Source: an uncultured Campylobacterales bacterium (GTDB taxonomy: Bacteria > Campylobacterota > Campylobacteria > Campylobacterales > Arcobacteraceae). From it: a stretch of DNA of 64,000 nucleotides. Under the pieces are notes generated by a model. The model had not been told where the DNA came from. It worked only from the letters and a program-made list of their open reading frames with translations, and did no database searches. The stretch spans positions 434,001 through 498,000 of the forward strand of contig CANLWY010000001.1 in NCBI GenBank assembly GCA_947494995.1, in the 5' to 3' direction. Of the stretch, positions 1 through 64,000 are shown piece by piece (within the stretch, counting starts at the first letter, position 1; the number at the start of each line of letters is the position of its first letter). The position numbers and the translations under genes are program-made.

Positions 1-489
1 CTTATGAATCATCAATCTTTACTTGATATTATAGTAATGGAACATATTCATCCTAGAGATTTAGCATGGATTGCAAAAAAAGAGATAACTAATCTATTCT
101 TTTTTGGACACATAATTAAAGCTCCAAGAATGATTTCTGTTGATAGAGAAAATAAAGCTGGAATTATTCATTTATTAAAAGAGGTAAAAGATAGATTATC
201 TAAAGATAGACCAATTGCAATGTTTCCTGAGGGAACTAGAAGTGATGGAACAAAACTATTAAAATTTAAGTCTGGTGCTGCAATGGTTGCAAATAAACTT
301 AATTTAAAAGTACAACCTGCAATTATTATAAATACAAGAACAATTTTAGATTCTAAAAAATTAACTGCAACTCCAGGTGTTGTTAAAGTAATATATCTTG
401 ATCCTATACAAGCTGAAAAAAATACAGATTGGTTTGAGACATTAGAAAAAAACATGAATGAAGTTTTTGAAAAAGAGATAAACTCTTAA
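1..489 (+). CDS. plsC: 1-acyl-sn-glycerol-3-phosphate acyltransferase, 5'-truncated by window edge
   Basis: Acyltransferase of the PlsC family, which adds the second acyl chain to lysophosphatidic acid at the inner membrane to make phosphatidic acid. The visible part opens at the catalytic HX4D motif (NHQSLLD) and carries the glycerol-phosphate binding motif FPEGTRSDG about 70 residues later, the usual spacing in this family. The reading frame is open to base 1, so the first ATG in view is internal and the N-terminal membrane anchor lies outside the window. The stop overlaps the crcB start by one base (TAATG), which implies translational coupling. Family call is firm; substrate position is by family. 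Confidence 0.88.
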   Translation, partial: LMNHQSLLDIIVMEHIHPRDLAWIAKKEITNLFFFGHIIKAPRMISVDRENKAGIIHLLKEVKDRLSKDRPIAMFPEGTRSDGTKLLKFKSGAAMVANKLNLKVQPAIIINTRTILDSKKLTATPGVVKVIYLDPIQAEKNTDWFETLEKNMNEVFEKEINS

Positions 490-875
490 TGTCTATTTCT
501 TGGCACACTATACTTGCAATTGGAGTAGGGGGATTCCTTGGTGCAATTGCTAGAGCATATAGTGTCCATATGACTAATAAAGTTGTTCCTTTAGAGTTTC
601 CTTTAGGAGTTCTTTTGGTTAATATTGTAGGAAGTTTTATTATTGGTGCACTTTTTGCAATATTTGCTCATTATACAGTAAGTGAACCTTTTAAAGCTTT
701 TTTAACAACTGGCTTTTTAGGTGCTTTAACTACATACTCAACTTTTGCAATTGAAAGTTTCTTTTTACTTCAAACCTCACTTGTTTTAGGAGTTTCTAAC
801 ATGATTTTAAATGTATTAGGAACTGTTCTTGCTGCAGCAAGTGGTTATAAATTATTACATTTCTTTATAAAATAA
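489..875 (+). CDS. crcB: Fluoride ion channel CrcB/Fluc
   Basis: Small four-helix membrane protein of the Fluc family that exports fluoride through a dual-topology dimer. At 128 residues it has the normal length. Family signatures are visible: GGFLGAIAR near the N-terminus, the Asn-containing NIVGSFIIGAL helix and GFLGALTTYSTF, which contains the Phe-box region. Its start overlaps the plsC stop, so it is probably expressed from the upstream transcript. No fluoride riboswitch can be placed in front because there is no leader. There is a single copy here, so the channel is presumably a homodimer. Confidence 0.93.
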   Translation: MSISWHTILAIGVGGFLGAIARAYSVHMTNKVVPLEFPLGVLLVNIVGSFIIGALFAIFAHYTVSEPFKAFLTTGFLGALTTYSTFAIESFFLLQTSLVLGVSNMILNVLGTVLAAASGYKLLHFFIK

Positions 876-884
876 TCTTTTTTT

Positions 885-904
885 AAGTCAATTAATCTTG
901 ACTT
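885..904. repeat. Short inverted repeat between crcB and tatA
   Basis: AAGTCAA and TTGACTT form a 7 bp stem with a 6-base loop. A T-run lies on the 5' side rather than the 3' side on the plus strand, so it is a weak terminator candidate for crcB and could equally be an operator upstream of the tatA promoter. Confidence 0.35.
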
Positions 905-932
905 GAATCATACTCTTTAAGCTTCAAATAGA

Positions 933-938
933 TATAAT
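933..938 (+). promoter_or_regulatory. Probable sigma-70 -10 box for tatA
   Basis: A perfect TATAAT lies 33 bases before the tatA ATG in an AT-rich context. There is no good -35 box, which is normal for Campylobacterota promoters. It would drive tatA and probably argS. Confidence 0.55.
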
Positions 939-971
939 AATTGCTAAAAATTTAAACATTAAGGATTTAAT

Positions 972-1202
972 ATGGGTATGCCAGGTGGTATGGAATGGGT
1001 ATTAATCGCTTTAGTAGTATTACTATTATTTGGTGGAAAGAAGATTCCAGAGTTAGCTAAAGGTTTAGGTAGCGGGATTAAAAACTTCAAAAATGCTGTA
1101 AAAGAAGATGAAGAAGTAGCTTCTACAGATAAAAAAGAAGAGATTGAAAAGAAAGCTGAAACAAAAACAGAAGATGATAAAAACGAAACAAAAACTGTAT
1201 AA
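972..1202 (+). CDS. tatA: Sec-independent translocase subunit TatA/TatE
   Basis: Pore-forming subunit of the twin-arginine translocase, which moves folded cofactor-bearing proteins across the inner membrane. The 76-residue protein has a short N-terminal transmembrane helix (residues about 8-22), the [21 protein letters not shown] hinge and amphipathic helix typical of TatA, and a highly charged Lys/Glu tail. The ATG follows the ribosome site AAGGATTTAAT. tatB and tatC are not in the window. argS starts 9 bases downstream, so the two are probably cotranscribed. Confidence 0.93.
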
Positions 1203-1211
1203 GAGATAATA

Positions 1212-2801
1212 TTGCAAAAAGTAATTAAAGATTATATAGAAAAAGTTTTAGAAAAAGAGGTCGTTTTAGAAAAACCTAAAGATATCTCTTTAGGTCATTT
1301 TGCAACGCCTGTTGCTTTCTCTTTAGCAAAAGAGTTTAGAAAATCTCCACTGATTATTGCAGAGGAGTTAGCTTTAAAGTTTAATGATTCTGAAATATTT
1401 GAAAAAGTTGAAGCTGTAAAAGGTTTTATAAACTTCAAATTATCAAATGGTTTTTTAGAGAAGTTATCTAAAGAAGCATTAAGTCTTGGTGAGAATTTTG
1501 CTAAAGAGGATACAAAAAAAGAGTCAATTCTTTTAGAGTATGTTTCTGCAAATCCAACTGGACCTTTACATATTGGACATGCACGAGGAGCAATCCTTGG
1601 TGATGCACTTGCTCGTGTAGGTAAACATCTTGGGTTTGAGATTACACGAGAGTATTATGTAAATGATGCTGGTGCTCAAATGGATATGTTAGGTCTTTCT
1701 GTATCTTTAGCTGGACGAGATTTCGTTTTAAATGAAGATGTGGACTATCCAGAAACTTACTATAGAGGCGACTATTTAATTGATATTGCCAAAAAAATCT
1801 ATGAACTTCATGGAGCAGATATTTTCCATGATGAGACAAGATTTAGAGAAATGGCAGTCTTCGCAAAAGATATTGTTATTGAAATCATTACTAATGATTT
1901 AAAAGATGCTGGAATAGAGTTTGATAATTTTGTTTCAGAGGCTTCTTTATATGATGCTTGGTTAGATACAAAAAAAGTACTTCTAGATAATGGTTCTTTA
2001 TATGTAAAAGATGAGAAACTATTTTTAAAATCAACTCTTCATGGAGATGATAATGATAGAGTAGTTGTAAGAGAGAATGGAGTTCCAACTTATCTTGCTG
2101 GAGATATCATCTATCATAAAGACAAGTTTGACAGGGGTTATGATCATTATATAAATATTTGGGGTGCAGATCACCATGGATATATTAAAAGAGTTCATGC
2201 TGCAATGGAATTTCTAGGAAACTCTTCTGATAGACTAGAAATTTTATTATCTCAAATGGTTCAATTACTTAAAGGTGGAGAACCTTATAAAATGAGTAAA
2301 AGAGCTGGAAATGTTATTCTTATGAGTGATATTGTTGAAGAAATAGGTTCTGATACTTTAAGATTTGTATTTTTAACAAAGAAAAGTGATACTCATTTAG
2401 AGTTTGATTTAGATATGTTAAAAAATCAAGATAGTTCAAATCCTATCTTTTATATAAATTATGCATATGCTAGAATAAATCAAGTATTTAAAAAAAGTGA
2501 AAAGTCTTTTGATGATGTTTTAGATGTTTCATATGAAAATATGAACCAAGATGCATTGAATTTAGTTTATGAATCACTGCTTTTACCTTCGGTTTTAGAA
2601 GAAGCTTTTGCTAAAAGAGATATGCAGAAGATTACTGACTATTTATATAATATTGCATCTTCAGTACATAGATTTTATAATGAACATAGAATTGTAGGAA
2701 ATGAGAATCAAGAACAGTATTTAAAAGTTTTTAGTCTTTGTGCTCTTTCAATTAGAGTTGGACTTAATTTATTAGGAATTAAAGCTAAAGAGGTGATGTA
2801 A
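1212..2801 (+). CDS. argS: Arginyl-tRNA synthetase
   Basis: Class I aminoacyl-tRNA synthetase that charges tRNA-Arg. The HIGH signature is at residues 120-123 (PLHIGHARGA) and the KMSKR loop at 360-364. An N-terminal Arg-S additional domain precedes the Rossmann core and a DALR-type anticodon-binding region ends the protein. At 529 residues it is slightly short for the family, as in other Campylobacterota. The start is TTG, 9 bases after the tatA stop; no upstream ATG is available in frame without overlapping tatA. A small membrane protein gene follows immediately. Confidence 0.95.
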   Translation: MQKVIKDYIEKVLEKEVVLEKPKDISLGHFATPVAFSLAKEFRKSPLIIAEELALKFNDSEIFEKVEAVKGFINFKLSNGFLEKLSKEALSLGENFAKEDTKKESILLEYVSANPTGPLHIGHARGAILGDALARVGKHLGFEITREYYVNDAGAQMDMLGLSVSLAGRDFVLNEDVDYPETYYRGDYLIDIAKKIYELHGADIFHDETRFREMAVFAKDIVIEIITNDLKDAGIEFDNFVSEASLYDAWLDTKKVLLDNGSLYVKDEKLFLKSTLHGDDNDRVVVRENGVPTYLAGDIIYHKDKFDRGYDHYINIWGADHHGYIKRVHAAMEFLGNSSDRLEILLSQMVQLLKGGEPYKMSKRAGNVILMSDIVEEIGSDTLRFVFLTKKSDTHLEFDLDMLKNQDSSNPIFYINYAYARINQVFKKSEKSFDDVLDVSYENMNQDALNLVYESLLLPSVLEEAFAKRDMQKITDYLYNIASSVHRFYNEHRIVGNENQEQYLKVFSLCALSIRVGLNLLGIKAKEVM

Positions 2802-2933
2802 ATGAAATGGTTTCTTATACTATTAGCTATAGGCTTAGGGATAGCTATATCTACTGGATATATGGGTGGAGCAAAAGATGCTGCAAGTAACTATAATAAG
2901 ATACTAACTGGAAAACCAAGTACACAAAAATAA
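2802..2933 (+). CDS. Small single-helix membrane protein, unknown function
   Basis: A 43-residue reading frame starts at the ATG immediately after the argS stop, so it can be translated by reinitiation. The product opens MKWFLILLAIGLGIAIS, a hydrophobic segment of about 17 residues, and ends in a polar tail with Gly-Gly and Lys residues (YMGGAKDAASNY then a basic end). It is followed directly by a terminator hairpin, which supports its being the last gene of tatA-argS. No family is recognised. The calls of membrane location and coupling are inference; conservation in relatives would confirm it. Confidence 0.6.
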   Translation: MKWFLILLAIGLGIAISTGYMGGAKDAASNYNKILTGKPSTQK

Positions 2934-2955
2934 AAGGTTTTAAACCTTTTATTTT
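2932..2955. terminator. Bidirectional terminator between argS operon and rsfS
   Basis: AAAAGGTTT and AAACCTTTT flank a single T, giving a stem followed on the plus strand by a T-rich run (ATTTTTATTT). It sits between converging genes and has A/T runs on both sides, so it can serve both strands. Confidence 0.75.
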
Positions 2956-3281
2956 TATTTGTTTTTATTTTCTAATTCGCTTAAGAATTCTTCTAAAGTA
3001 TATTTTTCTCTATACTCTTCACTCATTAGGTGGATAAAAACATCTCCTAAATCAATGATTGTCCAATTGTCATCATCATCAACTCTTAAAAACTCTTCAC
3101 CAAGTGGTTTTAAATCAGTTTTTAAATAGTTTAATAGTGCAAATGCATGCTTAGGATTTAGTGTTGTTGCAATCACAACATAATCAACAATATACTCTTT
3201 TGAAGTTAAATCAATAACCTCAATATTTTCAGCCTTCTTCTCATTTAAGACTTTTTCGATCGTTTCTAATCTTTTACTCAA
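2955..3281 (-). CDS. rsfS: Ribosome silencing factor RsfS (YbeB/Iojap family)
   Basis: Binds ribosomal protein L14 and blocks joining of the 30S and 50S subunits when nutrients are short. The 108-residue protein has the family core: IEVIDLTSKEYIVDYVVIAT near residues 20-40, followed by GEEFLRVDDDDNWTIIDLGDVFIHLM, where W, D and H are conserved. The start is TTG, overlapping the nadD stop by 4 bases (TTGA), so the pair is a translationally coupled nadD-rsfS unit, an arrangement widespread in bacteria. Confidence 0.9.
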   Translation of the reverse strand: MSKRLETIEKVLNEKKAENIEVIDLTSKEYIVDYVVIATTLNPKHAFALLNYLKTDLKPLGEEFLRVDDDDNWTIIDLGDVFIHLMSEEYREKYTLEEFLSELENKNK

Positions 3282-3829
3282 AGTTTACCTTTTTTATGCC
3301 AAATTTTTTGGACATCTTTTCTTATTTTTTTTGGAATATAATTTAAATTAAAAGTGTGTCTAAGTTCAGTTGAACTTATTTTTATATCTACTTTTAATCT
3401 TTTTATATCATCTTTTTTTTCATATTTTATACCATCTCTTGTAACCACAACTAAAGTAACTAATTTTCTAATCTCTTCATGGGAATCCCATAGGTGGAAA
3501 CTTTTATAATTATCAGCACCGATTACTAAATAGATTTTTTCAGCATTGTATTTTTTAATCATATATTTAATTGTTTCAATTGAATATACGGCTCTTTCTT
3601 GTTTAATTTCATAAGAAGAGACTTTAATCTTGTCTTTTTTTGAAAAAAGTTTTTTTAGTAGTTTAAATCTTGCTTTAGCATCTAAAAAAGATTTTACTTT
3701 TAGAGGGTTTAAAAAAGCAGGAACAACAACTAATAAATCTATATCAAGGTTTTTTATAACCTTTTTTGCAATAGTTTGATGACCAATGTGTGGAGGGTCA
3801 AAACTACCCCCAAAAATAGCAATGTGCAC
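3278..3829 (-). CDS. nadD: Nicotinate-nucleotide adenylyltransferase
   Basis: Adenylates nicotinate mononucleotide in NAD biosynthesis. The nucleotidyltransferase signature FGGSFDPPHIGH is at residues 6-17, and the second ATP-binding ISSTELR motif (here KISSTELRHTF) lies near the C-terminus. Length (183) fits the family. The start is GTG with AGAAGG upstream. In C. jejuni, from memory, this gene lies next to gapA-pgk; here the divergent neighbour is pgk directly, and gapA is missing. Confidence 0.92.
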   Translation of the reverse strand: MHIAIFGGSFDPPHIGHQTIAKKVIKNLDIDLLVVVPAFLNPLKVKSFLDAKARFKLLKKLFSKKDKIKVSSYEIKQERAVYSIETIKYMIKKYNAEKIYLVIGADNYKSFHLWDSHEEIRKLVTLVVVTRDGIKYEKKDDIKRLKVDIKISSTELRHTFNLNYIPKKIRKDVQKIWHKKGKL

Positions 3830-4026
3830 CTGTACTTTACCTTCTAATTGTGATTAAATAATATTATAGCAATTTTTGGATAAAATATCTACCGATTTTA
3901 CAAATAAGAGAGTTTAAGTTGGCTAAGAGTGTTTGGTCAAAATTAGTTAGGTTGTAGTAGAGATACTATGAAAATCAGTTGCAGTTTGATAGTGGCAATA
4001 GGAATATTAGATTATTAAGGGAAAAA
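3830..4026 (+). pseudogene. nadD-pgk intergenic region, possible degraded gapA remnant
   Basis: No intact gene lies here, yet gapA is expected between nadD and pgk by synteny with C. jejuni (from memory). In the pgk frame, after two stops, the translation reads YYENQLQF then SGNRNIRLL and runs into the pgk start. This loosely resembles the GAPDH C-terminal signature WYDNEWGYSNR, with an insertion. A promoter-like TATAAT-related stretch (TAAAATAT) lies near 3880. The resemblance is by eye only and could be chance; the region may simply be the pgk leader. Confidence 0.25.
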
Positions 4027-5223
4027 ATGAAATTACAAGAGATTAAAAATATCGATATCGATGGTAAAAAAGTATTTATTAGGTGTGATTTTAACGTGCC
4101 AATGGATGAGTACAATAACATCACTGATGATAGAAGAATCAGAAGTGCATTAAACACGATTAGATATTGTATTGATAGAGATTGTTCTATTATTTTAGCT
4201 TCACACTTTGGTAGACCAAAAGAGCCAGGTGAAGAGAAGTATTCTCTAAAGCCTGTTGCAAAAAGACTTCATACTCTTTTAAAACAAGAGATTAAAATGG
4301 CTAATAATGTTGTTGGAGAAGATACAATAGAGTTAGCAAAAAGTTTACAAGCAGGTGAGATTTTATTACTTGAAAACTTAAGATATGAAGCAGCTGAAAA
4401 GAAAAATGATGATGAATTTGCACAAAAGTTAGCATCAATGGCAGATGTTTATATCAATGATGCTTTTGGAGTTTCTCATAGAGCTCATGCTTCTATTGAA
4501 GCTATTACAAAAAGTTTTGATATTAATCATAAAGCTGCTGGTTTTTTACTTGCAAAAGAGATTAAGTTTTTCCATAAAATTGTTGAAGAACCAAAAAGAC
4601 CATTTGTTTCAATTATTGGTGGTTCAAAAGTTTCTGGAAAATTAGAAGTTTTACATAATCTAATTACAAAAGTAGACAAAATCTTAATTGGTGGTGGAAT
4701 GGCATTTACATTCTTAAAAGCTCAAGGTTATGAAGTAGGTAAGTCTTTAGTTGAAGAAGAGTTAATACCAGATGCATTAGAGATTATGGAAAAAGCAAAA
4801 AAAGCTGGCGTAAAGTTATATTTACCTGTTGATGTTGTAGCGGCTGAAGCTTTTGATGCGGACGCAATTGCAAAACATGTAACTGCTCAAGAGATTCCAT
4901 CTGAGTGGATGGGACTAGATATTGGACCTGCAACTGCTCAACTATTTAGATTTGCACTTTCTGATGCGAATACTATTTTATGGAATGGACCAATGGGTGT
5001 TTATGAAATGGAAAAATTTGCAAAAGGTAGTACTAGAGTTTCAAACACAGTAGCTCAATCTTTTGCAACTACTGTTGTTGGTGGTGGTGATACTGCTGAT
5101 TTAGTAAGAGTAACTGGAGATGAAGAGGATATGACATTTATTTCTACTGGTGGTGGAGCTTCTTTAGAGTTAATTGAAGGAAAAATTTTACCTGGTGTTA
5201 AAGCATTGGTATTAGAGGACTAA
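4027..5223 (+). CDS. pgk: Phosphoglycerate kinase
   Basis: Interconverts 1,3-bisphosphoglycerate and 3-phosphoglycerate in glycolysis and gluconeogenesis. The product has the N-terminal substrate-binding RCDFNVPMD and SHFGRPKE motifs and the C-terminal nucleotide-binding GGGDTADL and [15 protein letters not shown] chose the internal ATG giving MKLQEIKN (398 residues) because it has a ribosome site (AAGGGAAAAA) and aligns with the family N-terminus; the longer open frame would add 16 residues that do not fit. tpiA follows 4 bases later and fabI after that. Confidence 0.95.
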
Positions 5224-5227
5224 TTTA

Positions 5228-6790
<1,563 letters not shown>

Positions 6791-6868
6791 TCACTAAAAA
6801 TAAAAAGAAGTTTTAAATTTGAATTTTTAGAAATTTAGATTTAAAATTTTAAAATATATAGGGATAAA

Positions 6869-8077
6869 ATGAATATTAATTTTAAAGAATTAGCGCAAAA
6901 GTATCAAACACCGTATTATGTATACGATTTTGATCATATTACAAATCAATATGAAGAATTAAAAAGTGCATTTAGAGCTAGAAAGTCTCTTTTAGCATAT
7001 GCTGTAAAAGCAAATTCAAACTTATCAGTTATTAAGCATTTAGCTTCTTTAGGTGCTGGAGCTGATTGTGTTTCTATAGGGGAAGTAAAAAGAGCATTAA
7101 AAGTTGGGATTGCTCCTTATAAAATCATTTTTTCAGGAGTTGGAAAAATTGATTCTGAAATAAAAGAAGCACTTGAACTTGGTATTTTAATGATTAATGT
7201 TGAATCAGATGCAGAGTTAAATAGAGTAGAAATGATTGCAAAAGAACTTGATGTTGTTGCAAGAATTTCTATTAGAGTTAATCCAAATATTGACCCTAAA
7301 ACCCATCCATATATTTCAACTGGTCTTCATGAAAATAAATTTGGTGTAGATATTGATACTGCAAAAAGAATGTATATCCAATGTAAAAATTCAGATAACT
7401 TAGAACCTACAGGTATTCATTTACATATTGGTTCACAGTTAACTGAACTTCAACCAATTAAAGAATCAGTAAAAATTGTTGCAGATTTAGTAAAAAATCT
7501 TGCGGCAATTAAGATTGAATTATCTTTCTTTGATGTTGGTGGAGGACTTGGAATTGTTTATGATGATGAGAAACTGATTGATACATATGAATATGCACAA
7601 ACAATTTTAGATTCATTATTTGGTTTAGATATTACAGTAGTATGTGAGCCAGGAAGATTCTTAGTAGGTAATTCTGGAGTATTTGTTACAAAAGTATTAT
7701 ATGAAAAAATAAATGGTGAAAAAAGATTTGTTATTGTTGATGGAGCTATGAATGATTTAATTAGACCATCTTTATATAATGCATATCATAAAATTGAAGT
7801 TCTAAATAACAATGAAGAACATTCAGATTGTAATTTAGTTGGGCCAGTTTGTGAAAGTGGTGACTTCTTTGCAAAAAATGTAGATTTGCCAAAAACAGAG
7901 CATAATGATTTAGTAGCTATTTATTCTGCTGGTGCTTATTGTTATACAATGGCATCTAACTATAATACTAGAGGTAGGGTTGCAGAAATTGCTGTAGAAG
8001 ATGGAGAAGATAGGTTAATTAGAAAAAGAGAAACTTTTGAAGATATTATTGCTTTAGAAGAGGAGTTTATAAAATAG
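6869..8077 (+). CDS. lysA: Diaminopimelate decarboxylase
   Basis: PLP enzyme making lysine from meso-diaminopimelate. Lys47 in AYAVKANSN is the expected Schiff-base residue. HLHIGSQLT, GGGLG and CEPGRFLVG give the PLP phosphate-binding and barrel motifs, and GPVCESGD supplies the active-site Cys and Glu from the partner subunit. Length 402 is normal. It heads the run lysA-HAD-pheA-hisC, the same gene order as C. jejuni Cj0314-Cj0317 (from memory). dapB lies far away in this window. Confidence 0.96.
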   Translation: MNINFKELAQKYQTPYYVYDFDHITNQYEELKSAFRARKSLLAYAVKANSNLSVIKHLASLGAGADCVSIGEVKRALKVGIAPYKIIFSGVGKIDSEIKEALELGILMINVESDAELNRVEMIAKELDVVARISIRVNPNIDPKTHPYISTGLHENKFGVDIDTAKRMYIQCKNSDNLEPTGIHLHIGSQLTELQPIKESVKIVADLVKNLAAIKIELSFFDVGGGLGIVYDDEKLIDTYEYAQTILDSLFGLDITVVCEPGRFLVGNSGVFVTKVLYEKINGEKRFVIVDGAMNDLIRPSLYNAYHKIEVLNNNEEHSDCNLVGPVCESGDFFAKNVDLPKTEHNDLVAIYSAGAYCYTMASNYNTRGRVAEIAVEDGEDRLIRKRETFEDIIALEEEFIK

Positions 8078-8081
8078 TTTT

Positions 8082-8861
8082 ATGAGTAGAGGTTTTTTTA
8101 TAGATATTCAAGGTACGTTAATTGATGATATTAATAAAGATCCAATATCTGGAGCTAGAGAGTTTATTTCATATTTAAATGAAAACTCAATTCCTTATGT
8201 TGCAATTACGAATAATACAAAACAGAAAAGTACTGAACTTTTAACTGAACTAAAAGAAAAGGGTTTTGATATAAAAAACTATATTGACCCTTTTTATATT
8301 TTAGATGAGGTGTTAAAAGAGAAAAAAGTTGCAGCATTTGGAACAGACGGTTTTTTAAATGTTTTACAGAGTATGGGATATGAAATAGATATAGAAAAAT
8401 CAAATAGTCTAGTAGTTTCAATAAAAAAAGATTATGATAGTGAAGATTATGCAAGTATGATAGAGTGTGCTTTTAAGGCTAAAAATCTTATTGCAATGCA
8501 TGGAACATCAACTTATAGTAAAGAGGGTAAGCGGTATCCAGGGGTTGGTGCAATTATGAGTATGATTAAATTTGCAGTAAATAAAGAGTATAAAGTTGTA
8601 GGAAAACCAAGTTCTGCTTTTTTTGAAAAAGCAAGAGAATTAATTAATTTGGATTTTAAAGATATTACAATTGTTAGTGATGATATGATTGGGGATTTGA
8701 TTGGAGCGCAAAGACTAAATATGAAATCAGTTCTTGTTTTAAGTGGAAAAACTAAAAGTAAAGAAGAGATTCAATCTAGTTTGAAAAAAAATGAAATGCC
8801 TAATTTTATTTATAAAGATATGAGTGAAGTTTTAAGTAGTTTAAAAAAAGGTGAAGTATGA
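8082..8861 (+). CDS. HAD superfamily (HAD-IIA/NagD-like) hydrolase with altered catalytic motif
   Basis: HAD-fold protein of the NagD-like subclass. Motif I reads FFIDIQGTLID: the nucleophile Asp8 is kept but the general acid/base Asp two residues later is Gln10. Motif II is ITNNT, motif III Lys is in VVGKPSS and motif IV is IVSDDMIGDLIGA. The C2-type cap lies between motifs II and III. Four bases separate it from lysA and its stop overlaps pheA by 4 bases, so it is embedded in an amino acid operon. The substrate is unknown. The Gln suggests weak or specialised phosphatase activity, though a homologue in C. jejuni is, as I recall, similar at this site. Confidence 0.85.
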   Translation: MSRGFFIDIQGTLIDDINKDPISGAREFISYLNENSIPYVAITNNTKQKSTELLTELKEKGFDIKNYIDPFYILDEVLKEKKVAAFGTDGFLNVLQSMGYEIDIEKSNSLVVSIKKDYDSEDYASMIECAFKAKNLIAMHGTSTYSKEGKRYPGVGAIMSMIKFAVNKEYKVVGKPSSAFFEKARELINLDFKDITIVSDDMIGDLIGAQRLNMKSVLVLSGKTKSKEEIQSSLKKNEMPNFIYKDMSEVLSSLKKGEV

Positions 8862-9925
8862 GTGAAGCTGGATTAAAAGCATTAAGAGATAAGCTAGATT
8901 CTATTGATAATGAGTTATTAGAGCTTATTAACGAAAGAATGGAAGTCGTTCATCAAGTAGGAGAGTTAAAAGCACAAAGTGGTGGAGCAATATATAGACC
9001 TGAGAGGGAAAAGGCTATTATTCAAAGGCTGGACTCTTTAAATGAAGGAAAATTAAACAGAACTGCAATCGAAGCACTATTTCTAGAAATATTTGCCATT
9101 TCAAGGAATTTAGAACTTCCTGAAAATATTGCATATTTAGGCCCTGAAGGAAGTTTTACTCATCAAGCAGCTGAGGCTAGATTTGGAGCTATGAGTTCAT
9201 ATCTTTCAATTGGTTCAATAAAAGGTGTTTTTAGGGAAGTAAGTACTGGAAAAGCTAAGTTTGGTGTTATCCCAATTGAAAACTCTTCAAATGGAATAGT
9301 AAGTGATACTATTTCATGTCTAAGTAACTATGATCTTAAAATTATTGCTGAGGTAATTTTAGATATTCATCATACTTTAGCTACTACGTGTGACCATGTA
9401 AAAGATATAAAAAGAATCTATTCAAAAGATATTGCCTTTGAACAGTGTCATAGATTCTTAGAAAATTTTGGATTAGATGAGTTAGAGCATATTCCTGTGG
9501 AGTCAACTACAAAAGCAGCAAGAATGGCACTAAATGAACCAGGAAGTGCAGCTATTTGTTCTCATGTTGGAGCAAAAATCCATAATCTTCCAATTTTGTT
9601 TGAGAATATTGAAGATAAAGATAACAATAAAACAAGATTTTTTATAGTTAGTGATTTTGAAAATGGTATAAGTGGTGAAGATAAAACTTCTATCTTAGCA
9701 CAATTACCAAATACTCCAGGAGCATTGGTTGAGTTTCTTACAGATTTTGATAGAGCAGGAATTAACTTAACAAAGATTAAATCACACATTGTAGAAGGAG
9801 TTTCTATCTTTTTTATTGATTTCAATGGTCATAGAGAAGATGAAAATGTACAAGAGATTTTTAAAAAGCATGGAGAGTCTATTAAATTCTTAGGCTCATA
9901 TGTAAAAGAAGTTGATGATATTTAA
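8858..9925 (+). CDS. pheA: Bifunctional chorismate mutase / prephenate dehydratase
   Basis: Converts chorismate to prephenate and then phenylpyruvate for phenylalanine synthesis. Three domains are visible: AroQ chorismate mutase (residues about 5-90, with the Arg/Lys-rich helix), prephenate dehydratase (about 100-275: GPEGSFTHQAA, ESTTKAA and the catalytic TRF motif in NNKTRFFI) and a C-terminal ACT domain beginning near KTSILAQLPN. In the ACT domain GALV is intact, but the usual ESRP motif reads KSHI, which may alter Phe feedback. Its start overlaps the HAD gene stop by 4 bases. Confidence 0.94.
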   Translation: MSEAGLKALRDKLDSIDNELLELINERMEVVHQVGELKAQSGGAIYRPEREKAIIQRLDSLNEGKLNRTAIEALFLEIFAISRNLELPENIAYLGPEGSFTHQAAEARFGAMSSYLSIGSIKGVFREVSTGKAKFGVIPIENSSNGIVSDTISCLSNYDLKIIAEVILDIHHTLATTCDHVKDIKRIYSKDIAFEQCHRFLENFGLDELEHIPVESTTKAARMALNEPGSAAICSHVGAKIHNLPILFENIEDKDNNKTRFFIVSDFENGISGEDKTSILAQLPNTPGALVEFLTDFDRAGINLTKIKSHIVEGVSIFFIDFNGHREDENVQEIFKKHGESIKFLGSYVKEVDDI

Positions 9926-9951
9926 AGAAGCAACAGTTTTTAAGGAATAAA

Positions 9952-11061
9952 ATGAAATTTAATGAAGTATTAGAAAATTGTAAAATATATGAAGCAGGTA
10001 AGCCAATTGAACTTGTTGTAAGAGAGTATGGTGTTGACGAAAAAGATATTATAAAACTTGCATCAAATGAGAACCCATATGGAACTTCACCAAAGGTTAC
10101 TAAAAAAATCCAAGAGTTATCGCAAAATATGTTTATGTATCCAGATGATTCTATGTATGAATTAAAAGAATCATTGGCTTCAAAATTTTCAGTTGAGAGT
10201 GAAAATATAATTGTAGGTTGTGGAAGTGACCAAGTAATTGATTTTTTAGTAAAAGCAAAATGTACTAAAGATTCAAAGATACTTATGAGTAAAACAACAT
10301 TTGCTATGTATGAAATATATGGAAGACAAGCAGGTGCACAAATTTTAAGAACCCCAGATGATGAACACAACTTAGAGCAATTTGAAGCTATGTATAAAGA
10401 GCATGGTGCAGATATTATTTTCTTATGTTTACCAAATAATCCACTTGGTGAGTGTTTAGATAAAGATGAAGTATATGAATTTTTGAAAAAAATTGATAGC
10501 AATACTTTAGTTGTAATTGATGGAGCTTATCAAGAATATGCTTCATTTAAAGATAGTAAGAAAGAGATTAAACCTGCTGATTTAATTGAAAAGTTTCCAA
10601 ATACAGTATATCTTGGAACTTTTTCAAAGGCATATGCTTTAGGTGGTATGAGAACAGGATATGGAATAGGACAGCTTTCTATTATAAAAACACTTTATAA
10701 AATAAGACCTCCTTTTAATATTACAACCCTGTCTTTAGCTGCTGCAATTGAAGCATTAAAAGATGAAGCCTTTGTTCAAAAGTCTATAGAGCTAAACTTT
10801 GAAGAGATGAAAAGATATGAAGAGTATGCTACAAATAAAGGTTTCTCATATATTGATAGTTATACAAATTTTATAACTATGAAATTTGATAATAGATATC
10901 TTTCATCAGAGGTTGCTCAAAATCTTCTTGAAAGAGGGGTAATTGTAAGAGACCTTACTGGATATGGTGTAAATGCTATTAGAATTACAATAGGAAGCCA
11001 AAAACAGAATACAAGAGTATTTGAAGTATTAGATGAAGTGTTAGAAGAGTTAAACAAATAA
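9952..11061 (+). CDS. hisC: Histidinol-phosphate aminotransferase
   Basis: PLP aminotransferase of class I/II, converting imidazole acetol-phosphate to histidinol phosphate; such enzymes often also serve aromatic amino acid synthesis, which fits the pheA neighbour. Lys226 in TFSKAYALGGMRTGYG is the PLP lysine; ASNENPYGTSP near the N-terminus, NNPLGE and the final Arg in NAIRITIGS are family signatures. The ATG has AAGGAATAAA in front. Length 369. dxs follows after 20 bases. Confidence 0.93.
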   Translation: MKFNEVLENCKIYEAGKPIELVVREYGVDEKDIIKLASNENPYGTSPKVTKKIQELSQNMFMYPDDSMYELKESLASKFSVESENIIVGCGSDQVIDFLVKAKCTKDSKILMSKTTFAMYEIYGRQAGAQILRTPDDEHNLEQFEAMYKEHGADIIFLCLPNNPLGECLDKDEVYEFLKKIDSNTLVVIDGAYQEYASFKDSKKEIKPADLIEKFPNTVYLGTFSKAYALGGMRTGYGIGQLSIIKTLYKIRPPFNITTLSLAAAIEALKDEAFVQKSIELNFEEMKRYEEYATNKGFSYIDSYTNFITMKFDNRYLSSEVAQNLLERGVIVRDLTGYGVNAIRITIGSQKQNTRVFEVLDEVLEELNK

Positions 11062-11081
11062 TAAATTAGATAAAGAATATT

Positions 11082-12881
11082 ATGGAAATCAAAAGTAAAA
11101 ACCTAGATGAATTAGAACAAGTTTGCCAAGATATAAGAGATAGAATCATTGATGTTGTTTCTAGAAAGGGAGGACATTTTTCTTCAACTTTAGGTGCAGT
11201 TGAATTAACAGTTGCAATGCATAAAGTTTTTGATGTTAAAAAAGATCCTTTTATATATGATGTTTCCCATCAGTGTTATCCCCATAAACTAATAAATGGA
11301 AGATGGGAAGAGTTTGAAACAATTAGGCAGTTTGATGGTCTTAGTGGATTTACAAAGCCGAAAGAATCAGAAGCAGACTATTTTGTTGCAGGGCATAGTT
11401 CTACATCTATTTCACTTGCTGTAGGAGCTGCAAAAGCTATAAAACTAAAAGGTGAAAATAGAATTCCTGTTGTTATGATTGGCGATGGTTCTATGAGTGC
11501 TGGAATGGTTTATGAGGCTTTAAATGAATTAGGTGATAGAAAATATCCTGTAGTTATAATCTTAAATGATAATGAGATGTCAATAGCAAAACCTATTGGT
11601 TCAATTTCTAAGTATTTATCTAAACTTTTAGCAGGAAAGTTTTATCAGAACTTTAGAGAGAGTGTTGATAGAAATATTGTTCAAAAACTTCCAGAAGGGG
11701 CAACTTATATTGCTAAAAAGATGGAAGAAGGAATGAAGCTAATTACTCCTGGTATTATCTTTGAAGAGATGGGAATAGATTATATAGGTCCAATTGATGG
11801 GCATAATCTTGAAGAGGTTATAGAGACTTTAGAAATAGCAAAAGATATTAAAAAGCCTGTAATTGTTCATGCAAGAACAGTAAAAGGAAAAGGTTACTCT
11901 CCTGCTGAAGGACAACATGAACACTGGCATGGAGTAGGACCTTTTAATGTAGAAGATGGAATGTTTGTAAAAAAATCTGCTGCAAAATCTGCAACAGCTG
12001 TATTTGCAGATGCTTTATGCCAATTAGCTCAAAAACATGAAAATGTTGTAGGTGTAACAGCTGCTATGCCAAGTGGTACTGGTATTGATAAACTTATGGA
12101 AAAATTCCCTGATAGGTTTTGGGATGTGGCAATTGCAGAACAACATGCAGTTACTTCTATGGGAGCAATGGCAAAAGAGGGGTTTAAACCTTTTGTAACT
12201 ATATATTCTACTTTTTTACAAAGAGGATTTGATCAGATTGTACATGATGTTTGTCTTATGAATTTACCTGTAGTGTTTGCAATAGACAGAGCAGGTATTG
12301 TAGGAAATGATGGAGAAACTCATCAAGGTGCATTTGATATCTCATATTTAAGATTTTTACCAAATATGATACTTTGTGCTCCAAGAGATAACAAAACATT
12401 AGAGTATTCTTTAGAGTTTGGATATACGGCAAAAGGACCATGTGCTATTAGATATCCAAGAGGTTCTTTTACAGAGCTAGCTTATGAAGCAACACCTTTT
12501 GAACTTGGACGTGCAGAACTTCTAAAAGAAGGAAATTCTAAAAAACTATTTATAGGTTATGGTGCTGGTGTAAACAGAGCTATTGAAACTGAAAAACTTC
12601 ATAATGAAGATTGCGCAATTTTGGACTTAAGATTTGTAAAACCTTTAGATGAAGAGAAGTTAAAAGAGTTAGCAAAAAAATATGATAAGTGGTATGTATT
12701 CTCTGATTCACAAAAAGAGGGTGGAGTAGGAAGTGCAATTTTAGAGTTCTTAAATAGAGAAAAAATCTGCGTTAAAATCACTTCTTTTGAGTATGATGAT
12801 CAATATATTCAACATGGAGATACTAAGAAAGTAGAAGAGAGTCTAGGGCTTCTTCCTCACCAGTTAGCTCAGAAAATTTAA
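11082..12881 (+). CDS. dxs: 1-deoxy-D-xylulose-5-phosphate synthase
   Basis: Thiamine-diphosphate enzyme that condenses pyruvate and glyceraldehyde 3-phosphate, the entry to the MEP isoprenoid pathway. Visible motifs are the catalytic-site HQCYPHK and GHSSTS, the ThDP-binding GDGSMSAGMVYEALN with its downstream Asn (LNDNEMSIA), and the transketolase-type DRAGIVGNDGETHQG in the middle domain. Length 599 is slightly under the usual 620. In C. jejuni, from memory, fliF, fliG and fliH lie between hisC and dxs; here hisC is adjacent. Confidence 0.95.
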   Translation: MEIKSKNLDELEQVCQDIRDRIIDVVSRKGGHFSSTLGAVELTVAMHKVFDVKKDPFIYDVSHQCYPHKLINGRWEEFETIRQFDGLSGFTKPKESEADYFVAGHSSTSISLAVGAAKAIKLKGENRIPVVMIGDGSMSAGMVYEALNELGDRKYPVVIILNDNEMSIAKPIGSISKYLSKLLAGKFYQNFRESVDRNIVQKLPEGATYIAKKMEEGMKLITPGIIFEEMGIDYIGPIDGHNLEEVIETLEIAKDIKKPVIVHARTVKGKGYSPAEGQHEHWHGVGPFNVEDGMFVKKSAAKSATAVFADALCQLAQKHENVVGVTAAMPSGTGIDKLMEKFPDRFWDVAIAEQHAVTSMGAMAKEGFKPFVTIYSTFLQRGFDQIVHDVCLMNLPVVFAIDRAGIVGNDGETHQGAFDISYLRFLPNMILCAPRDNKTLEYSLEFGYTAKGPCAIRYPRGSFTELAYEATPFELGRAELLKEGNSKKLFIGYGAGVNRAIETEKLHNEDCAILDLRFVKPLDEEKLKELAKKYDKWYVFSDSQKEGGVGSAILEFLNREKICVKITSFEYDDQYIQHGDTKKVEESLGLLPHQLAQKI

Positions 12882-12890
12882 TTAAGATAT

Positions 12891-12923
12891 ATATTAATAG
12901 TAGTATTAAACTACTATTAATAT
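12891..12923. terminator. Bidirectional terminator between dxs and the tad locus
   Basis: ATATTAATAGTAGT and ACTACTATTAATAT form a perfect 14 bp stem around a 5-base loop (ATTAA). The minus-strand secretin stop codon lies inside the stem. It separates the converging dxs operon and tad operon. There is no long T-tract. Confidence 0.7.
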
Positions 12924-14473
12924 CCTAATATTTCATTTACCCTTTTTTGATGTTTTTGTTCATCTGTTAGTTCAGGCTTTTTAGGAGCCTTAAAAAGATT
13001 TTCAGGTGTTGAAGGTTTTTGTATTTCTTTCTCTTTTTTTATCGGTTTATCAATTGTATCTAGTTTGTATTCAGATGAATCATCTTTTTTTCCAAAGTCT
13101 AAATTAAACATTTCTAAATACTGTTGTTTTGTATCTCTATCTTTTCTTTCAAACATTTTCTTTTTGCTAGACTTGAAATTTGATACTTGGTCGTTATTTA
13201 CTGCTTTTACAATTTCTGGAGTTATGAAAAATACAAGTTCGCTTTTACCTTCTTTAAAAGAACTACTTTTAAATAATGCACCTAATATTGGAATATCACC
13301 TAGTAAAGGGATTCTGTCTATATCTTTTGTATTTTTGTTGTTTACTAATCCTCCAAGTACAACGGTAGCCTTATCTTTTATTATTACAGTTGTATTAATA
13401 GATTTATTAGTAATTGCAGGAATATTATCAACTTGGTTTGCCCAATCAAGTTCTCTTTGCTTTGTAGTAATATTTAGATGAACAAACTCATTATTCATAA
13501 CTTCTTTTGCTGTTAGAGTTAATTCTAATCCATAAGCAAGAGTTTGTAATTCTGCTTTTTCATCAGATTGAAGTCTTACATAGATTTCTCCACCGGCATT
13601 AAATTTTGCTTCTTTATTTTCAAGAGTAATTAGTGTTGATTCATCCAGTACATTAGCAACACCTTCTCCTGCAAGATACCTTAATGTTAAAGCTGTATTA
13701 AAATTTCTACTTAAAAAGTTAGCTGCTCCAGTAAGACCCCCTGTTAAGGATACTGCATTAGATAATATATCATCAATTGCACTTGTGACATTAACATTTT
13801 TAGAATCTATATAACCAAAAGTATCAGGTTTATAATAACTATAAGTAGTATCACCTGTTTGTGTAACTGCATAGTTTCTAATAGAAGTAGACCAATTATT
13901 TTTAATATCAAGTCCCTTATCATTATCAATCTCAACTGCATAAAGTTTAATTCTTATCATTTTTGGATTTGATGTTGAAAGCATATCAACAACTTTTTTT
14001 TCAGGATCAATGTCGAACTTTGAAAACATTTCAAGAATTTTTTCTTTATCTTTATGGTTTTGAACATTACCTTTTAGGAAGATAGTGTCATTTATTTGCT
14101 CAACTTTAAGTCCTGGATAGGTACTCTCCGCCATATATATTAGGTTTTTTAGATGAGGTGTGATATTAAATCCAACAGTTATAATAGAGTCATCTTGAAA
14201 GGTAATTAAGGCACTTTCATTGCTAGCTTCTTTTGCATAGATTTTTAGTCTAGTTAGAGGATTTTCTTTATTTTCTAAAAATTCTGCAACTATATTTTCA
14301 CTATTTGTTATTTGTACATCACGTATTCTTTTATCAAATTGTAAAATTTTATAGCTGTTTACGTCTATAAATATTGTTTTATTTTCGAACTCGCTTTGAT
14401 GTATAAATTTATCATTTGCAAAAAGCATAGAAAATAAAGCAATTCCAAAAATAATGTTAAAAACTTTTCTCAT
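12917..14473 (-). CDS. cpaC: Tad/Flp pilus outer-membrane secretin (CpaC/RcpA)
   Basis: Outer-membrane channel for the Flp pilus. After a signal peptide (MRKVFNIIFGIALFSMLFA) comes the pilus-secretin N-terminal domain (about 20-110, FIDVNSYKILQFDKRIRDV), a BON-like region (about 125-165) and the secretin domain ending with VPLLG-type sequence (IPLLGDIPILGALFKS) and ELVFFITPEIV. A charged Lys/Asp/Pro tail of about 90 residues follows, unusual for the family. I chose the internal ATG because AGGAG lies 5-6 bases before it and the signal peptide then starts properly; the longer frame adds 12 residues. Last gene of the tad operon. Confidence 0.9.
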   Translation of the reverse strand: MRKVFNIIFGIALFSMLFANDKFIHQSEFENKTIFIDVNSYKILQFDKRIRDVQITNSENIVAEFLENKENPLTRLKIYAKEASNESALITFQDDSIITVGFNITPHLKNLIYMAESTYPGLKVEQINDTIFLKGNVQNHKDKEKILEMFSKFDIDPEKKVVDMLSTSNPKMIRIKLYAVEIDNDKGLDIKNNWSTSIRNYAVTQTGDTTYSYYKPDTFGYIDSKNVNVTSAIDDILSNAVSLTGGLTGAANFLSRNFNTALTLRYLAGEGVANVLDESTLITLENKEAKFNAGGEIYVRLQSDEKAELQTLAYGLELTLTAKEVMNNEFVHLNITTKQRELDWANQVDNIPAITNKSINTTVIIKDKATVVLGGLVNNKNTKDIDRIPLLGDIPILGALFKSSSFKEGKSELVFFITPEIVKAVNNDQVSNFKSSKKKMFERKDRDTKQQYLEMFNLDFGKKDDSSEYKLDTIDKPIKKEKEIQKPSTPENLFKAPKKPELTDEQKHQKRVNEILGY

Positions 14474-14481
14474 CTTTTCTC

Positions 14482-14952
14482 CTAGTTTATTGTTATATTT
14501 AATGTACAAGTAATTTGAGCAGCATTTGTTGTGTTGTAAACTACTGCTTTACTTACTAAGTTATTTGCACCTTGACCACTTAAGAACCCTTTGTTATAGG
14601 TTCCTTGAGTTATAAAGATACATTGTGAATTTGCATTTTGAGGTGCAGCTGTTGCAATAACACAACTTAAATTAGCATTGGTAATAGTTGCTATTTTACT
14701 TAATTTTATATCATTAAGATTTGCAAATAAATCTACGTTTGTAGTAACTGTATTTTGATTAGGTATATTATTTGCAATATATTTTGCTGCAAATTTACTC
14801 ATATAGTCCATATTTTCATTTAATCTTACGGCTGTTGAATAATTAAGTACAAAAAAGAACAACCATACAAAACTTACAAATATAAGTGTCCACATTAACA
14901 TTTGGTCAATGTATGCAGGTTTCATGTTGTCTTTTTTTACACAATTCTTCAT
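14482..14952 (-). CDS. TadE-like minor pseudopilin
   Basis: 156-residue protein with one N-terminal hydrophobic helix (about 18-42: LMWTLIFVSFVWLFFFVL) and a polar, Asn/Thr-rich periplasmic part with two Cys. The sequence before the helix, KPAYIDQML, matches KKALIDQLL of the large TadE/G-like protein in this locus. An in-frame ATG at 14925 would give a start aligned with that protein (MKPAYIDQ versus MKKALIDQ), so it may be the true start; both have poor ribosome sites. Position between cpaB and the secretin supports a minor pilin role. Exact TadE/TadF assignment is not possible by eye. Confidence 0.65.
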   Translation of the reverse strand: MKNCVKKDNMKPAYIDQMLMWTLIFVSFVWLFFFVLNYSTAVRLNENMDYMSKFAAKYIANNIPNQNTVTTNVDLFANLNDIKLSKIATITNANLSCVIATAAPQNANSQCIFITQGTYNKGFLSGQGANNLVSKAVVYNTTNAAQITCTLNITIN

Positions 14953-14956
14953 TTTT

Positions 14957-16129
14957 TTACTTTCTTAACTTTTTATATTCATCATAAGAGATCTCTTTTA
15001 CATCTTTACTTTGAATATAGCTTCCATCACAAATTACAAACCAAGAAGGATTTATTCTTGAAATACTTGTATAAGGGATTACATAGTTTTTATATACTTT
15101 TCTATGAATCTTTGCTCTTATAGATGGATTTTTTCTTAAGTATGCTTTTGATGATTTAACAAGTAATAAATTCTCTTTTTGTGAACACTCTTTTACAAAG
15201 CTAGAAACTATTTTTGCTTTTTTTGTCTCTTTTATATCTGTATCATTTGAGTATGAAATTGTAGCTGTTTTCATACTAGATGAACTTTTTGGTTTGTACC
15301 ATCTTATAGGGTATGATCTTGGAGTATATTTTCTTTTTATCTTTTTTACTACTTTTACAGGTTCTTCTACTACTTTTTCTTCAGGTTCTTCTTCATCTTC
15401 AAATTTTGATTCTACCATCCAAAGTTGCTTCCCTTTATTGTAATCATTAATCAAAGATAAAAGAATATCTTGTTTTATATCAAGTATAAGTTCCTGAGAT
15501 TTGATTTCTATGATCTCTTCAACTTGTTGTTTTTTTACAAGTTTTTTTATTTTCTTTTTTATTATACTTTTCTCAGTAGCTTTCCCATCATTTAAAAATC
15601 CTAAAACACGAATATTTTTTGCAACATATTGAACTGCATAATCAGGTGAGGCCATCTCTTTTGCTTCTTCTTTTGTTCCAGAAGGATAAACAGAAATAAT
15701 CTTAATGATGTCATTAGGTTCTAATGAATAATTAGGGTTTTTAAATAGTTTAAATTGCATATTATAACTATTGTATTTGTAATCAATTGCTTTTTCTTTC
15801 TTTTTTTCTTGAATTTTAGTTGAGAGTTTCTCTTTTAAAAATGCTTCATTTTTGTAAATTGGTTCTTTTGCAAATTTTCCTAAAATCTCTTTTTTTAATA
15901 AAGGTTTAGTTAATACAAACTGTTTAGCAATAGTTGTCTGTTTTATATGCTTTTCTGTAATTTGTGTATCTTTTTTTATATTATCTTTTGCCACAAATAT
16001 TTTTACTAAACGACTATTACTTTTTATAACCTCTTGTTTTTGATTATAGAAATATACTGCTACACCAATTGCCGAAAGTAGCATTGATAATAGAACTAAA
16101 ATAATTGCAATCTGTTTGTTAAACTTCAT
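14957..16129 (-). CDS. cpaB: Flp pilus assembly protein CpaB/RcpC with C-terminal SH3-like domain
   Basis: Periplasmic tad component thought to work with the secretin. A TM anchor (residues about 8-28) is followed by a SAF domain (about 40-105: VKIFVAKDNIKKDTQITEKH), the RcpC/CpaB region to about 230, a basic, Pro/Ser-rich linker with KVVKKIKRKYTPRSYP, and a C-terminal SH3-like module (about 325-385: AYLRKNPSIRAKIHRKVYKN, WFVICDGSYIQS). The C-terminal module is not part of standard CpaB. Start chosen at the ATG preceded by AAGGGA; the longer frame would overlap tadC. Confidence 0.85.
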   Translation of the reverse strand: MKFNKQIAIILVLLSMLLSAIGVAVYFYNQKQEVIKSNSRLVKIFVAKDNIKKDTQITEKHIKQTTIAKQFVLTKPLLKKEILGKFAKEPIYKNEAFLKEKLSTKIQEKKKEKAIDYKYNSYNMQFKLFKNPNYSLEPNDIIKIISVYPSGTKEEAKEMASPDYAVQYVAKNIRVLGFLNDGKATEKSIIKKKIKKLVKKQQVEEIIEIKSQELILDIKQDILLSLINDYNKGKQLWMVESKFEDEEEPEEKVVEEPVKVVKKIKRKYTPRSYPIRWYKPKSSSSMKTATISYSNDTDIKETKKAKIVSSFVKECSQKENLLLVKSSKAYLRKNPSIRAKIHRKVYKNYVIPYTSISRINPSWFVICDGSYIQSKDVKEISYDEYKKLRK

Positions 16130-16139
16130 CTTTTCCCTT

Positions 16140-16976
16140 TTACATTCCAAATTCTAATTTACCAGCCATCATTGGGAAAACAATAAATGCTCCCAGTGTA
16201 GGCATTACAAATATAAATATTACAAGCATTAAATACATATTTAGTGTATTTACTTTACCTTTGATTTTATAAAATTTCTCTTGTCTCATTTCATCTGATT
16301 GTGCTGAAAATATATTTTTAACTCCAATACCAGCTTCTTCACTAAGTATTAAAAAGTCTACAATTTTTGTTACATCATCAGAGTCAACTCTTTTTTTTAA
16401 ATTCTCATAAGCTTTTTTTGTGGAGTAGTTTGTCATCTCATATTCTAATATTGCAATCTCTTTTAAAAGTTCATCATCTAAAATACCATGAGCTCTTGTA
16501 GAAACTGTAAAAAAAGCATTTTTTAGCCCACCACCAGCTTCTAAAATAACATTAATTAAATCTAAAAAAACACCTAAGTCATTATCAATTTTTTCAACTC
16601 TTTCAGATTTGGATATATGTAAATATATTTTACCACCAAATATAATAATTAATACACCAACTACGACACCTATAATTCCAATTGTAAAACTAAAAAATAG
16701 AGGTAATGAAACTGCTAATACAATACCAATAATTGCAAATACCATTTTCCCTTCGTTATACTCTTTTTTTGTTAACCCTGCTTGGATTAATTTAAAATGT
16801 ATATCTTCAACATGATCCTCTTTCTCTTTTATCTCTTTATGCTTATCAATAATTGCAGCAGAGTCTAATTTTGATAGTTGAACAATCTGTTTTTTTACAC
16901 CTTTATTATCATAAAAAAACCATACAATAATAAATAAGACTACAAAAAATATAGGTAAAAAATATATCATACTCAT
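16140..16976 (-). CDS. tadC: Tad pilus inner-membrane platform protein TadC
   Basis: Polytopic protein of the T2SSF (GspF) family, pairing with TadB in the inner-membrane platform. Hydrophobic segments lie at about 3-20, 80-118 and 245-270. The cytoplasmic domain between has the family pattern DNDLGVFLDLINVILEAGGGL and a Gly/Glu turn at LSEEAGIGVKNIF. Length 278 fits TadC. Four bases separate it from tadB and ten from cpaB, so all belong to one operon. Confidence 0.88.
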   Translation of the reverse strand: MSMIYFLPIFFVVLFIIVWFFYDNKGVKKQIVQLSKLDSAAIIDKHKEIKEKEDHVEDIHFKLIQAGLTKKEYNEGKMVFAIIGIVLAVSLPLFFSFTIGIIGVVVGVLIIIFGGKIYLHISKSERVEKIDNDLGVFLDLINVILEAGGGLKNAFFTVSTRAHGILDDELLKEIAILEYEMTNYSTKKAYENLKKRVDSDDVTKIVDFLILSEEAGIGVKNIFSAQSDEMRQEKFYKIKGKVNTLNMYLMLVIFIFVMPTLGAFIVFPMMAGKLEFGM

Positions 16977-16980
16977 TTAT

Positions 16981-17913
16981 TTATCCTTTTACCTTTGTTA
17001 ATAAGTTATTTACAAAAAGACCAAATCCTACCCATACAGATATAAAAAATAGTTGTATTTGTCCTTCACTTGTACCAAAAAAGTGTTCATCTAAAATACC
17101 ATCCATAGATTCATCCATCATTTTATAAATAAATACAACAATTCCAATGATAAGGTAACTTCCAACTTTAACCTCTTTTGTTGAAGCTGTAATCTCCTGT
17201 TTTATTTCTCCTTGGTCATGTAGAGTTTTTCTAAGTTTGTCTAAGGTATTTGAAAATTTACCACCTGATTGTCTACCAATTGAAATAGTTAGGTAGAAAA
17301 TTCTAAGCTCTTTTGATTCCATAAGTTTAAACATTTTTTCAAAAGCCAAATCATCTCCAATAATATCTTTTTCAGATAAATAGATATTAAAAAGTTCTTT
17401 TGTTAGTTTAGATTTTGATGTTATCACAGATTTTTTTAATGCTTGTTCAAATCCAACACCACTTTTCATCATACTTGTAACTTTATCAATAATTACTTTT
17501 AGTCCAAAGTTAAACTCTTCTTGTCTATTATCAATAATCTTTTTAAGAACAAGTAATGGGAAGAAAGCAAACACTAACCAACTTATTACAAATACCACAG
17601 GATTTGTGATTACAAAGTTTACAAAAGTAGCTGATAAAAAGCCAAAACCAACAGAAATTAATAGGAAAATAGTTTCAGATAAAGGAGATGTAAACCCCGC
17701 AAAAGCAAGTTTTTTCCCTAACCAGTTTCTATCTTTTTTATTAAATATGGAATCTTTTTTCTTCTCTTCTAATATCTCATTATTATCTTTCGCTAATTGT
17801 TTAATAATTTTACTTGTTTTATTAAACTCAAAATAAACGTTGTACGTAATAATAGTTAAGGTAATTAATAAAATAGGTATAATTACAATTAATAGTATTA
17901 CTGTAATATCCAT
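16981..17913 (-). CDS. tadB: Tad pilus inner-membrane platform protein TadB
   Basis: T2SSF-family membrane protein, 310 residues, with helices near 3-24, 78-125 and 265-300. The conserved cytoplasmic domain contains DKVTSMMKSGVGFEQALKKS and SIGRQSGGKFSNTLDKL, the usual GspF-type signature. Located between tadA (2-base gap) and tadC (4-base gap), the canonical tadABC order. Assignment to TadB rather than TadC rests on that order. Confidence 0.88.
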   Translation of the reverse strand: MDITVILLIVIIPILLITLTIITYNVYFEFNKTSKIIKQLAKDNNEILEEKKKDSIFNKKDRNWLGKKLAFAGFTSPLSETIFLLISVGFGFLSATFVNFVITNPVVFVISWLVFAFFPLLVLKKIIDNRQEEFNFGLKVIIDKVTSMMKSGVGFEQALKKSVITSKSKLTKELFNIYLSEKDIIGDDLAFEKMFKLMESKELRIFYLTISIGRQSGGKFSNTLDKLRKTLHDQGEIKQEITASTKEVKVGSYLIIGIVVFIYKMMDESMDGILDEHFFGTSEGQIQLFFISVWVGFGLFVNNLLTKVKG

Positions 17914-17915
17914 AT

Positions 17916-19523
17916 TTAATCCATTCTATTGATTTTTTGGAAATGTGGCCATTTATGGAAAATCTGAGGGTCTTGATGTAAAAATATATCAATAAATTCA
18001 TCTTGCCAACCACACATCTTATCTGGTAAATCTTTTTCAAGTTCATCAATAAGCATTGATTTTGACATTTCAAACTCTTTATTAAAAATTGCCATATCTA
18101 TATCAACTCCAAACATATTCATTTGTTGTACAGTTCTACTTGGTGTTGATATTACCTCAAAGCTTCCTTTTGTTCGACTCATATCAGAAGTATCTCTTTT
18201 AAATTCAAAGATATTATTTAAAGAGATAACGGCATTATCTTCAATTCTTCTTTCTACTTCAGATACTGTAATTACTTTTCTTGTACCGTCTGGGAATCTC
18301 ACAAGTTGAAGGATTATATCAACAGCAGAAACAATTTGTGCTCTAATAAAGTTGATGTTTGCACTTGGACGTGCTTCAAGATACATGTTTTCAATTCTTA
18401 CAAGAGCTTCTTTTGTATTATCGGCGTGAACTGTTGTCATAGAACCTGGATGACCTGTATTCATAGCATTTAACATTACAACAATCTCTGCACCTCTACA
18501 CTCACCAACGATGATTCTTCTTGGAGATGATCTAAGAGCAGAACGAAGTAAAAACTCAAGAGGAATTGCTCCTTTGCCTTCTTCATTTGCCATTCTTGAT
18601 TCATACTGTCTAATTGAGTGACATGGCATTTGAGGTTTCATCTCTTTTGTATCTTCAATAACCATAAGTTGTTCATTTTCATCAATAAATCTAGTTACTG
18701 CATTTAAGAATGTTGTTTTACCACTAGATGTACCACCTGAAACAATAATATTACATTTTCCTTTTGCTACTTTAAGCAAAAAGTATGCCATCTTATAATC
18801 CATTTGTCCTGATTCAATAAGAAACTCTAAAAGTAAAGGTAAGTCGTTAAATTTTCTGATAGTAACACATGAGCCATCATTTGCTGCAATAGGTGGGATT
18901 TGAACCTCTACCCTTGAACCATCTTTTAATTTACTTGACATAATTGGATGTGCTTCATCAATTTTTCTATTATTTTCTGCAAGCATTTTGTCAATTACTT
19001 TTCTTAGTTCTTCTTCACTCCTAAAGGTAAATGGAGTTTGTACCGTTTTACCTTTATAAATAATATCTATATAATCTTTTGTATTTACAATAACATCATT
19101 TAGTCCATCTTTTGCAATATCAAAAAGTGCAGAAATAGGTCCATATCCAATAACATTGTTTATGATAAACTCTTTGATCTCATCTAAAATATCTTTTGGA
19201 AGATTGTTTGTTTGTTTAAAAGATAATATAAATTCTGGTAAAACTTCGTCTAATGAATCCCGTGTAATAATCTTGTCAGATTTTAAGTTTATCATAAAAG
19301 TATCATTTATTTCATAAGCTATTTCCATTAGTTTTTCATCTAAATATATTTTTGGAAAGATTAATCCAGTCTCTTTTGATTTCTTTTTTACACTTTCTAT
19401 TTTTTCTCGATTTATCTTTTCACTTATTTCATCTTTCTCTTCAGTTTCATTAAATGCAAAGGATTGTTTTTTTATTTCTTGTTTTTGCTCTTCCTCTGCA
19501 ATAAGTAATCTTAAGTTTCTCAA
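17916..19523 (-). CDS. tadA: Tad pilus assembly ATPase TadA/CpaF
   Basis: Secretion ATPase of the VirB11/GspE family that powers pilin assembly. Walker A is GGTSSGKTT (Lys269), the Asp box region follows as MVIEDTKEM, Walker B is RRIIVGECRGAE and the His box is MTTVHADNT. The first 60 residues form a charged, probably coiled-coil extension, and an N-terminal domain follows (SALFDIAKDGLNDVIVN). Length 535 is long for CpaF because of the extra N-terminus and about 90 C-terminal residues with Trp and Asp. Its start overlaps the tadZ stop by 4 bases. Confidence 0.93.
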   Translation of the reverse strand: MRNLRLLIAEEEQKQEIKKQSFAFNETEEKDEISEKINREKIESVKKKSKETGLIFPKIYLDEKLMEIAYEINDTFMINLKSDKIITRDSLDEVLPEFILSFKQTNNLPKDILDEIKEFIINNVIGYGPISALFDIAKDGLNDVIVNTKDYIDIIYKGKTVQTPFTFRSEEELRKVIDKMLAENNRKIDEAHPIMSSKLKDGSRVEVQIPPIAANDGSCVTIRKFNDLPLLLEFLIESGQMDYKMAYFLLKVAKGKCNIIVSGGTSSGKTTFLNAVTRFIDENEQLMVIEDTKEMKPQMPCHSIRQYESRMANEEGKGAIPLEFLLRSALRSSPRRIIVGECRGAEIVVMLNAMNTGHPGSMTTVHADNTKEALVRIENMYLEARPSANINFIRAQIVSAVDIILQLVRFPDGTRKVITVSEVERRIEDNAVISLNNIFEFKRDTSDMSRTKGSFEVISTPSRTVQQMNMFGVDIDMAIFNKEFEMSKSMLIDELEKDLPDKMCGWQDEFIDIFLHQDPQIFHKWPHFQKINRMD

Positions 19524-21112
19524 GTTTTGTCCTTATTTAAAAAAGAGAATATACTTTTTTGAGCTTTTGCTTTTTCTATTCTTTCTCCAATATAGTCTTT
19601 TTCATATAATATCTCTTCTAGAGTTTTAACAAACATAGAGTCTTTTGAGACTTGTGAGGCAAGTTCACAGTAATTCCAACATCTTCCAAGAGTTGCATAA
19701 TCATTTGGTATTTTTAGATATTTTATTTTTTCATCTTTTGAGCTTGTATTCATAATAGAATCAAAGTCTGATGCAGAAATTTCATTTAATGAGTTAACTC
19801 TATTTACAATAAAGCTAACTTTGTCTTTTAATCCAGCTCTTTTCATAAGTGAATAAAAAGTTTTTAGTTTACTTACATGTGGAAGACTCATTTCTGTAAG
19901 AATCCATATTTCATTTACAAGGTCATATATTGTACTTTTTAAACTTGAGGCATCGGCTTTCCCCGTATCAATTACAACATAGTTGAAACTTTCACTGGCT
20001 TTCAAAAAATAATCTAACATTTTTTCAATAAAGTTATCTTTTTCTAGTAAGTCTTTATCAATATGTTTTTGAATACCATTTATAGCATAGAAGTTTTCTC
20101 GTACCTTTACTAAGCCCAATTCAAGGTTTTTTTGAATATTAAAATCACTACTATTTACTAAATCAATAATTGTATATTTAGGAATAGGATCTTGACTTAA
20201 AAATAGATTACTAATAGCCTTTGTCATTGATAAATCAACATAAAGTACATTTTTATTTGGATTATTTATTGCTAGTAAATCAGCTACATTCATAGAAACA
20301 GTCGTAGAACCTATGCCTCCTGTTACTCCACCAATAGCAATGATTTTATTGTCATGTTTATTTTTATTAATTAGTTTATGTTTTGTATCAAGAATAATGT
20401 TTTTAATCTTTTCAGGAGAGAATTCATCTATTGAAACATAATTTTCAATATTTAACTTTCCACAAGTAAGTGAAAGATTATGATCATTTGGTCCAACTAC
20501 AATAATAAATTCATTAAATTTTTCTAAAAGTTCTTGATCATCTTTTATAAGTTCACTATTTTGAACGGTATAAATTACAATGTTTTTTGAGTTTTTTAGA
20601 CTTAATCTTTCTGTTATTTTTGTAATATCATGGATTACATTTATATCAGCATTTAAAAGGATATCAAGGTTTGTTTGCAGTTTATTCGCAAACTTGATTG
20701 TATTTTTATCTGTGATGATATAAATGTTTAAAGGAGTATTCTGAGATAAAAGGTCTTTTTCTATTTCAAATATTTTTCTTAAAGCAAGTTTTGATTTTTT
20801 TAATAGTTCTCTTAAAACAGCTCTATACCAGATTCTTCTATTAAATGTAATCTTACCAAATATGATATCTCCATCTTTTAAAACTATCGAAAATCTATTG
20901 TTTATAAAATTTATATCATCTTCAATAACATCATAGCCATCAATAGTAAAACCATATACAAAGTTATTGTATTTGAAGTCATATTTCATAAAAGTAAGTT
21001 TTTGGATATTTGAAACTAGTACAAATAATTGTAATATTTCCATAACATTTTCTTTTCTAATATCCAATGCTGCCTTTACATCTGAATACTCTTGATACGC
21101 TTTATAATCCAT
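19520..21112 (-). CDS. tadZ: Tad pilus localisation protein TadZ/CpaE (ParA/MinD-like)
   Basis: ParA/MinD-superfamily protein expected to place the Tad apparatus in the cell. The P-loop reads GGVTGGIGSTT (residues 261-271), without the signature Lys; such degenerate P-loops are known in the TadZ/CpaE family. VLYVDLSM and YVVIDTGKAD supply the Walker A' and B regions. The N-terminal half (to about 250) includes a receiver-like domain around NIYIITDKNTIKFA plus an extra leading 120 residues that I do not recognise. At 530 residues it is longer than the usual 380-430. It precedes tadA. Confidence 0.85.
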   Translation of the reverse strand: MDYKAYQEYSDVKAALDIRKENVMEILQLFVLVSNIQKLTFMKYDFKYNNFVYGFTIDGYDVIEDDINFINNRFSIVLKDGDIIFGKITFNRRIWYRAVLRELLKKSKLALRKIFEIEKDLLSQNTPLNIYIITDKNTIKFANKLQTNLDILLNADINVIHDITKITERLSLKNSKNIVIYTVQNSELIKDDQELLEKFNEFIIVVGPNDHNLSLTCGKLNIENYVSIDEFSPEKIKNIILDTKHKLINKNKHDNKIIAIGGVTGGIGSTTVSMNVADLLAINNPNKNVLYVDLSMTKAISNLFLSQDPIPKYTIIDLVNSSDFNIQKNLELGLVKVRENFYAINGIQKHIDKDLLEKDNFIEKMLDYFLKASESFNYVVIDTGKADASSLKSTIYDLVNEIWILTEMSLPHVSKLKTFYSLMKRAGLKDKVSFIVNRVNSLNEISASDFDSIMNTSSKDEKIKYLKIPNDYATLGRCWNYCELASQVSKDSMFVKTLEEILYEKDYIGERIEKAKAQKSIFSFLNKDKT

Positions 21113-21180
21113 TATTTTTCCTATATATTAATAAAATATTTTAATAATTTGTCTTATTATGCCATAAATAAACTTATATT

Positions 21181-22542
21181 TTAAGGGCTTCCACATGACA
21201 CAGTGATTGTTGAATCTCCTGCAATAAGATGCGGATCAATGGGTTCAGGAACAAAAAGTTTTTGCATACTAAAAGACATATCTGTAAAGTCTCTATCACT
21301 TCTCCACCAATCATGTCTTAAGTCATCTTCATTAGGGTCTGTAGTAGAAGCTAAATCTTCTGAGATAAAAACATATTCATTTCTTGGATCATAATTTGGA
21401 GTTAAATTTCGATTACTTACAAATTGATCCCAGTGGTCAATATTCCCTGCAAAATCTTTTAAATCTGTACTATTAAAGTTTTTATCAGAATCTGATTGTG
21501 AATTATAATAAGCCCATGCTTCACTGTTCCATTGACTACTTCTCTCTGTAAGTGCTACGAAAGCTCCCCAATCTTTTTCTGCAATTTCTCTCATGTGTTC
21601 AGTTTCTTGGTCTGAATCATGTCTATCAAAGTTTAGATAATCATCTTGGAAGTATACATTTGCCTTACTTGTTAAATCATTGTGAGAATCATCACTTCTT
21701 TCTTGTGAATAACCACTTCTTGATAATACAACAGTTGGAAAACTACTTCCATCTGTACAATCTGAAGAGCCGTCATTATCAAAAGAAATATTTGTATTTG
21801 CTAGTACGTCAGCATCTGTTTTACCATTTGTTAAATTAAACCTTCGGTAGCCATCAGCAATAAAAAACATTCTAGTTTGTGGCATTTCAATATTTGCAAT
21901 AGTGTCTCCTACCTTATTGGCCCATTCATCTTTATTTGCAAGTACTAATTGTGGATTTTGGGGACACCCATTTCCATCAAGAGTATAGGTTCCTACCATG
22001 TTAAAAAAGCCTGCATTAATAACTCCTCTAAAAGTCACATTTACATTAAAATTAAATCTATTTAAATCAATTGCTCTTGTAAATCCTGGTAGAGTAAAGC
22101 TTTTTTTCCCAATAAATCTGTACCAAAATGCATCTTTTTCATAATCCCCCACAACAGCTGTTACGCTATCTGGTCTTCCATCTGGAACACCATCATATGT
22201 CTGTGCAACAGGATCATATGTCCCTGCATCTCTCCAAATATAAGTCATATTTCCTGCATTACGAAGTTCACTACCTAAGTCTGATGCACCTATTAAGTTA
22301 TTTGTAGTATTTTCTGCTCGGCAGATTGCAGCCATTACAGTGTCTACTGGACCATTTAAATTACCTTGCATATTTCTAAAGTATTCTTGTCCTAAGGCAT
22401 TGATACTCTCAATTGCAATATCTTCTAAATCATGATATTTATTTTTTATGACTTTATCATCATTTACTGTAGCAATAAAAATAATAATTGAAAAAACGGC
22501 GATAAAACCTAATAGAAGTTGATCAATGAGTGCTTTCTTCAT
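21181..22542 (-). CDS. Large TadE/TadG-like pilus-associated protein, unknown fold
   Basis: 453-residue protein with one N-terminal hydrophobic helix (MKKALIDQLLLGFIAVFSI) and a long exported region rich in Asp, Asn and Ser. The start region matches the small TadE-like protein of the same locus (IDQ(L/M)L), which suggests prepilin-type processing or insertion. Cys occur at several points, including a SCGSP C-terminus. No von Willebrand A MIDAS motif, as in TadG, was recognised. It sits between flp2 and tadZ and has AAAGGA before its ATG. Role as tip adhesin or minor pilin is inference. Confidence 0.7.
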   Translation of the reverse strand: MKKALIDQLLLGFIAVFSIIIFIATVNDDKVIKNKYHDLEDIAIESINALGQEYFRNMQGNLNGPVDTVMAAICRAENTTNNLIGASDLGSELRNAGNMTYIWRDAGTYDPVAQTYDGVPDGRPDSVTAVVGDYEKDAFWYRFIGKKSFTLPGFTRAIDLNRFNFNVNVTFRGVINAGFFNMVGTYTLDGNGCPQNPQLVLANKDEWANKVGDTIANIEMPQTRMFFIADGYRRFNLTNGKTDADVLANTNISFDNDGSSDCTDGSSFPTVVLSRSGYSQERSDDSHNDLTSKANVYFQDDYLNFDRHDSDQETEHMREIAEKDWGAFVALTERSSQWNSEAWAYYNSQSDSDKNFNSTDLKDFAGNIDHWDQFVSNRNLTPNYDPRNEYVFISEDLASTTDPNEDDLRHDWWRSDRDFTDMSFSMQKLFVPEPIDPHLIAGDSTITVSCGSP

Positions 22543-22588
22543 ATTATAATTCCTTTTTAAAATACTATAAAAAGTTTAGTATATTAAG

Positions 22589-22594
22589 ATTATA
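22589..22594 (-). promoter_or_regulatory. Possible -10 box before the large TadE/G-like gene
   Basis: TATAAT on the minus strand, 47 bases before the start codon, in the 85-base gap after flp2. It could allow the structural and assembly genes to be transcribed apart from the pilins. Confidence 0.35.
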
Positions 22595-22627
22595 AAATAA
22601 CATTTAAGTAAAAATAGAGATTGAAGT

Positions 22628-22813
22628 TTATTTTATTGCATTTGAATACTCAGTATTGGCTTTGTTTAATAGATCTGTTTTTTTACCACCTGCCCAGTCA
22701 TACATCCCTACAAGTGCAGCAACACCAATAACAATAAATAGTAAAGTTACAATAACTTTATCCATTGCACCTTTTTGCGAACTAAATATTTTTATTAAAA
22801 ACTTCAACAACAT
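22628..22813 (-). CDS. Flp/Fap-type pilin, second copy
   Basis: 61-residue prepilin. A basic leader ends in QKG, then comes AMDKVIVTLLFIVIG, the hydrophobic assembly helix, and a short polar tail with KKTDLLNKANTEYSN. It is a close paralogue of the Flp pilin upstream (same helix, same tail length). The canonical Flp cleavage context is Gly followed four residues later by Glu-Tyr; here Glu-Tyr is absent and Asp sits at +3. The gene lies between tadV and the large TadE/G-like gene. Confidence 0.82.
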   Translation of the reverse strand: MLLKFLIKIFSSQKGAMDKVIVTLLFIVIGVAALVGMYDWAGGKKTDLLNKANTEYSNAIK

Positions 22814-22899
22814 AAATAACTCCCTCTAAACTTAAAGTTATAATAGCATATTTATACTATAAAGTAAACATTTAAATATATAAATAATATATTTAAGAG

Positions 22900-23334
22900 C
22901 TAAAAGGGATAAAAGCCATTAAAAAATAAAAAATTTGTAATAATTACTGATATAAAGATAGGGGGTGCCATAGGAGCAACTCTCCTTTTTTTGTATTTTT
23001 GAAAATAGATTAAAAATAGTGTTTGAACAAGTCCAGTAATTACTAAAAATAAAGGAAATATAATAGGTTCTAAATATATTGCAATAACCATAATATATTT
23101 AATATCACCTCCTCCTAAAATCATATTTGGAAGGGATATTAGAATGATAATAAATAATAATAGTACAGCTAAAGATATAAAAAATGAATATAGTCTTAAT
23201 TGGTCTTCAAAATAACCAAAAATTAGTAAAAAAATAAAAAGTGTGAGTATGGAAATATTTGGGATTCTGTATTTTGTACAATCAGTATATGCTAAAAGAA
23301 AAGAAAATACAAAAAATGAGATATGAAAAATCAA
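22900..23334 (-). CDS. tadV: Prepilin peptidase TadV/CpaA (A24 family)
   Basis: Aspartic membrane protease that cleaves the Flp leader. Both catalytic Asp motifs are visible: AYTDCTKYRIPN near residue 17 and LGGGDIKYIM near residue 75. The protein is 144 residues with about five hydrophobic segments and lacks the N-methyltransferase domain of PilD, as expected for the Tad type. It sits between the two flp genes, so its substrates are adjacent; both substrates share an unusual Asp-containing cleavage context. Confidence 0.9.
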   Translation of the reverse strand: MIFHISFFVFSFLLAYTDCTKYRIPNISILTLFIFLLIFGYFEDQLRLYSFFISLAVLLLFIIILISLPNMILGGGDIKYIMVIAIYLEPIIFPLFLVITGLVQTLFLIYFQKYKKRRVAPMAPPIFISVIITNFLFFNGFYPF

Positions 23335-23351
23335 AGTTCTTTATAAATAAC

Positions 23352-23369
23352 AGAGTAGAAAACTACTCT
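23352..23369 (-). terminator. Hairpin just after flp1, possible attenuator
   Basis: AGAGTAG and CTACTCT form a 7 bp stem with an AAAA (UUUU on the transcript) loop directly after the flp1 stop and 17 bases before the tadV start. A partial stop here would give more pilin than assembly-protein mRNA, a common arrangement for major pilins. Confidence 0.55.
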
Positions 23370-23370
23370 A

Positions 23371-23553
23371 TTATTTAACTGCGTTTGCGTATTCAGTATT
23401 TGCTTTTGTTAATAAGTCATCTTTTTTTGTATCAACCCAGTTGTTAATACCAACAACAGCAGCAACACCGATAACAACAAATAATAAAGTTACAATTACT
23501 TTATCCATTGCACCTTTTTCTGATTTAAGTTTTCTCTTTAAAAAATTAAACAT
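23371..23553 (-). CDS. flp: Flp-type major pilin, first copy
   Basis: 60-residue prepilin with a basic leader (MFNFLKRKLKSEKG), helix AMDKVIVTLLFVVIGVAAVV and tail ending in NTEYANAVK. It is the first tad gene, with the ribosome site AAGGAG and its own likely promoter in the 43-base gap upstream, so it is probably the major pilin. Cleavage after Gly14 would give a mature pilin of 46 residues. The motif lacks the Glu5-Tyr6 pair of classical Flp pilins; Asp is at +3 instead. The call rests on size, hydrophobic pattern and locus. Confidence 0.85.
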   Translation of the reverse strand: MFNFLKRKLKSEKGAMDKVIVTLLFVVIGVAAVVGINNWVDTKKDDLLTKANTEYANAVK

Positions 23554-23581
23554 TTTTATAGCTCCTTGTTTAGTTAAAATA

Positions 23582-23587
23582 ATTATA
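23582..23587 (-). promoter_or_regulatory. Probable -10 box for the flp/tad operon
   Basis: TATAAT on the minus strand in TTATAATTATT, about 30 bases before the flp1 ATG. Transcription would start about 20 bases before the gene, leaving room for the AAGGAG ribosome site. No clear -35. Confidence 0.5.
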
Positions 23588-23596
23588 ACATAAAAA

Positions 23597-25090
23597 TTAT
23601 TGGATTTTTCTGAAAATTAGCTTAGAGCCAATTATTTTATCAAATAAAAATCCATTTTTTTTAAGCTCTTCGTTATTTAAAATAAGTTTATTTGTTTTTA
23701 AAGTATCGATAATAAGGTAGTCTGGATCGTTTTTATTAAGGAAAATAAAAAAATCATTTTTACTTATTTTCTCGTTATTTGTTAGTAAATCAAAATAAGT
23801 TTTTGTGTTTTTTTTATCATATTTCACCCATCCAAGAGAACAACCTGGGATATATTCTCCTGTAGGATTAAAAAAAACACCCAAATAACTAGGAAGTCCC
23901 ATGCTTGTGATTAAAATCTTTTTGTTTTTATATATATCTTCTTTTAAAAATGAGTTATTATAAAACTCTTCAGAGATATTTTTATAACTATTTAAAGCAG
24001 ACTTATATTGAAGGAGAAAGAAACTAATTAGTAATAAAGTAGATATAAAAGAATAGGTTCTTTTTGAAAAGTTTGAAAAGTAAGTTTTTTCATCAATAAA
24101 GTTTTTTATAAGATTTAAGAATTTTAATATACCTTCTTCTTTTATAATATGAAATGACCTGTTAAATATATAGATTAAAAAAATATAAATAAGTGGCTCT
24201 AGTAGATGAAGAAATCTATATTGCATTAAGAATAAGGGCAAAAAAAGAATCATATATTTAAGAAGTAAATGTGTAGGTTTTAGAACAACATATAATCCTA
24301 TTGAAAATAGCATTAGAAGAAGTAATGTTTTTGAACTACCTAAACTATTTTTTATATTCTCAGGAAGCAGAAATGGTTTACTCTCTCCTACAGCATATCC
24401 TTGTAATAAGGTATCATTATTTAAAACATTTTGCATAATATTTATATATCCATCAAAGTTTGTTGAAAGATAAAATATAAAACCAAATAAACTTGCAGCA
24501 ATTAAAATAAGAAATTTTTTATACTCTTTTAAAAAGAGCTTTAAGCAAGAAAGATAAGCAAAATAAAACCAAAATACATAATAAAAAGGAGCATAGATTA
24601 TTGATATTAATACAAGTATATATTTATTGTTCAATAATATGAAATAAAGTAAAAATAGTCCACTTAGTATATCGGGTCTTAAATAATAGTATCTAAAGTT
24701 TAAAATAGGTAAACCAAGTGCAAGTATGATAATGAAAACAATGTTGATTTTAGTGAACTTTTTTAAAGCTAAAAAGTACCAAAGTGAAAGAAGCGAGTAT
24801 ATTAAGGTATTTACAAAGATATGTAGTTTATCAGAATTTACAAAATTGTTTAAAAAAGATAAAAAAGAGTGCCATACAAACCATGGATCATAACTATCAT
24901 AGAGAGTGTAAGGATAAACTCTTCCCCATGATTGAACTTGCTCTGGATATAATGCCATTGCAAGGTGTCTCCACCCATCATCTGGCATTGTATAACCAAA
25001 AGAGTTTACAATAAAATATGCAAATGTTATAAAAAGTATATAGAATAATAAATTTTCAAATTTTGAATTAATTTTTATCTGTTGTCTCAT
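23597..25090 (-). CDS. Polytopic membrane protein, GT-C glycosyltransferase-like
   Basis: 497 residues, with roughly ten hydrophobic segments. The first extracytoplasmic loop has [18 protein letters not shown], an acidic pair placed as in GT-C enzymes that use polyprenyl-phosphate sugars. The C-terminal about 90 residues are soluble. No family is firmly recognised. The start overlaps the end of the FAD oxidoreductase gene by 23 bases, linking it to the glycan module, and flp begins 43 bases after its stop. A role in transferring a lipid-linked sugar on the periplasmic face is inference. Confidence 0.6.
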
Positions 25091-26489
25091 GATACTCTTT
25101 TTCAGTATTTATTTCCCAAAGTCTATTTTTTGATTTTTCATTTATTAAAGCAGCAACTGCTTCAAAGCTTGTCATCATTGAATGGTCCATATTATTGTAT
25201 CTATGTTGGCCATTTCTTCCTATACAGTATAGATTATCAATTGTATTTAAATACTCTTTTATTTCATCAAATCTATTATACGAACCAAAATATGAAGGAT
25301 AAGCTTTTTTTACTTTTATTTGTACAGAGTCTAAAAGGTTTTCTTCTTTTATAAAGTTCAATTTAACCATTTCAGAAATAGCAAGTTTAATAAAATCTTT
25401 TTCATTCATACTCCATAACTCATCATTTTCATTGCAAAAATATTCAAGACCTAACCATGTTGTATTCTCATCATTTACTAAGTACGGAGACCAATTATTA
25501 AAAATTTGTAGTCTTCCTATTCTAACATCTGATTCTTGAATATAAATCCAATTATCTTTAAGGTTTTGTTCTTCTAAATTTTTTACTAAAAGACCTACAG
25601 TTATAAAATCTCTATATTCAAGTTTATTAGCAATTGTCTTAATTGTTTCAGGAGTATTGTCGAAACTTGCAACTAAATCTTTTATTGGCATTGAAGAGAA
25701 TAAGTAATCACATTTATATGAGTTGTTTGTGGTATATATTTCTGTTGCATTTGAGTTTTGAAGATTGATTTTATTTACTGATTCATTAAATATAATCTTA
25801 CCTCCATTGTCAATAATTTTTTTTGCTACATTCTCCCAAAGTTGTCCAGGTCCTAATTTTGGGTATTTAAATTGTTCAATTAATGAAGTTTCAACATTTT
25901 TTGAGTTAATACTTCCAAATAGTTTTTTTACTATATGAACAAGCATAGATTTTATAGATAAACCTTTAACTCTTTGGTGTCCAAATAGCGCATCTATTTT
26001 ATTACAAGGAACGCCCCAAACTTTTTCTGTATAATCCTTAAAGAATGTAGAATATAATTCATAACCAAACCTATTTATAAAAAAGTCTTCTAGCGTATTT
26101 TCTTCTCTTTGAAAAATAACTGATTTTAAATAAGAGAATATAATTCTTATAAATTTTTTAGCTCCTAAATTTTTCACTGTATTTAGGTTTAATGAAATTG
26201 GGTAATCATAAAAATTTCTTTCATATAGAACTCTTGATTTTCTATTTCTTATTAAAAAAGGCTCTTCAAGAACTTCATCCCACCAAGTATTTACTTTTTC
26301 AATCTTACTAAAAAATCTATGTCCTCCAATATCGATTCTATTTTCTTTATAATTGACTGTTCTTGAAATTCCACCAATTTGATTTGATGATTCTAAAATA
26401 GTTACATTATATTTATTTGTTTTTAAAAGTTCATATGCAGAAGTTAAACCAGCGGGACCTGCACCAATTATAATTACATTTTTTTTCAT
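25068..26489 (-). CDS. NAD(P)/FAD-dependent oxidoreductase, UGM/amine-oxidase-like
   Basis: 473-residue flavoprotein. The FAD Rossmann motif [17 protein letters not shown] starts at residue 5, followed by the Glu of the ADP-ribose ([14 protein letters not shown]) and the IGGHRFFSK substrate-side motif. The C-terminal end has a second FAD contact near [18 protein letters not shown]. The pattern resembles UDP-galactopyranose mutase and protoporphyrinogen-oxidase-like proteins found in polysaccharide clusters. Substrate is unknown; oxidation or isomerisation of a lipid-linked or nucleotide sugar fits the neighbours. Confidence 0.75.
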
Positions 26490-26584
26490 TTAATACCATT
26501 TTATATTTTTTGGAATTATATCAAAATAATTATTTAATAAGTATGTTTTGAATAAAATCTAATCCAAATAATAAAGGTTTTATA

Positions 26585-26956
26585 TTGAAAATAGTTAAAT
26601 ATTTTTTTGTAGGTGGTGCAGCAGCAATTGTTGATGTAGGATTATTTTTTATTTTTGCAAAATATTTAGCATATAACTATTTACTTGTAGGATTCTTTAC
26701 CTTTATAATTGCAACTTTTGTAAATTATTATTTAAGTATTAGATTTGTATTTCAAAGTGGATTAAAGTTTAAAAAAAGATATGAGGTACTATTTGTTTAT
26801 TTAGTAAGTGCTTCAAGCCTCTTTTTTAACCTTACTTTATTATATGTTTTTCATGAAATTTTAAGTTATGATGTCGGAGTTTCAAAGATAGTCGTGACTG
26901 GACTATTGTTTTTTTATAATTATTTAATTAGAAAATTTTTAATTTTTAAAAACTAG
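26585..26956 (+). CDS. GtrA-family membrane protein
   Basis: 123 residues with four hydrophobic helices and the GtrA signature at the N-terminus (VKYFFVGGAAAIVDVGLFFIF). GtrA proteins are thought to flip undecaprenyl-phosphate-linked monosaccharides. The start is TTG with AAAGG upstream. It is the only plus-strand gene of the glycan block and diverges from the oxidoreductase gene. Its stop overlaps the stop of the converging polytopic protein gene inside the palindrome CTAG. Confidence 0.88.
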   Translation: MKIVKYFFVGGAAAIVDVGLFFIFAKYLAYNYLLVGFFTFIIATFVNYYLSIRFVFQSGLKFKKRYEVLFVYLVSASSLFFNLTLLYVFHEILSYDVGVSKIVVTGLLFFYNYLIRKFLIFKN

Positions 26957-28272
26957 TAATGGATTAATACAGTTTTAGTAAAAATAAGATCATAAAAGAT
27001 TGTATGAAGTATTATAAAACTTATCAATAAACGACCTATTACAGATTTTACATTATTGATAAATAGAGAACTTAATATAGCAAATATAGAAACAAATGGT
27101 AAATAATATCTTGATTGTAAACCACCTAAGTAGCCAGTAGATAAATGTGAATTATATGAAAAATAGAACTGAATAGCTACTACTATAATTATTGCAATAA
27201 GTCCAAATTTTGCTACTAGGAAATAAGAGTTGTTTTTTTTATGTTTATCATAGATAGTAAAAAAAGCAAAAAAATGTAGTAGAAAAATACCCATATACTG
27301 AAAAATATTTGCTTTTGCAAATGAGTTTTCTGACATTATTCCAAACCAGCCTATTAGCCAATATCCAAACAATCTTTCTAGCCATTGAAAAATACTTAAA
27401 AATATCCTTTTCTCTTCTACTACATAAAATCTTGAATTGGTGTATTCTTCAATACTTCTTGCACTTAAAGCTGGATATATTGAATCATATTTAAAAATAA
27501 TACTTAATTGGTAAAAGATAATTGGAAGAAATACAATCAAAAATAGTATTACTATAAATAATAAATTTTTTTTAATTGATATTTTTTTTGTAAAAAAATA
27601 AAAAATATAAAAAGCTAATGTAAAAAACATTAGTAAAAATAGAGTTAGTTTTGTAAAATAGCCTACAAATAAACCAGCAAATATAAAAAAATATGAATAT
27701 TTTGAGTTTTGATTTTCAAAAAGTTTTAATAATCCAATTAAAAAAATCATACCTGCAAGGATGCTTAGGTTATCATTATTTATACTTGCCCCAATATATG
27801 GAATCATTGGAATAGCATTAACAAGGCTTAAAAAACCTAAATGTGCCAAGATATTAACTTTCATACTATATCCAATATATAGTAACAGAATATAGGATAT
27901 TGTTGAAATAAGTAAATTGAACTTTTGAAGATTTAAGATATAGGGGTCTATAGAATCATTTTTTGGAATCAATAACATTAAATAATAATATAACGGGGGG
28001 TGAGATAAATAGTTCATTTTATCATTATCATTTAGAACACTGTATTGTAGTTTCATATCTTCAAAATTTGGAATAAATTTGAAAGGAGTATTTTTAACAT
28101 ATTCAATATATGAAAGGTGTGCATATTGATCAGGTGGATCTTTGAAGTCAACATGTCTTATATAACTACTAGTTTTTAATATAAATATAATAAGAAAAAA
28201 AAGATAAAGTAGTTTTTTCAATAATAATAGATCTATGTTAGAAGATAGTTGTAAAAATCTATTCATATTCAT
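26953..28272 (-). CDS. Polytopic membrane protein, probable GT-C/DUF2142-like glycosyltransferase
   Basis: 439 residues with about eleven hydrophobic segments. The first loop carries DPPDQYAHLSYIEYV and the second loop SHPPLYYYLMLL, a pairing typical of GT39/DUF2142-type integral membrane glycosyltransferases that use dolichyl- or undecaprenyl-phosphate sugars. A second ATG two codons in is an alternative start; AAAAGG lies in front of both. Follows the flippase-like gene after 11 bases. Specific substrate cannot be told. Confidence 0.65.
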   Translation of the reverse strand: MNMNRFLQLSSNIDLLLLKKLLYLFFLIIFILKTSSYIRHVDFKDPPDQYAHLSYIEYVKNTPFKFIPNFEDMKLQYSVLNDNDKMNYLSHPPLYYYLMLLIPKNDSIDPYILNLQKFNLLISTISYILLLYIGYSMKVNILAHLGFLSLVNAIPMIPYIGASINNDNLSILAGMIFLIGLLKLFENQNSKYSYFFIFAGLFVGYFTKLTLFLLMFFTLAFYIFYFFTKKISIKKNLLFIVILFLIVFLPIIFYQLSIIFKYDSIYPALSARSIEEYTNSRFYVVEEKRIFLSIFQWLERLFGYWLIGWFGIMSENSFAKANIFQYMGIFLLHFFAFFTIYDKHKKNNSYFLVAKFGLIAIIIVVAIQFYFSYNSHLSTGYLGGLQSRYYLPFVSIFAILSSLFINNVKSVIGRLLISFIILHTIFYDLIFTKTVLIHY

Positions 28273-28283
28273 ATTACCTTTTA

Positions 28284-29177
28284 TTAATTTATACTTTTTG
28301 CTAATTGTTTTCCTATAAAAAACAATAATATATCACTTATAATAGTTATTATTCTAAATATGATTATAATCTCCAGAGCATATATTTCTCCTAAAAAAGG
28401 AGAAAACAATAAAACAAAAGTGTATTCTCTTACTCCTATTCCAGCAGGTGCACCAGGCATTATAAATCCAATTAAAAAAGATAGTGAAAAGCCTGTAACG
28501 CATTGTAAATAAGAGATATTATTTGTTTCTACAATTAAATTTATTAGAATATATATTGATAAGCCACCTATGAATGACATGATAAGAAATATAAAAAATA
28601 TTTTAATAATATTCAAAAATTTTATCTTTAATAAATTTATCTTTGGTTTAAAATATTTTAAAAATATGCCTATACTGATTATTGAAAAAATTAAAATAAA
28701 AGTACTAAAACTAAATTCATCTAAATTTATGTATTTTGTATAGTCAAAATAATAAATATAACCAAAGCCCAATAATAATGAAACTGAAATAAACATAATA
28801 TTTTCAATAAACATTGTGTATATAATATCTTGTTTGGATAATACTTTTTTTGCTAAGTAAAAGCGACCTACGAAATGACCAATATTTCCAGGTAAGTATT
28901 TAGCAATTTGAGATAATGAAATAATATAAAAAGAGAGCTTTGTGTTAAAACTAGGATAATGATCCTTTAGTTGGAGTACCCATGCAAATGAAAAAAGTAA
29001 GTAACCAAATATACTTAAAAAAAGAAGAAGAATAAAGATATAAATATTTTTTAAATTAAACTCTAGATGTTCAATTGTTTGATAGTTATCAATTATAATT
29101 TTAAAGATAAATAAAAAAGAAATAAATACTAAGATATTTCCTATTATAGTTAAAATTTTTTTATAGTTACTTATCAT
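28284..29177 (-). CDS. Flippase-like membrane protein (lysylphosphatidylglycerol synthase TM / AglD family)
   Basis: About eight TM helices; family motifs YLPGNIGHFVGRFYLAKK near residue 85 and PGAPAGIGVREY near residue 245 identify the UPF0104/LPG-synthase-TM family. Members in glycan clusters are linked to handling of polyprenyl-phosphate sugars. No soluble acyltransferase domain follows, so lysyl-PG synthesis itself is unlikely. I use the ATG giving MISNYKK; a TTG five codons upstream is possible. Either start overlaps the end of the neighbouring methyltransferase gene. Confidence 0.78.
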   Translation of the reverse strand: MISNYKKILTIIGNILVFISFLFIFKIIIDNYQTIEHLEFNLKNIYIFILLLFLSIFGYLLFSFAWVLQLKDHYPSFNTKLSFYIISLSQIAKYLPGNIGHFVGRFYLAKKVLSKQDIIYTMFIENIMFISVSLLLGFGYIYYFDYTKYINLDEFSFSTFILIFSIISIGIFLKYFKPKINLLKIKFLNIIKIFFIFLIMSFIGGLSIYILINLIVETNNISYLQCVTGFSLSFLIGFIMPGAPAGIGVREYTFVLLFSPFLGEIYALEIIIIFRIITIISDILLFFIGKQLAKSIN

Positions 29178-29880
29178 TTTTCTTTTTTGCAATTACTATA
29201 AATCCTATAGCTTCTCTTTCCCATTCTTTATCAAGTTTATCTAATAAAGGAGCAAAAAGTTGAGTAGTTATCCATATAGGAATAAAAGGTAATGCTAATG
29301 TGTACATTAAGGGTTTAGGAAGTTGATAGATTAATCTTGCTAAAAAATAATTAAATTTTAAAGCACTTGTTGTAAAAAAACCAGATTGAGGTATTACCTC
29401 AATCTCATTAAAACCAGCTTTTTTTAACATATATTTTAAACCATAAGGTGTATATCTAAAATAGTCATATGGAGCTTCATGAATATGCCATTGCCAAGGA
29501 ACTTGTAACATAAGTGCACCTTCAACTTTTAATATTCTATAAGATTCATTTAAAAATGTTTGAGGTTCACAAAGATGTTCTATTACAGAAAAAGATATTA
29601 ATGTATCTGCATAATTATCTGGAAGTTCAATTTTTTTATTAAGGTTAGAATTTATATCAGCTTTTGAATCATGTAATGAATTTGTCCAATCTACACCAAT
29701 ATATTTATTTACATATTGTAAAAAGTAATCTTTGTAGGGTGTCTCTCCACATCCAAGATCTACTAAGGTACCTTTATATAAATAATTAAAATGATTCAAA
29801 TTTTTTTTAATGATATTATATATTAACCAGTTATGAATATTTCTATTTTTATGGTTTTTTACAGGATTAATTTTAGACAC
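29167..29880 (-). CDS. Class I SAM-dependent methyltransferase
   Basis: 237 residues. Motif I for S-adenosylmethionine is LVDLGCGETPYKDYF, motif II region YIGVDWTNS, and SFSVIEHLCEPQTFLNE gives the post-motif (Methyltransf_11 type). The C-terminal third has a hydrophobic stretch (LPKPLMYTLALPFIPIWI) that may bind the membrane. Overlaps the second methyltransferase gene by 8 bases. Likely acts on a sugar of the glycan made here (inference). Confidence 0.82.
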   Translation of the reverse strand: MSKINPVKNHKNRNIHNWLIYNIIKKNLNHFNYLYKGTLVDLGCGETPYKDYFLQYVNKYIGVDWTNSLHDSKADINSNLNKKIELPDNYADTLISFSVIEHLCEPQTFLNESYRILKVEGALMLQVPWQWHIHEAPYDYFRYTPYGLKYMLKKAGFNEIEVIPQSGFFTTSALKFNYFLARLIYQLPKPLMYTLALPFIPIWITTQLFAPLLDKLDKEWEREAIGFIVIAKKKNDK

Positions 29881-30628
29881 TTGATGTATTTCCTTTTTGT
29901 GCTGTTACAATATATCCATCTCCAAAGTCAAATTTATAAAATAGTTTTTGTAAAAGAATAAATGGAAACAATACTTTTTCATTAAATAAAAATTTAAATT
30001 TCCTTTCAATAAGGTCTCTTTCGATACCTGATTTAATACTACTTTCACGATTGTCAATATTACTTGTCTTTGGTCTTAAAGTGTTAATAATATTTTTAAT
30101 GAGTCTTGTAATGTTTCCAAGTGGAAAACCATAATTTATTAAAGTAATATTTATATATCCAGTCTCTTTTAACAGGTTAATTAATTCATCTTTTTCATAT
30201 CGCCTAAAATGACCAACTCTTTCATCTTCTTTAGAGAATTTTGATTTATGAGCAGGAACACTTATTGTTATTGTTCCATCATTTTTTAAGAATTTACTCC
30301 ATTTAATAAGTTCTTTTTTATCATTTTCTATATGTTCTAAAACTTCAAAAGCAAATATATAATCAAATTTTAAATCTTTAATTTGTTCCAAAGAGTCAAT
30401 AGTAGTGATGTTTGAATATTCTTTTAAATTCTCTTTTAGAGTTGCTACTGTTCTTGAATCAATATCATAAGCATATCCTGAAAAATTTTTTTCTAAAAAA
30501 TATTTAGTAAAATCACCTGTTCCTGCTCCAAATTCAATAAAATCTCCTGAAGTAAAATTTTTTAATAAGTCTTTTAAAGCATTAAATCTCAAAATATGTT
30601 TAGGTGTTTTATTCCAGGTTTTACCCAT
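29873..30628 (-). CDS. Class I SAM-dependent methyltransferase
   Basis: 251 residues, with SAM motif I FIEFGAGTGDFTKYF, the acidic motif II YDIDSRTV and FAFEVLEHIENDKKEL. The region TISVPAHKSKFSKEDERVGH is common in lipid-linked or glycan-modifying members. It overlaps the GT4 gene start side by 8 bases and the other methyltransferase by 8 bases, so the three are translationally linked. Substrate unknown. Confidence 0.82.
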   Translation of the reverse strand: MGKTWNKTPKHILRFNALKDLLKNFTSGDFIEFGAGTGDFTKYFLEKNFSGYAYDIDSRTVATLKENLKEYSNITTIDSLEQIKDLKFDYIFAFEVLEHIENDKKELIKWSKFLKNDGTITISVPAHKSKFSKEDERVGHFRRYEKDELINLLKETGYINITLINYGFPLGNITRLIKNIINTLRPKTSNIDNRESSIKSGIERDLIERKFKFLFNEKVLFPFILLQKLFYKFDFGDGYIVTAQKGNTSSV

Positions 30629-31808
30629 GTATTTCCTTTATTACTTTGTAATATTTTTCAACAATATTTTCATAAGAGTACTCTTCAGCTGTTTTTAGCG
30701 CATTTAATTTAAGTTTTTTTAATTCACTTGGGTTATTAATTAATGTTTCAATTTCCCCACTAAGCATTTTCACATTATTTTGCTCTATAAGAATTGAATT
30801 ATAATCATTTTTTGCAACATCGGTAATTCCTCCAGCATCGGTTGTTATAATAGCTAATCCCATAGCCATAGCTTCAAGCAGTACAGTAGGTAAACCTTCA
30901 CTATCATATGAAAGGTCAATTGAAGGCAAAATGAAAACTTTAGATAATGACATATATTCTACAATTTGTTCATGGGTGAGTGAACCTGTGAAAGTTACTG
31001 ATTTATTTAAATTGTATTCTGTAGTTCTTTTTTGAAGAGAATTTTTTAATGTACCACTACCAATGATAATAACATTAAGGTGCAAATCTTTTAGTGATAA
31101 TTCTTTAATCGCATCTATTAATATTTGCACACCTTTTTTTTCTTCTAAACGACCAACAAAAATTAAGTCATACTTTTTCTTTTCAATCTCTTTGTTATTA
31201 TTAAATTTATCAATATCGACACCCATTGGTATAGTATTGAATTTTAAATTTTTTCTAGATATTTCAGCAAGTGTTTTTTTTACGTAACTACTAACAGCAA
31301 TAGTTTTAGTGGCATTATTCATAACAAAATTACCAATTCTTTTTAAAATTGAGTTACTGTTTAAAAGTTTGGCATCCCCACCATGGGAGATTATATATAT
31401 TTTAATCTCTTTTTTTAATAGTTTCTTTGCAAACACTGCTATTAAACCTTGAGGAACAATCCAATTTGCAAGTATAATATCTATATCATACTTTTTTATT
31501 AGTTTAAGAATAGCAATAAATTGAAAAAACATTAAGAAAGGTATTAATAAAATTAAAAAAGGGTTCTTTTTAATTTTATTAACTATTCCATTCCCTGAAA
31601 TTAGTTCATATTTTTCAAAAAAGTATTTATACCTAAAGATTGTAATATTATCTAGTGTATCTTTTGTTTCAAGTCCATAACTGTGAGGAGTTAAGACTAT
31701 GGGAGTTACTTCTTTTTTCTTAAATCCTTTGCATAAATCATGAACAAACCTAGGTGAAGTATCTTTATGGGATTTTGGGTATGTTGTAGTTGTAACTAAT
31801 ATATTCAT
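30621..31808 (-). CDS. Glycosyltransferase family 4
   Basis: 395-residue GT-B enzyme. The N-terminal domain begins ILVTTTTYPKSHKDTSPRFV; the C-terminal nucleotide-sugar domain has LIFVGRLEEKKGVQILIDAI and the EX7E motif in PSIDLSYDSEGLPTVLLEAM. A hydrophobic patch near residues 85-105 could attach it to the inner membrane. Likely adds a sugar to a lipid-linked glycan on the cytoplasmic side. Part of the overlapping run with the methyltransferases. Confidence 0.88.
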   Translation of the reverse strand: MNILVTTTTYPKSHKDTSPRFVHDLCKGFKKKEVTPIVLTPHSYGLETKDTLDNITIFRYKYFFEKYELISGNGIVNKIKKNPFLILLIPFLMFFQFIAILKLIKKYDIDIILANWIVPQGLIAVFAKKLLKKEIKIYIISHGGDAKLLNSNSILKRIGNFVMNNATKTIAVSSYVKKTLAEISRKNLKFNTIPMGVDIDKFNNNKEIEKKKYDLIFVGRLEEKKGVQILIDAIKELSLKDLHLNVIIIGSGTLKNSLQKRTTEYNLNKSVTFTGSLTHEQIVEYMSLSKVFILPSIDLSYDSEGLPTVLLEAMAMGLAIITTDAGGITDVAKNDYNSILIEQNNVKMLSGEIETLINNPSELKKLKLNALKTAEEYSYENIVEKYYKVIKEIHG

Positions 31809-31818
31809 ATAATTTAAT

Positions 31819-32742
31819 TTAATTTATTTTGTTCTTTAACTCTTCTAAGAGTTTTCTATTTACAGCTAAGAGGTCTGCTACAAATGCTATTAAACCTGTT
31901 TGAACCCCCATGCCCATTAAAACACCAGATAATATTACTGATTGAACATGCCCATTTCCTTCACCTATTAACCAAAAGTATAGAAATCTAAGACCTATTA
32001 GAAATCCTATTGTAAATAGAATTAAAGCTATACTCATAAAAAATTTAAAGGGTTTATAAACTACAAATATTCTTATTATTGTAATGATTGATTTTTTTAT
32101 ATAATCAGGCATACTTTTCAATAGTCTTGATGGTCTTAAATCTTCATTTGTTCTAATAGGAATTGATGTTATAGCCATGTTTTTTTGACCTGCTTGAATT
32201 ATCGTTTCTAGGGTATACGTATAGTTATTATATACATTTAATTGTTTAGCGCATTCATAACTCATAGCCCTAAATCCACTTGGAGCATCAGGTATGTTTG
32301 TTCCACTGGCTTTTCTAACCACCCATGAACCTAATTTTTGAAGAATCTTTTTTATTGAAGAGAAGTGCTCAGTATTGGCAATAGGCCTTTCACCTATAAC
32401 ATAATCTGCTTCCTTTTTTAATATAGGTTTAACAAGTTTAGGAATATCATCTGCATTATATTGATTGTCAGCATCAGTATTTACGATAATATCAGCTTTA
32501 AGTTCAATACATTTTTTTATTCCAGCAATAAATGCTTTTGCAAGACCTTGATTCTTTGTAAAGTTAACTATATGGTGTACACCATGTTGCTTCGCAACTT
32601 CTACAGTCTTATCACTACTTCCATCATTTATTATTAACCATTCTACTTTTTCAAAACCATCTATTTTTGTGGGTAATGCATTGAGTGTAATGGCTAGTGT
32701 ATCAGCTTCATTATAGCAGGGAATTTGGATTATTAATTTCAT
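31819..32742 (-). CDS. Glycosyltransferase family 2, DPM1/polyprenyl-phosphate-sugar synthase-like
   Basis: 307 residues. GT2 core: IQIPCYNEADTLAITLN, LIINDGSSDKTVEVA and the metal-binding DADNQYNADDIPKL. Two C-terminal hydrophobic helices (about 228-250 and 265-290) are typical of enzymes that load a sugar on undecaprenyl phosphate. With GtrA and the GT-C-like proteins this forms a complete load-flip-transfer set (inference). It is the first gene of the minus-strand glycan run. Confidence 0.85.
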   Translation of the reverse strand: MKLIIQIPCYNEADTLAITLNALPTKIDGFEKVEWLIINDGSSDKTVEVAKQHGVHHIVNFTKNQGLAKAFIAGIKKCIELKADIIVNTDADNQYNADDIPKLVKPILKKEADYVIGERPIANTEHFSSIKKILQKLGSWVVRKASGTNIPDAPSGFRAMSYECAKQLNVYNNYTYTLETIIQAGQKNMAITSIPIRTNEDLRPSRLLKSMPDYIKKSIITIIRIFVVYKPFKFFMSIALILFTIGFLIGLRFLYFWLIGEGNGHVQSVILSGVLMGMGVQTGLIAFVADLLAVNRKLLEELKNKIN

Positions 32743-32830
32743 AAGGGGATAAGAGTCCTTTTAAATATAATTTTTATTGTATATAATTATATTATATTAG
32801 CTTTAACTAAAAAAAGTTATTAAGAGCTAC

Positions 32831-33376
32831 TTATATAATACTCTTTAGTTTCTCAACACAAAGTCCCATCGCAGTACTTTCATACCCTTTGACACTTTTA
32901 ATATATGCTTTACAAAAACCTTCAACCATAATAGCTCCTGCTTTTCCAAAACATTCACCTGATTTTATATACTCTTCCATATGATTTTTATCAAATTCAG
33001 TAAATTCATAAGTTGTAATTGAGATATCAATTACCTCTTTCTCTTTTGATTTAAAAATCATACAAGTTATAACTGAAGTTTCACTTCCACTTTGAAGTTC
33101 TAACATTCTTCTTGCATCATCTTCATCTTTTGCTTTTCTTAAAAGCTTATCATTTGATGTTACAACAGAGTCTGCAACTAGTAAAGGCATATCTTCACAG
33201 CCATATTTTTTGATTAGTTCCTTATATTTTCCTAGTGTCGCTTCATATACAAATGTTTTTGGATTTTTTGTTTTAATTGAGTCTTCATCAAAGTTTCCAC
33301 CATTTTGTACAAAATTTATACTATGAGATTTTAAAATAAGAGCTCTTGTAGGAGAGTTTGAACCAAGTCTAATCAC
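32831..33376 (-). CDS. maf: Maf-like nucleotide pyrophosphatase
   Basis: Maf/Ham1-fold house-cleaning enzyme that hydrolyses non-canonical or pyrimidine NTPs. 181 residues, with the N-terminal LGSNSPTRALIL (Maf S-x-R motif), the catalytic Asp in LLVADSVV and KAGAIMVEGF near the C-terminus. The start is GTG preceded by AAAGG. In C. jejuni maf adjoins alaS (from memory); here about 5.6 kb lies between them. Confidence 0.88.
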   Translation of the reverse strand: MIRLGSNSPTRALILKSHSINFVQNGGNFDEDSIKTKNPKTFVYEATLGKYKELIKKYGCEDMPLLVADSVVTSNDKLLRKAKDEDDARRMLELQSGSETSVITCMIFKSKEKEVIDISITTYEFTEFDKNHMEEYIKSGECFGKAGAIMVEGFCKAYIKSVKGYESTAMGLCVEKLKSII

Positions 33377-33428
33377 TAAGTACCTTTATATTTTTTGATA
33401 ATTTTATCTAAACAGAGATAATATTGAG

Positions 33429-33434
33429 TATAAT
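33429..33434 (+). promoter_or_regulatory. -10 box immediately before the 33441 gene
   Basis: A perfect TATAAT ends 6 bases before the ATG. If used, transcription would begin at or next to the start codon, giving a leaderless mRNA; no ribosome site is visible before that ATG. Confidence 0.45.
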
Positions 33435-33440
33435 TTTAAA

Positions 33441-34721
33441 ATGAAAATAGAAAAACTATCTGGAATTTTAATCTTTATTTCCTTTTTAATTACAATTTAT
33501 AGTTACTTTTTTGATAAAGAAATATTTATATATTCTGGTATTTTTGCGTGGATATCTTTAATTCTTTTATTTAAAACAGCTTTAAATATAAAACTTTTGG
33601 TTGTACTTCTAATCCTTTCATGCTCTCTTTTTTCATATAGTTATCTAAATGGTTTTAAAATAGAGTTTGCAAGAGCTATTTTAGTAAATCAATATTTACT
33701 TACTCTTTTGATTGGAGTGGGTTTTTTAAGGCTTATAGCAACACCTAAAAGTGAAAAGGTAAAAAAATTACCCAGGGGTAAAAAATCGTTTTTAAAAACA
33801 TATTTAGGAATACATCTTTTTGGTTCAGTTATAAATCTATCTTCTTTAATTTTAGTTGCTGATAAGTTTTATAAAAAAGCACCACTTACAAATCTGCAGA
33901 TTGTTGTACTTACAAGAGCCTTTTCATCTGATGCCTATTGGTCACCTTTTTTTGTAGCTTTTGCAGCAGCAATTACCTATGCTCCAAATTTATCAACTTC
34001 AATAATCTTAAGTACAGGACTTATTCTAGCTTTAGTAGCTTTTTTAATTACTTATATTGAAGTTCAAAATAAGTATGACTTAAATGAGTTTAGAGGTTAT
34101 CCAATACATTTTGAAACTTTGTATCTTCCTTTTTTATTAGCTTTAATAGTTTTAATTACAAACTATTATTATCCAAATTTGAAGGTAATACTTCTAATAT
34201 CTCTTTTTTCTTTTTTATTAACAGTTTTTATTTTTCCTATGAAAGTTGGTATTTTTCAAGCAATAAAAAAATTGAATATACATGTAACACAAGAACTTCC
34301 AAAGATGAAGAATGAACTTGCTCTTTTTTTGATTGCTGGTATGTTTGGCGTGAGTATAAGCTCTGTTTTAGTTGGACTTGAGGTAGAACTACCTTTTCGC
34401 GAGTTTAATGGCTTGACTGCTTCTATATTACTTTTTATTCTTATCTTTTTATCTTTTATGGGAATTCATCCTATTATATCAATTGCAATTATTGGAAATT
34501 GGATGGATGAATTAAATCACACTCTTTTAGCTGTAACTTTTTTAATGTCTTGGTCAACGGCAGTCTCTACTTCTCCTTTTAGTGGACTTAACCTAACTAT
34601 TCAAGGAAGATATAAATTAAAGGCTATAGATATATTTAAGATAAATATCCCTTATGCCATTAAGATGTATATTGTTTGTGTTATAATTTTGTTTTCTTTA
34701 TCAAACTACTTAGGATTATAA
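33441..34721 (+). CDS. Polytopic membrane protein, transporter-like, unknown substrate
   Basis: 426 residues with about twelve hydrophobic segments. Two half-membrane-like polar motifs recur: SSDAYWSPFFVAFAAAIT near residue 165 and SWSTAVSTSPFSGLNLTIQG near residue 385, each with SPF, which suggests an inverted-repeat transporter such as those of the ion transporter superfamily. I do not recognise the family. A directly adjoining AEC transporter gene follows with no gap. No Shine-Dalgarno sequence is evident. Confidence 0.7.
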   Translation: MKIEKLSGILIFISFLITIYSYFFDKEIFIYSGIFAWISLILLFKTALNIKLLVVLLILSCSLFSYSYLNGFKIEFARAILVNQYLLTLLIGVGFLRLIATPKSEKVKKLPRGKKSFLKTYLGIHLFGSVINLSSLILVADKFYKKAPLTNLQIVVLTRAFSSDAYWSPFFVAFAAAITYAPNLSTSIILSTGLILALVAFLITYIEVQNKYDLNEFRGYPIHFETLYLPFLLALIVLITNYYYPNLKVILLISLFSFLLTVFIFPMKVGIFQAIKKLNIHVTQELPKMKNELALFLIAGMFGVSISSVLVGLEVELPFREFNGLTASILLFILIFLSFMGIHPIISIAIIGNWMDELNHTLLAVTFLMSWSTAVSTSPFSGLNLTIQGRYKLKAIDIFKINIPYAIKMYIVCVIILFSLSNYLGL

Positions 34722-35648
34722 TTGAATATTTTTTTTACAATACTTGCAAAAGTAGCGCCACTTTATGCAAATATTTTTATAGGCTATATTTTAGCTAGAT
34801 ATTTTAAAGTAAGAAGAGATTGGGTTGCTTGGCTTTTGATTTATATTTTAGGTCCAGTTGTAATCTTCTTTGCAGTTTTGTCAATAGAGATAAATATGCA
34901 ACTACTTTTTTTACCTATTTTTATATTTGTTTTTGGAAGTAGTATAGCTTTTTATATTCTAAATAGATATAAAAATGAGTGGAGTGATTCAAGTGTAAAT
35001 ACTTTAGCTTTTACTTGTGGAACAGGAAATACAGGATATTTTGGTATTCCTCTTGCTATGATTCTATTAGAACCTAGTGCTGCAAATATCTTTATCTTTG
35101 GTACTTTAGCTTCTCTTCTATATGAAAATACTACAGGCTTCTATGTTACTGCAAAGGGAGCTTTTACAGCACGTCAATCTATTATGAAAGTTTTAAAGTT
35201 ACCTCTTTTGTATGCTTTTATTGCGGGAGTTTCTTTTAATATAGTAGGTTTTAGAACACCTGATTTTATTATTCCATATTTTGAAAATTTAAAATGGATA
35301 TTTGGAATACTTGGTATGATGATGTTGGGAATGGGAATGAAAGGTTTCAATCTTCATGAAGATTTTGATAAAAAGTATATAAAAATCTCTTATTTTTTTA
35401 AATTTATTTTTTGGCCAGGAGTTGTTTTATCAATAATTTTTGTAGATAAAACTTTTATAGGATTTTTAAATGAAGAGATTTATAAGGTTATGTTCTTATT
35501 TTCAATTGTACCACTTGCAGGTAATACTGTAACTTTAGCAGTTCTTCTTAAAGCAAATCCAGAAAAAGCCTCTTTTACAGTACTTCTTTCAACTTTAGTT
35601 TCAGTTGTATATATTCCTGTAGTTTTAGCTTTTTATGGAGGATTTTAG
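34722..35648 (+). CDS. AEC-family (auxin efflux carrier-like) transporter
   Basis: 308 residues with about ten hydrophobic segments in two halves. Family features: FIGYILARYF near the N-terminus, TLAFTCGTGNTGYFGIPLAMIL in the first half, and VPLAGNTVTLAVLLKANPEKAS in the second. Bacterial AEC proteins often carry malate, malonate or similar anions, but the substrate cannot be read here. Start is TTG directly after the previous stop. The stop abuts, with no gap, the stop of the converging NlpC/P60 gene. Confidence 0.82.
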   Translation: MNIFFTILAKVAPLYANIFIGYILARYFKVRRDWVAWLLIYILGPVVIFFAVLSIEINMQLLFLPIFIFVFGSSIAFYILNRYKNEWSDSSVNTLAFTCGTGNTGYFGIPLAMILLEPSAANIFIFGTLASLLYENTTGFYVTAKGAFTARQSIMKVLKLPLLYAFIAGVSFNIVGFRTPDFIIPYFENLKWIFGILGMMMLGMGMKGFNLHEDFDKKYIKISYFFKFIFWPGVVLSIIFVDKTFIGFLNEEIYKVMFLFSIVPLAGNTVTLAVLLKANPEKASFTVLLSTLVSVVYIPVVLAFYGGF

Positions 35649-36230
35649 TTAATCAAAAATCCTTCTTGAAGTCCAATATTTTCTTTTATAGTAGGGTTTA
35701 TCAAGTTTTGTAAATTTTACACCTTTTATTGATGCATGCATAAAACTTCCATCTCCCATATAAACTCCAACATGTCTATCTCTTACCCCTGTTTTAAAAA
35801 AAACTAAATCTCCCATTTCTAATTCAGATCTTTTTACGTGTTTTCCAACTTTCACTTGGGTTAGTGTTGTTCTAGGGATTTTTACATCAAATTTTTCTTT
35901 AAAAATTCTTTGAGTAAAAGCTGAACAATCAATTCCTTTTTTTGAGTTTCCACCATATTTATATTTTACATTTTTCCATTCTTTATAGAACTCCATAAGT
36001 GCTTGGTTCATATCAAGTGAATCAGAACTATTTGTTTGACTATTCTGTTCATCAAGCATCTTCTTGTACTCTTTTGGTGTTATAATTGGTTCATATTTAA
36101 CTTCATTTGTTACCTTATGCTTTGAAGCATTTTTTTCAATTAGGTAATCACTTTGCACATAAGTGTTTGTTCCAGTACATCCTGAAAATAGTGCAATACA
36201 AGTTAATACAAAAATCGAACTTTTTAACAT
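35649..36230 (-). CDS. NlpC/P60-family peptidoglycan hydrolase, lipoprotein
   Basis: 193 residues with a lipoprotein signal (lipobox LFSGC, Cys18), a 70-residue linker, and a C-terminal NlpC/P60 domain. The catalytic Cys is in KKGIDCSAFTQRIF and the His in RDRHVGVYMGD. Such enzymes cleave the D-Glu to diaminopimelate bond of cell-wall stem peptides. It is one of two tandem paralogues, 14 bases apart. The longer linker sets it apart from its neighbour. Confidence 0.9.
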   Translation of the reverse strand: MLKSSIFVLTCIALFSGCTGTNTYVQSDYLIEKNASKHKVTNEVKYEPIITPKEYKKMLDEQNSQTNSSDSLDMNQALMEFYKEWKNVKYKYGGNSKKGIDCSAFTQRIFKEKFDVKIPRTTLTQVKVGKHVKRSELEMGDLVFFKTGVRDRHVGVYMGDGSFMHASIKGVKFTKLDKPYYKRKYWTSRRIFD

Positions 36231-36244
36231 ATATAAATTACTCC

Positions 36245-36775
36245 TTATTGAATTACTCTTTTAATTTTCCAAAAATGTTTTGAATAATAGCTATTATCTA
36301 ATCTTGAAATTGTTACCCCTCTTTTTGTAGAGGCGTGTAAAAATTTACCACCTTCTAAATAGATACCAACATGTCTTGTTTTGTATCCAGTTTTGAAAAA
36401 AATCAAATCTCCCATCTCTAAATTGTTCATAGAGACATCTTCTCCAAATTTTGATTGAAGTGCAGTTGTTCTAGGTATAGTTATATTTAGTCTATCTTTA
36501 AATGTTCTTTGAACAAAAGCAGAACAATCTACACCCTTTTTGGTATTTCCTCCAAATTTATATTTAACACCTTTCCAATCATTATATTGCATATTTAGTG
36601 CCTTATAAAGTTGGTTATATGTTAGACTATCTTTTATTTGATAGTTATAGTTTGCTTTGATAGGAAAGCTTTTATCTTGTTTATACGAGTAGGCTTTTCT
36701 ACTGTTTTTTGATGAACAACCTTGTAAAACTATTAGAATTAAAAAGAAAAAAACTAGTAGATTTCTAAATTTCAT
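36245..36775 (-). CDS. NlpC/P60-family peptidoglycan hydrolase, lipoprotein, tandem paralogue
   Basis: 176 residues, lipobox VLQGC (Cys20), then a shorter linker and an NlpC/P60 domain with Cys in KKGVDCSAFVQRTF and His in KTRHVGIYLEG. The shared block WKGVKYKFGGNTKKG versus WKNVKYKYGGNSKKG in its neighbour shows recent common origin. Both are likely outer-membrane lipoproteins acting on peptidoglycan during growth or division. Confidence 0.9.
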   Translation of the reverse strand: MKFRNLLVFFFLILIVLQGCSSKNSRKAYSYKQDKSFPIKANYNYQIKDSLTYNQLYKALNMQYNDWKGVKYKFGGNTKKGVDCSAFVQRTFKDRLNITIPRTTALQSKFGEDVSMNNLEMGDLIFFKTGYKTRHVGIYLEGGKFLHASTKRGVTISRLDNSYYSKHFWKIKRVIQ

Positions 36776-36783
36776 AAACTTAC

Positions 36784-36811
36784 CTAAAATAAAACTTGAC
36801 CTTTATTTTAG
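36784..36811. repeat. Inverted repeat upstream of the NlpC/P60 pair
   Basis: CTAAAATAAA and TTTATTTTAG form a perfect 10 bp stem around ACTTGACC, 9 bases before the start of the NlpC gene on the minus strand. It may be an operator or leader hairpin. The remaining 230 bases to the cyclase gene are AT-rich with no gene and no clear structure. Confidence 0.45.
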
Positions 36812-37041
36812 CTTAAAATTACTTAGAAATCAAACATATATACTTTCTTTGTAAAGATAGATATAAGATAAGTTTAATGAATTAAAAGTTTTTTCTTGTT
36901 TTAGAAAACTTTGCTTTTTTACTTAGCAACTTTGTGTTATTTTTGATATGCAAGTTTCATACTATATAAATATTTAGAGGTGTAAGTGATTAACTTTTGT
37001 TATTAATGTAATGTAAAAGTAATCTGTGATAACGTTTAAGT

Positions 37042-38517
37042 ATGAAAACTTTAATGAAAAATAGGTTGCTTTTTATATTCTTAGCATTGTTTACTATTTT
37101 AGTTATTATATTTATAAGTTATAGATATTTTTTAACTAGTTTTACACAAATAGAAAAAGAGATAAATAAAAGAAACATAAATAGTGTAATTACTATTGTA
37201 AATAACAATTTAAAAAGTCTAGAGAATATTATAACTGATTATGCCAAGTGGGATGATACATATAATTATATAAAAACACAAAATAATGAATATATTTATG
37301 AAAATTTTAGAGAAGGAGCAAATACTTTAGAGGATTTAGAGTTAGATTTTATGATTTTTACAAATCTTAAAAATAAAAAATTATATTCTAACGTATCTGA
37401 ATCAAGTCCTTTATTTTGGAATGAAAAGGTTCAACAAAACCTATTGAATAAATTTAAAGCAAGAAGTGGTTTCTCTTCCCTTTATAAAAATAAATCTGTC
37501 TTATTAAATCATAAAAATATTTACCTGCTAATTACAAAAGTAACTATATCAAATAGTGATAATACAAGACCTACGATTGGCTTTTTATATGGAGGAAAAG
37601 TAATCTCTAATGAAATCCTTAATAGTATGAATGAAATATTTAAAAAAATTTCTTTAACAGATAAGGTTTTAGATAATGATAATGTAACAATAGATTCAGA
37701 AATTTTAAAAAACATACGTATTCATACGGTTATAGATGAAGAGTGTAATTGCATAAAAAATACTATACAGTTTTATAATTATAAAAATGAGTTTGTATTT
37801 TCGATTGTTACAAATACTAAAAGAGATTTAATTGATATTGGAAAAGAAGCAATTTATTCATATAACCTAATAATTGGAGGGTTTTTAATAGTTGTGTCTT
37901 TTTTACTCTATAAAAATCATATGTTTTTAAAAAGTTATAATCAAAGATTATTAAGAGATGTTGAAAAGAAAACAAAAGATTTAAAAAAAGTTAATAAAAA
38001 ATTAAAAATGATTTCAGAGACAGATGAGTTAACAAAAATAAATAATAGAAGAAGATTTTTTGATTTAGGTTTTAAAGCTTTAAAAAAATCTATTCTAAGT
38101 TCAAGTGATTTATGTATAGTAATGATTGATATTGATGATTTTAAAAAAATAAATGATACTTATGGTCATGATATTGGAGATAAGGTTTTAATCCAACTAT
38201 CTTCAATTCTTTCTGCTATTTTAGATGAAAAACATATTTTTGGAAGGTTAGGTGGGGAAGAGTTTGCTATTGTTTTAGTTGATATGAATCTAGAGGATGC
38301 ATTTAATTTTGCTGAAATTATTAGAAAAAATATTGCAAATGCCGAAGTATGTATTGAAGATAAAAGAATAACTTATACAATTAGTTCAGGAATAGCACAT
38401 AGGGAAAATAGAGATTGTTTAGATGAAATTTTGAAAGAGGCAGATACTCTTTTATATAAATCAAAAAAGAGTGGTAAAAATAAGTGTTCTATAAGAGATA
38501 GAAAAACTATCTCTTAA
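37042..38517 (+). CDS. CHASE4-GGDEF diguanylate cyclase, membrane-bound
   Basis: Makes cyclic di-GMP in response to an external signal. TM1 (about 7-28) is followed by a periplasmic CHASE4 domain (about 40-260, with the typical ITDYAKWDDTYNYI), TM2 (about 275-292), a coiled coil, and a GGDEF domain. The active loop is GGEEF at 404-408, preceded by IDIDDFKKINDTYGHDIGD, so catalysis is expected. No RxxD inhibitory site is seen just before it. The stop overlaps that of the converging CopD-like gene (TTAA). In this neighbourhood pilus or wall control is possible but unproven. Confidence 0.9.
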   Translation: MKTLMKNRLLFIFLALFTILVIIFISYRYFLTSFTQIEKEINKRNINSVITIVNNNLKSLENIITDYAKWDDTYNYIKTQNNEYIYENFREGANTLEDLELDFMIFTNLKNKKLYSNVSESSPLFWNEKVQQNLLNKFKARSGFSSLYKNKSVLLNHKNIYLLITKVTISNSDNTRPTIGFLYGGKVISNEILNSMNEIFKKISLTDKVLDNDNVTIDSEILKNIRIHTVIDEECNCIKNTIQFYNYKNEFVFSIVTNTKRDLIDIGKEAIYSYNLIIGGFLIVVSFLLYKNHMFLKSYNQRLLRDVEKKTKDLKKVNKKLKMISETDELTKINNRRRFFDLGFKALKKSILSSSDLCIVMIDIDDFKKINDTYGHDIGDKVLIQLSSILSAILDEKHIFGRLGGEEFAIVLVDMNLEDAFNFAEIIRKNIANAEVCIEDKRITYTISSGIAHRENRDCLDEILKEADTLLYKSKKSGKNKCSIRDRKTIS

Positions 38518-38993
38518 AATCCTCTAAGGGTAATACCTAAATAAATAGCAATAAGTCCTAATACTACATTAATTGGAATTAGATAGTTTGCTATTGGAAG
38601 AAGCTTCTCTTTTGCTATTGGAAGTTTTCCTTCATCAAAAGCTTTTTGAGCTTGCTTTCTTTTTATAAATATTACAATAAAAATAATAGTCATAATAGTC
38701 CAAATGGCCTCTTTGGCTATTACAAAACTATATAAAGGGGTCCCTTTAAATCCTAAAGCTATTATCATAATAATTGCTGTTGCAAGTAGAAGTATAATAG
38801 AAGGAATAACCATATTAAAAAATCTTCTAAGAGTTTCTAATGTTCTTCCTAGTTTTATCTTAGGGTCTTCAACTTCTTGCATTGAGTAGTGAACTGCAAA
38901 TCTAATTGCAATCATTCCACCTACCCAAATTACAGCAGATATTACGTGTAAAAAAACTATTAAAGAAGAGAAACTGTTAAATAGTGCTTCCAT
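38514..38993 (-). CDS. CopD-like integral membrane protein
   Basis: 159 residues with four hydrophobic helices. The N-terminal motif FLHVISAVIWVGGMIAIRF, with His and Trp-Val-Gly-Gly, is typical of the CopD/DUF membrane family, some members of which bind copper or heme. A basic loop (FIKRKQAQKAF) lies between helices 3 and 4. Three bases separate it from alaS, so it is probably cotranscribed as the downstream gene. Function not established. Confidence 0.7.
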   Translation of the reverse strand: MEALFNSFSSLIVFLHVISAVIWVGGMIAIRFAVHYSMQEVEDPKIKLGRTLETLRRFFNMVIPSIILLLATAIIMIIALGFKGTPLYSFVIAKEAIWTIMTIIFIVIFIKRKQAQKAFDEGKLPIAKEKLLPIANYLIPINVVLGLIAIYLGITLRGF

Positions 38994-38996
38994 TTA

Positions 38997-41564
38997 TTAT
39001 AAGTTACCTTTTACAAACTCTAATGCAGCTTGTTTTGCATCTTCAATTTTAGATACATCTTTTCCACCTGCTTGTGCGAAATCTGGTCTTCCGCCACCTC
39101 CCCCACCAACGATTGGAGCAATTGCTTTAATCCAATCACCAGCTTTAACAGCTGTATTTTTTGAACCAGCTACTAGCATTACTTTTTCACCTTTTGCTTG
39201 AAGAAGTAAGATGGCAAGTTTCTCATTTCCATTTTTATAATCATCTACAAGTTTTTTGATATCACCATTTTTAACAATATCAACGATAACTTTAGTATCT
39301 CCTATCATCTCTTCACTTATTGGTGCAGATGATGAGTTTTGAGCCTCTTCAAGCTCTTTTTTAAGTTCTTTAATTTGATCTTTTAATTTCTTTATTCCAG
39401 TAATTACATCATTGTTTTTAACTTCTGCTTTTATTTTTGCCATTTCATTAATTACTGATTTTGTGTAGTTTATTGCTGCATTACCGCATACTGCTTCAAT
39501 TCTTCTAACTCCAGCACTAACTCCAGACTCTTTTGTAATATAAAAAGAACCAATATCACTACTATTTTTTACGTGAGTTCCTCCACAGAATTCAACTGAA
39601 ACTTCACCAAATTCTACTACTCTTACAACATCACCATATTTTTCTCCAAACATAGCAATCGCACCTTTTTCTTTTGCTTGGTCAATAGGTAACTCTTCTA
39701 CAGTTCCCTTTATACATCTTGCTACCATAGAGTTTACTAAGTCTTCAACTTCTTCAATCTCTTCATTTGTCATAGCTTTTGGGTATGTGAAGTCAAATCT
39801 TAATCTTTTGTCATCATTTAAAGAACCAGCTTGTGCCACAGTGTCACCTAATACCATTTTTAAAGCACTTTGAAGTAGGTGAGTTGCTGAGTGATGCTTC
39901 GCTACTTCATATCTATTTACTACTACAGCTTCTACATTTTCATTTACATTAATATCCGCATTTTCAACTTGTACTTTTGATAGATTTAATCCATGGAATT
40001 TCTCAGTTGCTTCAATAATTGCAATGTGTTCATTGTCTTCTAAAGCCCCAATATCTCCATTTTGTCCACCACTTGTTGCATAAAAAGGTGTTTTATCTAA
40101 CATTACCCAACCAGTTGAACCTTTTTTAAGTGTAGAAACTTCTTTGAAGTTTTCATCAAGTAAGGCTATTATTGTAGAGTTATAAGTATTATTGTCATAT
40201 CCAACAAATTCATTTACTCCATGTTTTTCAAGTAATATTTTGAAATCACCTTCAGAAGCACTATCTCCACTTCCTTTCCATGCAGCTTTTGCTTTTGCTT
40301 TTTGTTCATCCATTAGGGAATCAAATTTTTCAATATCTACTTTTAGATTCTTATCTCTTAACATATCTTCAGTTAAATCTAAAGGGAATCCATACGTATC
40401 ATATAGTTTAAATGCAACTTCTCCTGAAAATACCTCTTTAGTTTTTACAAGTTCATCATTAAAGATTGACATACCAGTATCAATTGTTTTGATGAATCTC
40501 TCTTCTTCTAAAGTTAACTGCTCTTTTATATAATCTTTTTGCTCTACAAGCTCAGTATAGTGTCCACCCATAATATCACATAATGAGTCATAAAGTTCAG
40601 CTAAGAAAGGTTTTCTAAATCCTAGTAAATAACCATGTCTTACAGCTCTTCTCATAATTCTTCTATTTACATAAGGTCTTCCTTCATTTCCAAAAAGAAT
40701 TCCTTGTGATAGCATAAATGAGTTTGCTCTTAAGTGATCTGCAATAACTCTGTATGAACCAATTGTTTCTTCTGTTGCTTCTTTTCCAGCTAACTTTTCA
40801 AGTTTTTTAATAATTGGTTGGAAGTTAGATGAATCAAAGTTATTTAGTACACCTTCTTTGATGGCAATAACTCTTTCTAATCCCATACCTGTGTCAATTG
40901 AAGGTTTTGGAAGAGGAGCTCTTGTAATTGTTCCATCAGAATTTTTAGTTTGCTCATACTGCATAAATACTAAGTTCCAGATCTCAAGAAATCTATCACC
41001 TTCTCCACCTAGGTAATCTTCTTCAGAAGAGAAGTGTTCTTCTCCTTGGTCGTAGAAAATTTCAGAACATGGACCACATGGACCTGTATCCCCCATAGAC
41101 CAGAAGTTGTCTTTATCTCCAAATCTTTTGATTCTAGAAGCATCAATATGCTCTTGCCATAATTCAAAAGCTTCATCATCACTATCATGAATAGTAACCC
41201 ATAATTTATCAACAGGAAGAGCAAGGTTTACTGTAATAAACTCCCATGCGTATGCAATTGCTTCTTTTTTGAAGTAGTCTGCAAAAGAGAAGTTCCCTAA
41301 CATCTCAAAAAGTGTGTGGTGACGTGCTGTGTAACCAACATTTTCTAAGTCATTATGCTTCCCACCCGCTCTTACACAAAGTTGACAAGAAGTTGCAGTA
41401 GGGTTTTGAGGTTTTGGAACTGCACCTGTAAAGATATCTTTAAATTGAACCATACCAGCATTTGTAAACATCAGTGTTGGGTCATCAGGAACTAATGGCA
41501 TTGATGAAATAACATCATGCCCTTTACTTTTAAAATATTCTAAATACTCTTTTCTAACATCCAT
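38997..41564 (-). CDS. alaS: Alanyl-tRNA synthetase
   Basis: Class II synthetase with an editing domain, 855 residues. The catalytic core begins with [20 protein letters not shown]; the editing site has HHSATHLL (HxxxH) and CGGTHV, and a C-Ala region with DHH-type [15 protein letters not shown] ends the protein. It diverges from trxA across 173 bases. Start is ATG ([11 protein letters not shown]). Confidence 0.97.
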
Positions 41565-41699
41565 AAAATCTATCCATTTTCCTTAGTCGTAATATAATTG
41601 TAATTACTTCTAGTATTATTTTCGACTTATTTTAGCCAAAACTATATTTATCAAAGATTAGTAAGCTTTAGGATACAAGTTGATTTAAGCTTAGATGTG

Positions 41700-41705
41700 T
41701 ATAAT
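41700..41705 (+). promoter_or_regulatory. Probable -10 box for trxA
   Basis: TATAAT, 32 bases before the trxA ATG, followed by the ribosome site AAAAGGAAG. The rest of the alaS-trxA gap is AT-rich with no gene. Confidence 0.6.
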
Positions 41706-41737
41706 TTATTGATATAACATTTAAAAAAGGAAGAAAA

Positions 41738-42055
41738 ATGGGTAAATATTTAGATTTAACTCCAGAGAACTTTGAAGAAATTACAAATTCAGGTGTATCT
41801 TTAGTTGATTTCTGGGCTCCATGGTGCGGACCTTGTAGAATGATTGCTCCTGTTATTGAAGAGTTAGCAGAAGAGTTTGAAGGAAAAGCTAACATTTGCA
41901 AAGTTAACACAGACGAACAACAAGACTTAGCAGTGAAATATGGGATTAGATCTATTCCAACAATTATCTTTATGAAAGATGGTGAGATTGTTGACCAAAT
42001 GGTTGGTGCCTCTTCAAAACAAGCATTTGCTGATAAGATTAACTCATTAATCTAA
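41738..42055 (+). CDS. trxA: Thioredoxin
   Basis: 105-residue thioredoxin with the classic redox site WAPWCGPCRM, the cis-Pro in IRSIPTIIFMKDG and the C-terminal helix. It is a general disulfide reductant and would be reduced by the thioredoxin reductase encoded 16 kb away. It is monocistronic, flanked by its own promoter and a strong intrinsic terminator. Confidence 0.97.
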   Translation: MGKYLDLTPENFEEITNSGVSLVDFWAPWCGPCRMIAPVIEELAEEFEGKANICKVNTDEQQDLAVKYGIRSIPTIIFMKDGEIVDQMVGASSKQAFADKINSLI

Positions 42056-42073
42056 ATTTAATAAGATATTAAG

Positions 42074-42110
42074 AAAAAGCTTAGAAGTTTTGCTTCTAAG
42101 CTTTTTTTTT
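42074..42110 (+). terminator. Intrinsic terminator of trxA
   Basis: AAAAAGCTTAGAAG pairs with CTTCTAAGCTTTTT around a 5-base loop (TTTTG), followed by an unbroken T-run. This is the clearest Rho-independent terminator in the window. Confidence 0.92.
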
Positions 42111-42204
42111 GCTTAAATTTTAAAATTAATTAAAAATGACACACTAAAGCCACTTTGATACTTTATCATTTCAACATAAGAAAAACATGATGAAAGGATA
42201 TGTT

Positions 42205-43611
42205 ATGAGCAACTCAATGAGAATGATAATTCCAATAGCCGTTGTAGTTATTGTGGCACTCTTACCAACACCAGAAGGATTAGCTGTAAATGCACACTAT
42301 TTCTTTGCAGTATTTTTAGGAGTAATTGTAGGTTTAATTTTAGAGCCAATTCCACCAGCGTTAATTGGTTTAACTGGTGTTGCATTTTGTGCAACTTTCG
42401 GATTAGTTGGAGATTCAGCTAAAGCAGCAAGAAGCTGGGCTTTAAGTGGTTTTTCTAACGGAGTTATTTGGTTGATTTTTGCAGCGTTTATGTTTGCACT
42501 TGGGTATAAAAAATCAGGACTTGGTAAACGTATTGCATTGATGTTAGTTAAAAAATTAGGTAAAACAACGCTTGGACTGGGGTATGCAGTAGCATTTGCA
42601 GATGGTATTTTATCACCATTTATGCCTTCAAATACAGCAAGAAGTGCAGGAACAATTTTCCCAATTGCTATTAATATTCCACAAATGTTTAATTCAACTC
42701 CTGATAATGAACCAAGAAAAATAGGTTCTTATATATCTTGGGTGGCAATAGCAGCAACAACAGTTACTAGTTCAATGTTCTTAACAGCACTTGCACCAAA
42801 CTTACTTGCCGTGTCATTAGTTGAAAAAAATGCAGGTATTGTAATTGAATGGGGTCAATGGTTTGGAACTTTAGCAGTAATTATGATTCCACTGTTTTTA
42901 TTAGTTCCATTATTAACATATATTGTATATCCACCTGAACAAAAAACTTCTCCTGAAGCTCCAGCATGGGCGGCAGCAGAGTTAGAAAAAATGGGTTCAA
43001 TTACTAAAAAAGAGATTTTAATGCTTTGCTTTGGTATTTTAGCTTTAGTAATGTGGATTTTTGGTAAACAAATTGGAGTAAATGGTACAACAGCAGCAAT
43101 TGCAGTACTATGTTTATTAGTTCTTTCAAATGTAATCACTTGGGAAGATGTAATCACTAATAAAGGTGCTTTCAACGTACTTATTTGGTTTGCTACACTT
43201 GTTGCAATGGCAGCAGGATTGAAAAAAGTAGGATTTTTAAAATGGGCAGCAGGGCTTATCTCGGGTGGCTTAGTAGGAATGGATCCAACAACTATAGCAA
43301 TTGTGCTAATAGTACTGTTCTTCTTATTCCACTATTTATTTGCGAGTGTTACAGCACATACAGTTGCTTTATTACCACTTTTCTTAGGAGTAGCTGCAAA
43401 TCTACTTCCTGAACCAATGATGCAACCATTAGCGTTACTTCTAGTAGGTTCTCTAGGACTTATGGGAATCTTAACACCATATGCAACAGGACCATCACCA
43501 ATATGGTATGGAGCTGGATATATTTCACAAGCAAAATGGTGGTTATTAGGTGCGATTTTTGGAGCAATTTATCTTGCGGCACTAGTTTTCTTAGGGTTCA
43601 TTCTTCTTTGA
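42205..43611 (+). CDS. DASS (SLC13-type) anion/dicarboxylate transporter
   Basis: 468-residue membrane protein with about twelve helices. Family motifs include SNTARSAGTIFPIA (the SNT motif that binds carboxylate and sodium) near residue 145 and the paired ATGPSPIWYGAGYI region near residue 430. It would import di- or tricarboxylates, probably with sodium. I chose the ATG giving MSNSMRM because AAAGGA lies 6 bases before it; two earlier in-frame ATGs lack that. It precedes a sensor kinase gene, so regulation by that kinase is plausible. Confidence 0.85.
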   Translation: MSNSMRMIIPIAVVVIVALLPTPEGLAVNAHYFFAVFLGVIVGLILEPIPPALIGLTGVAFCATFGLVGDSAKAARSWALSGFSNGVIWLIFAAFMFALGYKKSGLGKRIALMLVKKLGKTTLGLGYAVAFADGILSPFMPSNTARSAGTIFPIAINIPQMFNSTPDNEPRKIGSYISWVAIAATTVTSSMFLTALAPNLLAVSLVEKNAGIVIEWGQWFGTLAVIMIPLFLLVPLLTYIVYPPEQKTSPEAPAWAAAELEKMGSITKKEILMLCFGILALVMWIFGKQIGVNGTTAAIAVLCLLVLSNVITWEDVITNKGAFNVLIWFATLVAMAAGLKKVGFLKWAAGLISGGLVGMDPTTIAIVLIVLFFLFHYLFASVTAHTVALLPLFLGVAANLLPEPMMQPLALLLVGSLGLMGILTPYATGPSPIWYGAGYISQAKWWLLGAIFGAIYLAALVFLGFILL

Positions 43612-43644
43612 AGACCTTAAAGTATAGTTCTTAAAGATTAATAC

Positions 43645-43680
43645 AAATGGTGCTAAGGTTTTCTTAGCACCATTTTATAT
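43645..43680 (+). terminator. Intrinsic terminator after the DASS transporter
   Basis: AAATGGTGCTAAG and CTTAGCACCATTT form a 13 bp stem with a 5-base loop (GTTTT), then TTATAT. A -10 box begins at its end, so it separates the transporter from the kinase transcript. Confidence 0.85.
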
Positions 43681-43685
43681 ATAAT
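43680..43685 (+). promoter_or_regulatory. -10 box immediately before the sensor kinase gene
   Basis: TATAAT ends 7 bases before the kinase ATG, with no ribosome site between. Transcription from it would give a leaderless or nearly leaderless mRNA. Confidence 0.45.
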
Positions 43686-43692
43686 ACTTCTT

Positions 43693-45882
43693 ATGAAAAA
43701 ACTACTCTTAATTTTAATTTTTCCAATTCTACTTTTTGCAAACAGTTCAATACTTATTATTAACTCTTATCATAAGGGTTATGAGTTTAGTGATTCTATA
43801 ATTAATGGTATTGAAGAGATTATGTATCCTCATCCTGAAATTGATGTAAATGTTTTATATATGGATTCTAAAAGGGTTACCTCAAAAGAGTATTACGAGA
43901 GTTTAGAAAAGTTATATAGTGTTCAATTAGAAAATAGAGAATATGATTTGATAGTTGCAGTTGATAGGTTTGCTTATGATTTTGTTCTTGATATATATGA
44001 TAGATTTTTTATTAGTGAACCTATTCTGACAGTTGGAATAGAGAGCTTTTCTAAAGAAAAAGCTAAAAGTTATGGACTTGAAGATAGAGTTTCAGCTTTA
44101 TTAGAAAAAAGAGACTTAAAAGGAAATGTAGAGGTTATTAAAAATCTTATGCCAACTTTAAAAAAGCTTTATATCATAAATGATAAAAGTTTAAATGCTC
44201 TACATACAGAACCTTTGATTAAAGAGTTAATAGATAATTTTGATGATGATTTTGAATTAATATATTTAAAAGAAGATAATCTAAGAAGCTTAGAAGAGAA
44301 GTTTTCAAAAAAAGAAGAAGATAGTGCAGCCCTTTTTATTAGGTTTTATAAAAATAAAGATGGAAAACTAAATAAGATTCATTCTATTGCAGACTTTATA
44401 AAAAATGCTAAAGTTCCAATCTTTATAACTGATTCAATTTTTATAAAAGATGGGGCAACTGGTGGTAGAATAGTTGATCTTTTTAAGTTTGGTAAAACTT
44501 CTGGAGAAATGGCATTAGATATTTTATCTGGAGAATCTCCCAAAATAGTAGTTTCAGAAGATTTAGATTATGTATTTGATTCTAAAAAATTAGAGGAGTT
44601 TATTCTTCCTGTTGATGTTTTATCTCAAGATTATAAATTAGTGAATAAAAGATTGACTTATTATGATAAATATAGAGGATTAATAGAGTTTGTTTTTGCT
44701 ATTTCACCTCTATTACTATTTTTAATTTTAGGACTTATTCATAATATATATATGAGAAAACAAGTTGAAAAAGACTTAAGACAAAGGCTTGATTTTGATG
44801 AGGTATTATTAAATGCAATAGAGAGTCCTATTTTCTGGCAAAATGATAAAGGTGTAATTGTAGATTCAAATAATACTTTTTGTAAACTGCTTAATATATC
44901 TTGTCAAGAGTTGTATGGAAAAAAATTAGAAGATTTTATTGATAATAGAAATGTAAAAAAAGTTATAAAAGTTCTTAAAAAGTATCAAGAGAATAGAAGT
45001 GAAAACTATGAATTTAAGTATTTTGATGAAAATATGAAAAGAAAGGTTTTTCTTGTAAAACAAGAGAGATTTAGAAATGAAAAATTAAATAGTGAAGGGC
45101 TTGTAACTATTTTTACAGACATAACAAAAGAACAAGAAGTAGCCAAAGAAAAACAAAAAAATAGGCAGTTTATTATTCAACAAAGTAAATTAGCTGAGAT
45201 AGGAGAAGTTTTCTCTTCTATTGCACATCAATGGAAATCTCCACTTGTAGAAATAACAGCAATAGCTCAAGAAATTTTTTATACAAAAAATTGTAAAAAT
45301 ATAAAAGAAAGTGATAGTTTTGTAAGTGATATAATGAAGCAAGTAGATTATATGACAGATACTATAAATGACTTTCAAAACTTTATAATTCCCTCAAATA
45401 AAAAAGTTGCTTTTAATATAAAAGAGACAATTGACTCAACTCTTGATATTATTAATCATAATATTAAATATAACAATATAAAAATAGATATTTACATAGA
45501 AGAGAATTCATGTCTTGAAATTTATGGTTATAAAAATGAGTTTATGCAGTCATTTTTAAACATAATAAACAATGCAAAAGATGTATTACTGAATAATGAT
45601 TATAAAAATAGAAAAATCAAGATAAAACTCTTTAATGAAAAAGAGAATTTGATTATATTAATTCAAGATAATGGTGGTGGTATTGATATTAAAAATATTC
45701 ACAACGTTTTTAAACCATACTATACAACTAAAAGTCATGGCCATGGAATAGGGCTTTATATGTGCAAGGTAATTATTGAAGATAAAATGGATGGTAAAAT
45801 ATCTGTTGAAAATAAAGATGATGGTGCATGCTTTAAAATAAAATTAGGACATATCTGTGAAAATACTAGTTTTAGAGGATAA
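43693..45882 (+). CDS. Sensor histidine kinase with periplasmic ABC-substrate-binding-like domain (copy 1)
   Basis: 729 residues. A signal sequence or first TM (to about 16) is followed by a periplasmic binding-protein-like domain (about 20-310, ILIINSYHKGYEFSDSIING, of the ABC_sub_bind type), a TM near 335-357, a PAS domain (about 375-480) and the kinase core. The H-box is IAHQWKSPL with His512, the HQW variant common in Campylobacterota. The ATPase domain has QDNGGGI and HGHGIGLYM. It is coupled by a 26-base overlap to its response regulator and has a paralogue facing it. The ligand is unknown; carboxylates are suggested by neighbours. Confidence 0.88.
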   Translation: MKKLLLILIFPILLFANSSILIINSYHKGYEFSDSIINGIEEIMYPHPEIDVNVLYMDSKRVTSKEYYESLEKLYSVQLENREYDLIVAVDRFAYDFVLDIYDRFFISEPILTVGIESFSKEKAKSYGLEDRVSALLEKRDLKGNVEVIKNLMPTLKKLYIINDKSLNALHTEPLIKELIDNFDDDFELIYLKEDNLRSLEEKFSKKEEDSAALFIRFYKNKDGKLNKIHSIADFIKNAKVPIFITDSIFIKDGATGGRIVDLFKFGKTSGEMALDILSGESPKIVVSEDLDYVFDSKKLEEFILPVDVLSQDYKLVNKRLTYYDKYRGLIEFVFAISPLLLFLILGLIHNIYMRKQVEKDLRQRLDFDEVLLNAIESPIFWQNDKGVIVDSNNTFCKLLNISCQELYGKKLEDFIDNRNVKKVIKVLKKYQENRSENYEFKYFDENMKRKVFLVKQERFRNEKLNSEGLVTIFTDITKEQEVAKEKQKNRQFIIQQSKLAEIGEVFSSIAHQWKSPLVEITAIAQEIFYTKNCKNIKESDSFVSDIMKQVDYMTDTINDFQNFIIPSNKKVAFNIKETIDSTLDIINHNIKYNNIKIDIYIEENSCLEIYGYKNEFMQSFLNIINNAKDVLLNNDYKNRKIKIKLFNEKENLIILIQDNGGGIDIKNIHNVFKPYYTTKSHGHGIGLYMCKVIIEDKMDGKISVENKDDGACFKIKLGHICENTSFRG

Positions 45883-46513
45883 TAAAAGACTTTCAAATGT
45901 AATTAAAAATGCATTAGAACAAGAAAATTATACAGTAGATTGTTTTTATGATGGAGATGATGCTTTTGAAGCATTAGGAAATGGTTATTCTTGTTTTATT
46001 TTAGATATAAATGTACCAAACTTAGATGGAATATCTATTTTAGAGTATATAAGACTTAATCATGCAAATATCCCAGCAATAATAATTAGTTCTAACCATG
46101 ATTTAGAAAAAATTGAAAAATCATACCAGATAGGGTGTGATGATTATTTAAAAAAACCATTTTATATATTAGAGCTTGTTCAAAAGGTTAAAAGATATTG
46201 TGTTTTACCTAAGCAGTTCTTGAGATTTAGTGAAAATTGTAGTTATGATTTTGTAAATCATAGACTTTTTGTAGATGATATAGAGCTTGAATTAACTAAA
46301 AAAGAGGCTTTGTTTCTAGAACTTTTTTCTAAAAACCTACATCATGTTGCAACATATGAAGAGCTTGAAGAGTATGTATGGGAAGGAGAGGAGACTAGTT
46401 TAGTAAATATCCGTTCTATGATAAAACGTCTTAGAAAAAAGCTTCCTGCGGATTCTATTAATATAGTAAAAGGGATGGGATACTCATTAAGTAAATCAGT
46501 CTCCTTATCTTAA
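45857..46513 (+). CDS. OmpR-family response regulator (copy 1)
   Basis: 218 residues. Receiver domain with acidic pocket LEDN, phosphoacceptor Asp50 (CFILDINVPNLDG), Ser/Thr switch region ISSN and Lys in KKPF. A winged-helix OmpR/PhoB DNA-binding domain follows (HVATYEELEEYVWEGEE, NIRSMIKRLRKKL, VKGMGYSL). GTG start inside the end of the kinase gene. Its stop overlaps by 4 bases the stop of the converging paralogue. Confidence 0.92.
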   Translation: MKILVLEDNKRLSNVIKNALEQENYTVDCFYDGDDAFEALGNGYSCFILDINVPNLDGISILEYIRLNHANIPAIIISSNHDLEKIEKSYQIGCDDYLKKPFYILELVQKVKRYCVLPKQFLRFSENCSYDFVNHRLFVDDIELELTKKEALFLELFSKNLHHVATYEELEEYVWEGEETSLVNIRSMIKRLRKKLPADSINIVKGMGYSLSKSVSLS

Positions 46514-47175
46514 CTTTCTTGTCTAGGAATTTCATCCGCATCAATTGAATAACCAATACCTTTTACTATCTTGATTGATTTTTCAGGAATTTTCTTTCTA
46601 AGTCTTTTTACAAGTGCTCTTACATTCATCAAAGAAGTTTCTTCACCTTCCCATACATAATCTTCTATTTCATTAAAAGAGAAAACTCTATGAATATCTT
46701 TGGCAAGAAGTTCTAAAAAGAGTATTTCTTTCTTTGCTAATTTTATTTCATTTTTATCTTTAACTAAAAAATGTTTTTTATAATCAAAAATATATCCATC
46801 ACCCAAATCTAATAGTGTAGATTTTACTTTGCATAGTTTTTGAACTTTTTGAATAAGTTCATACATAAAAAAAGGTTTTTTTAAATAGTCATCACAACCT
46901 ATTTCATAAGACTTTTGTATCTTTTCTAAATCATGGTTAGAACTAATTATTATTGCAGGGACTTCATTTTGATACATTCTAACAGATTCTAAAATTGAGA
47001 TACCATCGATTGTTGGAACATTTATATCTAAAATAAAACAAGAATAACCATTTGCAATCATATCTAAAGCTTGGGCTCCATCTGCTGTAGTATCAACTTT
47101 ATAGCCATTTTTTTCTAAGGCTTGTTTTATAAGATTACATAGTCTTTCATTATCTTCTAAAACTAATATTTTCAT
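46510..47175 (-). CDS. OmpR-family response regulator (copy 2)
   Basis: 221 residues, close paralogue of the convergent regulator: same LEDN pocket, phosphoacceptor Asp50 (CFILDINVPTIDG), KKPF Lys and winged helix (RVFSFNEIEDYVWEGEE, NVRALVKRLRKKI, VKGIGYSI). The recognition-helix area differs slightly from copy 1, so the targets may overlap or differ. ATG overlaps its kinase gene stop by 4 bases. Confidence 0.92.
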   Translation of the reverse strand: MKILVLEDNERLCNLIKQALEKNGYKVDTTADGAQALDMIANGYSCFILDINVPTIDGISILESVRMYQNEVPAIIISSNHDLEKIQKSYEIGCDDYLKKPFFMYELIQKVQKLCKVKSTLLDLGDGYIFDYKKHFLVKDKNEIKLAKKEILFLELLAKDIHRVFSFNEIEDYVWEGEETSLMNVRALVKRLRKKIPEKSIKIVKGIGYSIDADEIPRQES

Positions 47176-49382
47176 TTTGTTAACTCCAGTTGTATAGTAA
47201 ATTTTGCACCTTCATTTGTATTCGAAGCAGTTATTGTTCCACCTATTTTGTCTTCAATGATTAGTTTTGCCATATAAAGTCCTATCCCATGTCCATCTTT
47301 TTTAGTTGTAAAATAAGGTTCAAATATTTGTTCTATATATTTTTGAGGAATACCTCCTCCATTATCTTCTATTTCTATTTGAACTTTGTTCCCTATATTT
47401 TTAATATTTATATTAATAATCCCTTGAGAAATTAAATCTTTGCTTTTTTGTTTTATTATAGATTCTTTTGAATTATTTACGATATTTAGAAGGGTTTGCA
47501 TTAGTTCATTTTTATAACCTAGAATCATTAAGTTTGTATTTGGTTCAACAGTAACTTTTACATCTATATAGTTGTATTTTATATTATGTCTTACAATTTG
47601 AAGCATCTCTTCAACTGATTCATTTATATCAAATACTATTTTTTGTGTTGAAGGCATAATAAATTTTTGAAAACTGTTTATTGTCTCTGTCATATATTTA
47701 ACTTGAAACATAATATCATTTACAAATTTATCATCTTCTTCATTTATTTCACCTTCTTGACTATAGAGTTTTTCTTGAGCAATTGTTGCAATTTCAACAA
47801 GTGGAGATTTCCATTGGTGTGCAATTGAAGAGAAAACCTCTCCTATCTCAGCTAGTTTACTTTGTTGAATAACAAACTCTTGATGTTTTCTTTTCTCTTT
47901 TAAAGCCTGTTTCTCTTTTGTGATATCAGTAAATACTGTAACTGTCCCTTTAGTTTTAAAAATATTTTCATTATAATTTGTTTGATTTATAAGATATGTA
48001 TACTCTTTATCATCACTACCTTTGATAACAATTTCATTTCCTGAACTTTGCTCTTTGTTGATAAATGGAGCTAGGGTCTTGCTAATTGTATGTGATTTTT
48101 CTTTTTTAATATAATCTTTTAATTTTTTTCCTTTTACTTTTGGACAAGGTAAATCAATAAAGTCACAAAACTTTGCATTTGAGTCTACAATTACACCTTT
48201 ATCGTCTTGCCAAACAATAGGGGCTTTTACAGAATCAAGAAGTACTTTATCAAAGGCCATTCTTTGTTTAAGAAGTTTTGCACTTTTTATTCGTAGATAT
48301 AAGTTATGAATAAGTCCTAAAATTAAAAAAAGTAAAAAAGGTGAAATCATAAAAACAAAATCAACAAAATCTCTGTATTTATCAAGGAAATTCATTGGAG
48401 AGTTTACATATTCATAATCAACTCTTAGAATATCAGGATGAAGGTTGAACTCTTTTATCTTTTCAAAATCAAACATATACTCAAAGTCTCTTGCTGTATG
48501 GATAAATGGAGTTTGTAAAGATTTATCTAAAATTCCTAAAATATCTTTTCCTGCTTTGATACCAAGTTTGTCAATAGGTACTAGTTTCCCTCCTGTTGAA
48601 CCCTTTTCAATAAAAAGAGTATCAGTTGAAAAAACAGGAATCTTACTTGCATCTATCATCTCTGCTATTTCACTATTCATGTAAAGATGACCAGTTTTAT
48701 TATTATAAAAACGGATGAAAAATACTGCTTCATTTGGTACAAATTTAGAGAATTTGTTTTTTAAATCATTTAAAGTAGAACTTCTAATATACTCTATTTC
48801 AAATCTATTTTTTAAGCTATTAATAGCACTTTTAATAAAAGGATCAGTATCATCACCATTTTCACTTTTATCATTTATTATATATAGTTTTTTTAATTTA
48901 GGCATTAGCTTTGATATCAATTTAATGGTATCAGAAATAGCTCTCTCTTCTAAAAGACCAGAAACTTTTTTTTGTAAATTATGTTTTTTTACTTCTTCTG
49001 GATAAAATTGTTCAATTCCCACAAAATAGACTGGCTCATCAATAAACAGTTCATTATAATGTTGAAGTGTAAATTCATAAGCAAATTTATCAATTGCTAC
49101 TATTAAGTCATAAGGGTGTTTTGAAAGTTGTAGTTTGTATAGATCTTTTAATTCTTTATAGTATTTAGATGAAGAGATTCTTTTTGAGTCCATATACCAA
49201 ACAGTTGAGTTTGTTTTTGTTTCATAAAGAACTTTTTCAATACCATTTAGAACATCATCACTCCATTGAAAACCTCTATGGTAGGAGTTTATTATAAGTA
49301 TATCTTTTTTATTTTCGGCAAATAGATTGATATTTGATAGTAAAATAAGACTTATTAAAAATAAAAAAACTTTAAACTTCAT
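47172..49382 (-). CDS. Sensor histidine kinase with periplasmic ABC-substrate-binding-like domain (copy 2)
   Basis: 736 residues, with the same architecture as the facing kinase: signal peptide (FLFLISLILLSNINLFAEN), periplasmic binding domain (ILIINSYHRGFQWSDDVLNG), TM near 345-365, PAS domain, H-box IAHQWKSPL (His522) and ATPase motifs EDNGGGI and HGIGLYM. The sensing domain is the most divergent part by eye, which suggests different ligands. It lies 78 bases upstream of the end of the dcuA gene, on the same strand, so it is transcribed toward its regulator. Confidence 0.88.
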   Translation of the reverse strand: MKFKVFLFLISLILLSNINLFAENKKDILIINSYHRGFQWSDDVLNGIEKVLYETKTNSTVWYMDSKRISSSKYYKELKDLYKLQLSKHPYDLIVAIDKFAYEFTLQHYNELFIDEPVYFVGIEQFYPEEVKKHNLQKKVSGLLEERAISDTIKLISKLMPKLKKLYIINDKSENGDDTDPFIKSAINSLKNRFEIEYIRSSTLNDLKNKFSKFVPNEAVFFIRFYNNKTGHLYMNSEIAEMIDASKIPVFSTDTLFIEKGSTGGKLVPIDKLGIKAGKDILGILDKSLQTPFIHTARDFEYMFDFEKIKEFNLHPDILRVDYEYVNSPMNFLDKYRDFVDFVFMISPFLLFLILGLIHNLYLRIKSAKLLKQRMAFDKVLLDSVKAPIVWQDDKGVIVDSNAKFCDFIDLPCPKVKGKKLKDYIKKEKSHTISKTLAPFINKEQSSGNEIVIKGSDDKEYTYLINQTNYNENIFKTKGTVTVFTDITKEKQALKEKRKHQEFVIQQSKLAEIGEVFSSIAHQWKSPLVEIATIAQEKLYSQEGEINEEDDKFVNDIMFQVKYMTETINSFQKFIMPSTQKIVFDINESVEEMLQIVRHNIKYNYIDVKVTVEPNTNLMILGYKNELMQTLLNIVNNSKESIIKQKSKDLISQGIININIKNIGNKVQIEIEDNGGGIPQKYIEQIFEPYFTTKKDGHGIGLYMAKLIIEDKIGGTITASNTNEGAKFTIQLELTK

Positions 49383-49460
49383 GCTATTTCCTTATTTTAA
49401 ATAAGAGATTTTATCTAAAACTATAATAGAGGGAAGTAAAACTTCCACTCTATACAATTT

Positions 49461-50762
49461 TTATAAAATCATTCCACCTAAAATGAATCCGAAGATTACA
49501 CTAAGTGTAATAGCGATAACTCCAGGGATCATAAATGGATGGTTAAATACAAATTTACCTATTCTAGTTGAACCTGTATCATCCATCTCTACAGCTGCAA
49601 GCAGTGTAGGGTAAGTTGGTAATACAAATAGTGCACTAACTGCTGCAAAAGATGCTACTGCTGTTACAGGGTCAACACCTAAAGCTAAGGCTGCAGGCAT
49701 TAAAGCTTTTGTTGTTGCACCTTGAGAGTATAATAACATACTTGCAAAGAATAATGTTAATGCTAACATCCAAGGATATTGATTTAATAATGTACTTGCG
49801 AACTCTTTGATTTCACCAATGTGAGCTCCTACAAAAGTAGTACCTAACCAAGCAACACCAAGAACACAAATACAAGCACTCATTCCAGATTTAAATGTAG
49901 AAGCATTTAAAATTTTACCAGTATCAACTTTACAAGCCCAAACAATAAGTGACGCGCAAGCTAACATAAATACCATAATAGCTGCATTTCTAGGTAAAGA
50001 AGGATCAGCAATAACTCCAACTTTTTTACTAATTAAAGTTGCATAAGTAACAACAGCAAAGATAGTTGTAATAAAGATTCCAACAGATAGTTTTGCACCT
50101 TTTTTAATCTCTATTTTTGTTTCACCTCTTAATTTCACTAAACCTTTTTCTAATCTCTCTTGGTAAACTTTATCATCTACTAATTCTTTACCTAAAAAGT
50201 TAGAAACAAATGCAGTAATCATACAAGCAGCAAATGTTGTAGGAATACAAACAGCTAATATTTCAATATAACCAACACCTAAAGGCTCTAAAATACCACT
50301 TAGGAATACAAGTGCTGCAGAAATAGGTGAAGCTGTAATAGCAATTTGTGATGCAACAACCGCAACTCCAAGTGGTCTTGAAGGTCTAATACCTTGCTCT
50401 TTTGCAACCTCTGCAATAACAGGTAGTGTTGAGTAAGCTGTATGTCCAGTACCCGCTAAAATTGTCATAAAATATGTAACAGTTGGTGCTAAATATGTAA
50501 TGTGCTTAGGATTTCTTCTTAAAATCCCTTCTGCTACTTTAACCATATAATCTAAGCCACCTGCAACTTGCATAGCTGCAATTGCTGCAATTACTGATGC
50601 AATAATCAAGATAACATCAATTGGAATACTTCCAGGTTCTAAGCCAAAAAATAGACATAAAATTAAAACACCAAAACCACCGGCATAACCAATACCAATA
50701 CCTCCAAATCTAGCACCAATAAATATGGCAGCAAGGACAACTAAAATTTCTAAAATTAACAT
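49461..50762 (-). CDS. dcuA: Anaerobic C4-dicarboxylate transporter, DcuA/DcuB family
   Basis: 433-residue transporter with about ten helices, matching Dcu proteins from the first helix (ARFGGIGIGYAGGFGVLIL) through LAGTGHTAYSTLPVIAEVAKEQ and the C-terminal YSQGATTKALMPAALALG. It would exchange fumarate, malate or aspartate for succinate in anaerobic respiration. DcuA versus DcuB cannot be told by eye; the adjacent aspA resembles the aspA-dcuA unit of enteric bacteria. 32 bases separate it from aspA. Confidence 0.92.
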   Translation of the reverse strand: MLILEILVVLAAIFIGARFGGIGIGYAGGFGVLILCLFFGLEPGSIPIDVILIIASVIAAIAAMQVAGGLDYMVKVAEGILRRNPKHITYLAPTVTYFMTILAGTGHTAYSTLPVIAEVAKEQGIRPSRPLGVAVVASQIAITASPISAALVFLSGILEPLGVGYIEILAVCIPTTFAACMITAFVSNFLGKELVDDKVYQERLEKGLVKLRGETKIEIKKGAKLSVGIFITTIFAVVTYATLISKKVGVIADPSLPRNAAIMVFMLACASLIVWACKVDTGKILNASTFKSGMSACICVLGVAWLGTTFVGAHIGEIKEFASTLLNQYPWMLALTLFFASMLLYSQGATTKALMPAALALGVDPVTAVASFAAVSALFVLPTYPTLLAAVEMDDTGSTRIGKFVFNHPFMIPGVIAITLSVIFGFILGGMIL

Positions 50763-50794
50763 AATTTTCTCCTTATATGTTTTTATTATTATTT

Positions 50795-52198
50795 TTATTT
50801 ACAAACTAATCTTGGTTTAATCATATTCTCTGGTTTAATTAGTTCATCAAGCTCTTCTTTACTTAAAAGTTTTCTTTCCAGTACAATGTCATATACTGAT
50901 CTCCCGCTTTCAAGTGCTTCTTTTGCAACTGAAGTAGAATTTTCGTAACCAATTGTTGGGTTTAGAGCAGTTACTAAACCTATTGAGTTTAGAACTAATT
51001 CTTCACATCTTTCTTTATTTGCAGTTATTCCATCAACACATTTACTAGCAAGTGTTTCAAAAGCATTTTTCATCATATTAATTGAGTTAAAAAGGTTAAA
51101 TGCCATAACAGGTTCAAATACATTTAGTTGTAATTGTCCCCCTTCACTTGCAAGTGTGATTGTTACATCTGCACCAATTACTTGAAAAGCAACTTGATTT
51201 ACAACTTCTGGAATAACAGGATTTACTTTCCCTGGCATAATAGAAGAACCTGGTTGCATAGCAGGAAGATTGATCTCATTAAATCCTGTTCTAGGCCCTG
51301 AACTTAATAGTCTCAAGTCATTACAGATTTTTGAAATTTTTGTAGCAACTCTTTTTAATACACCAGAAATTTGAACATAAGCTCCTGTATCTTGTGTAGC
51401 TTCAACTAAGTCTTTTGCTGTAATAAAAGGACGACCTGTAACTTCTTGAAGTTTTTCTTCTACTAAACAAGCATATTCTGGATGTGAGTTAATTCCTGTA
51501 CCAATTGCAGTTGCTCCTAAGTTCATTTCTCGAACAAGTTGTTGAGCATTCATTAATATTTTTATATCTTCATCAATAGTTGTTACATAAGTATGAAACT
51601 CTTGTCCTAGAGTCATTGGTACTGCATCTTGAAGTTGTGTTCTTCCCATTTTAATAACATCAGAAAACTCTTCTGATTTGATTAAAAAGCTCTTTCTTAA
51701 AACTCTCATAGCTTCTATAAGCTCATATATTTTTTCATATAAAGCTATTCTAAAAGCAGTTGGATATGAATCATTAGTAGATTGAGACATATTTACATCA
51801 TTATTTGGGTGTAGATATTTATATTCACCTTTTTTGTGTCCTAAAATCTCTAATGCTCTATTTGCAATAACTTCATTTGCATTCATATTTATAGAAGTTC
51901 CTGCACCACCTTGAATCATATCTACAATAAATTGATCGTGTAATTTCCCTGCAATGATTTCATCGCAAGCTTCTGTAATAGCATTTTTCTTTTTCTCTTT
52001 TAAAAGTCCTAATTCATAGTTTGCTAATGCAACTGATTTTTTAACTTTTGCTAAAGAGGTTATAAAAGTTGGAAATTGTGATAATGTAATTCCTGTAATA
52101 TTAAAATTATCTTTTGCTCGTAAGCTTTGTACACCATAATAAACATCACTTGGAATTTCTCTTTCTCCAATTAAGTCATGTTCCATTCTAACAGTCAT
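50795..52198 (-). CDS. aspA: Aspartate ammonia-lyase
   Basis: Deaminates aspartate to fumarate. 467 residues, with the fumarase/aspartase signature GSSIMPGKVNP, the upstream TGINSHPEYA and the N-terminal RMEHDLIGEREIPSDVYYGVQ. It feeds fumarate to the nearby fumarate reductase and shares the transcript direction with dcuA. The ATG follows AAAGGATTTAAA. Distinguished from fumarase C by the N-terminal DLIGE motif. Confidence 0.94.
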   Translation of the reverse strand: MTVRMEHDLIGEREIPSDVYYGVQSLRAKDNFNITGITLSQFPTFITSLAKVKKSVALANYELGLLKEKKKNAITEACDEIIAGKLHDQFIVDMIQGGAGTSINMNANEVIANRALEILGHKKGEYKYLHPNNDVNMSQSTNDSYPTAFRIALYEKIYELIEAMRVLRKSFLIKSEEFSDVIKMGRTQLQDAVPMTLGQEFHTYVTTIDEDIKILMNAQQLVREMNLGATAIGTGINSHPEYACLVEEKLQEVTGRPFITAKDLVEATQDTGAYVQISGVLKRVATKISKICNDLRLLSSGPRTGFNEINLPAMQPGSSIMPGKVNPVIPEVVNQVAFQVIGADVTITLASEGGQLQLNVFEPVMAFNLFNSINMMKNAFETLASKCVDGITANKERCEELVLNSIGLVTALNPTIGYENSTSVAKEALESGRSVYDIVLERKLLSKEELDELIKPENMIKPRLVCK

Positions 52199-52329
52199 TT
52201 TAAATCCTTTTTTTAATCTTTTGGGATTAATTCTTTTCTTTCTTAATGAAATTGTAAACTTGTAAAATGAACTAAAAGTGATGTTTTATAAAAATTATTA
52301 AAAAAATAAGTATGAATTTAAAAAATAGA

Positions 52330-52365
52330 AAAGGCCTCAAGAGAAGGAGTATTTTTGAGGCCTTT
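52330..52365 (-). terminator. Hairpin in aspA-frdB gap, terminator-like on the minus strand
   Basis: AAAGGCCTCAA and TTGAGGCCTTT form an 11 bp stem around a 14-base loop. On the minus strand it is followed by TCTATTTTTT, so it can end the frdCAB transcript before aspA. Confidence 0.7.
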
Positions 52366-52436
52366 GATTGTTGTTTTAAAATAAGTATTTTTAAGGTTTT
52401 TTTAATTCTTCTTTAGCCTCCTTTTTTATTAAAGTA

Positions 52437-52483
52437 GCCCAAGAAAAGGTTAAGTTATTTAAGAAAGGATGTTTTTCTTGGGC
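52437..52483. repeat. Long-loop inverted repeat in aspA-frdB gap
   Basis: GCCCAAGAAAA and TTTTCTTGGGC form an 11 bp stem separated by 25 bases. It is the middle of the three structures and has no U-tract. Confidence 0.5.
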
Positions 52484-52488
52484 AAAAT

Positions 52489-52522
52489 GTGCCATAACCA
52501 AGGGACGACTTGATTATGGCAC
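52489..52522 (-). terminator. Hairpin just after frdB
   Basis: GTGCCATAA and TTATGGCAC form a 9 bp stem that continues, after one mismatch, with CAAG/CTTG around a 6-base loop. On the minus strand it lies 12 bases after the frdB stop and is followed by ATTTTG. First termination or 3'-end structure of frdCAB. Confidence 0.65.
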
Positions 52523-52533
52523 GGAAAACTATT

Positions 52534-53256
52534 TTATGATCCTTTTACAGTAGCTAGTTTTCTTCTCATATATGCGATTTTATTTTGAAGAGGTAAATGT
52601 TTTGGACAAGTATCTTCACATCCAAGAAGTGTCATACATCCAAAAATACCATTATCATCTCCGATTAGTTCATAATAATCATCTGCATCTCTTTCATCGT
52701 GTGGGTCACACTCAAATCTTGCAACTCTGTTAAGTCCAACAGCTCCTACAAAATCCTCTTTTATAAGTTTTGTTCCACATCCTGCAACACAACATCCACA
52801 CTCAATACATCTATCAAGTTCAAAAACTGCATCTGCAACTTCAGGTTCAATTGGTTCTTCAATTGCTGCAATATCAACCTCTTTTGAAGTATGAATCCAA
52901 GACTCAACTCTTTTACTCATAGCATCCATCCAAACACCTGTGTTTACAGATAAATCTTTAATTAATTTGAATGTTGGAAGTGGAAGCAATATAATCTCTT
53001 CTGGTAAATCTTTTGTTAAAGTTCTACAAGCTAATTTAGGACGCCCATTAATCATCATAGCGCAAGATCCACAAATACCAGCTCTACATACAAAGTCAAA
53101 AGATAAACCGGCATCCATTGTTTCTCTGATTTGAGTAAGAGCTAAATAAATAGTCATACTATCTGTTTCAGTAATATTATAATCTTGAAAATATGGTCTT
53201 AAATCTTTTCCTTGGGGGTTGTATCTAAGAATTTTTAGTGTTAGTTCCCTTGCCAT
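52534..53256 (-). CDS. frdB: Fumarate reductase iron-sulfur subunit
   Basis: 240 residues. The [2Fe-2S] cluster is bound by CRAGICGSCAMM and the following RPKLAC; the second domain has CIECGCCVAGC and FGCMTLLGCEDTCPKHLP for the [4Fe-4S] and [3Fe-4S] clusters. The sequence between (EDFVGAVGLNRVARFECDPH) is very close to Wolinella FrdB, which marks the menaquinol-dependent Campylobacterota type. The ATG overlaps the frdA stop. Carries electrons from heme b to the flavin. Confidence 0.96.
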   Translation of the reverse strand: MARELTLKILRYNPQGKDLRPYFQDYNITETDSMTIYLALTQIRETMDAGLSFDFVCRAGICGSCAMMINGRPKLACRTLTKDLPEEIILLPLPTFKLIKDLSVNTGVWMDAMSKRVESWIHTSKEVDIAAIEEPIEPEVADAVFELDRCIECGCCVAGCGTKLIKEDFVGAVGLNRVARFECDPHDERDADDYYELIGDDNGIFGCMTLLGCEDTCPKHLPLQNKIAYMRRKLATVKGS

Positions 53257-55238
53257 TATTTATCTCCTAATCTTATATTTTTTCTTTTGTATTCAGCTTG
53301 TAGGGGAAATGGCATCAGAGCTTCTTGAACCTCATATCTGTCTTTACCTTCAGCTTGTAGTTTTTCAGTTAATTCATCAACTTCTTTTTGTCTAATTTCA
53401 CTTTGTGGATTTTCAATTAAATTACCTTTTGCACCATAGCCTCTAAATCCAGGAGGTATTTCCATAGTCATAATATCAAGATCTTCATATTCAACTGTTG
53501 GCATAGTATTTCCATCTTTCCAAGAAGTAAGAGTTCTTTTTAGCCAATTTGCATCATCTCTTTTTGGATAATCCTCTCTAGTGTGAGCACCTCTACTTTC
53601 TGTTCTATCAAGGGCACCCTTTGCAACACAAAGTGCAACTTTTAACATCATTGGTACTCTATATGCTTCTTCAAGTTCAGGGTTTGCACTTAAATCTTTG
53701 TCTTTTATTCCAATATTTTTAGAATCTTTTAAAAGTTGTTCAAGTTCAGTAACTGCTTTAGTAAGACCATCTCCATCTCTAAAGATACCAACATATTCTT
53801 GCATAAGTTTTTTCATTCTGTTTTTAATTCTAAAAACGTCTTCTTTTCCATTTCTTGAAATAAGCTCTTTCATATAAGCTTCTTTTTCAAATACAAATTT
53901 TTCAATTACTTCTGTTTTTATGTCAATTTGCGTATCAACACAAAAGTCTGCAAAGAAGTTACCAATAATCATACCAGCAACAACAGTTTCAGAAACAGAA
54001 TTTCCTCCAAGTCTATTAAATCCATGCATATCCCAACAAGCAGCTTCTCCTGCTGAAAAAAGTCCCTTTAAAGTAGGAGACTCACCTGTTGGTTTTGTTC
54101 TAATTCCACCCATAGAGTAGTGTTGCATTGGAAGAACTGGAGCCCAACCTTTTTTGCCTTCATCTGCTGGATCAATTCCTGCAAAATATTCACAAATTTC
54201 TTGAACGTCTCTTAAATTCTTTTCAATATGTTCTCGTCCAAGAATAGAAATATCAAGCCATAGGTGTTTACCATAAGGAGAATCAACACCTTTTCCTTTT
54301 CTAATATGTTCTATCATTCTTCTTGAAACTACATCTCTTGAAGCTAAATCTTTTTTCTCAGGTTCATAATCAGGCATAAATCTATGTCCATCAACATCTC
54401 TAAGAACTCCACCATCTCCTCTACAACCTTCTGTTAATAAAATACCAGATGGAAAAAGTGGAGTGGGGTGAAATTGTACAGCTTCCATATTTCCTAGTTT
54501 TGCAAGTCCTGTTTCAAGTGCAATTGCTGTACCAATACCTTCACAAATAACGGCATTTGTAGTAATCTCATAAACTCTTCCATATCCACCAGTTGCAATA
54601 AGAGTTCCTTTTGCAACATAGGCAATTATTTCTCCAGTGATGAGGTCTCTAACAATTGCACCATAACATCTTCCTTCATGGTGAATAAGTCCAATAGCTT
54701 CTTTTCTATCTTCAATATTTACATCTCTTTTTAAAGCTTCATTGGCAACTGCAAAAAGCATAGTATGCCCTGTAGCATCTGAGGTATAACATGTTCTCCA
54801 TTTTTTGGTTCCACCAAAGTCTCTTGAATTAATAAGTCCATGTTTATCATCTGCTTCATGAATTGTTGTTCTTTTTGTATTTATTACTGCGTCATGGTCA
54901 CCTTTTTTAATTCTTGTCCATGGAACTCCCCAAGCTGCAAGTTCTCTAATTGCTTTTGGCGCAGTTGTAACAAACATTCTTGCAACATCTTGATCACATC
55001 CCCAGTCACTTCCTTTTACTGTATCTGTAAAGTGAACATCTTCATTATCGCCTTCTGACATTTTTGCATTACCTAAAGCGGCTTGCATACCACCTTGAGC
55101 AGCTGCACTATGAGATCTTTTAACTGGAACTAAACTTAAAACAGTAGTACTTAAACCTTTATTTGCAGCAGCAACAGCAGACCTTAGACCTGCTAATCCA
55201 CCACCAATTACTAATGCATCACAATATTTAATATTCAT
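53256..55238 (-). CDS. frdA: Fumarate reductase flavoprotein subunit
   Basis: 660 residues with covalent FAD. Visible features are [17 protein letters not shown] for [16 protein letters not shown] (the FAD-linking His region), [25 protein letters not shown] and [12 protein letters not shown] with the active-site Arg. The protein follows Wolinella FrdA almost block for block, including [14 protein letters not shown] and [15 protein letters not shown]. It reduces fumarate on the cytoplasmic side. In microaerobic growth it may also run as succinate dehydrogenase. Confidence 0.97.
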
Positions 55239-55250
55239 AATAAAACCTTC

Positions 55251-56021
55251 TTACTTATTAATAATTTCTTGTTGGTAGTTGTTTGGATTATATTTCATTG
55301 GTTGATGATCATATCTTTCTATACCAATTTTCATATAAGCTAACAGTGTTATAGTTCCTAAAGTTAAAAAGAAAAAACTTAAATATTTTTTTGCTTTTAG
55401 CATTTTTAATCTTGTTTCTTTAGGATTTTCTCCATCAAACCAACCCCATTTCATAGCAGCTCTATAAAGTCCTATTGAACCATGAAGTTCAACACAGATT
55501 AATAAAACCATATATAAAAGCCACATATTTTCATTTACAACTCTATAAGAACTTGTATATGGACCAATATTTTGTGGTTGAGTAAACATTATGTATAAAT
55601 GAATTGATACAAGGAACATCATGATAAGACCAGAAATCCATTGGAACATCCATAAAGAAGTATCTTGATGTTTCATCATTTTTGCATGTTCTTTTATTTT
55701 GATATATGCTTTATATGAAGTAGGGAATTTTCTAATTCCTAAAATAGCATGTAAGACTAATATGGCTGTGATAATAGCTACAAAGATAGATACTATAATT
55801 GGCAAGCCACCATCAAAAATAAAATCTAACTCAAACGCTTTTGTAACAGTATACATTGCATCTTTACCTAATAATATGGTAGATACAAAAAACATATGTC
55901 CCATCATGAAAATTGCAAGAATAACACCAGTAGCTGTAAGAAGCTTATCTAGTTTTGCAGGGACTCTACTTTTCTTTCCTTCTGGAGTGATGCCAGTAAA
56001 AGCTTCAATAATTTTCTCCAT
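55251..56021 (-). CDS. frdC: Fumarate reductase cytochrome b subunit (diheme)
   Basis: Membrane anchor oxidising menaquinol. With the start giving MEKIIEAF the protein is 256 residues, the same length as Wolinella FrdC as I recall. The four heme-ligand His are at 42, 91, 141 and 180, each two below the Wolinella numbers (44, 93, 143, 182). Glu178 in VELHG matches the E-pathway Glu180. This agreement and the AAAGGAG site decide the start; the longer frame adds 9 residues. First gene of frdCAB, with a structured leader. Confidence 0.95.
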   Translation of the reverse strand: MEKIIEAFTGITPEGKKSRVPAKLDKLLTATGVILAIFMMGHMFFVSTILLGKDAMYTVTKAFELDFIFDGGLPIIVSIFVAIITAILVLHAILGIRKFPTSYKAYIKIKEHAKMMKHQDTSLWMFQWISGLIMMFLVSIHLYIMFTQPQNIGPYTSSYRVVNENMWLLYMVLLICVELHGSIGLYRAAMKWGWFDGENPKETRLKMLKAKKYLSFFFLTLGTITLLAYMKIGIERYDHQPMKYNPNNYQQEIINK

Positions 56022-56028
56022 TTTTTCT

Positions 56029-56060
56029 CCTTTTAAATGGTTCCTCATTTAAAAGGAACC
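56029..56060 (-). promoter_or_regulatory. frdC leader with two mutually exclusive hairpins covering the ribosome site
   Basis: On the transcript, CCTTTTAAAT is perfectly complementary to ATTTAAAAGG, which includes the AAGG part of the frdC Shine-Dalgarno; the 10 bp stem has an 8-base loop. The alternative is GGTTCC with GGAACC (6 bp) using part of the same bases, which leaves the ribosome site free. A further 8 bp repeat (GCTACTTT/AAAGTAGC, 56073-56112) lies upstream. Function as a switch is inference. Confidence 0.6.
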
Positions 56061-56242
56061 GTCCTTTTTGTGGCTACTTTAGACATAGTTTGTAGAAAAT
56101 GTAAAAAGTAGCAAAATCTAAAGAGCTTTATTACAAAAGCCTCATCTTTGATTTTATGAGATGAAGTTTATAGAGTCAAAATGACCTTAAAGTGATATTT
56201 AAAAAAAGTTTTTGATTTTATTTTATAAGTTTTGCATAAAGC

Positions 56243-56261
56243 AGTATAGAAAATCTATACT
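56243..56261 (-). terminator. Short hairpin at the end of the alanine symporter gene
   Basis: AGTATAG and CTATACT with loop AAAAT; the gene's stop overlaps the stem. The 15-base core is identical to one upstream of the same gene. No good U-tract, so termination is uncertain. Confidence 0.45.
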
Positions 56262-57588
56262 ACTTTACACTCTTAAAATATCTGTTTGTTTCTTCAGAAA
56301 CAATTTTTGATAATAGAAGTAAGGCAATTAAGTTTGGTATTGCCATAAGACCATTTGCAAGGTCTGAGAAGTTCCATACTAGTTTAAGTTCTGTCATTGC
56401 ACCAACTACAATAAAACTTACAAAAACTATTCTATATAGTTTGATTGATTTATCTCCAAAGATATATTCAAAGGCTCTCTCTCCATAATATGACCATCCA
56501 AGAATTGTAGAGTAACCAAAAAGAACAGTTGCAAAAACTACAACAATTGCTCCAAAGTCACCTAAGAAGAATTGGAAACTTTTTAGTGTTAGCTCTCCTG
56601 CACTTCCCCCTGTAGTCCAAACTGGTGCCATAAGAATAATAAGTGCTGTCATTGTACAAACAATTAGTGTATCTATAAATGTTTGAGTCATAGATACAAG
56701 AGCTTGTTTCGCGGGATCACTAGTTTTTGCTGCTGCTGCTGCAATTGGAGCAGAACCTAATCCTGATTCATTTGAGAAAACACCTCTTGCAATACCATAT
56801 CTAATAGCAGCTGCAACTGCTGCCCCTGCAAATCCACCACCTGCTGCAATTGGATGGAACGCATGATAAAAGATAAGTCCAAAGGCATCTGCAACTTTAT
56901 CAAAGTTAGTTATTATGATTAGTAAAGCAGTTGCAAGATAAACAACAATCATAAATGGAATTAGATACTGAGTAGTTTTTCCTATTGATTTAATACCACC
57001 AATAACAACAAAAGATGTAATTGTTAAAAGTACAATACCTGTAAGCCACATAGGAACATCAAACTGTGATGATAAAGCATTTGCAACGGCATTTGCTTGA
57101 GTCATATTACCAATACCAAATGAAGCTAAAACTGTAAATAATGCAAATAAAGTTGCAAGAACAGGCATATTTAAACCTTTAGAAAGGTAGTACATAGGAC
57201 CACCTTTATATCCATTCTCTCCTTTTTCTCTATATTTAACAGCTAAAATTGCTTCAGAGTATTTTGTTGCCATTCCAACAAGTCCTGTAACCCACATCCA
57301 AAATACAGCTCCAGGTCCACCAAAAGTTATGGCCGTTGCAACACCAACAATATTACCAATACCAACAGTAGCAGCTAGAGCTGTCATAAGAGCCTGAAAG
57401 TGTGTAATATCTCCCTCTGCATCTTTCTCTTTTACAAAAATCAATTTAATTGCATGACCAAGTGCCCAAAACTGCATACCTTTAAGTATAATTGTTAGGT
57501 ATACTCCTGTACCAACAAGAAGTACTAACATTGGTACTCCCCATACAAATCCAGATGCACTGGAAATAAAACTGTCTAAACTCTGCAT
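56260..57588 (-). CDS. Alanine/glycine:cation symporter (AGCS family)
   Basis: 442-residue sodium- or proton-coupled amino acid symporter with about ten helices. Family signatures are GNIVGVATAITFGGPGAVFWMW near residue 75, GPMYYLSKGL near residue 130 and GVFSNESGLGSAPIAAAAAKT near residue 265. It imports alanine or glycine; glutamine carriers of the same family cannot be excluded. It stands alone, flanked by identical short palindromes. Confidence 0.92.
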   Translation of the reverse strand: MQSLDSFISSASGFVWGVPMLVLLVGTGVYLTIILKGMQFWALGHAIKLIFVKEKDAEGDITHFQALMTALAATVGIGNIVGVATAITFGGPGAVFWMWVTGLVGMATKYSEAILAVKYREKGENGYKGGPMYYLSKGLNMPVLATLFALFTVLASFGIGNMTQANAVANALSSQFDVPMWLTGIVLLTITSFVVIGGIKSIGKTTQYLIPFMIVVYLATALLIIITNFDKVADAFGLIFYHAFHPIAAGGGFAGAAVAAAIRYGIARGVFSNESGLGSAPIAAAAAKTSDPAKQALVSMTQTFIDTLIVCTMTALIILMAPVWTTGGSAGELTLKSFQFFLGDFGAIVVVFATVLFGYSTILGWSYYGERAFEYIFGDKSIKLYRIVFVSFIVVGAMTELKLVWNFSDLANGLMAIPNLIALLLLSKIVSEETNRYFKSVK

Positions 57589-57628
57589 TAATTGTCCTTC
57601 ACAATAAAAACGTTATAATATCTTAAAG

Positions 57629-57662
57629 TTAGTTAAAATTTATTAAATAGTTATTTAACTAA
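57629..57662. repeat. Inverted repeat between symporter and trxB genes
   Basis: TTAGTTAAA and TTTAACTAA, 9 bp arms with a 16-base spacer, about 40 bases upstream of the symporter start. Possible operator for that gene. Confidence 0.4.
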
Positions 57663-57670
57663 AGCATTTA

Positions 57671-57685
57671 TATAGAAAATCTATA
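57671..57685. repeat. 15-base palindrome, second copy
   Basis: TATAGAAAATCTATA, a hairpin-forming palindrome identical to 56245-56259 on the other side of the symporter gene. The remaining bases to trxB show no gene. Confidence 0.55.
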
Positions 57686-57842
57686 GTTTAATTCAATAAA
57701 AATTACTAAAAGAAAAATATTATTAATTAGAATCATTTAACCTTTTACTTAACAAAGTTTGAGTATTATTATGCCCTTAATAAACAAGTGCATGTTATTG
57801 ATTATATTTTCATTTGGTATAAACAAGAAAGGAAATTTTATT

Positions 57843-58772
57843 ATGTTAGATTTAGCAATTATTGGTGGAGGTCCTGCAGGACTTACAGCAGGTTTATACG
57901 CAACAAGAGGTGGTTTAAAAAACGTAACAATGTTTGAAATGGGAATGCCTGGTGGTCAAATCACAGGTTCTTCTGAAATTGAAAACTATCCAGGTCAAGG
58001 GAATGTAATGTCTGGTATGGAGCTTATGCAAAATTGGCCAGAGCAAGCTATGAAATTTGGACTTAATCACGAAATGAATCAAGTTACGAATGTAACAAAA
58101 GATGGTGATGTTTTTACAGTAGAAACAGCTGATGGAAACAAACAAGAAGCAAAAGCAGTTCTACTTGCAACGGGTTCTGTTCCCAGACGTGCAGGATTTA
58201 AAGGTGAAGATGAGTTTTTTGGTAGAGGTATTTCTACTTGTGCAACTTGTGATGGATTTTTCTATAAAGGGAAAGAAGTAGCTGTAGTAGGTGGTGGAGA
58301 CTCTGCCTTAGAAGAAGCTGTATACCTTTCAAAAATTTGTTCTAAAGTATATTTAGTACATAGAAGAGATACATATAGAGCAGCACCTTCAACTATTGAG
58401 CATATGAAAGCTGCCCAAAATATTGAAGAAGTTACTAGTGTAGATGTTGAAGAAGTATATGGTGATGCAATGGGTGTTACTGGACTTAAAGTAAAATCAA
58501 AAGAGAATGGTGAGATTAGAGATTTACCAACACCAGGTGTATTTGTATTCGTTGGACGTGATGTATTAAACGACCCATTAAAACAAGAAGATGGATCTTT
58601 CCTTTGCGATACTAATGAACAAGGTGAGATTATCGTAGATTTAAAAATGAAAACAAATGTACCAGGACTTTATGCTGCTGGTGATGTAAGAATAGATGCA
58701 GCAAAACAAGTTGTTTGTGCAGCTGGTGATGGTGCTACTGCTGCAGTTGATATTATTGAGTATGTTGGATAA
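57843..58772 (+). CDS. trxB: Thioredoxin reductase (NADPH)
   Basis: 309-residue flavoprotein that reduces thioredoxin. FAD motif [17 protein letters not shown] at the N-terminus, redox pair CATCDG, NADPH motif [15 protein letters not shown] and FAD-closing GLYAAGDVR. The ATG giving MLDLAII was chosen because AAAGGA precedes it and the FAD motif then falls at the family position; the longer frame adds 28 unlikely residues. Probably cotranscribed with dapB (27-base gap). Confidence 0.95.
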
Positions 58773-58799
58773 AAGAAAGTAAAAAGGAAATATTTTATT

Positions 58800-59573
58800 A
58801 TGATTAATGTAGGTATTGTAGGAAGTACAGGAAGAGTTGGTTCATTATTAATTGATGATTTAGCAACAGAGAGCGAAGCAAAATTATCAGCTTGCCATGT
58901 TTTTGATGAATTAAAAAAACCTGTTCCAGAAGGAACAGTTGTTACAAATGATATGAAAACTCTTTTAGAATCTTCTGATGTAATTATTGATTTTAGTGCG
59001 CCTGTTGCTACACAAAGTTTGCTTGAAGAAATTGTTGAAAATGGTGGTAATAAACCACTTGTTATAGCAACAACAGGGTTTAATAAACATCAACAAAACC
59101 TATTAATTGAAGCTTCTAAAAAAGTTCCAGTTTTATATGCAACTAACATGAGTTTAGGTGTTGCAGTTTTAAATAAACTTGTATCATTAGCTTCAAAAGC
59201 ACTTAGAGATTTTGATTGTGAAGTAGTTGAGCAACATCACCGATATAAAATTGATTCACCATCAGGAACAGCTTTAACATTAGCAGAACATGCTGCACGT
59301 GCAAGAGATTTAGATTTAGATGCAGTTAGAGTTTCTGGAAGAGATGGAGAAATTGGAGCTAGAACAAAAGACGAAATTGGTGTAATGTCATTAAGAGGTG
59401 GAGACATTGTTGGAAGACATACAGTTGGTTTATACAATGATGGAGAATTCATCGAATTACATCACACTGCAACAGCAAGAAATACTTTTTCTAAAGGTGC
59501 GATAAAAGCTGCTAAATGGTTAGTAAACCAAGAAGCAGGTCTTTACTCAATCAATGACTGTTTAGGTCTATAA
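58800..59573 (+). CDS. dapB: 4-hydroxy-tetrahydrodipicolinate reductase
   Basis: 257-residue enzyme of the lysine/diaminopimelate pathway. N-terminal NAD(P) motif GIVGSTGRVGSLL, then ATTGFN and the catalytic VEQHHRYKIDSPSGTAL with His-His and Lys. AAAGGAAATATTTT precedes the ATG. It supplies the pathway that ends in lysA elsewhere in this window. A hairpin follows before purF. Confidence 0.95.
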   Translation: MINVGIVGSTGRVGSLLIDDLATESEAKLSACHVFDELKKPVPEGTVVTNDMKTLLESSDVIIDFSAPVATQSLLEEIVENGGNKPLVIATTGFNKHQQNLLIEASKKVPVLYATNMSLGVAVLNKLVSLASKALRDFDCEVVEQHHRYKIDSPSGTALTLAEHAARARDLDLDAVRVSGRDGEIGARTKDEIGVMSLRGGDIVGRHTVGLYNDGEFIELHHTATARNTFSKGAIKAAKWLVNQEAGLYSINDCLGL

Positions 59574-59590
59574 TAAAAATTTTAAATATG

Positions 59591-59636
59591 AAGAACGAAA
59601 AGAAATTTGAAGCACTAAAGTTCACTTTTTGTTCTT
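59591..59636 (+). promoter_or_regulatory. Hairpin in the purF leader / dapB 3' end
   Basis: AAGAACGAAAAG pairs with CTTTTTGTTCTT over 12 bp (one G-U), with a 22-base loop, ending 18 bases before the purF ATG. It may partly terminate trxB-dapB or affect purF translation. Confidence 0.5.
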
Positions 59637-59654
59637 TCAAAAGGGATTAAATAA

Positions 59655-61007
59655 ATGTGTGCAATAGTTGGTATTTATGGAAATGAAAACGCTGCAAGGT
59701 TAGCTTCTTTAGCTCTATTTTCAATGCAACATAGAGGGCAAGAAGCAACTGGTATCTCTTCTTCTAGAGAAGGAAAAATTTATACAAAAAAAGATAGAGG
59801 TTTAGTATCTGAAGTTTTTACTGATGAGGCTTTAGAGTATTTAAAAGGAAATATGGCAATTGGTCATAATAGATACTCAACAGCAGGTGGAGACTCTATT
59901 TTAGATGCACAACCAGTTTATGCAAAATATAAATTAGGTGAAATGTCTATTGTACATAATGGAAATTTAATCAATAAAGATGAAGTTAGAAATCAATTAA
60001 TTGACAATGGTGCAATTTTTCAAACAGGAATGGATACCGAAAATCTAATTCATTTAATAGCAAAGAACACTACAAAAGATAAGTTAAAAGACAGAATCAT
60101 TGATGCCTTAGATAGAACAGTAGGTGCATATTGTTTTATTGTTCAATCTAGAAATAAACAGTTTGTTATTAGAGATAGATATGGTATTAGACCTTTATCT
60201 CTTGGTAAAATTAAAACTGGTGGATATATTGTTGCCTCTGAAACTTGTGCTTTTGAATTAGTAGATGCAGAGTTTGTAAGAGATGTAAATCCAGGAGAAA
60301 TGTTAATCTTCTCAGAACATAATGATGAACCTGAATCAATTCAACTTTTTGAACCAGAGTTTAGACCATGTGCTTTTGAATATGTATATTTTGCAAGACC
60401 TGATTCTGTAATTGATGGTAAAAATGTTTACTCTACTAGAGAGAATATGGGGAAAACTTTAGCTTCAAATGACAATGTAAATGGAATTAAAGTTGATATG
60501 GTTGTTCCTGTTCCAGATTCTGGTGTTCCAGCAGCATTAGGTTATGCAGCGCAGAGTGGAATTCCTTTTAAATATGGAATTATTAGAAATCACTATGTAG
60601 GAAGAACATTTATTGAACCAACTCAAGAGATGAGAAGTTTAAAAGTTAAAATGAAACTTTCTCCTATGAGATCAATGATTGAAGGTAAATCTTTACTTGT
60701 AATTGATGATTCAATTGTAAGAGGAACAACTTCAAAAAGAATAGTTAGAATGCTTAAAGAAGCAGGGGCTAAAGAGGTTCATTTTAGAGTAGCATCTCCA
60801 GAGATTAAGTTCCCTTGTTTTTATGGAATTGATACTCCAAATAAAGAAGAACTTATTTCAAATAATATGACTAAAGAAGAAGTTTGTAAATATATTGAAG
60901 CGGACACTTTAGAGTATCTTACTATTGATGATTTAAGAAATTCAATAGGAAATGATAGAAATTATGCATTAGAAAGCTTTGATGGTGACTATTTCGTTAC
61001 AAAATAA
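59655..61007 (+). CDS. purF: Amidophosphoribosyltransferase
   Basis: First committed enzyme of purine synthesis, 450 residues. The nucleophile is Cys2 after Met removal (MCAIVGIYG), so no propeptide is present. The glutaminase domain has GHNRYSTAG and GMDTENL; the phosphoribosyltransferase domain has the PRPP motif LLVIDDSIVRGTTSK and VPVPDSGVPAALGYA. No Cys-rich Fe-S ligand set of the Bacillus type was obvious. AAAAGGGA serves as ribosome site. Confidence 0.96.
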   Translation: MCAIVGIYGNENAARLASLALFSMQHRGQEATGISSSREGKIYTKKDRGLVSEVFTDEALEYLKGNMAIGHNRYSTAGGDSILDAQPVYAKYKLGEMSIVHNGNLINKDEVRNQLIDNGAIFQTGMDTENLIHLIAKNTTKDKLKDRIIDALDRTVGAYCFIVQSRNKQFVIRDRYGIRPLSLGKIKTGGYIVASETCAFELVDAEFVRDVNPGEMLIFSEHNDEPESIQLFEPEFRPCAFEYVYFARPDSVIDGKNVYSTRENMGKTLASNDNVNGIKVDMVVPVPDSGVPAALGYAAQSGIPFKYGIIRNHYVGRTFIEPTQEMRSLKVKMKLSPMRSMIEGKSLLVIDDSIVRGTTSKRIVRMLKEAGAKEVHFRVASPEIKFPCFYGIDTPNKEELISNNMTKEEVCKYIEADTLEYLTIDDLRNSIGNDRNYALESFDGDYFVTK

Positions 61008-61014
61008 AGCAAAC

Positions 61015-61986
61015 TTGAAAAATAAATATAAAAATAAAGAAGTACTTACTATTGGTAGGTACTTTAGAAAAAAATTTGGTGAAACAGTTTATAAGGTTCC
61101 CATATCAATATCAGGATTTACTTGTCCAAATATTGATGGAACAGTTGCAAAGGGTGGTTGTACCTTTTGTGAAAATGACTCTTTTTCACCAAACTTACAA
61201 GAAAGAAAACCAACATTTAAACTAAACCCAAGAGTAAATGAAAATCCATTTTTAGACAAACAGTTACAACAACTTCAGATGCAGTTTGAAGCTACTAGAG
61301 AAAGATTGGAAAATAAATTTGGAACAAAAAAATATATAGTATATTTTCAATCATTTACAAATACATACGCTCCCCTTGAAACTTTAAAAGCTTTATATAC
61401 AAAGGCTTTATCTTTTGACAATGTAATAGGGCTTTCAATAGGTACAAGAACAGATTGTATGACAGATGAAATTCTAGATTTTTTAGTAGAGTTAAATAAA
61501 GAAAAAGAGATTTGGGTTGAGTATGGAATTCAATCTTTTTATGATAATACTTTAGAAAAAATAAATCGTGGTGATGATGCTAATTCCATGAGAAAATGGA
61601 TAAAAAAAACAAAAGATAGGCAATTAAAGGTTTGTGGTCATCTTATTTATGGATTACCTGGTGAAAATCAAGAAATGATGTTGGATAGTTTTAATAAAAC
61701 ACTTGAGTTAAATGTTGATTCAATTAAATTTCATCCTTTATATGTAGTAAAAAATACACTTTTAACTCGTGATTATAAAAAAGGTCATTTTACACCTATT
61801 ACTGAAGAACTTTATATAGATACAGTTGTAAAATCAATTAAAAAACTTCCTACTAATGTATCTGTTCAAAGGGTAACTGCTGGAATAGATGATAGTACTT
61901 TATTATCTCCTCAATGGTGTAGAAATAAACATCAACAAATTGAAAAAATTAAAAAAGCTTTGATTAAAGAAGGGTTAAAATACTAA
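61015..61986 (+). CDS. Radical SAM protein, YhcC/TIGR01212 family
   Basis: 323 residues. The [4Fe-4S]/SAM Cys motif is CPNIDGTVAKGGCTFC (CX11CX2C), the same spacing as E. coli YhcC. Further family blocks are IVYFQSFTNTYAPL, EYGIQSFYDNTLEKINRG and HLIYGLPGE. I placed the start at a TTG 7 bases after purF, giving MKNKYKNKE; a TTG/ATG 33-36 bases upstream, within purF, is possible. Neither has a strong ribosome site. The substrate is not known. Confidence 0.85.
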   Translation: MKNKYKNKEVLTIGRYFRKKFGETVYKVPISISGFTCPNIDGTVAKGGCTFCENDSFSPNLQERKPTFKLNPRVNENPFLDKQLQQLQMQFEATRERLENKFGTKKYIVYFQSFTNTYAPLETLKALYTKALSFDNVIGLSIGTRTDCMTDEILDFLVELNKEKEIWVEYGIQSFYDNTLEKINRGDDANSMRKWIKKTKDRQLKVCGHLIYGLPGENQEMMLDSFNKTLELNVDSIKFHPLYVVKNTLLTRDYKKGHFTPITEELYIDTVVKSIKKLPTNVSVQRVTAGIDDSTLLSPQWCRNKHQQIEKIKKALIKEGLKY

Positions 61987-62004
61987 GAGAAATCTCTTAG
62001 TATT
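61979..62004. terminator. Bidirectional terminator between the YhcC-like gene and the LysR gene
   Basis: AATACTAAGAG and CTCTTAGTATT, an 11 bp stem with an AAAT loop, followed by ATGCTTTTATTTTTA on the plus strand. Both flanking stop codons fall in or at the stem. Confidence 0.8.
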
Positions 62005-62902
62005 ATGCTTTTATTTTTAATAGATAGTCAACTACATTTTCAATAAATGCATCATGCTTTCTATCTTTTCTATATGCTATATATAGTTTTCTACTCATTT
62101 TATGATTACCAATTCTTGATTCATAAAGTGCACCAGCTTTTATTAGTGTTTCAATAGCATTTCTTGATACAATAGAAACCGTTGGTGTTTCATTTTTATC
62201 TGAGTGTAAAACAGTCTGAACAATTGTTGTAGCACTTGTTACTTCACTAGTTACATCAAATGTATCACAATCAGGATAGTTAGCCTTCTCTAATGACTCT
62301 TTAAAGATTATTCTTGTGTGAGAATCAGGGTTTCTACAAACCCACTTATATGATAATAAATCTGCAGCTTTTGCTTTTGCAGGTAATTCTTGGTTTGAAA
62401 AAATTACAATTTCATCATCCATCCATTCTCTATAAATGATATCATCATCAGGGATATAGTTTTCAACTAACGCCATATCAATTTTTTTATCAAGTAAATC
62501 TTCAATTGCTTTATGAGAAACTGAAACATTTATAGAAACATCATTGTTAATATTTTCTTTTAAGTTATTTAAAAATCTTGGCAAGATGTAATTTCCAATA
62601 ATAAATGAAGCACCAAATACAAAAGTCACATCTTTATTCATAATTTTTAATAGCTCTTTTTCGCCATTATTAACGCATCTTTCAATCTTTTGTGCAATGG
62701 CATATAGCATTTGACCTTCTTTTGTAAGTCTAATACCATTTTTCTTTCTATCTACAACTTGGACATCTAAATAATCTTCAATAAACTTCATCTGCTGTGT
62801 TACAGCAGGTTGTGAAATTCCAAGTTTTGCAGAGGCTTTTGAGAAAGATTTTTCTCTTACGACTGTTAGGAAAGTCTCTAGTTTTGCAAAATCTGTTAAC
62901 AT
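62003..62902 (-). CDS. LysR-family transcriptional regulator
   Basis: 299 residues. N-terminal winged helix-turn-helix (residues about 5-65: FLTVVREKSFSKASAKLGIS then QPAVTQQMKFIEDYL) and a C-terminal effector-binding domain (about 90-295). It faces away from the helicase gene across 152 bases, where its own operator would lie. The effector and targets cannot be read; no metabolic gene is divergent to it, so autoregulation or distant targets are likely. Confidence 0.9.
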   Translation of the reverse strand: MLTDFAKLETFLTVVREKSFSKASAKLGISQPAVTQQMKFIEDYLDVQVVDRKKNGIRLTKEGQMLYAIAQKIERCVNNGEKELLKIMNKDVTFVFGASFIIGNYILPRFLNNLKENINNDVSINVSVSHKAIEDLLDKKIDMALVENYIPDDDIIYREWMDDEIVIFSNQELPAKAKAADLLSYKWVCRNPDSHTRIIFKESLEKANYPDCDTFDVTSEVTSATTIVQTVLHSDKNETPTVSIVSRNAIETLIKAGALYESRIGNHKMSRKLYIAYRKDRKHDAFIENVVDYLLKIKA

Positions 62903-62995
62903 CTTTGTATACCTTTAATAAAATGTAATGATTATAATAACATTTGTTTATAAATAGAAATATTAAGTAACATAAATAATTTATAGAAATTATGG

Positions 62996-63001
62996 TATAA
63001 T
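62996..63001 (+). promoter_or_regulatory. Probable -10 box for the helicase gene
   Basis: TATAAT in TATGGTATAATTTATAT, 53 bases before the ATG. The leader includes AAATCA-T8-TGATTT, a weak hairpin. Confidence 0.55.
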
Positions 63002-63054
63002 TTATATAATATTAAATCATTTTTTTTTGATTTGATGTTTTTATTGGAGAACAA

Positions 63055-64000
63055 ATGTCGGAAAATTTTTTAAATTCATTAAATGAATCGCAACAGGATG
63101 CAGCCCAGCATATAGATGGTTCTTTGCTTATTTTAGCAGGAGCTGGTTCAGGTAAAACAAAAACTATTACAACAAGATTAGCATACCTTATATCTATTGG
63201 AATTGATCCAAGTTCAATTTTAACTCTTACCTTTACAAATAAAGCAGCTTCAGAGATGAGAGAAAGAGCTTATTCTATGATAGATACATCGACTATTAAC
63301 ACTCCACCTCTTCTTTGTACATTTCATAAGTTTGGATTACTTTTTCTTAAATTTAATATGAGTGAATTAGGAAGAAAAAATTCATTTATAATTATTGATA
63401 ATGATGACAAAAAAAGAATTTTAAAGTCTATTGATAAAGAGATAACAACTTCTCTTTTGGTTTCAGAAATCTCAAAATATAAAAATTCACTATTAACTCC
63501 TATAGAAGCTAAAGCTGCTGCTCAACTTAAACTTTATCAGCAAATTGCTGATGTTTATGAAAAGTATGAAGCATATTTATTAAAAAACAATTTAGTAGAT
63601 TTTGATGATCTACTTCTTCTACCCTATAGAATTTTACAAAAAAATGAAGATTTAGCAAAAGAAATTAGCCAAAAATATCAATATGTAATGGTGGATGAGT
63701 ATCAAGATACTAATGAACTTCAATATAAACTATTAAGAAAACTTTGTACGACACATAACAATCTTTGTGTAGTTGGTGATGATGATCAATCTATTTATGG
63801 ATGGAGAGGTGCAACAATTAAAAATATTTTAAATTTTGCAGAGCACTTTGAAGGAACTAAAGTAGTAAAACTAGAAGATAACTATAGATCAACAAATACA
63901 ATATTAGAACATGCAAATCAATTAATAGAGCATAATAGAGATAGATTAGGAAAACTTTTAAAAGGAACTAGAACTAAAGGTAATAGTGTTAAGGTTTATG
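63055..64000 (+). CDS. UvrD/PcrA/Rep-type ATP-dependent DNA helicase, 3'-truncated by window edge
   Basis: The frame runs from an ATG with GGAG upstream to the last base without a stop (315 codons seen). SF1 helicase motifs appear in order: Q-motif LNESQQDAA, Walker A AGAGSGKTKTITTRLAYLI, motif Ia LTFTNKAASEMRER, Walker B with VDEYQDTNELQY, motif III GDDDQSIYGWRGA and motif IV EDNYRST. It unwinds DNA 3' to 5' in repair or replication restart. UvrD, PcrA and Rep cannot be separated from this part. Confidence 0.93.
   Translation, partial: MSENFLNSLNESQQDAAQHIDGSLLILAGAGSGKTKTITTRLAYLISIGIDPSSILTLTFTNKAASEMRERAYSMIDTSTINTPPLLCTFHKFGLLFLKFNMSELGRKNSFIIIDNDDKKRILKSIDKEITTSLLVSEISKYKNSLLTPIEAKAAAQLKLYQQIADVYEKYEAYLLKNNLVDFDDLLLLPYRILQKNEDLAKEISQKYQYVMVDEYQDTNELQYKLLRKLCTTHNNLCVVGDDDQSIYGWRGATIKNILNFAEHFEGTKVVKLEDNYRSTNTILEHANQLIEHNRDRLGKLLKGTRTKGNSVKVY

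Follow-up and report, generated by a model that had tools for sequence, protein, structure and literature searches.

The frdC leader of the window

The window, a 64,000-nt stretch of DNA from an uncultured Campylobacterales bacterium, carries the frdCAB genes on the minus strand, and all parts of the frdC leader are given for that strand (Table 1). The frame starting at ATG 56021 (MEKIIEAF) fits the FrdC equivalog model from residue 1. An in-frame ATG at 56048 stretches the mechanical frdC open reading frame (ORF) to 265 aa; however, orthologs and the family model support 56021 as the start codon. A second FrdC paralog with 56% identity is encoded in the same genome (G000:C6:219051-219758; G and L numbers denote genomes and loci), and two FrdC paralogs are also found in many relatives.

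Table 1. Positions of the frd genes and of the frdC leader parts in the window.
Feature	Position	Strand	Basis
frdB	52534-53256	-	NCBIfam equivalog models
frdA	53256-55238	-	NCBIfam equivalog models
frdC, first gene of frdCAB	55251..56021	-	NCBIfam equivalog models
frdC start codon ATG	56019..56021	-	FrdC NF010072 match from residue 1, E 1.6e-104; relatives' frames begin here
Shine-Dalgarno AAGGAG of frdC, 3' end of the element	56027..56032	-	sequence
Stem B 3' arm CATTTAAAAGGA, contains the SD	56028..56039	-	
Stem A 3' arm GGAACC, loop of stem B	56039..56044	-	
Stem B 5' arm TCCTTTTAAATG, anti-SD	56046..56057	-	
Stem A 5' arm GGTTCC	56055..56060	-	
A-rich linker	56061..56072	-	sequence
Hairpin P1/P2 (GCTACTTT...AAAGTAGC)	56073..56112	-	arms 56073-56086/56099-56112; covariation in family
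CTTTAG, near-invariant motif separating P0 and P1	56118..56123	-	invariant in A4/A6
Hairpin P0 (GGCTTT-TGTAAT-AAAGCT)	56124..56141	-	P0 covariation in family
Whole element, one of seven confident copies in this genome	56028..56141	-	R1 and R2 matches
Candidate frd promoter TTGACT-17-TAAAAT	56151..56179	-	best promoter match; 5' of element
ATATCACTTTAAGGTCAT block 5' of promoter	56181..56198	-	kept in frdC leaders of relatives examined

Upstream of frdC, the sequence reads GGTTCCTTTTAAATGAGGAACCATTTAAAAGGA (56060-56028), followed by GAAAAA and the start codon. A sequence-only reading of this DNA had described a 10-base segment complementary to the frdC ribosome site. This segment is present, but the pairing spans 12 bp, in which TCCTTTTAAATG and CATTTAAAAGGA form stem B with the Shine-Dalgarno (SD) sequence inside it. 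The competing GGTTCC/GGAACC stem of that reading (stem A) was likewise recovered. Because positions 56057-56055 are common to both stems and the 3' arm of stem A is the loop of stem B, the two stems are mutually exclusive and only one fold can form at a time. A 76-nt fold yields stem B with z = -2.3, and 3 of 200 shuffled sequences fold equally well. With the SD forced open, the computed energy of the stem A fold is -12.5 kcal/mol versus -13.8 kcal/mol for stem B. The whole feature exceeds the interval first marked (56022-56112) and extends 5' through hairpin P1/P2, the CTTTAG motif and hairpin P0. Since the promoter match lies 5' of the element, the element should be part of the frd transcript; an alternative -10 sequence, TATAAA at 56172-56167, is the one kept in relatives. 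The ATATCACTTTAAGGTCAT block is a likely activator site.

We compared 14 orthologous frdC leaders, 13 of them from relatives. In the 13 relatives the leader is about 105 nt shorter and contains neither stem. The distance from GTCAT of the promoter block to the ATG is 165 nt here versus 49-73 nt in the relatives, and the promoter block, unlike the stems, is common to the leaders compared, as their sole shared part. As judged from these leaders, the window has gained about 105 nt between the frdC promoter and the start codon. A conserved leader specific to frdC was ruled out by the 13 relatives' leaders, which lack the stems. The observation of a switch-like leader was right; its frd-specific reading was not.

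A dispersed element ahead of many genes

A DNA search with the extra segment retrieved many copies, 70-77% identical, across the 16 genomes of the genus, from relatives bearing names such as Arcobacter and Halarcobacter. The copies read from this search all directly precede a gene, and the genes differ. Covariance model R1 was built from SD-adjacent copies and hence favors such copies; it matched in every one of the 16 genus members, with 4-25 copies per genome and 7 copies in the genome of the window. Across the family, 80 of 104 Arcobacteraceae genomes, from 16 of 20 genera, had matches, with up to 25 copies in a single genome. In 399 genomes of the order, the matches obtained outside Arcobacteraceae were all weak. 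A second model, R2, leaves out the SD and the switch, and it revealed 20 additional copies, every one ahead of a gene start. In the frdC leader, R1 matches 56028-56123 (E 1.6e-12) and R2 matches 56068-56141 (E 4.2e-5).

The element has about 120 bases and consists, in order, of P0, CTTTAG, a short T-rich stretch, P1/P2, an A-rich linker, and stems A/B ending in the SD. P0 is a 7-bp hairpin, the tetraloop of which is often CTCG or TTCT, and P1/P2 is a long hairpin that begins with CTAC or CTTC. Conservation sets in abruptly at position -19 relative to CTTTAG and stops at AAGGA. Each of the 109 copies examined lies ahead of a start codon, usually at 5-9 nt (four via tandem arrays). For 103 of them, the start of an ORF of 50 aa or more follows, most often 6 nt from the SD; an ArsC/Spx-like frame containing UGA follows two others, and the remaining four belong to tandem arrays in which another copy lies downstream. 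In 97 of 108 cases, the closest ORF 5' of the element is encoded on the same strand, and it often ends 14-60 nt before CTTTAG, so the element often fills the entire intra-operon gap. An upstream ORF in the linker was considered and rejected, as an ATG is there in some copies and, by eye, absent from most.

Some copies deviate from this layout. At L116 (G006), L190 (G110), L056 (G011) and G410:C475, two or three copies of the element, or of just its P0-P1/P2 module, stand in tandem. The copies at L106, L260, L265 and L108 contain all or part of another short dispersed repeat, TCTTCATAGCGYAGTCTTGTGRCGAACGAAGTGAAGAC, nested within them. In a longer variant, an extra small hairpin (TCTCGAAGAGAG and similar) lies between CTTTAGGATTT and P1 (L122, L126, L135, L166, L167, L187 and L263).

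The 103 downstream proteins fall into 69 clusters, giving at least 69 unrelated gene families with no common pathway. From their sequences, we take the downstream genes to include cysK, sufC, ferredoxin, hypB, bcp, DHFR, rubredoxin, hemE, ilvD, nifD, ddl, aroQ, guaA and many others; the identities of frdCAB, obgE, ppiC, a DnaJ-like gene and moeA were checked. A metabolite riboswitch would be expected ahead of genes of one pathway, and since no pathway unites these genes, neither such a riboswitch nor an oxygen switch is likely. At L104 (G000:C6, ~53.3 kb) and L137 (G004:C4, ~53 kb) the downstream gene encodes a small ArsC/Spx-like protein and has an in-frame UGA as its active-site codon (GIKT-UGA-xSVR), and the ortholog at L160 has Cys at the UGA position. 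The UGA-containing proteins are likely selenoproteins.

Rfam gave no match at the gathering score for the window or for 10 loci with strong copies, and an E-value scan of four loci gave unrelated weak matches only. Stav et al. 2019 reported unnamed Arcobacter-restricted intergenic motifs in Arcobacter sp. L (PMC6429828), which belongs to the same bacterial family, and the main text of that paper describes no motif like the element. No description of the element was found in Rfam or in searchable papers; the supplement of PMC6429828 lies outside that literature and may hold an earlier sighting.

Covariation and predicted energy balance

In the model alignment, which leans to its own model, pairing reaches 95.1% in P1/P2 and stem B. 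Double-change cells number 599 versus 221 in shuffled data, covariation is 0.524 versus 0.140, and pairing in slid-partner controls is 65% at most. A sequence-only alignment of P0/P1/P2 gave a covariation of 0.618 versus 0.180, and P0 alone scored 0.794 versus 0.251. In an alignment fitted to stem B, this stem is 91.7% paired, with double changes at 10 of 11 pairs. Pairing of the SD with an upstream anti-SD is thus conserved by covariation, as expected of a translational SD switch.

Such a switch should also have a conserved, exclusive alternative stem of comparable energy, and stem A provides it. Stem A is 92.6% paired even though it is absent from the model, and one of its pairs changes from C-G to U-A in 24 sequences. 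It is perfect in 84 of 106 copies, as opposed to 0.75% of shuffles, and its variants include GTCCC/GGGAC, GGTTCC/GGAACC, GTTTCC/GGAAAC and GTCTC/GAGAC. A chance origin of the stem pair is excluded by the 109 copies with covariation. The sequence-only reading had named conservation of both stems in relatives as a check; more than 100 related copies keep the two stems together, with compensatory changes, whereas the 13 orthologous frdC leaders have neither.

Over 106 copies, the computed median minimum free energy (MFE) is -11.4 kcal/mol, and with the SD open it is -9.6 kcal/mol versus -6.0 kcal/mol in shuffles. Freeing the SD has a computed median cost of 1.45 kcal/mol, rising to 5.6 kcal/mol when stem A is blocked, and stem A is thus predicted to relieve most of the SD sequestration. 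With a median of 1.4 kcal/mol, this cost differs little from the 1.0 kcal/mol of shuffled sequence, suggesting that the net translational effect may be small.

Spread and possible action of the element

Four genomes of the genus (G004, G005, G008 and G015) have the element at cysK; in G002 the copy there is decayed, with GTTCTC/GAGAAC, and the 11 other genomes of the genus lack it. The element-free genomes include G003 and G007, and CysK of G007 is 96% identical to that of G004. Precise empty sites, as expected of a MITE, were found by comparing G004 with G007 and G015/G005 with G003: filled and empty sites agree in the stop codon to the left and in GAAAGG or AAAGG to the right, with the element just 5' of the SD. 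Terminal inverted repeats or a clear target duplication, also expected of a MITE, were found neither at the cysK boundaries nor in 98 left flanks. The Y1 transposase (PF01797) is encoded in 8 of the 16 genomes of the genus, but is absent from G000, G004, G015 and others holding 7-23 copies, and no R2 match lies beside the existing Y1 loci. An IS200/IS605-type PATE or a REP (RAYT) partner was rejected on these two grounds. Copies at the same gene in different genomes are 75.6% identical, versus 66.6% for copies at different genes within one genome; the greater likeness of same-gene copies suggests that copies are also retained through vertical descent.

Other Campylobacterales genomes and many viral contigs carry the P0-P1/P2 module as an intergenic repeat that lacks the switch. 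Outside Arcobacteraceae this module lies before an SD and start codon in some cases and away from them in others. Within the family, the rpsB, thrC and panC copies keep P0-P1/P2 and lack stems A/B, suggesting that the switch is dispensable in places. The switch was probably added to a spreading hairpin module that is older than it. Exact-pattern scans revealed full elements with the switch in viral contigs (L314, L316-L319), ahead of genes that we take, on our own reading, to encode tail tube and virion morphogenesis proteins; plasmids and GenBank phages gave no element match by blastn. A weak match in the rpsL/rpsG region of G344 was judged a chance hairpin.

By description, the element resembles ERIC, BOX, Correia/NEMIS and REP/BIME, which are palindromic repeats of ~100 nt in intergenic and intra-operon positions and potentially RNA-active once transcribed; BOX and ERIC can change the expression of operon neighbors (PMC3049150, PMC2229807). 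Unlike ERIC, BOX, Correia and REP, the element has copies in a single orientation that end at an SD 5-9 nt from the start codon and form a two-state SD hairpin, and it has no terminal repeats and no Y1 transposase in several many-copy genomes. GTAG-tagged REPs with RAYT transposases (PMC3733652) likewise consist of short hairpins, arranged in tandem or as dimers, and carry GTAG at the foot of the hairpin; the GTAG of the element, however, is paired with CTAC inside P1 and is not an unpaired tag, and G000 has no Y1/RAYT gene. The metastable SD-sequestering hairpins of Helicobacter pylori aapA (PMC6733600) share a short anti-SD hairpin near the SD with a competing fold, compensatory changes, and a dependence on folding order, but they belong to a type I toxin mRNA, whereas the element is portable and forms the leader of at least 69 gene families.

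We favor, with hardly more confidence than doubt, the explanation that the element is a dispersed, portable cis-acting RNA with a balanced two-state SD hairpin, which occupies the ribosome-binding region of any gene it precedes. The SD would sit in stem B, and stem A, formed from the loop and part of the 5' arm of stem B, would compete with it, the pair being tuned to within 1-2 kcal/mol. As stem A would be complete before the SD is transcribed, fresh transcripts may be open and then partly relax to the closed form. We infer that the outcome is a moderate, gene-independent setting of second-cistron translation. P0 and P1/P2 would be a separable upstream module, probably parting two cistrons structurally. 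Gain and loss at orthologous junctions and carriage by phages suggest that the element spreads as a unit and may have reached frdC recently.

The main rival is a selfish, MITE-like DNA element with hairpins serving its own mobility and no regulatory role in the host, which we regard as possible though on the whole unlikely. Such an element would target or tolerate only the position 5' of an SD; stem B would arise because the element end matches the SD complement, and stem A would merely prevent silencing of the host gene. The cysK presence and absence between sister species with the host AAAGG retained, the tandem copies at L116 and L190, the phage carriage, the many unrelated host genes, and the related module in other Campylobacterales and viral contigs all agree with it. 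It is opposed by the missing terminal repeats and target duplication, by the distribution of Y1 genes described above, and by the persistence of copies at the same genes.

A bolder version of the portable RNA, a mobile translational switch, is an outside possibility. Here the anti-SD arm would pair with SDs to find sites, insertion would occur in one orientation just 5' of the SD, and the element's own counter-hairpin would leave the captured gene neither silenced nor unregulated, with phages carrying the unit.

It is somewhat less probable still that one global RNA-binding protein or small RNA picks the fold, such as CsrA acting on GGA in the stem B loop (GGGAC/GGAAC) and in the SD. GGA occurs in most loops and in the SD, and many copies per genome resemble a regulon; however, the loop GGA is lost with pairing kept in some copies, e.g., GGGGC (L070) and GGGTAC (L151), and the downstream genes share no pathway. 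Our analysis gave no sign of a ligand, small RNA or oxygen signal selecting the fold. An RNA thermometer, in which warming would melt the AU-rich stem B in favor of stem A, is very improbable: the computed SD-freeing cost falls from 3.0 kcal/mol at 10 °C to 1.0 kcal/mol at 45 °C, but the slope is shallow, with a predicted change of 1-2 kcal/mol over 10-45 °C instead of a steep SD opening (the cost for the window copy goes only from 2.3 kcal/mol at 4 °C to 1.5 kcal/mol at 37 °C), and the genes served are not mainly heat- or cold-shock genes. The frdCAB-specific on/off switch proposed by the sequence-only reading, or a metabolite riboswitch answering oxygen or fumarate, is scarcely credible, as only the position before frdC speaks for it, while the element is absent from the 13 relatives' frdC leaders and serves at least 69 unrelated gene families, standing before cysK, sufC, ferredoxin, hypB, obgE, ppiC, moeA and others.

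If the portable RNA element is the right explanation, the translation starts of many housekeeping genes across the family would be occupied by a spreading RNA that sets access to the SD through a two-state hairpin in fine balance. The gene classes concerned include Fe-S assembly, cysteine synthesis, hydrogenase, nitrogenase, cell-wall and tRNA enzymes, and fumarate reductase. A switch-like leader need not signal a riboswitch for the gene that follows. The element would directly illustrate how small mobile repeats can rewire translation instead of transcription, and sister species with and without a copy offer natural pairs for comparison.
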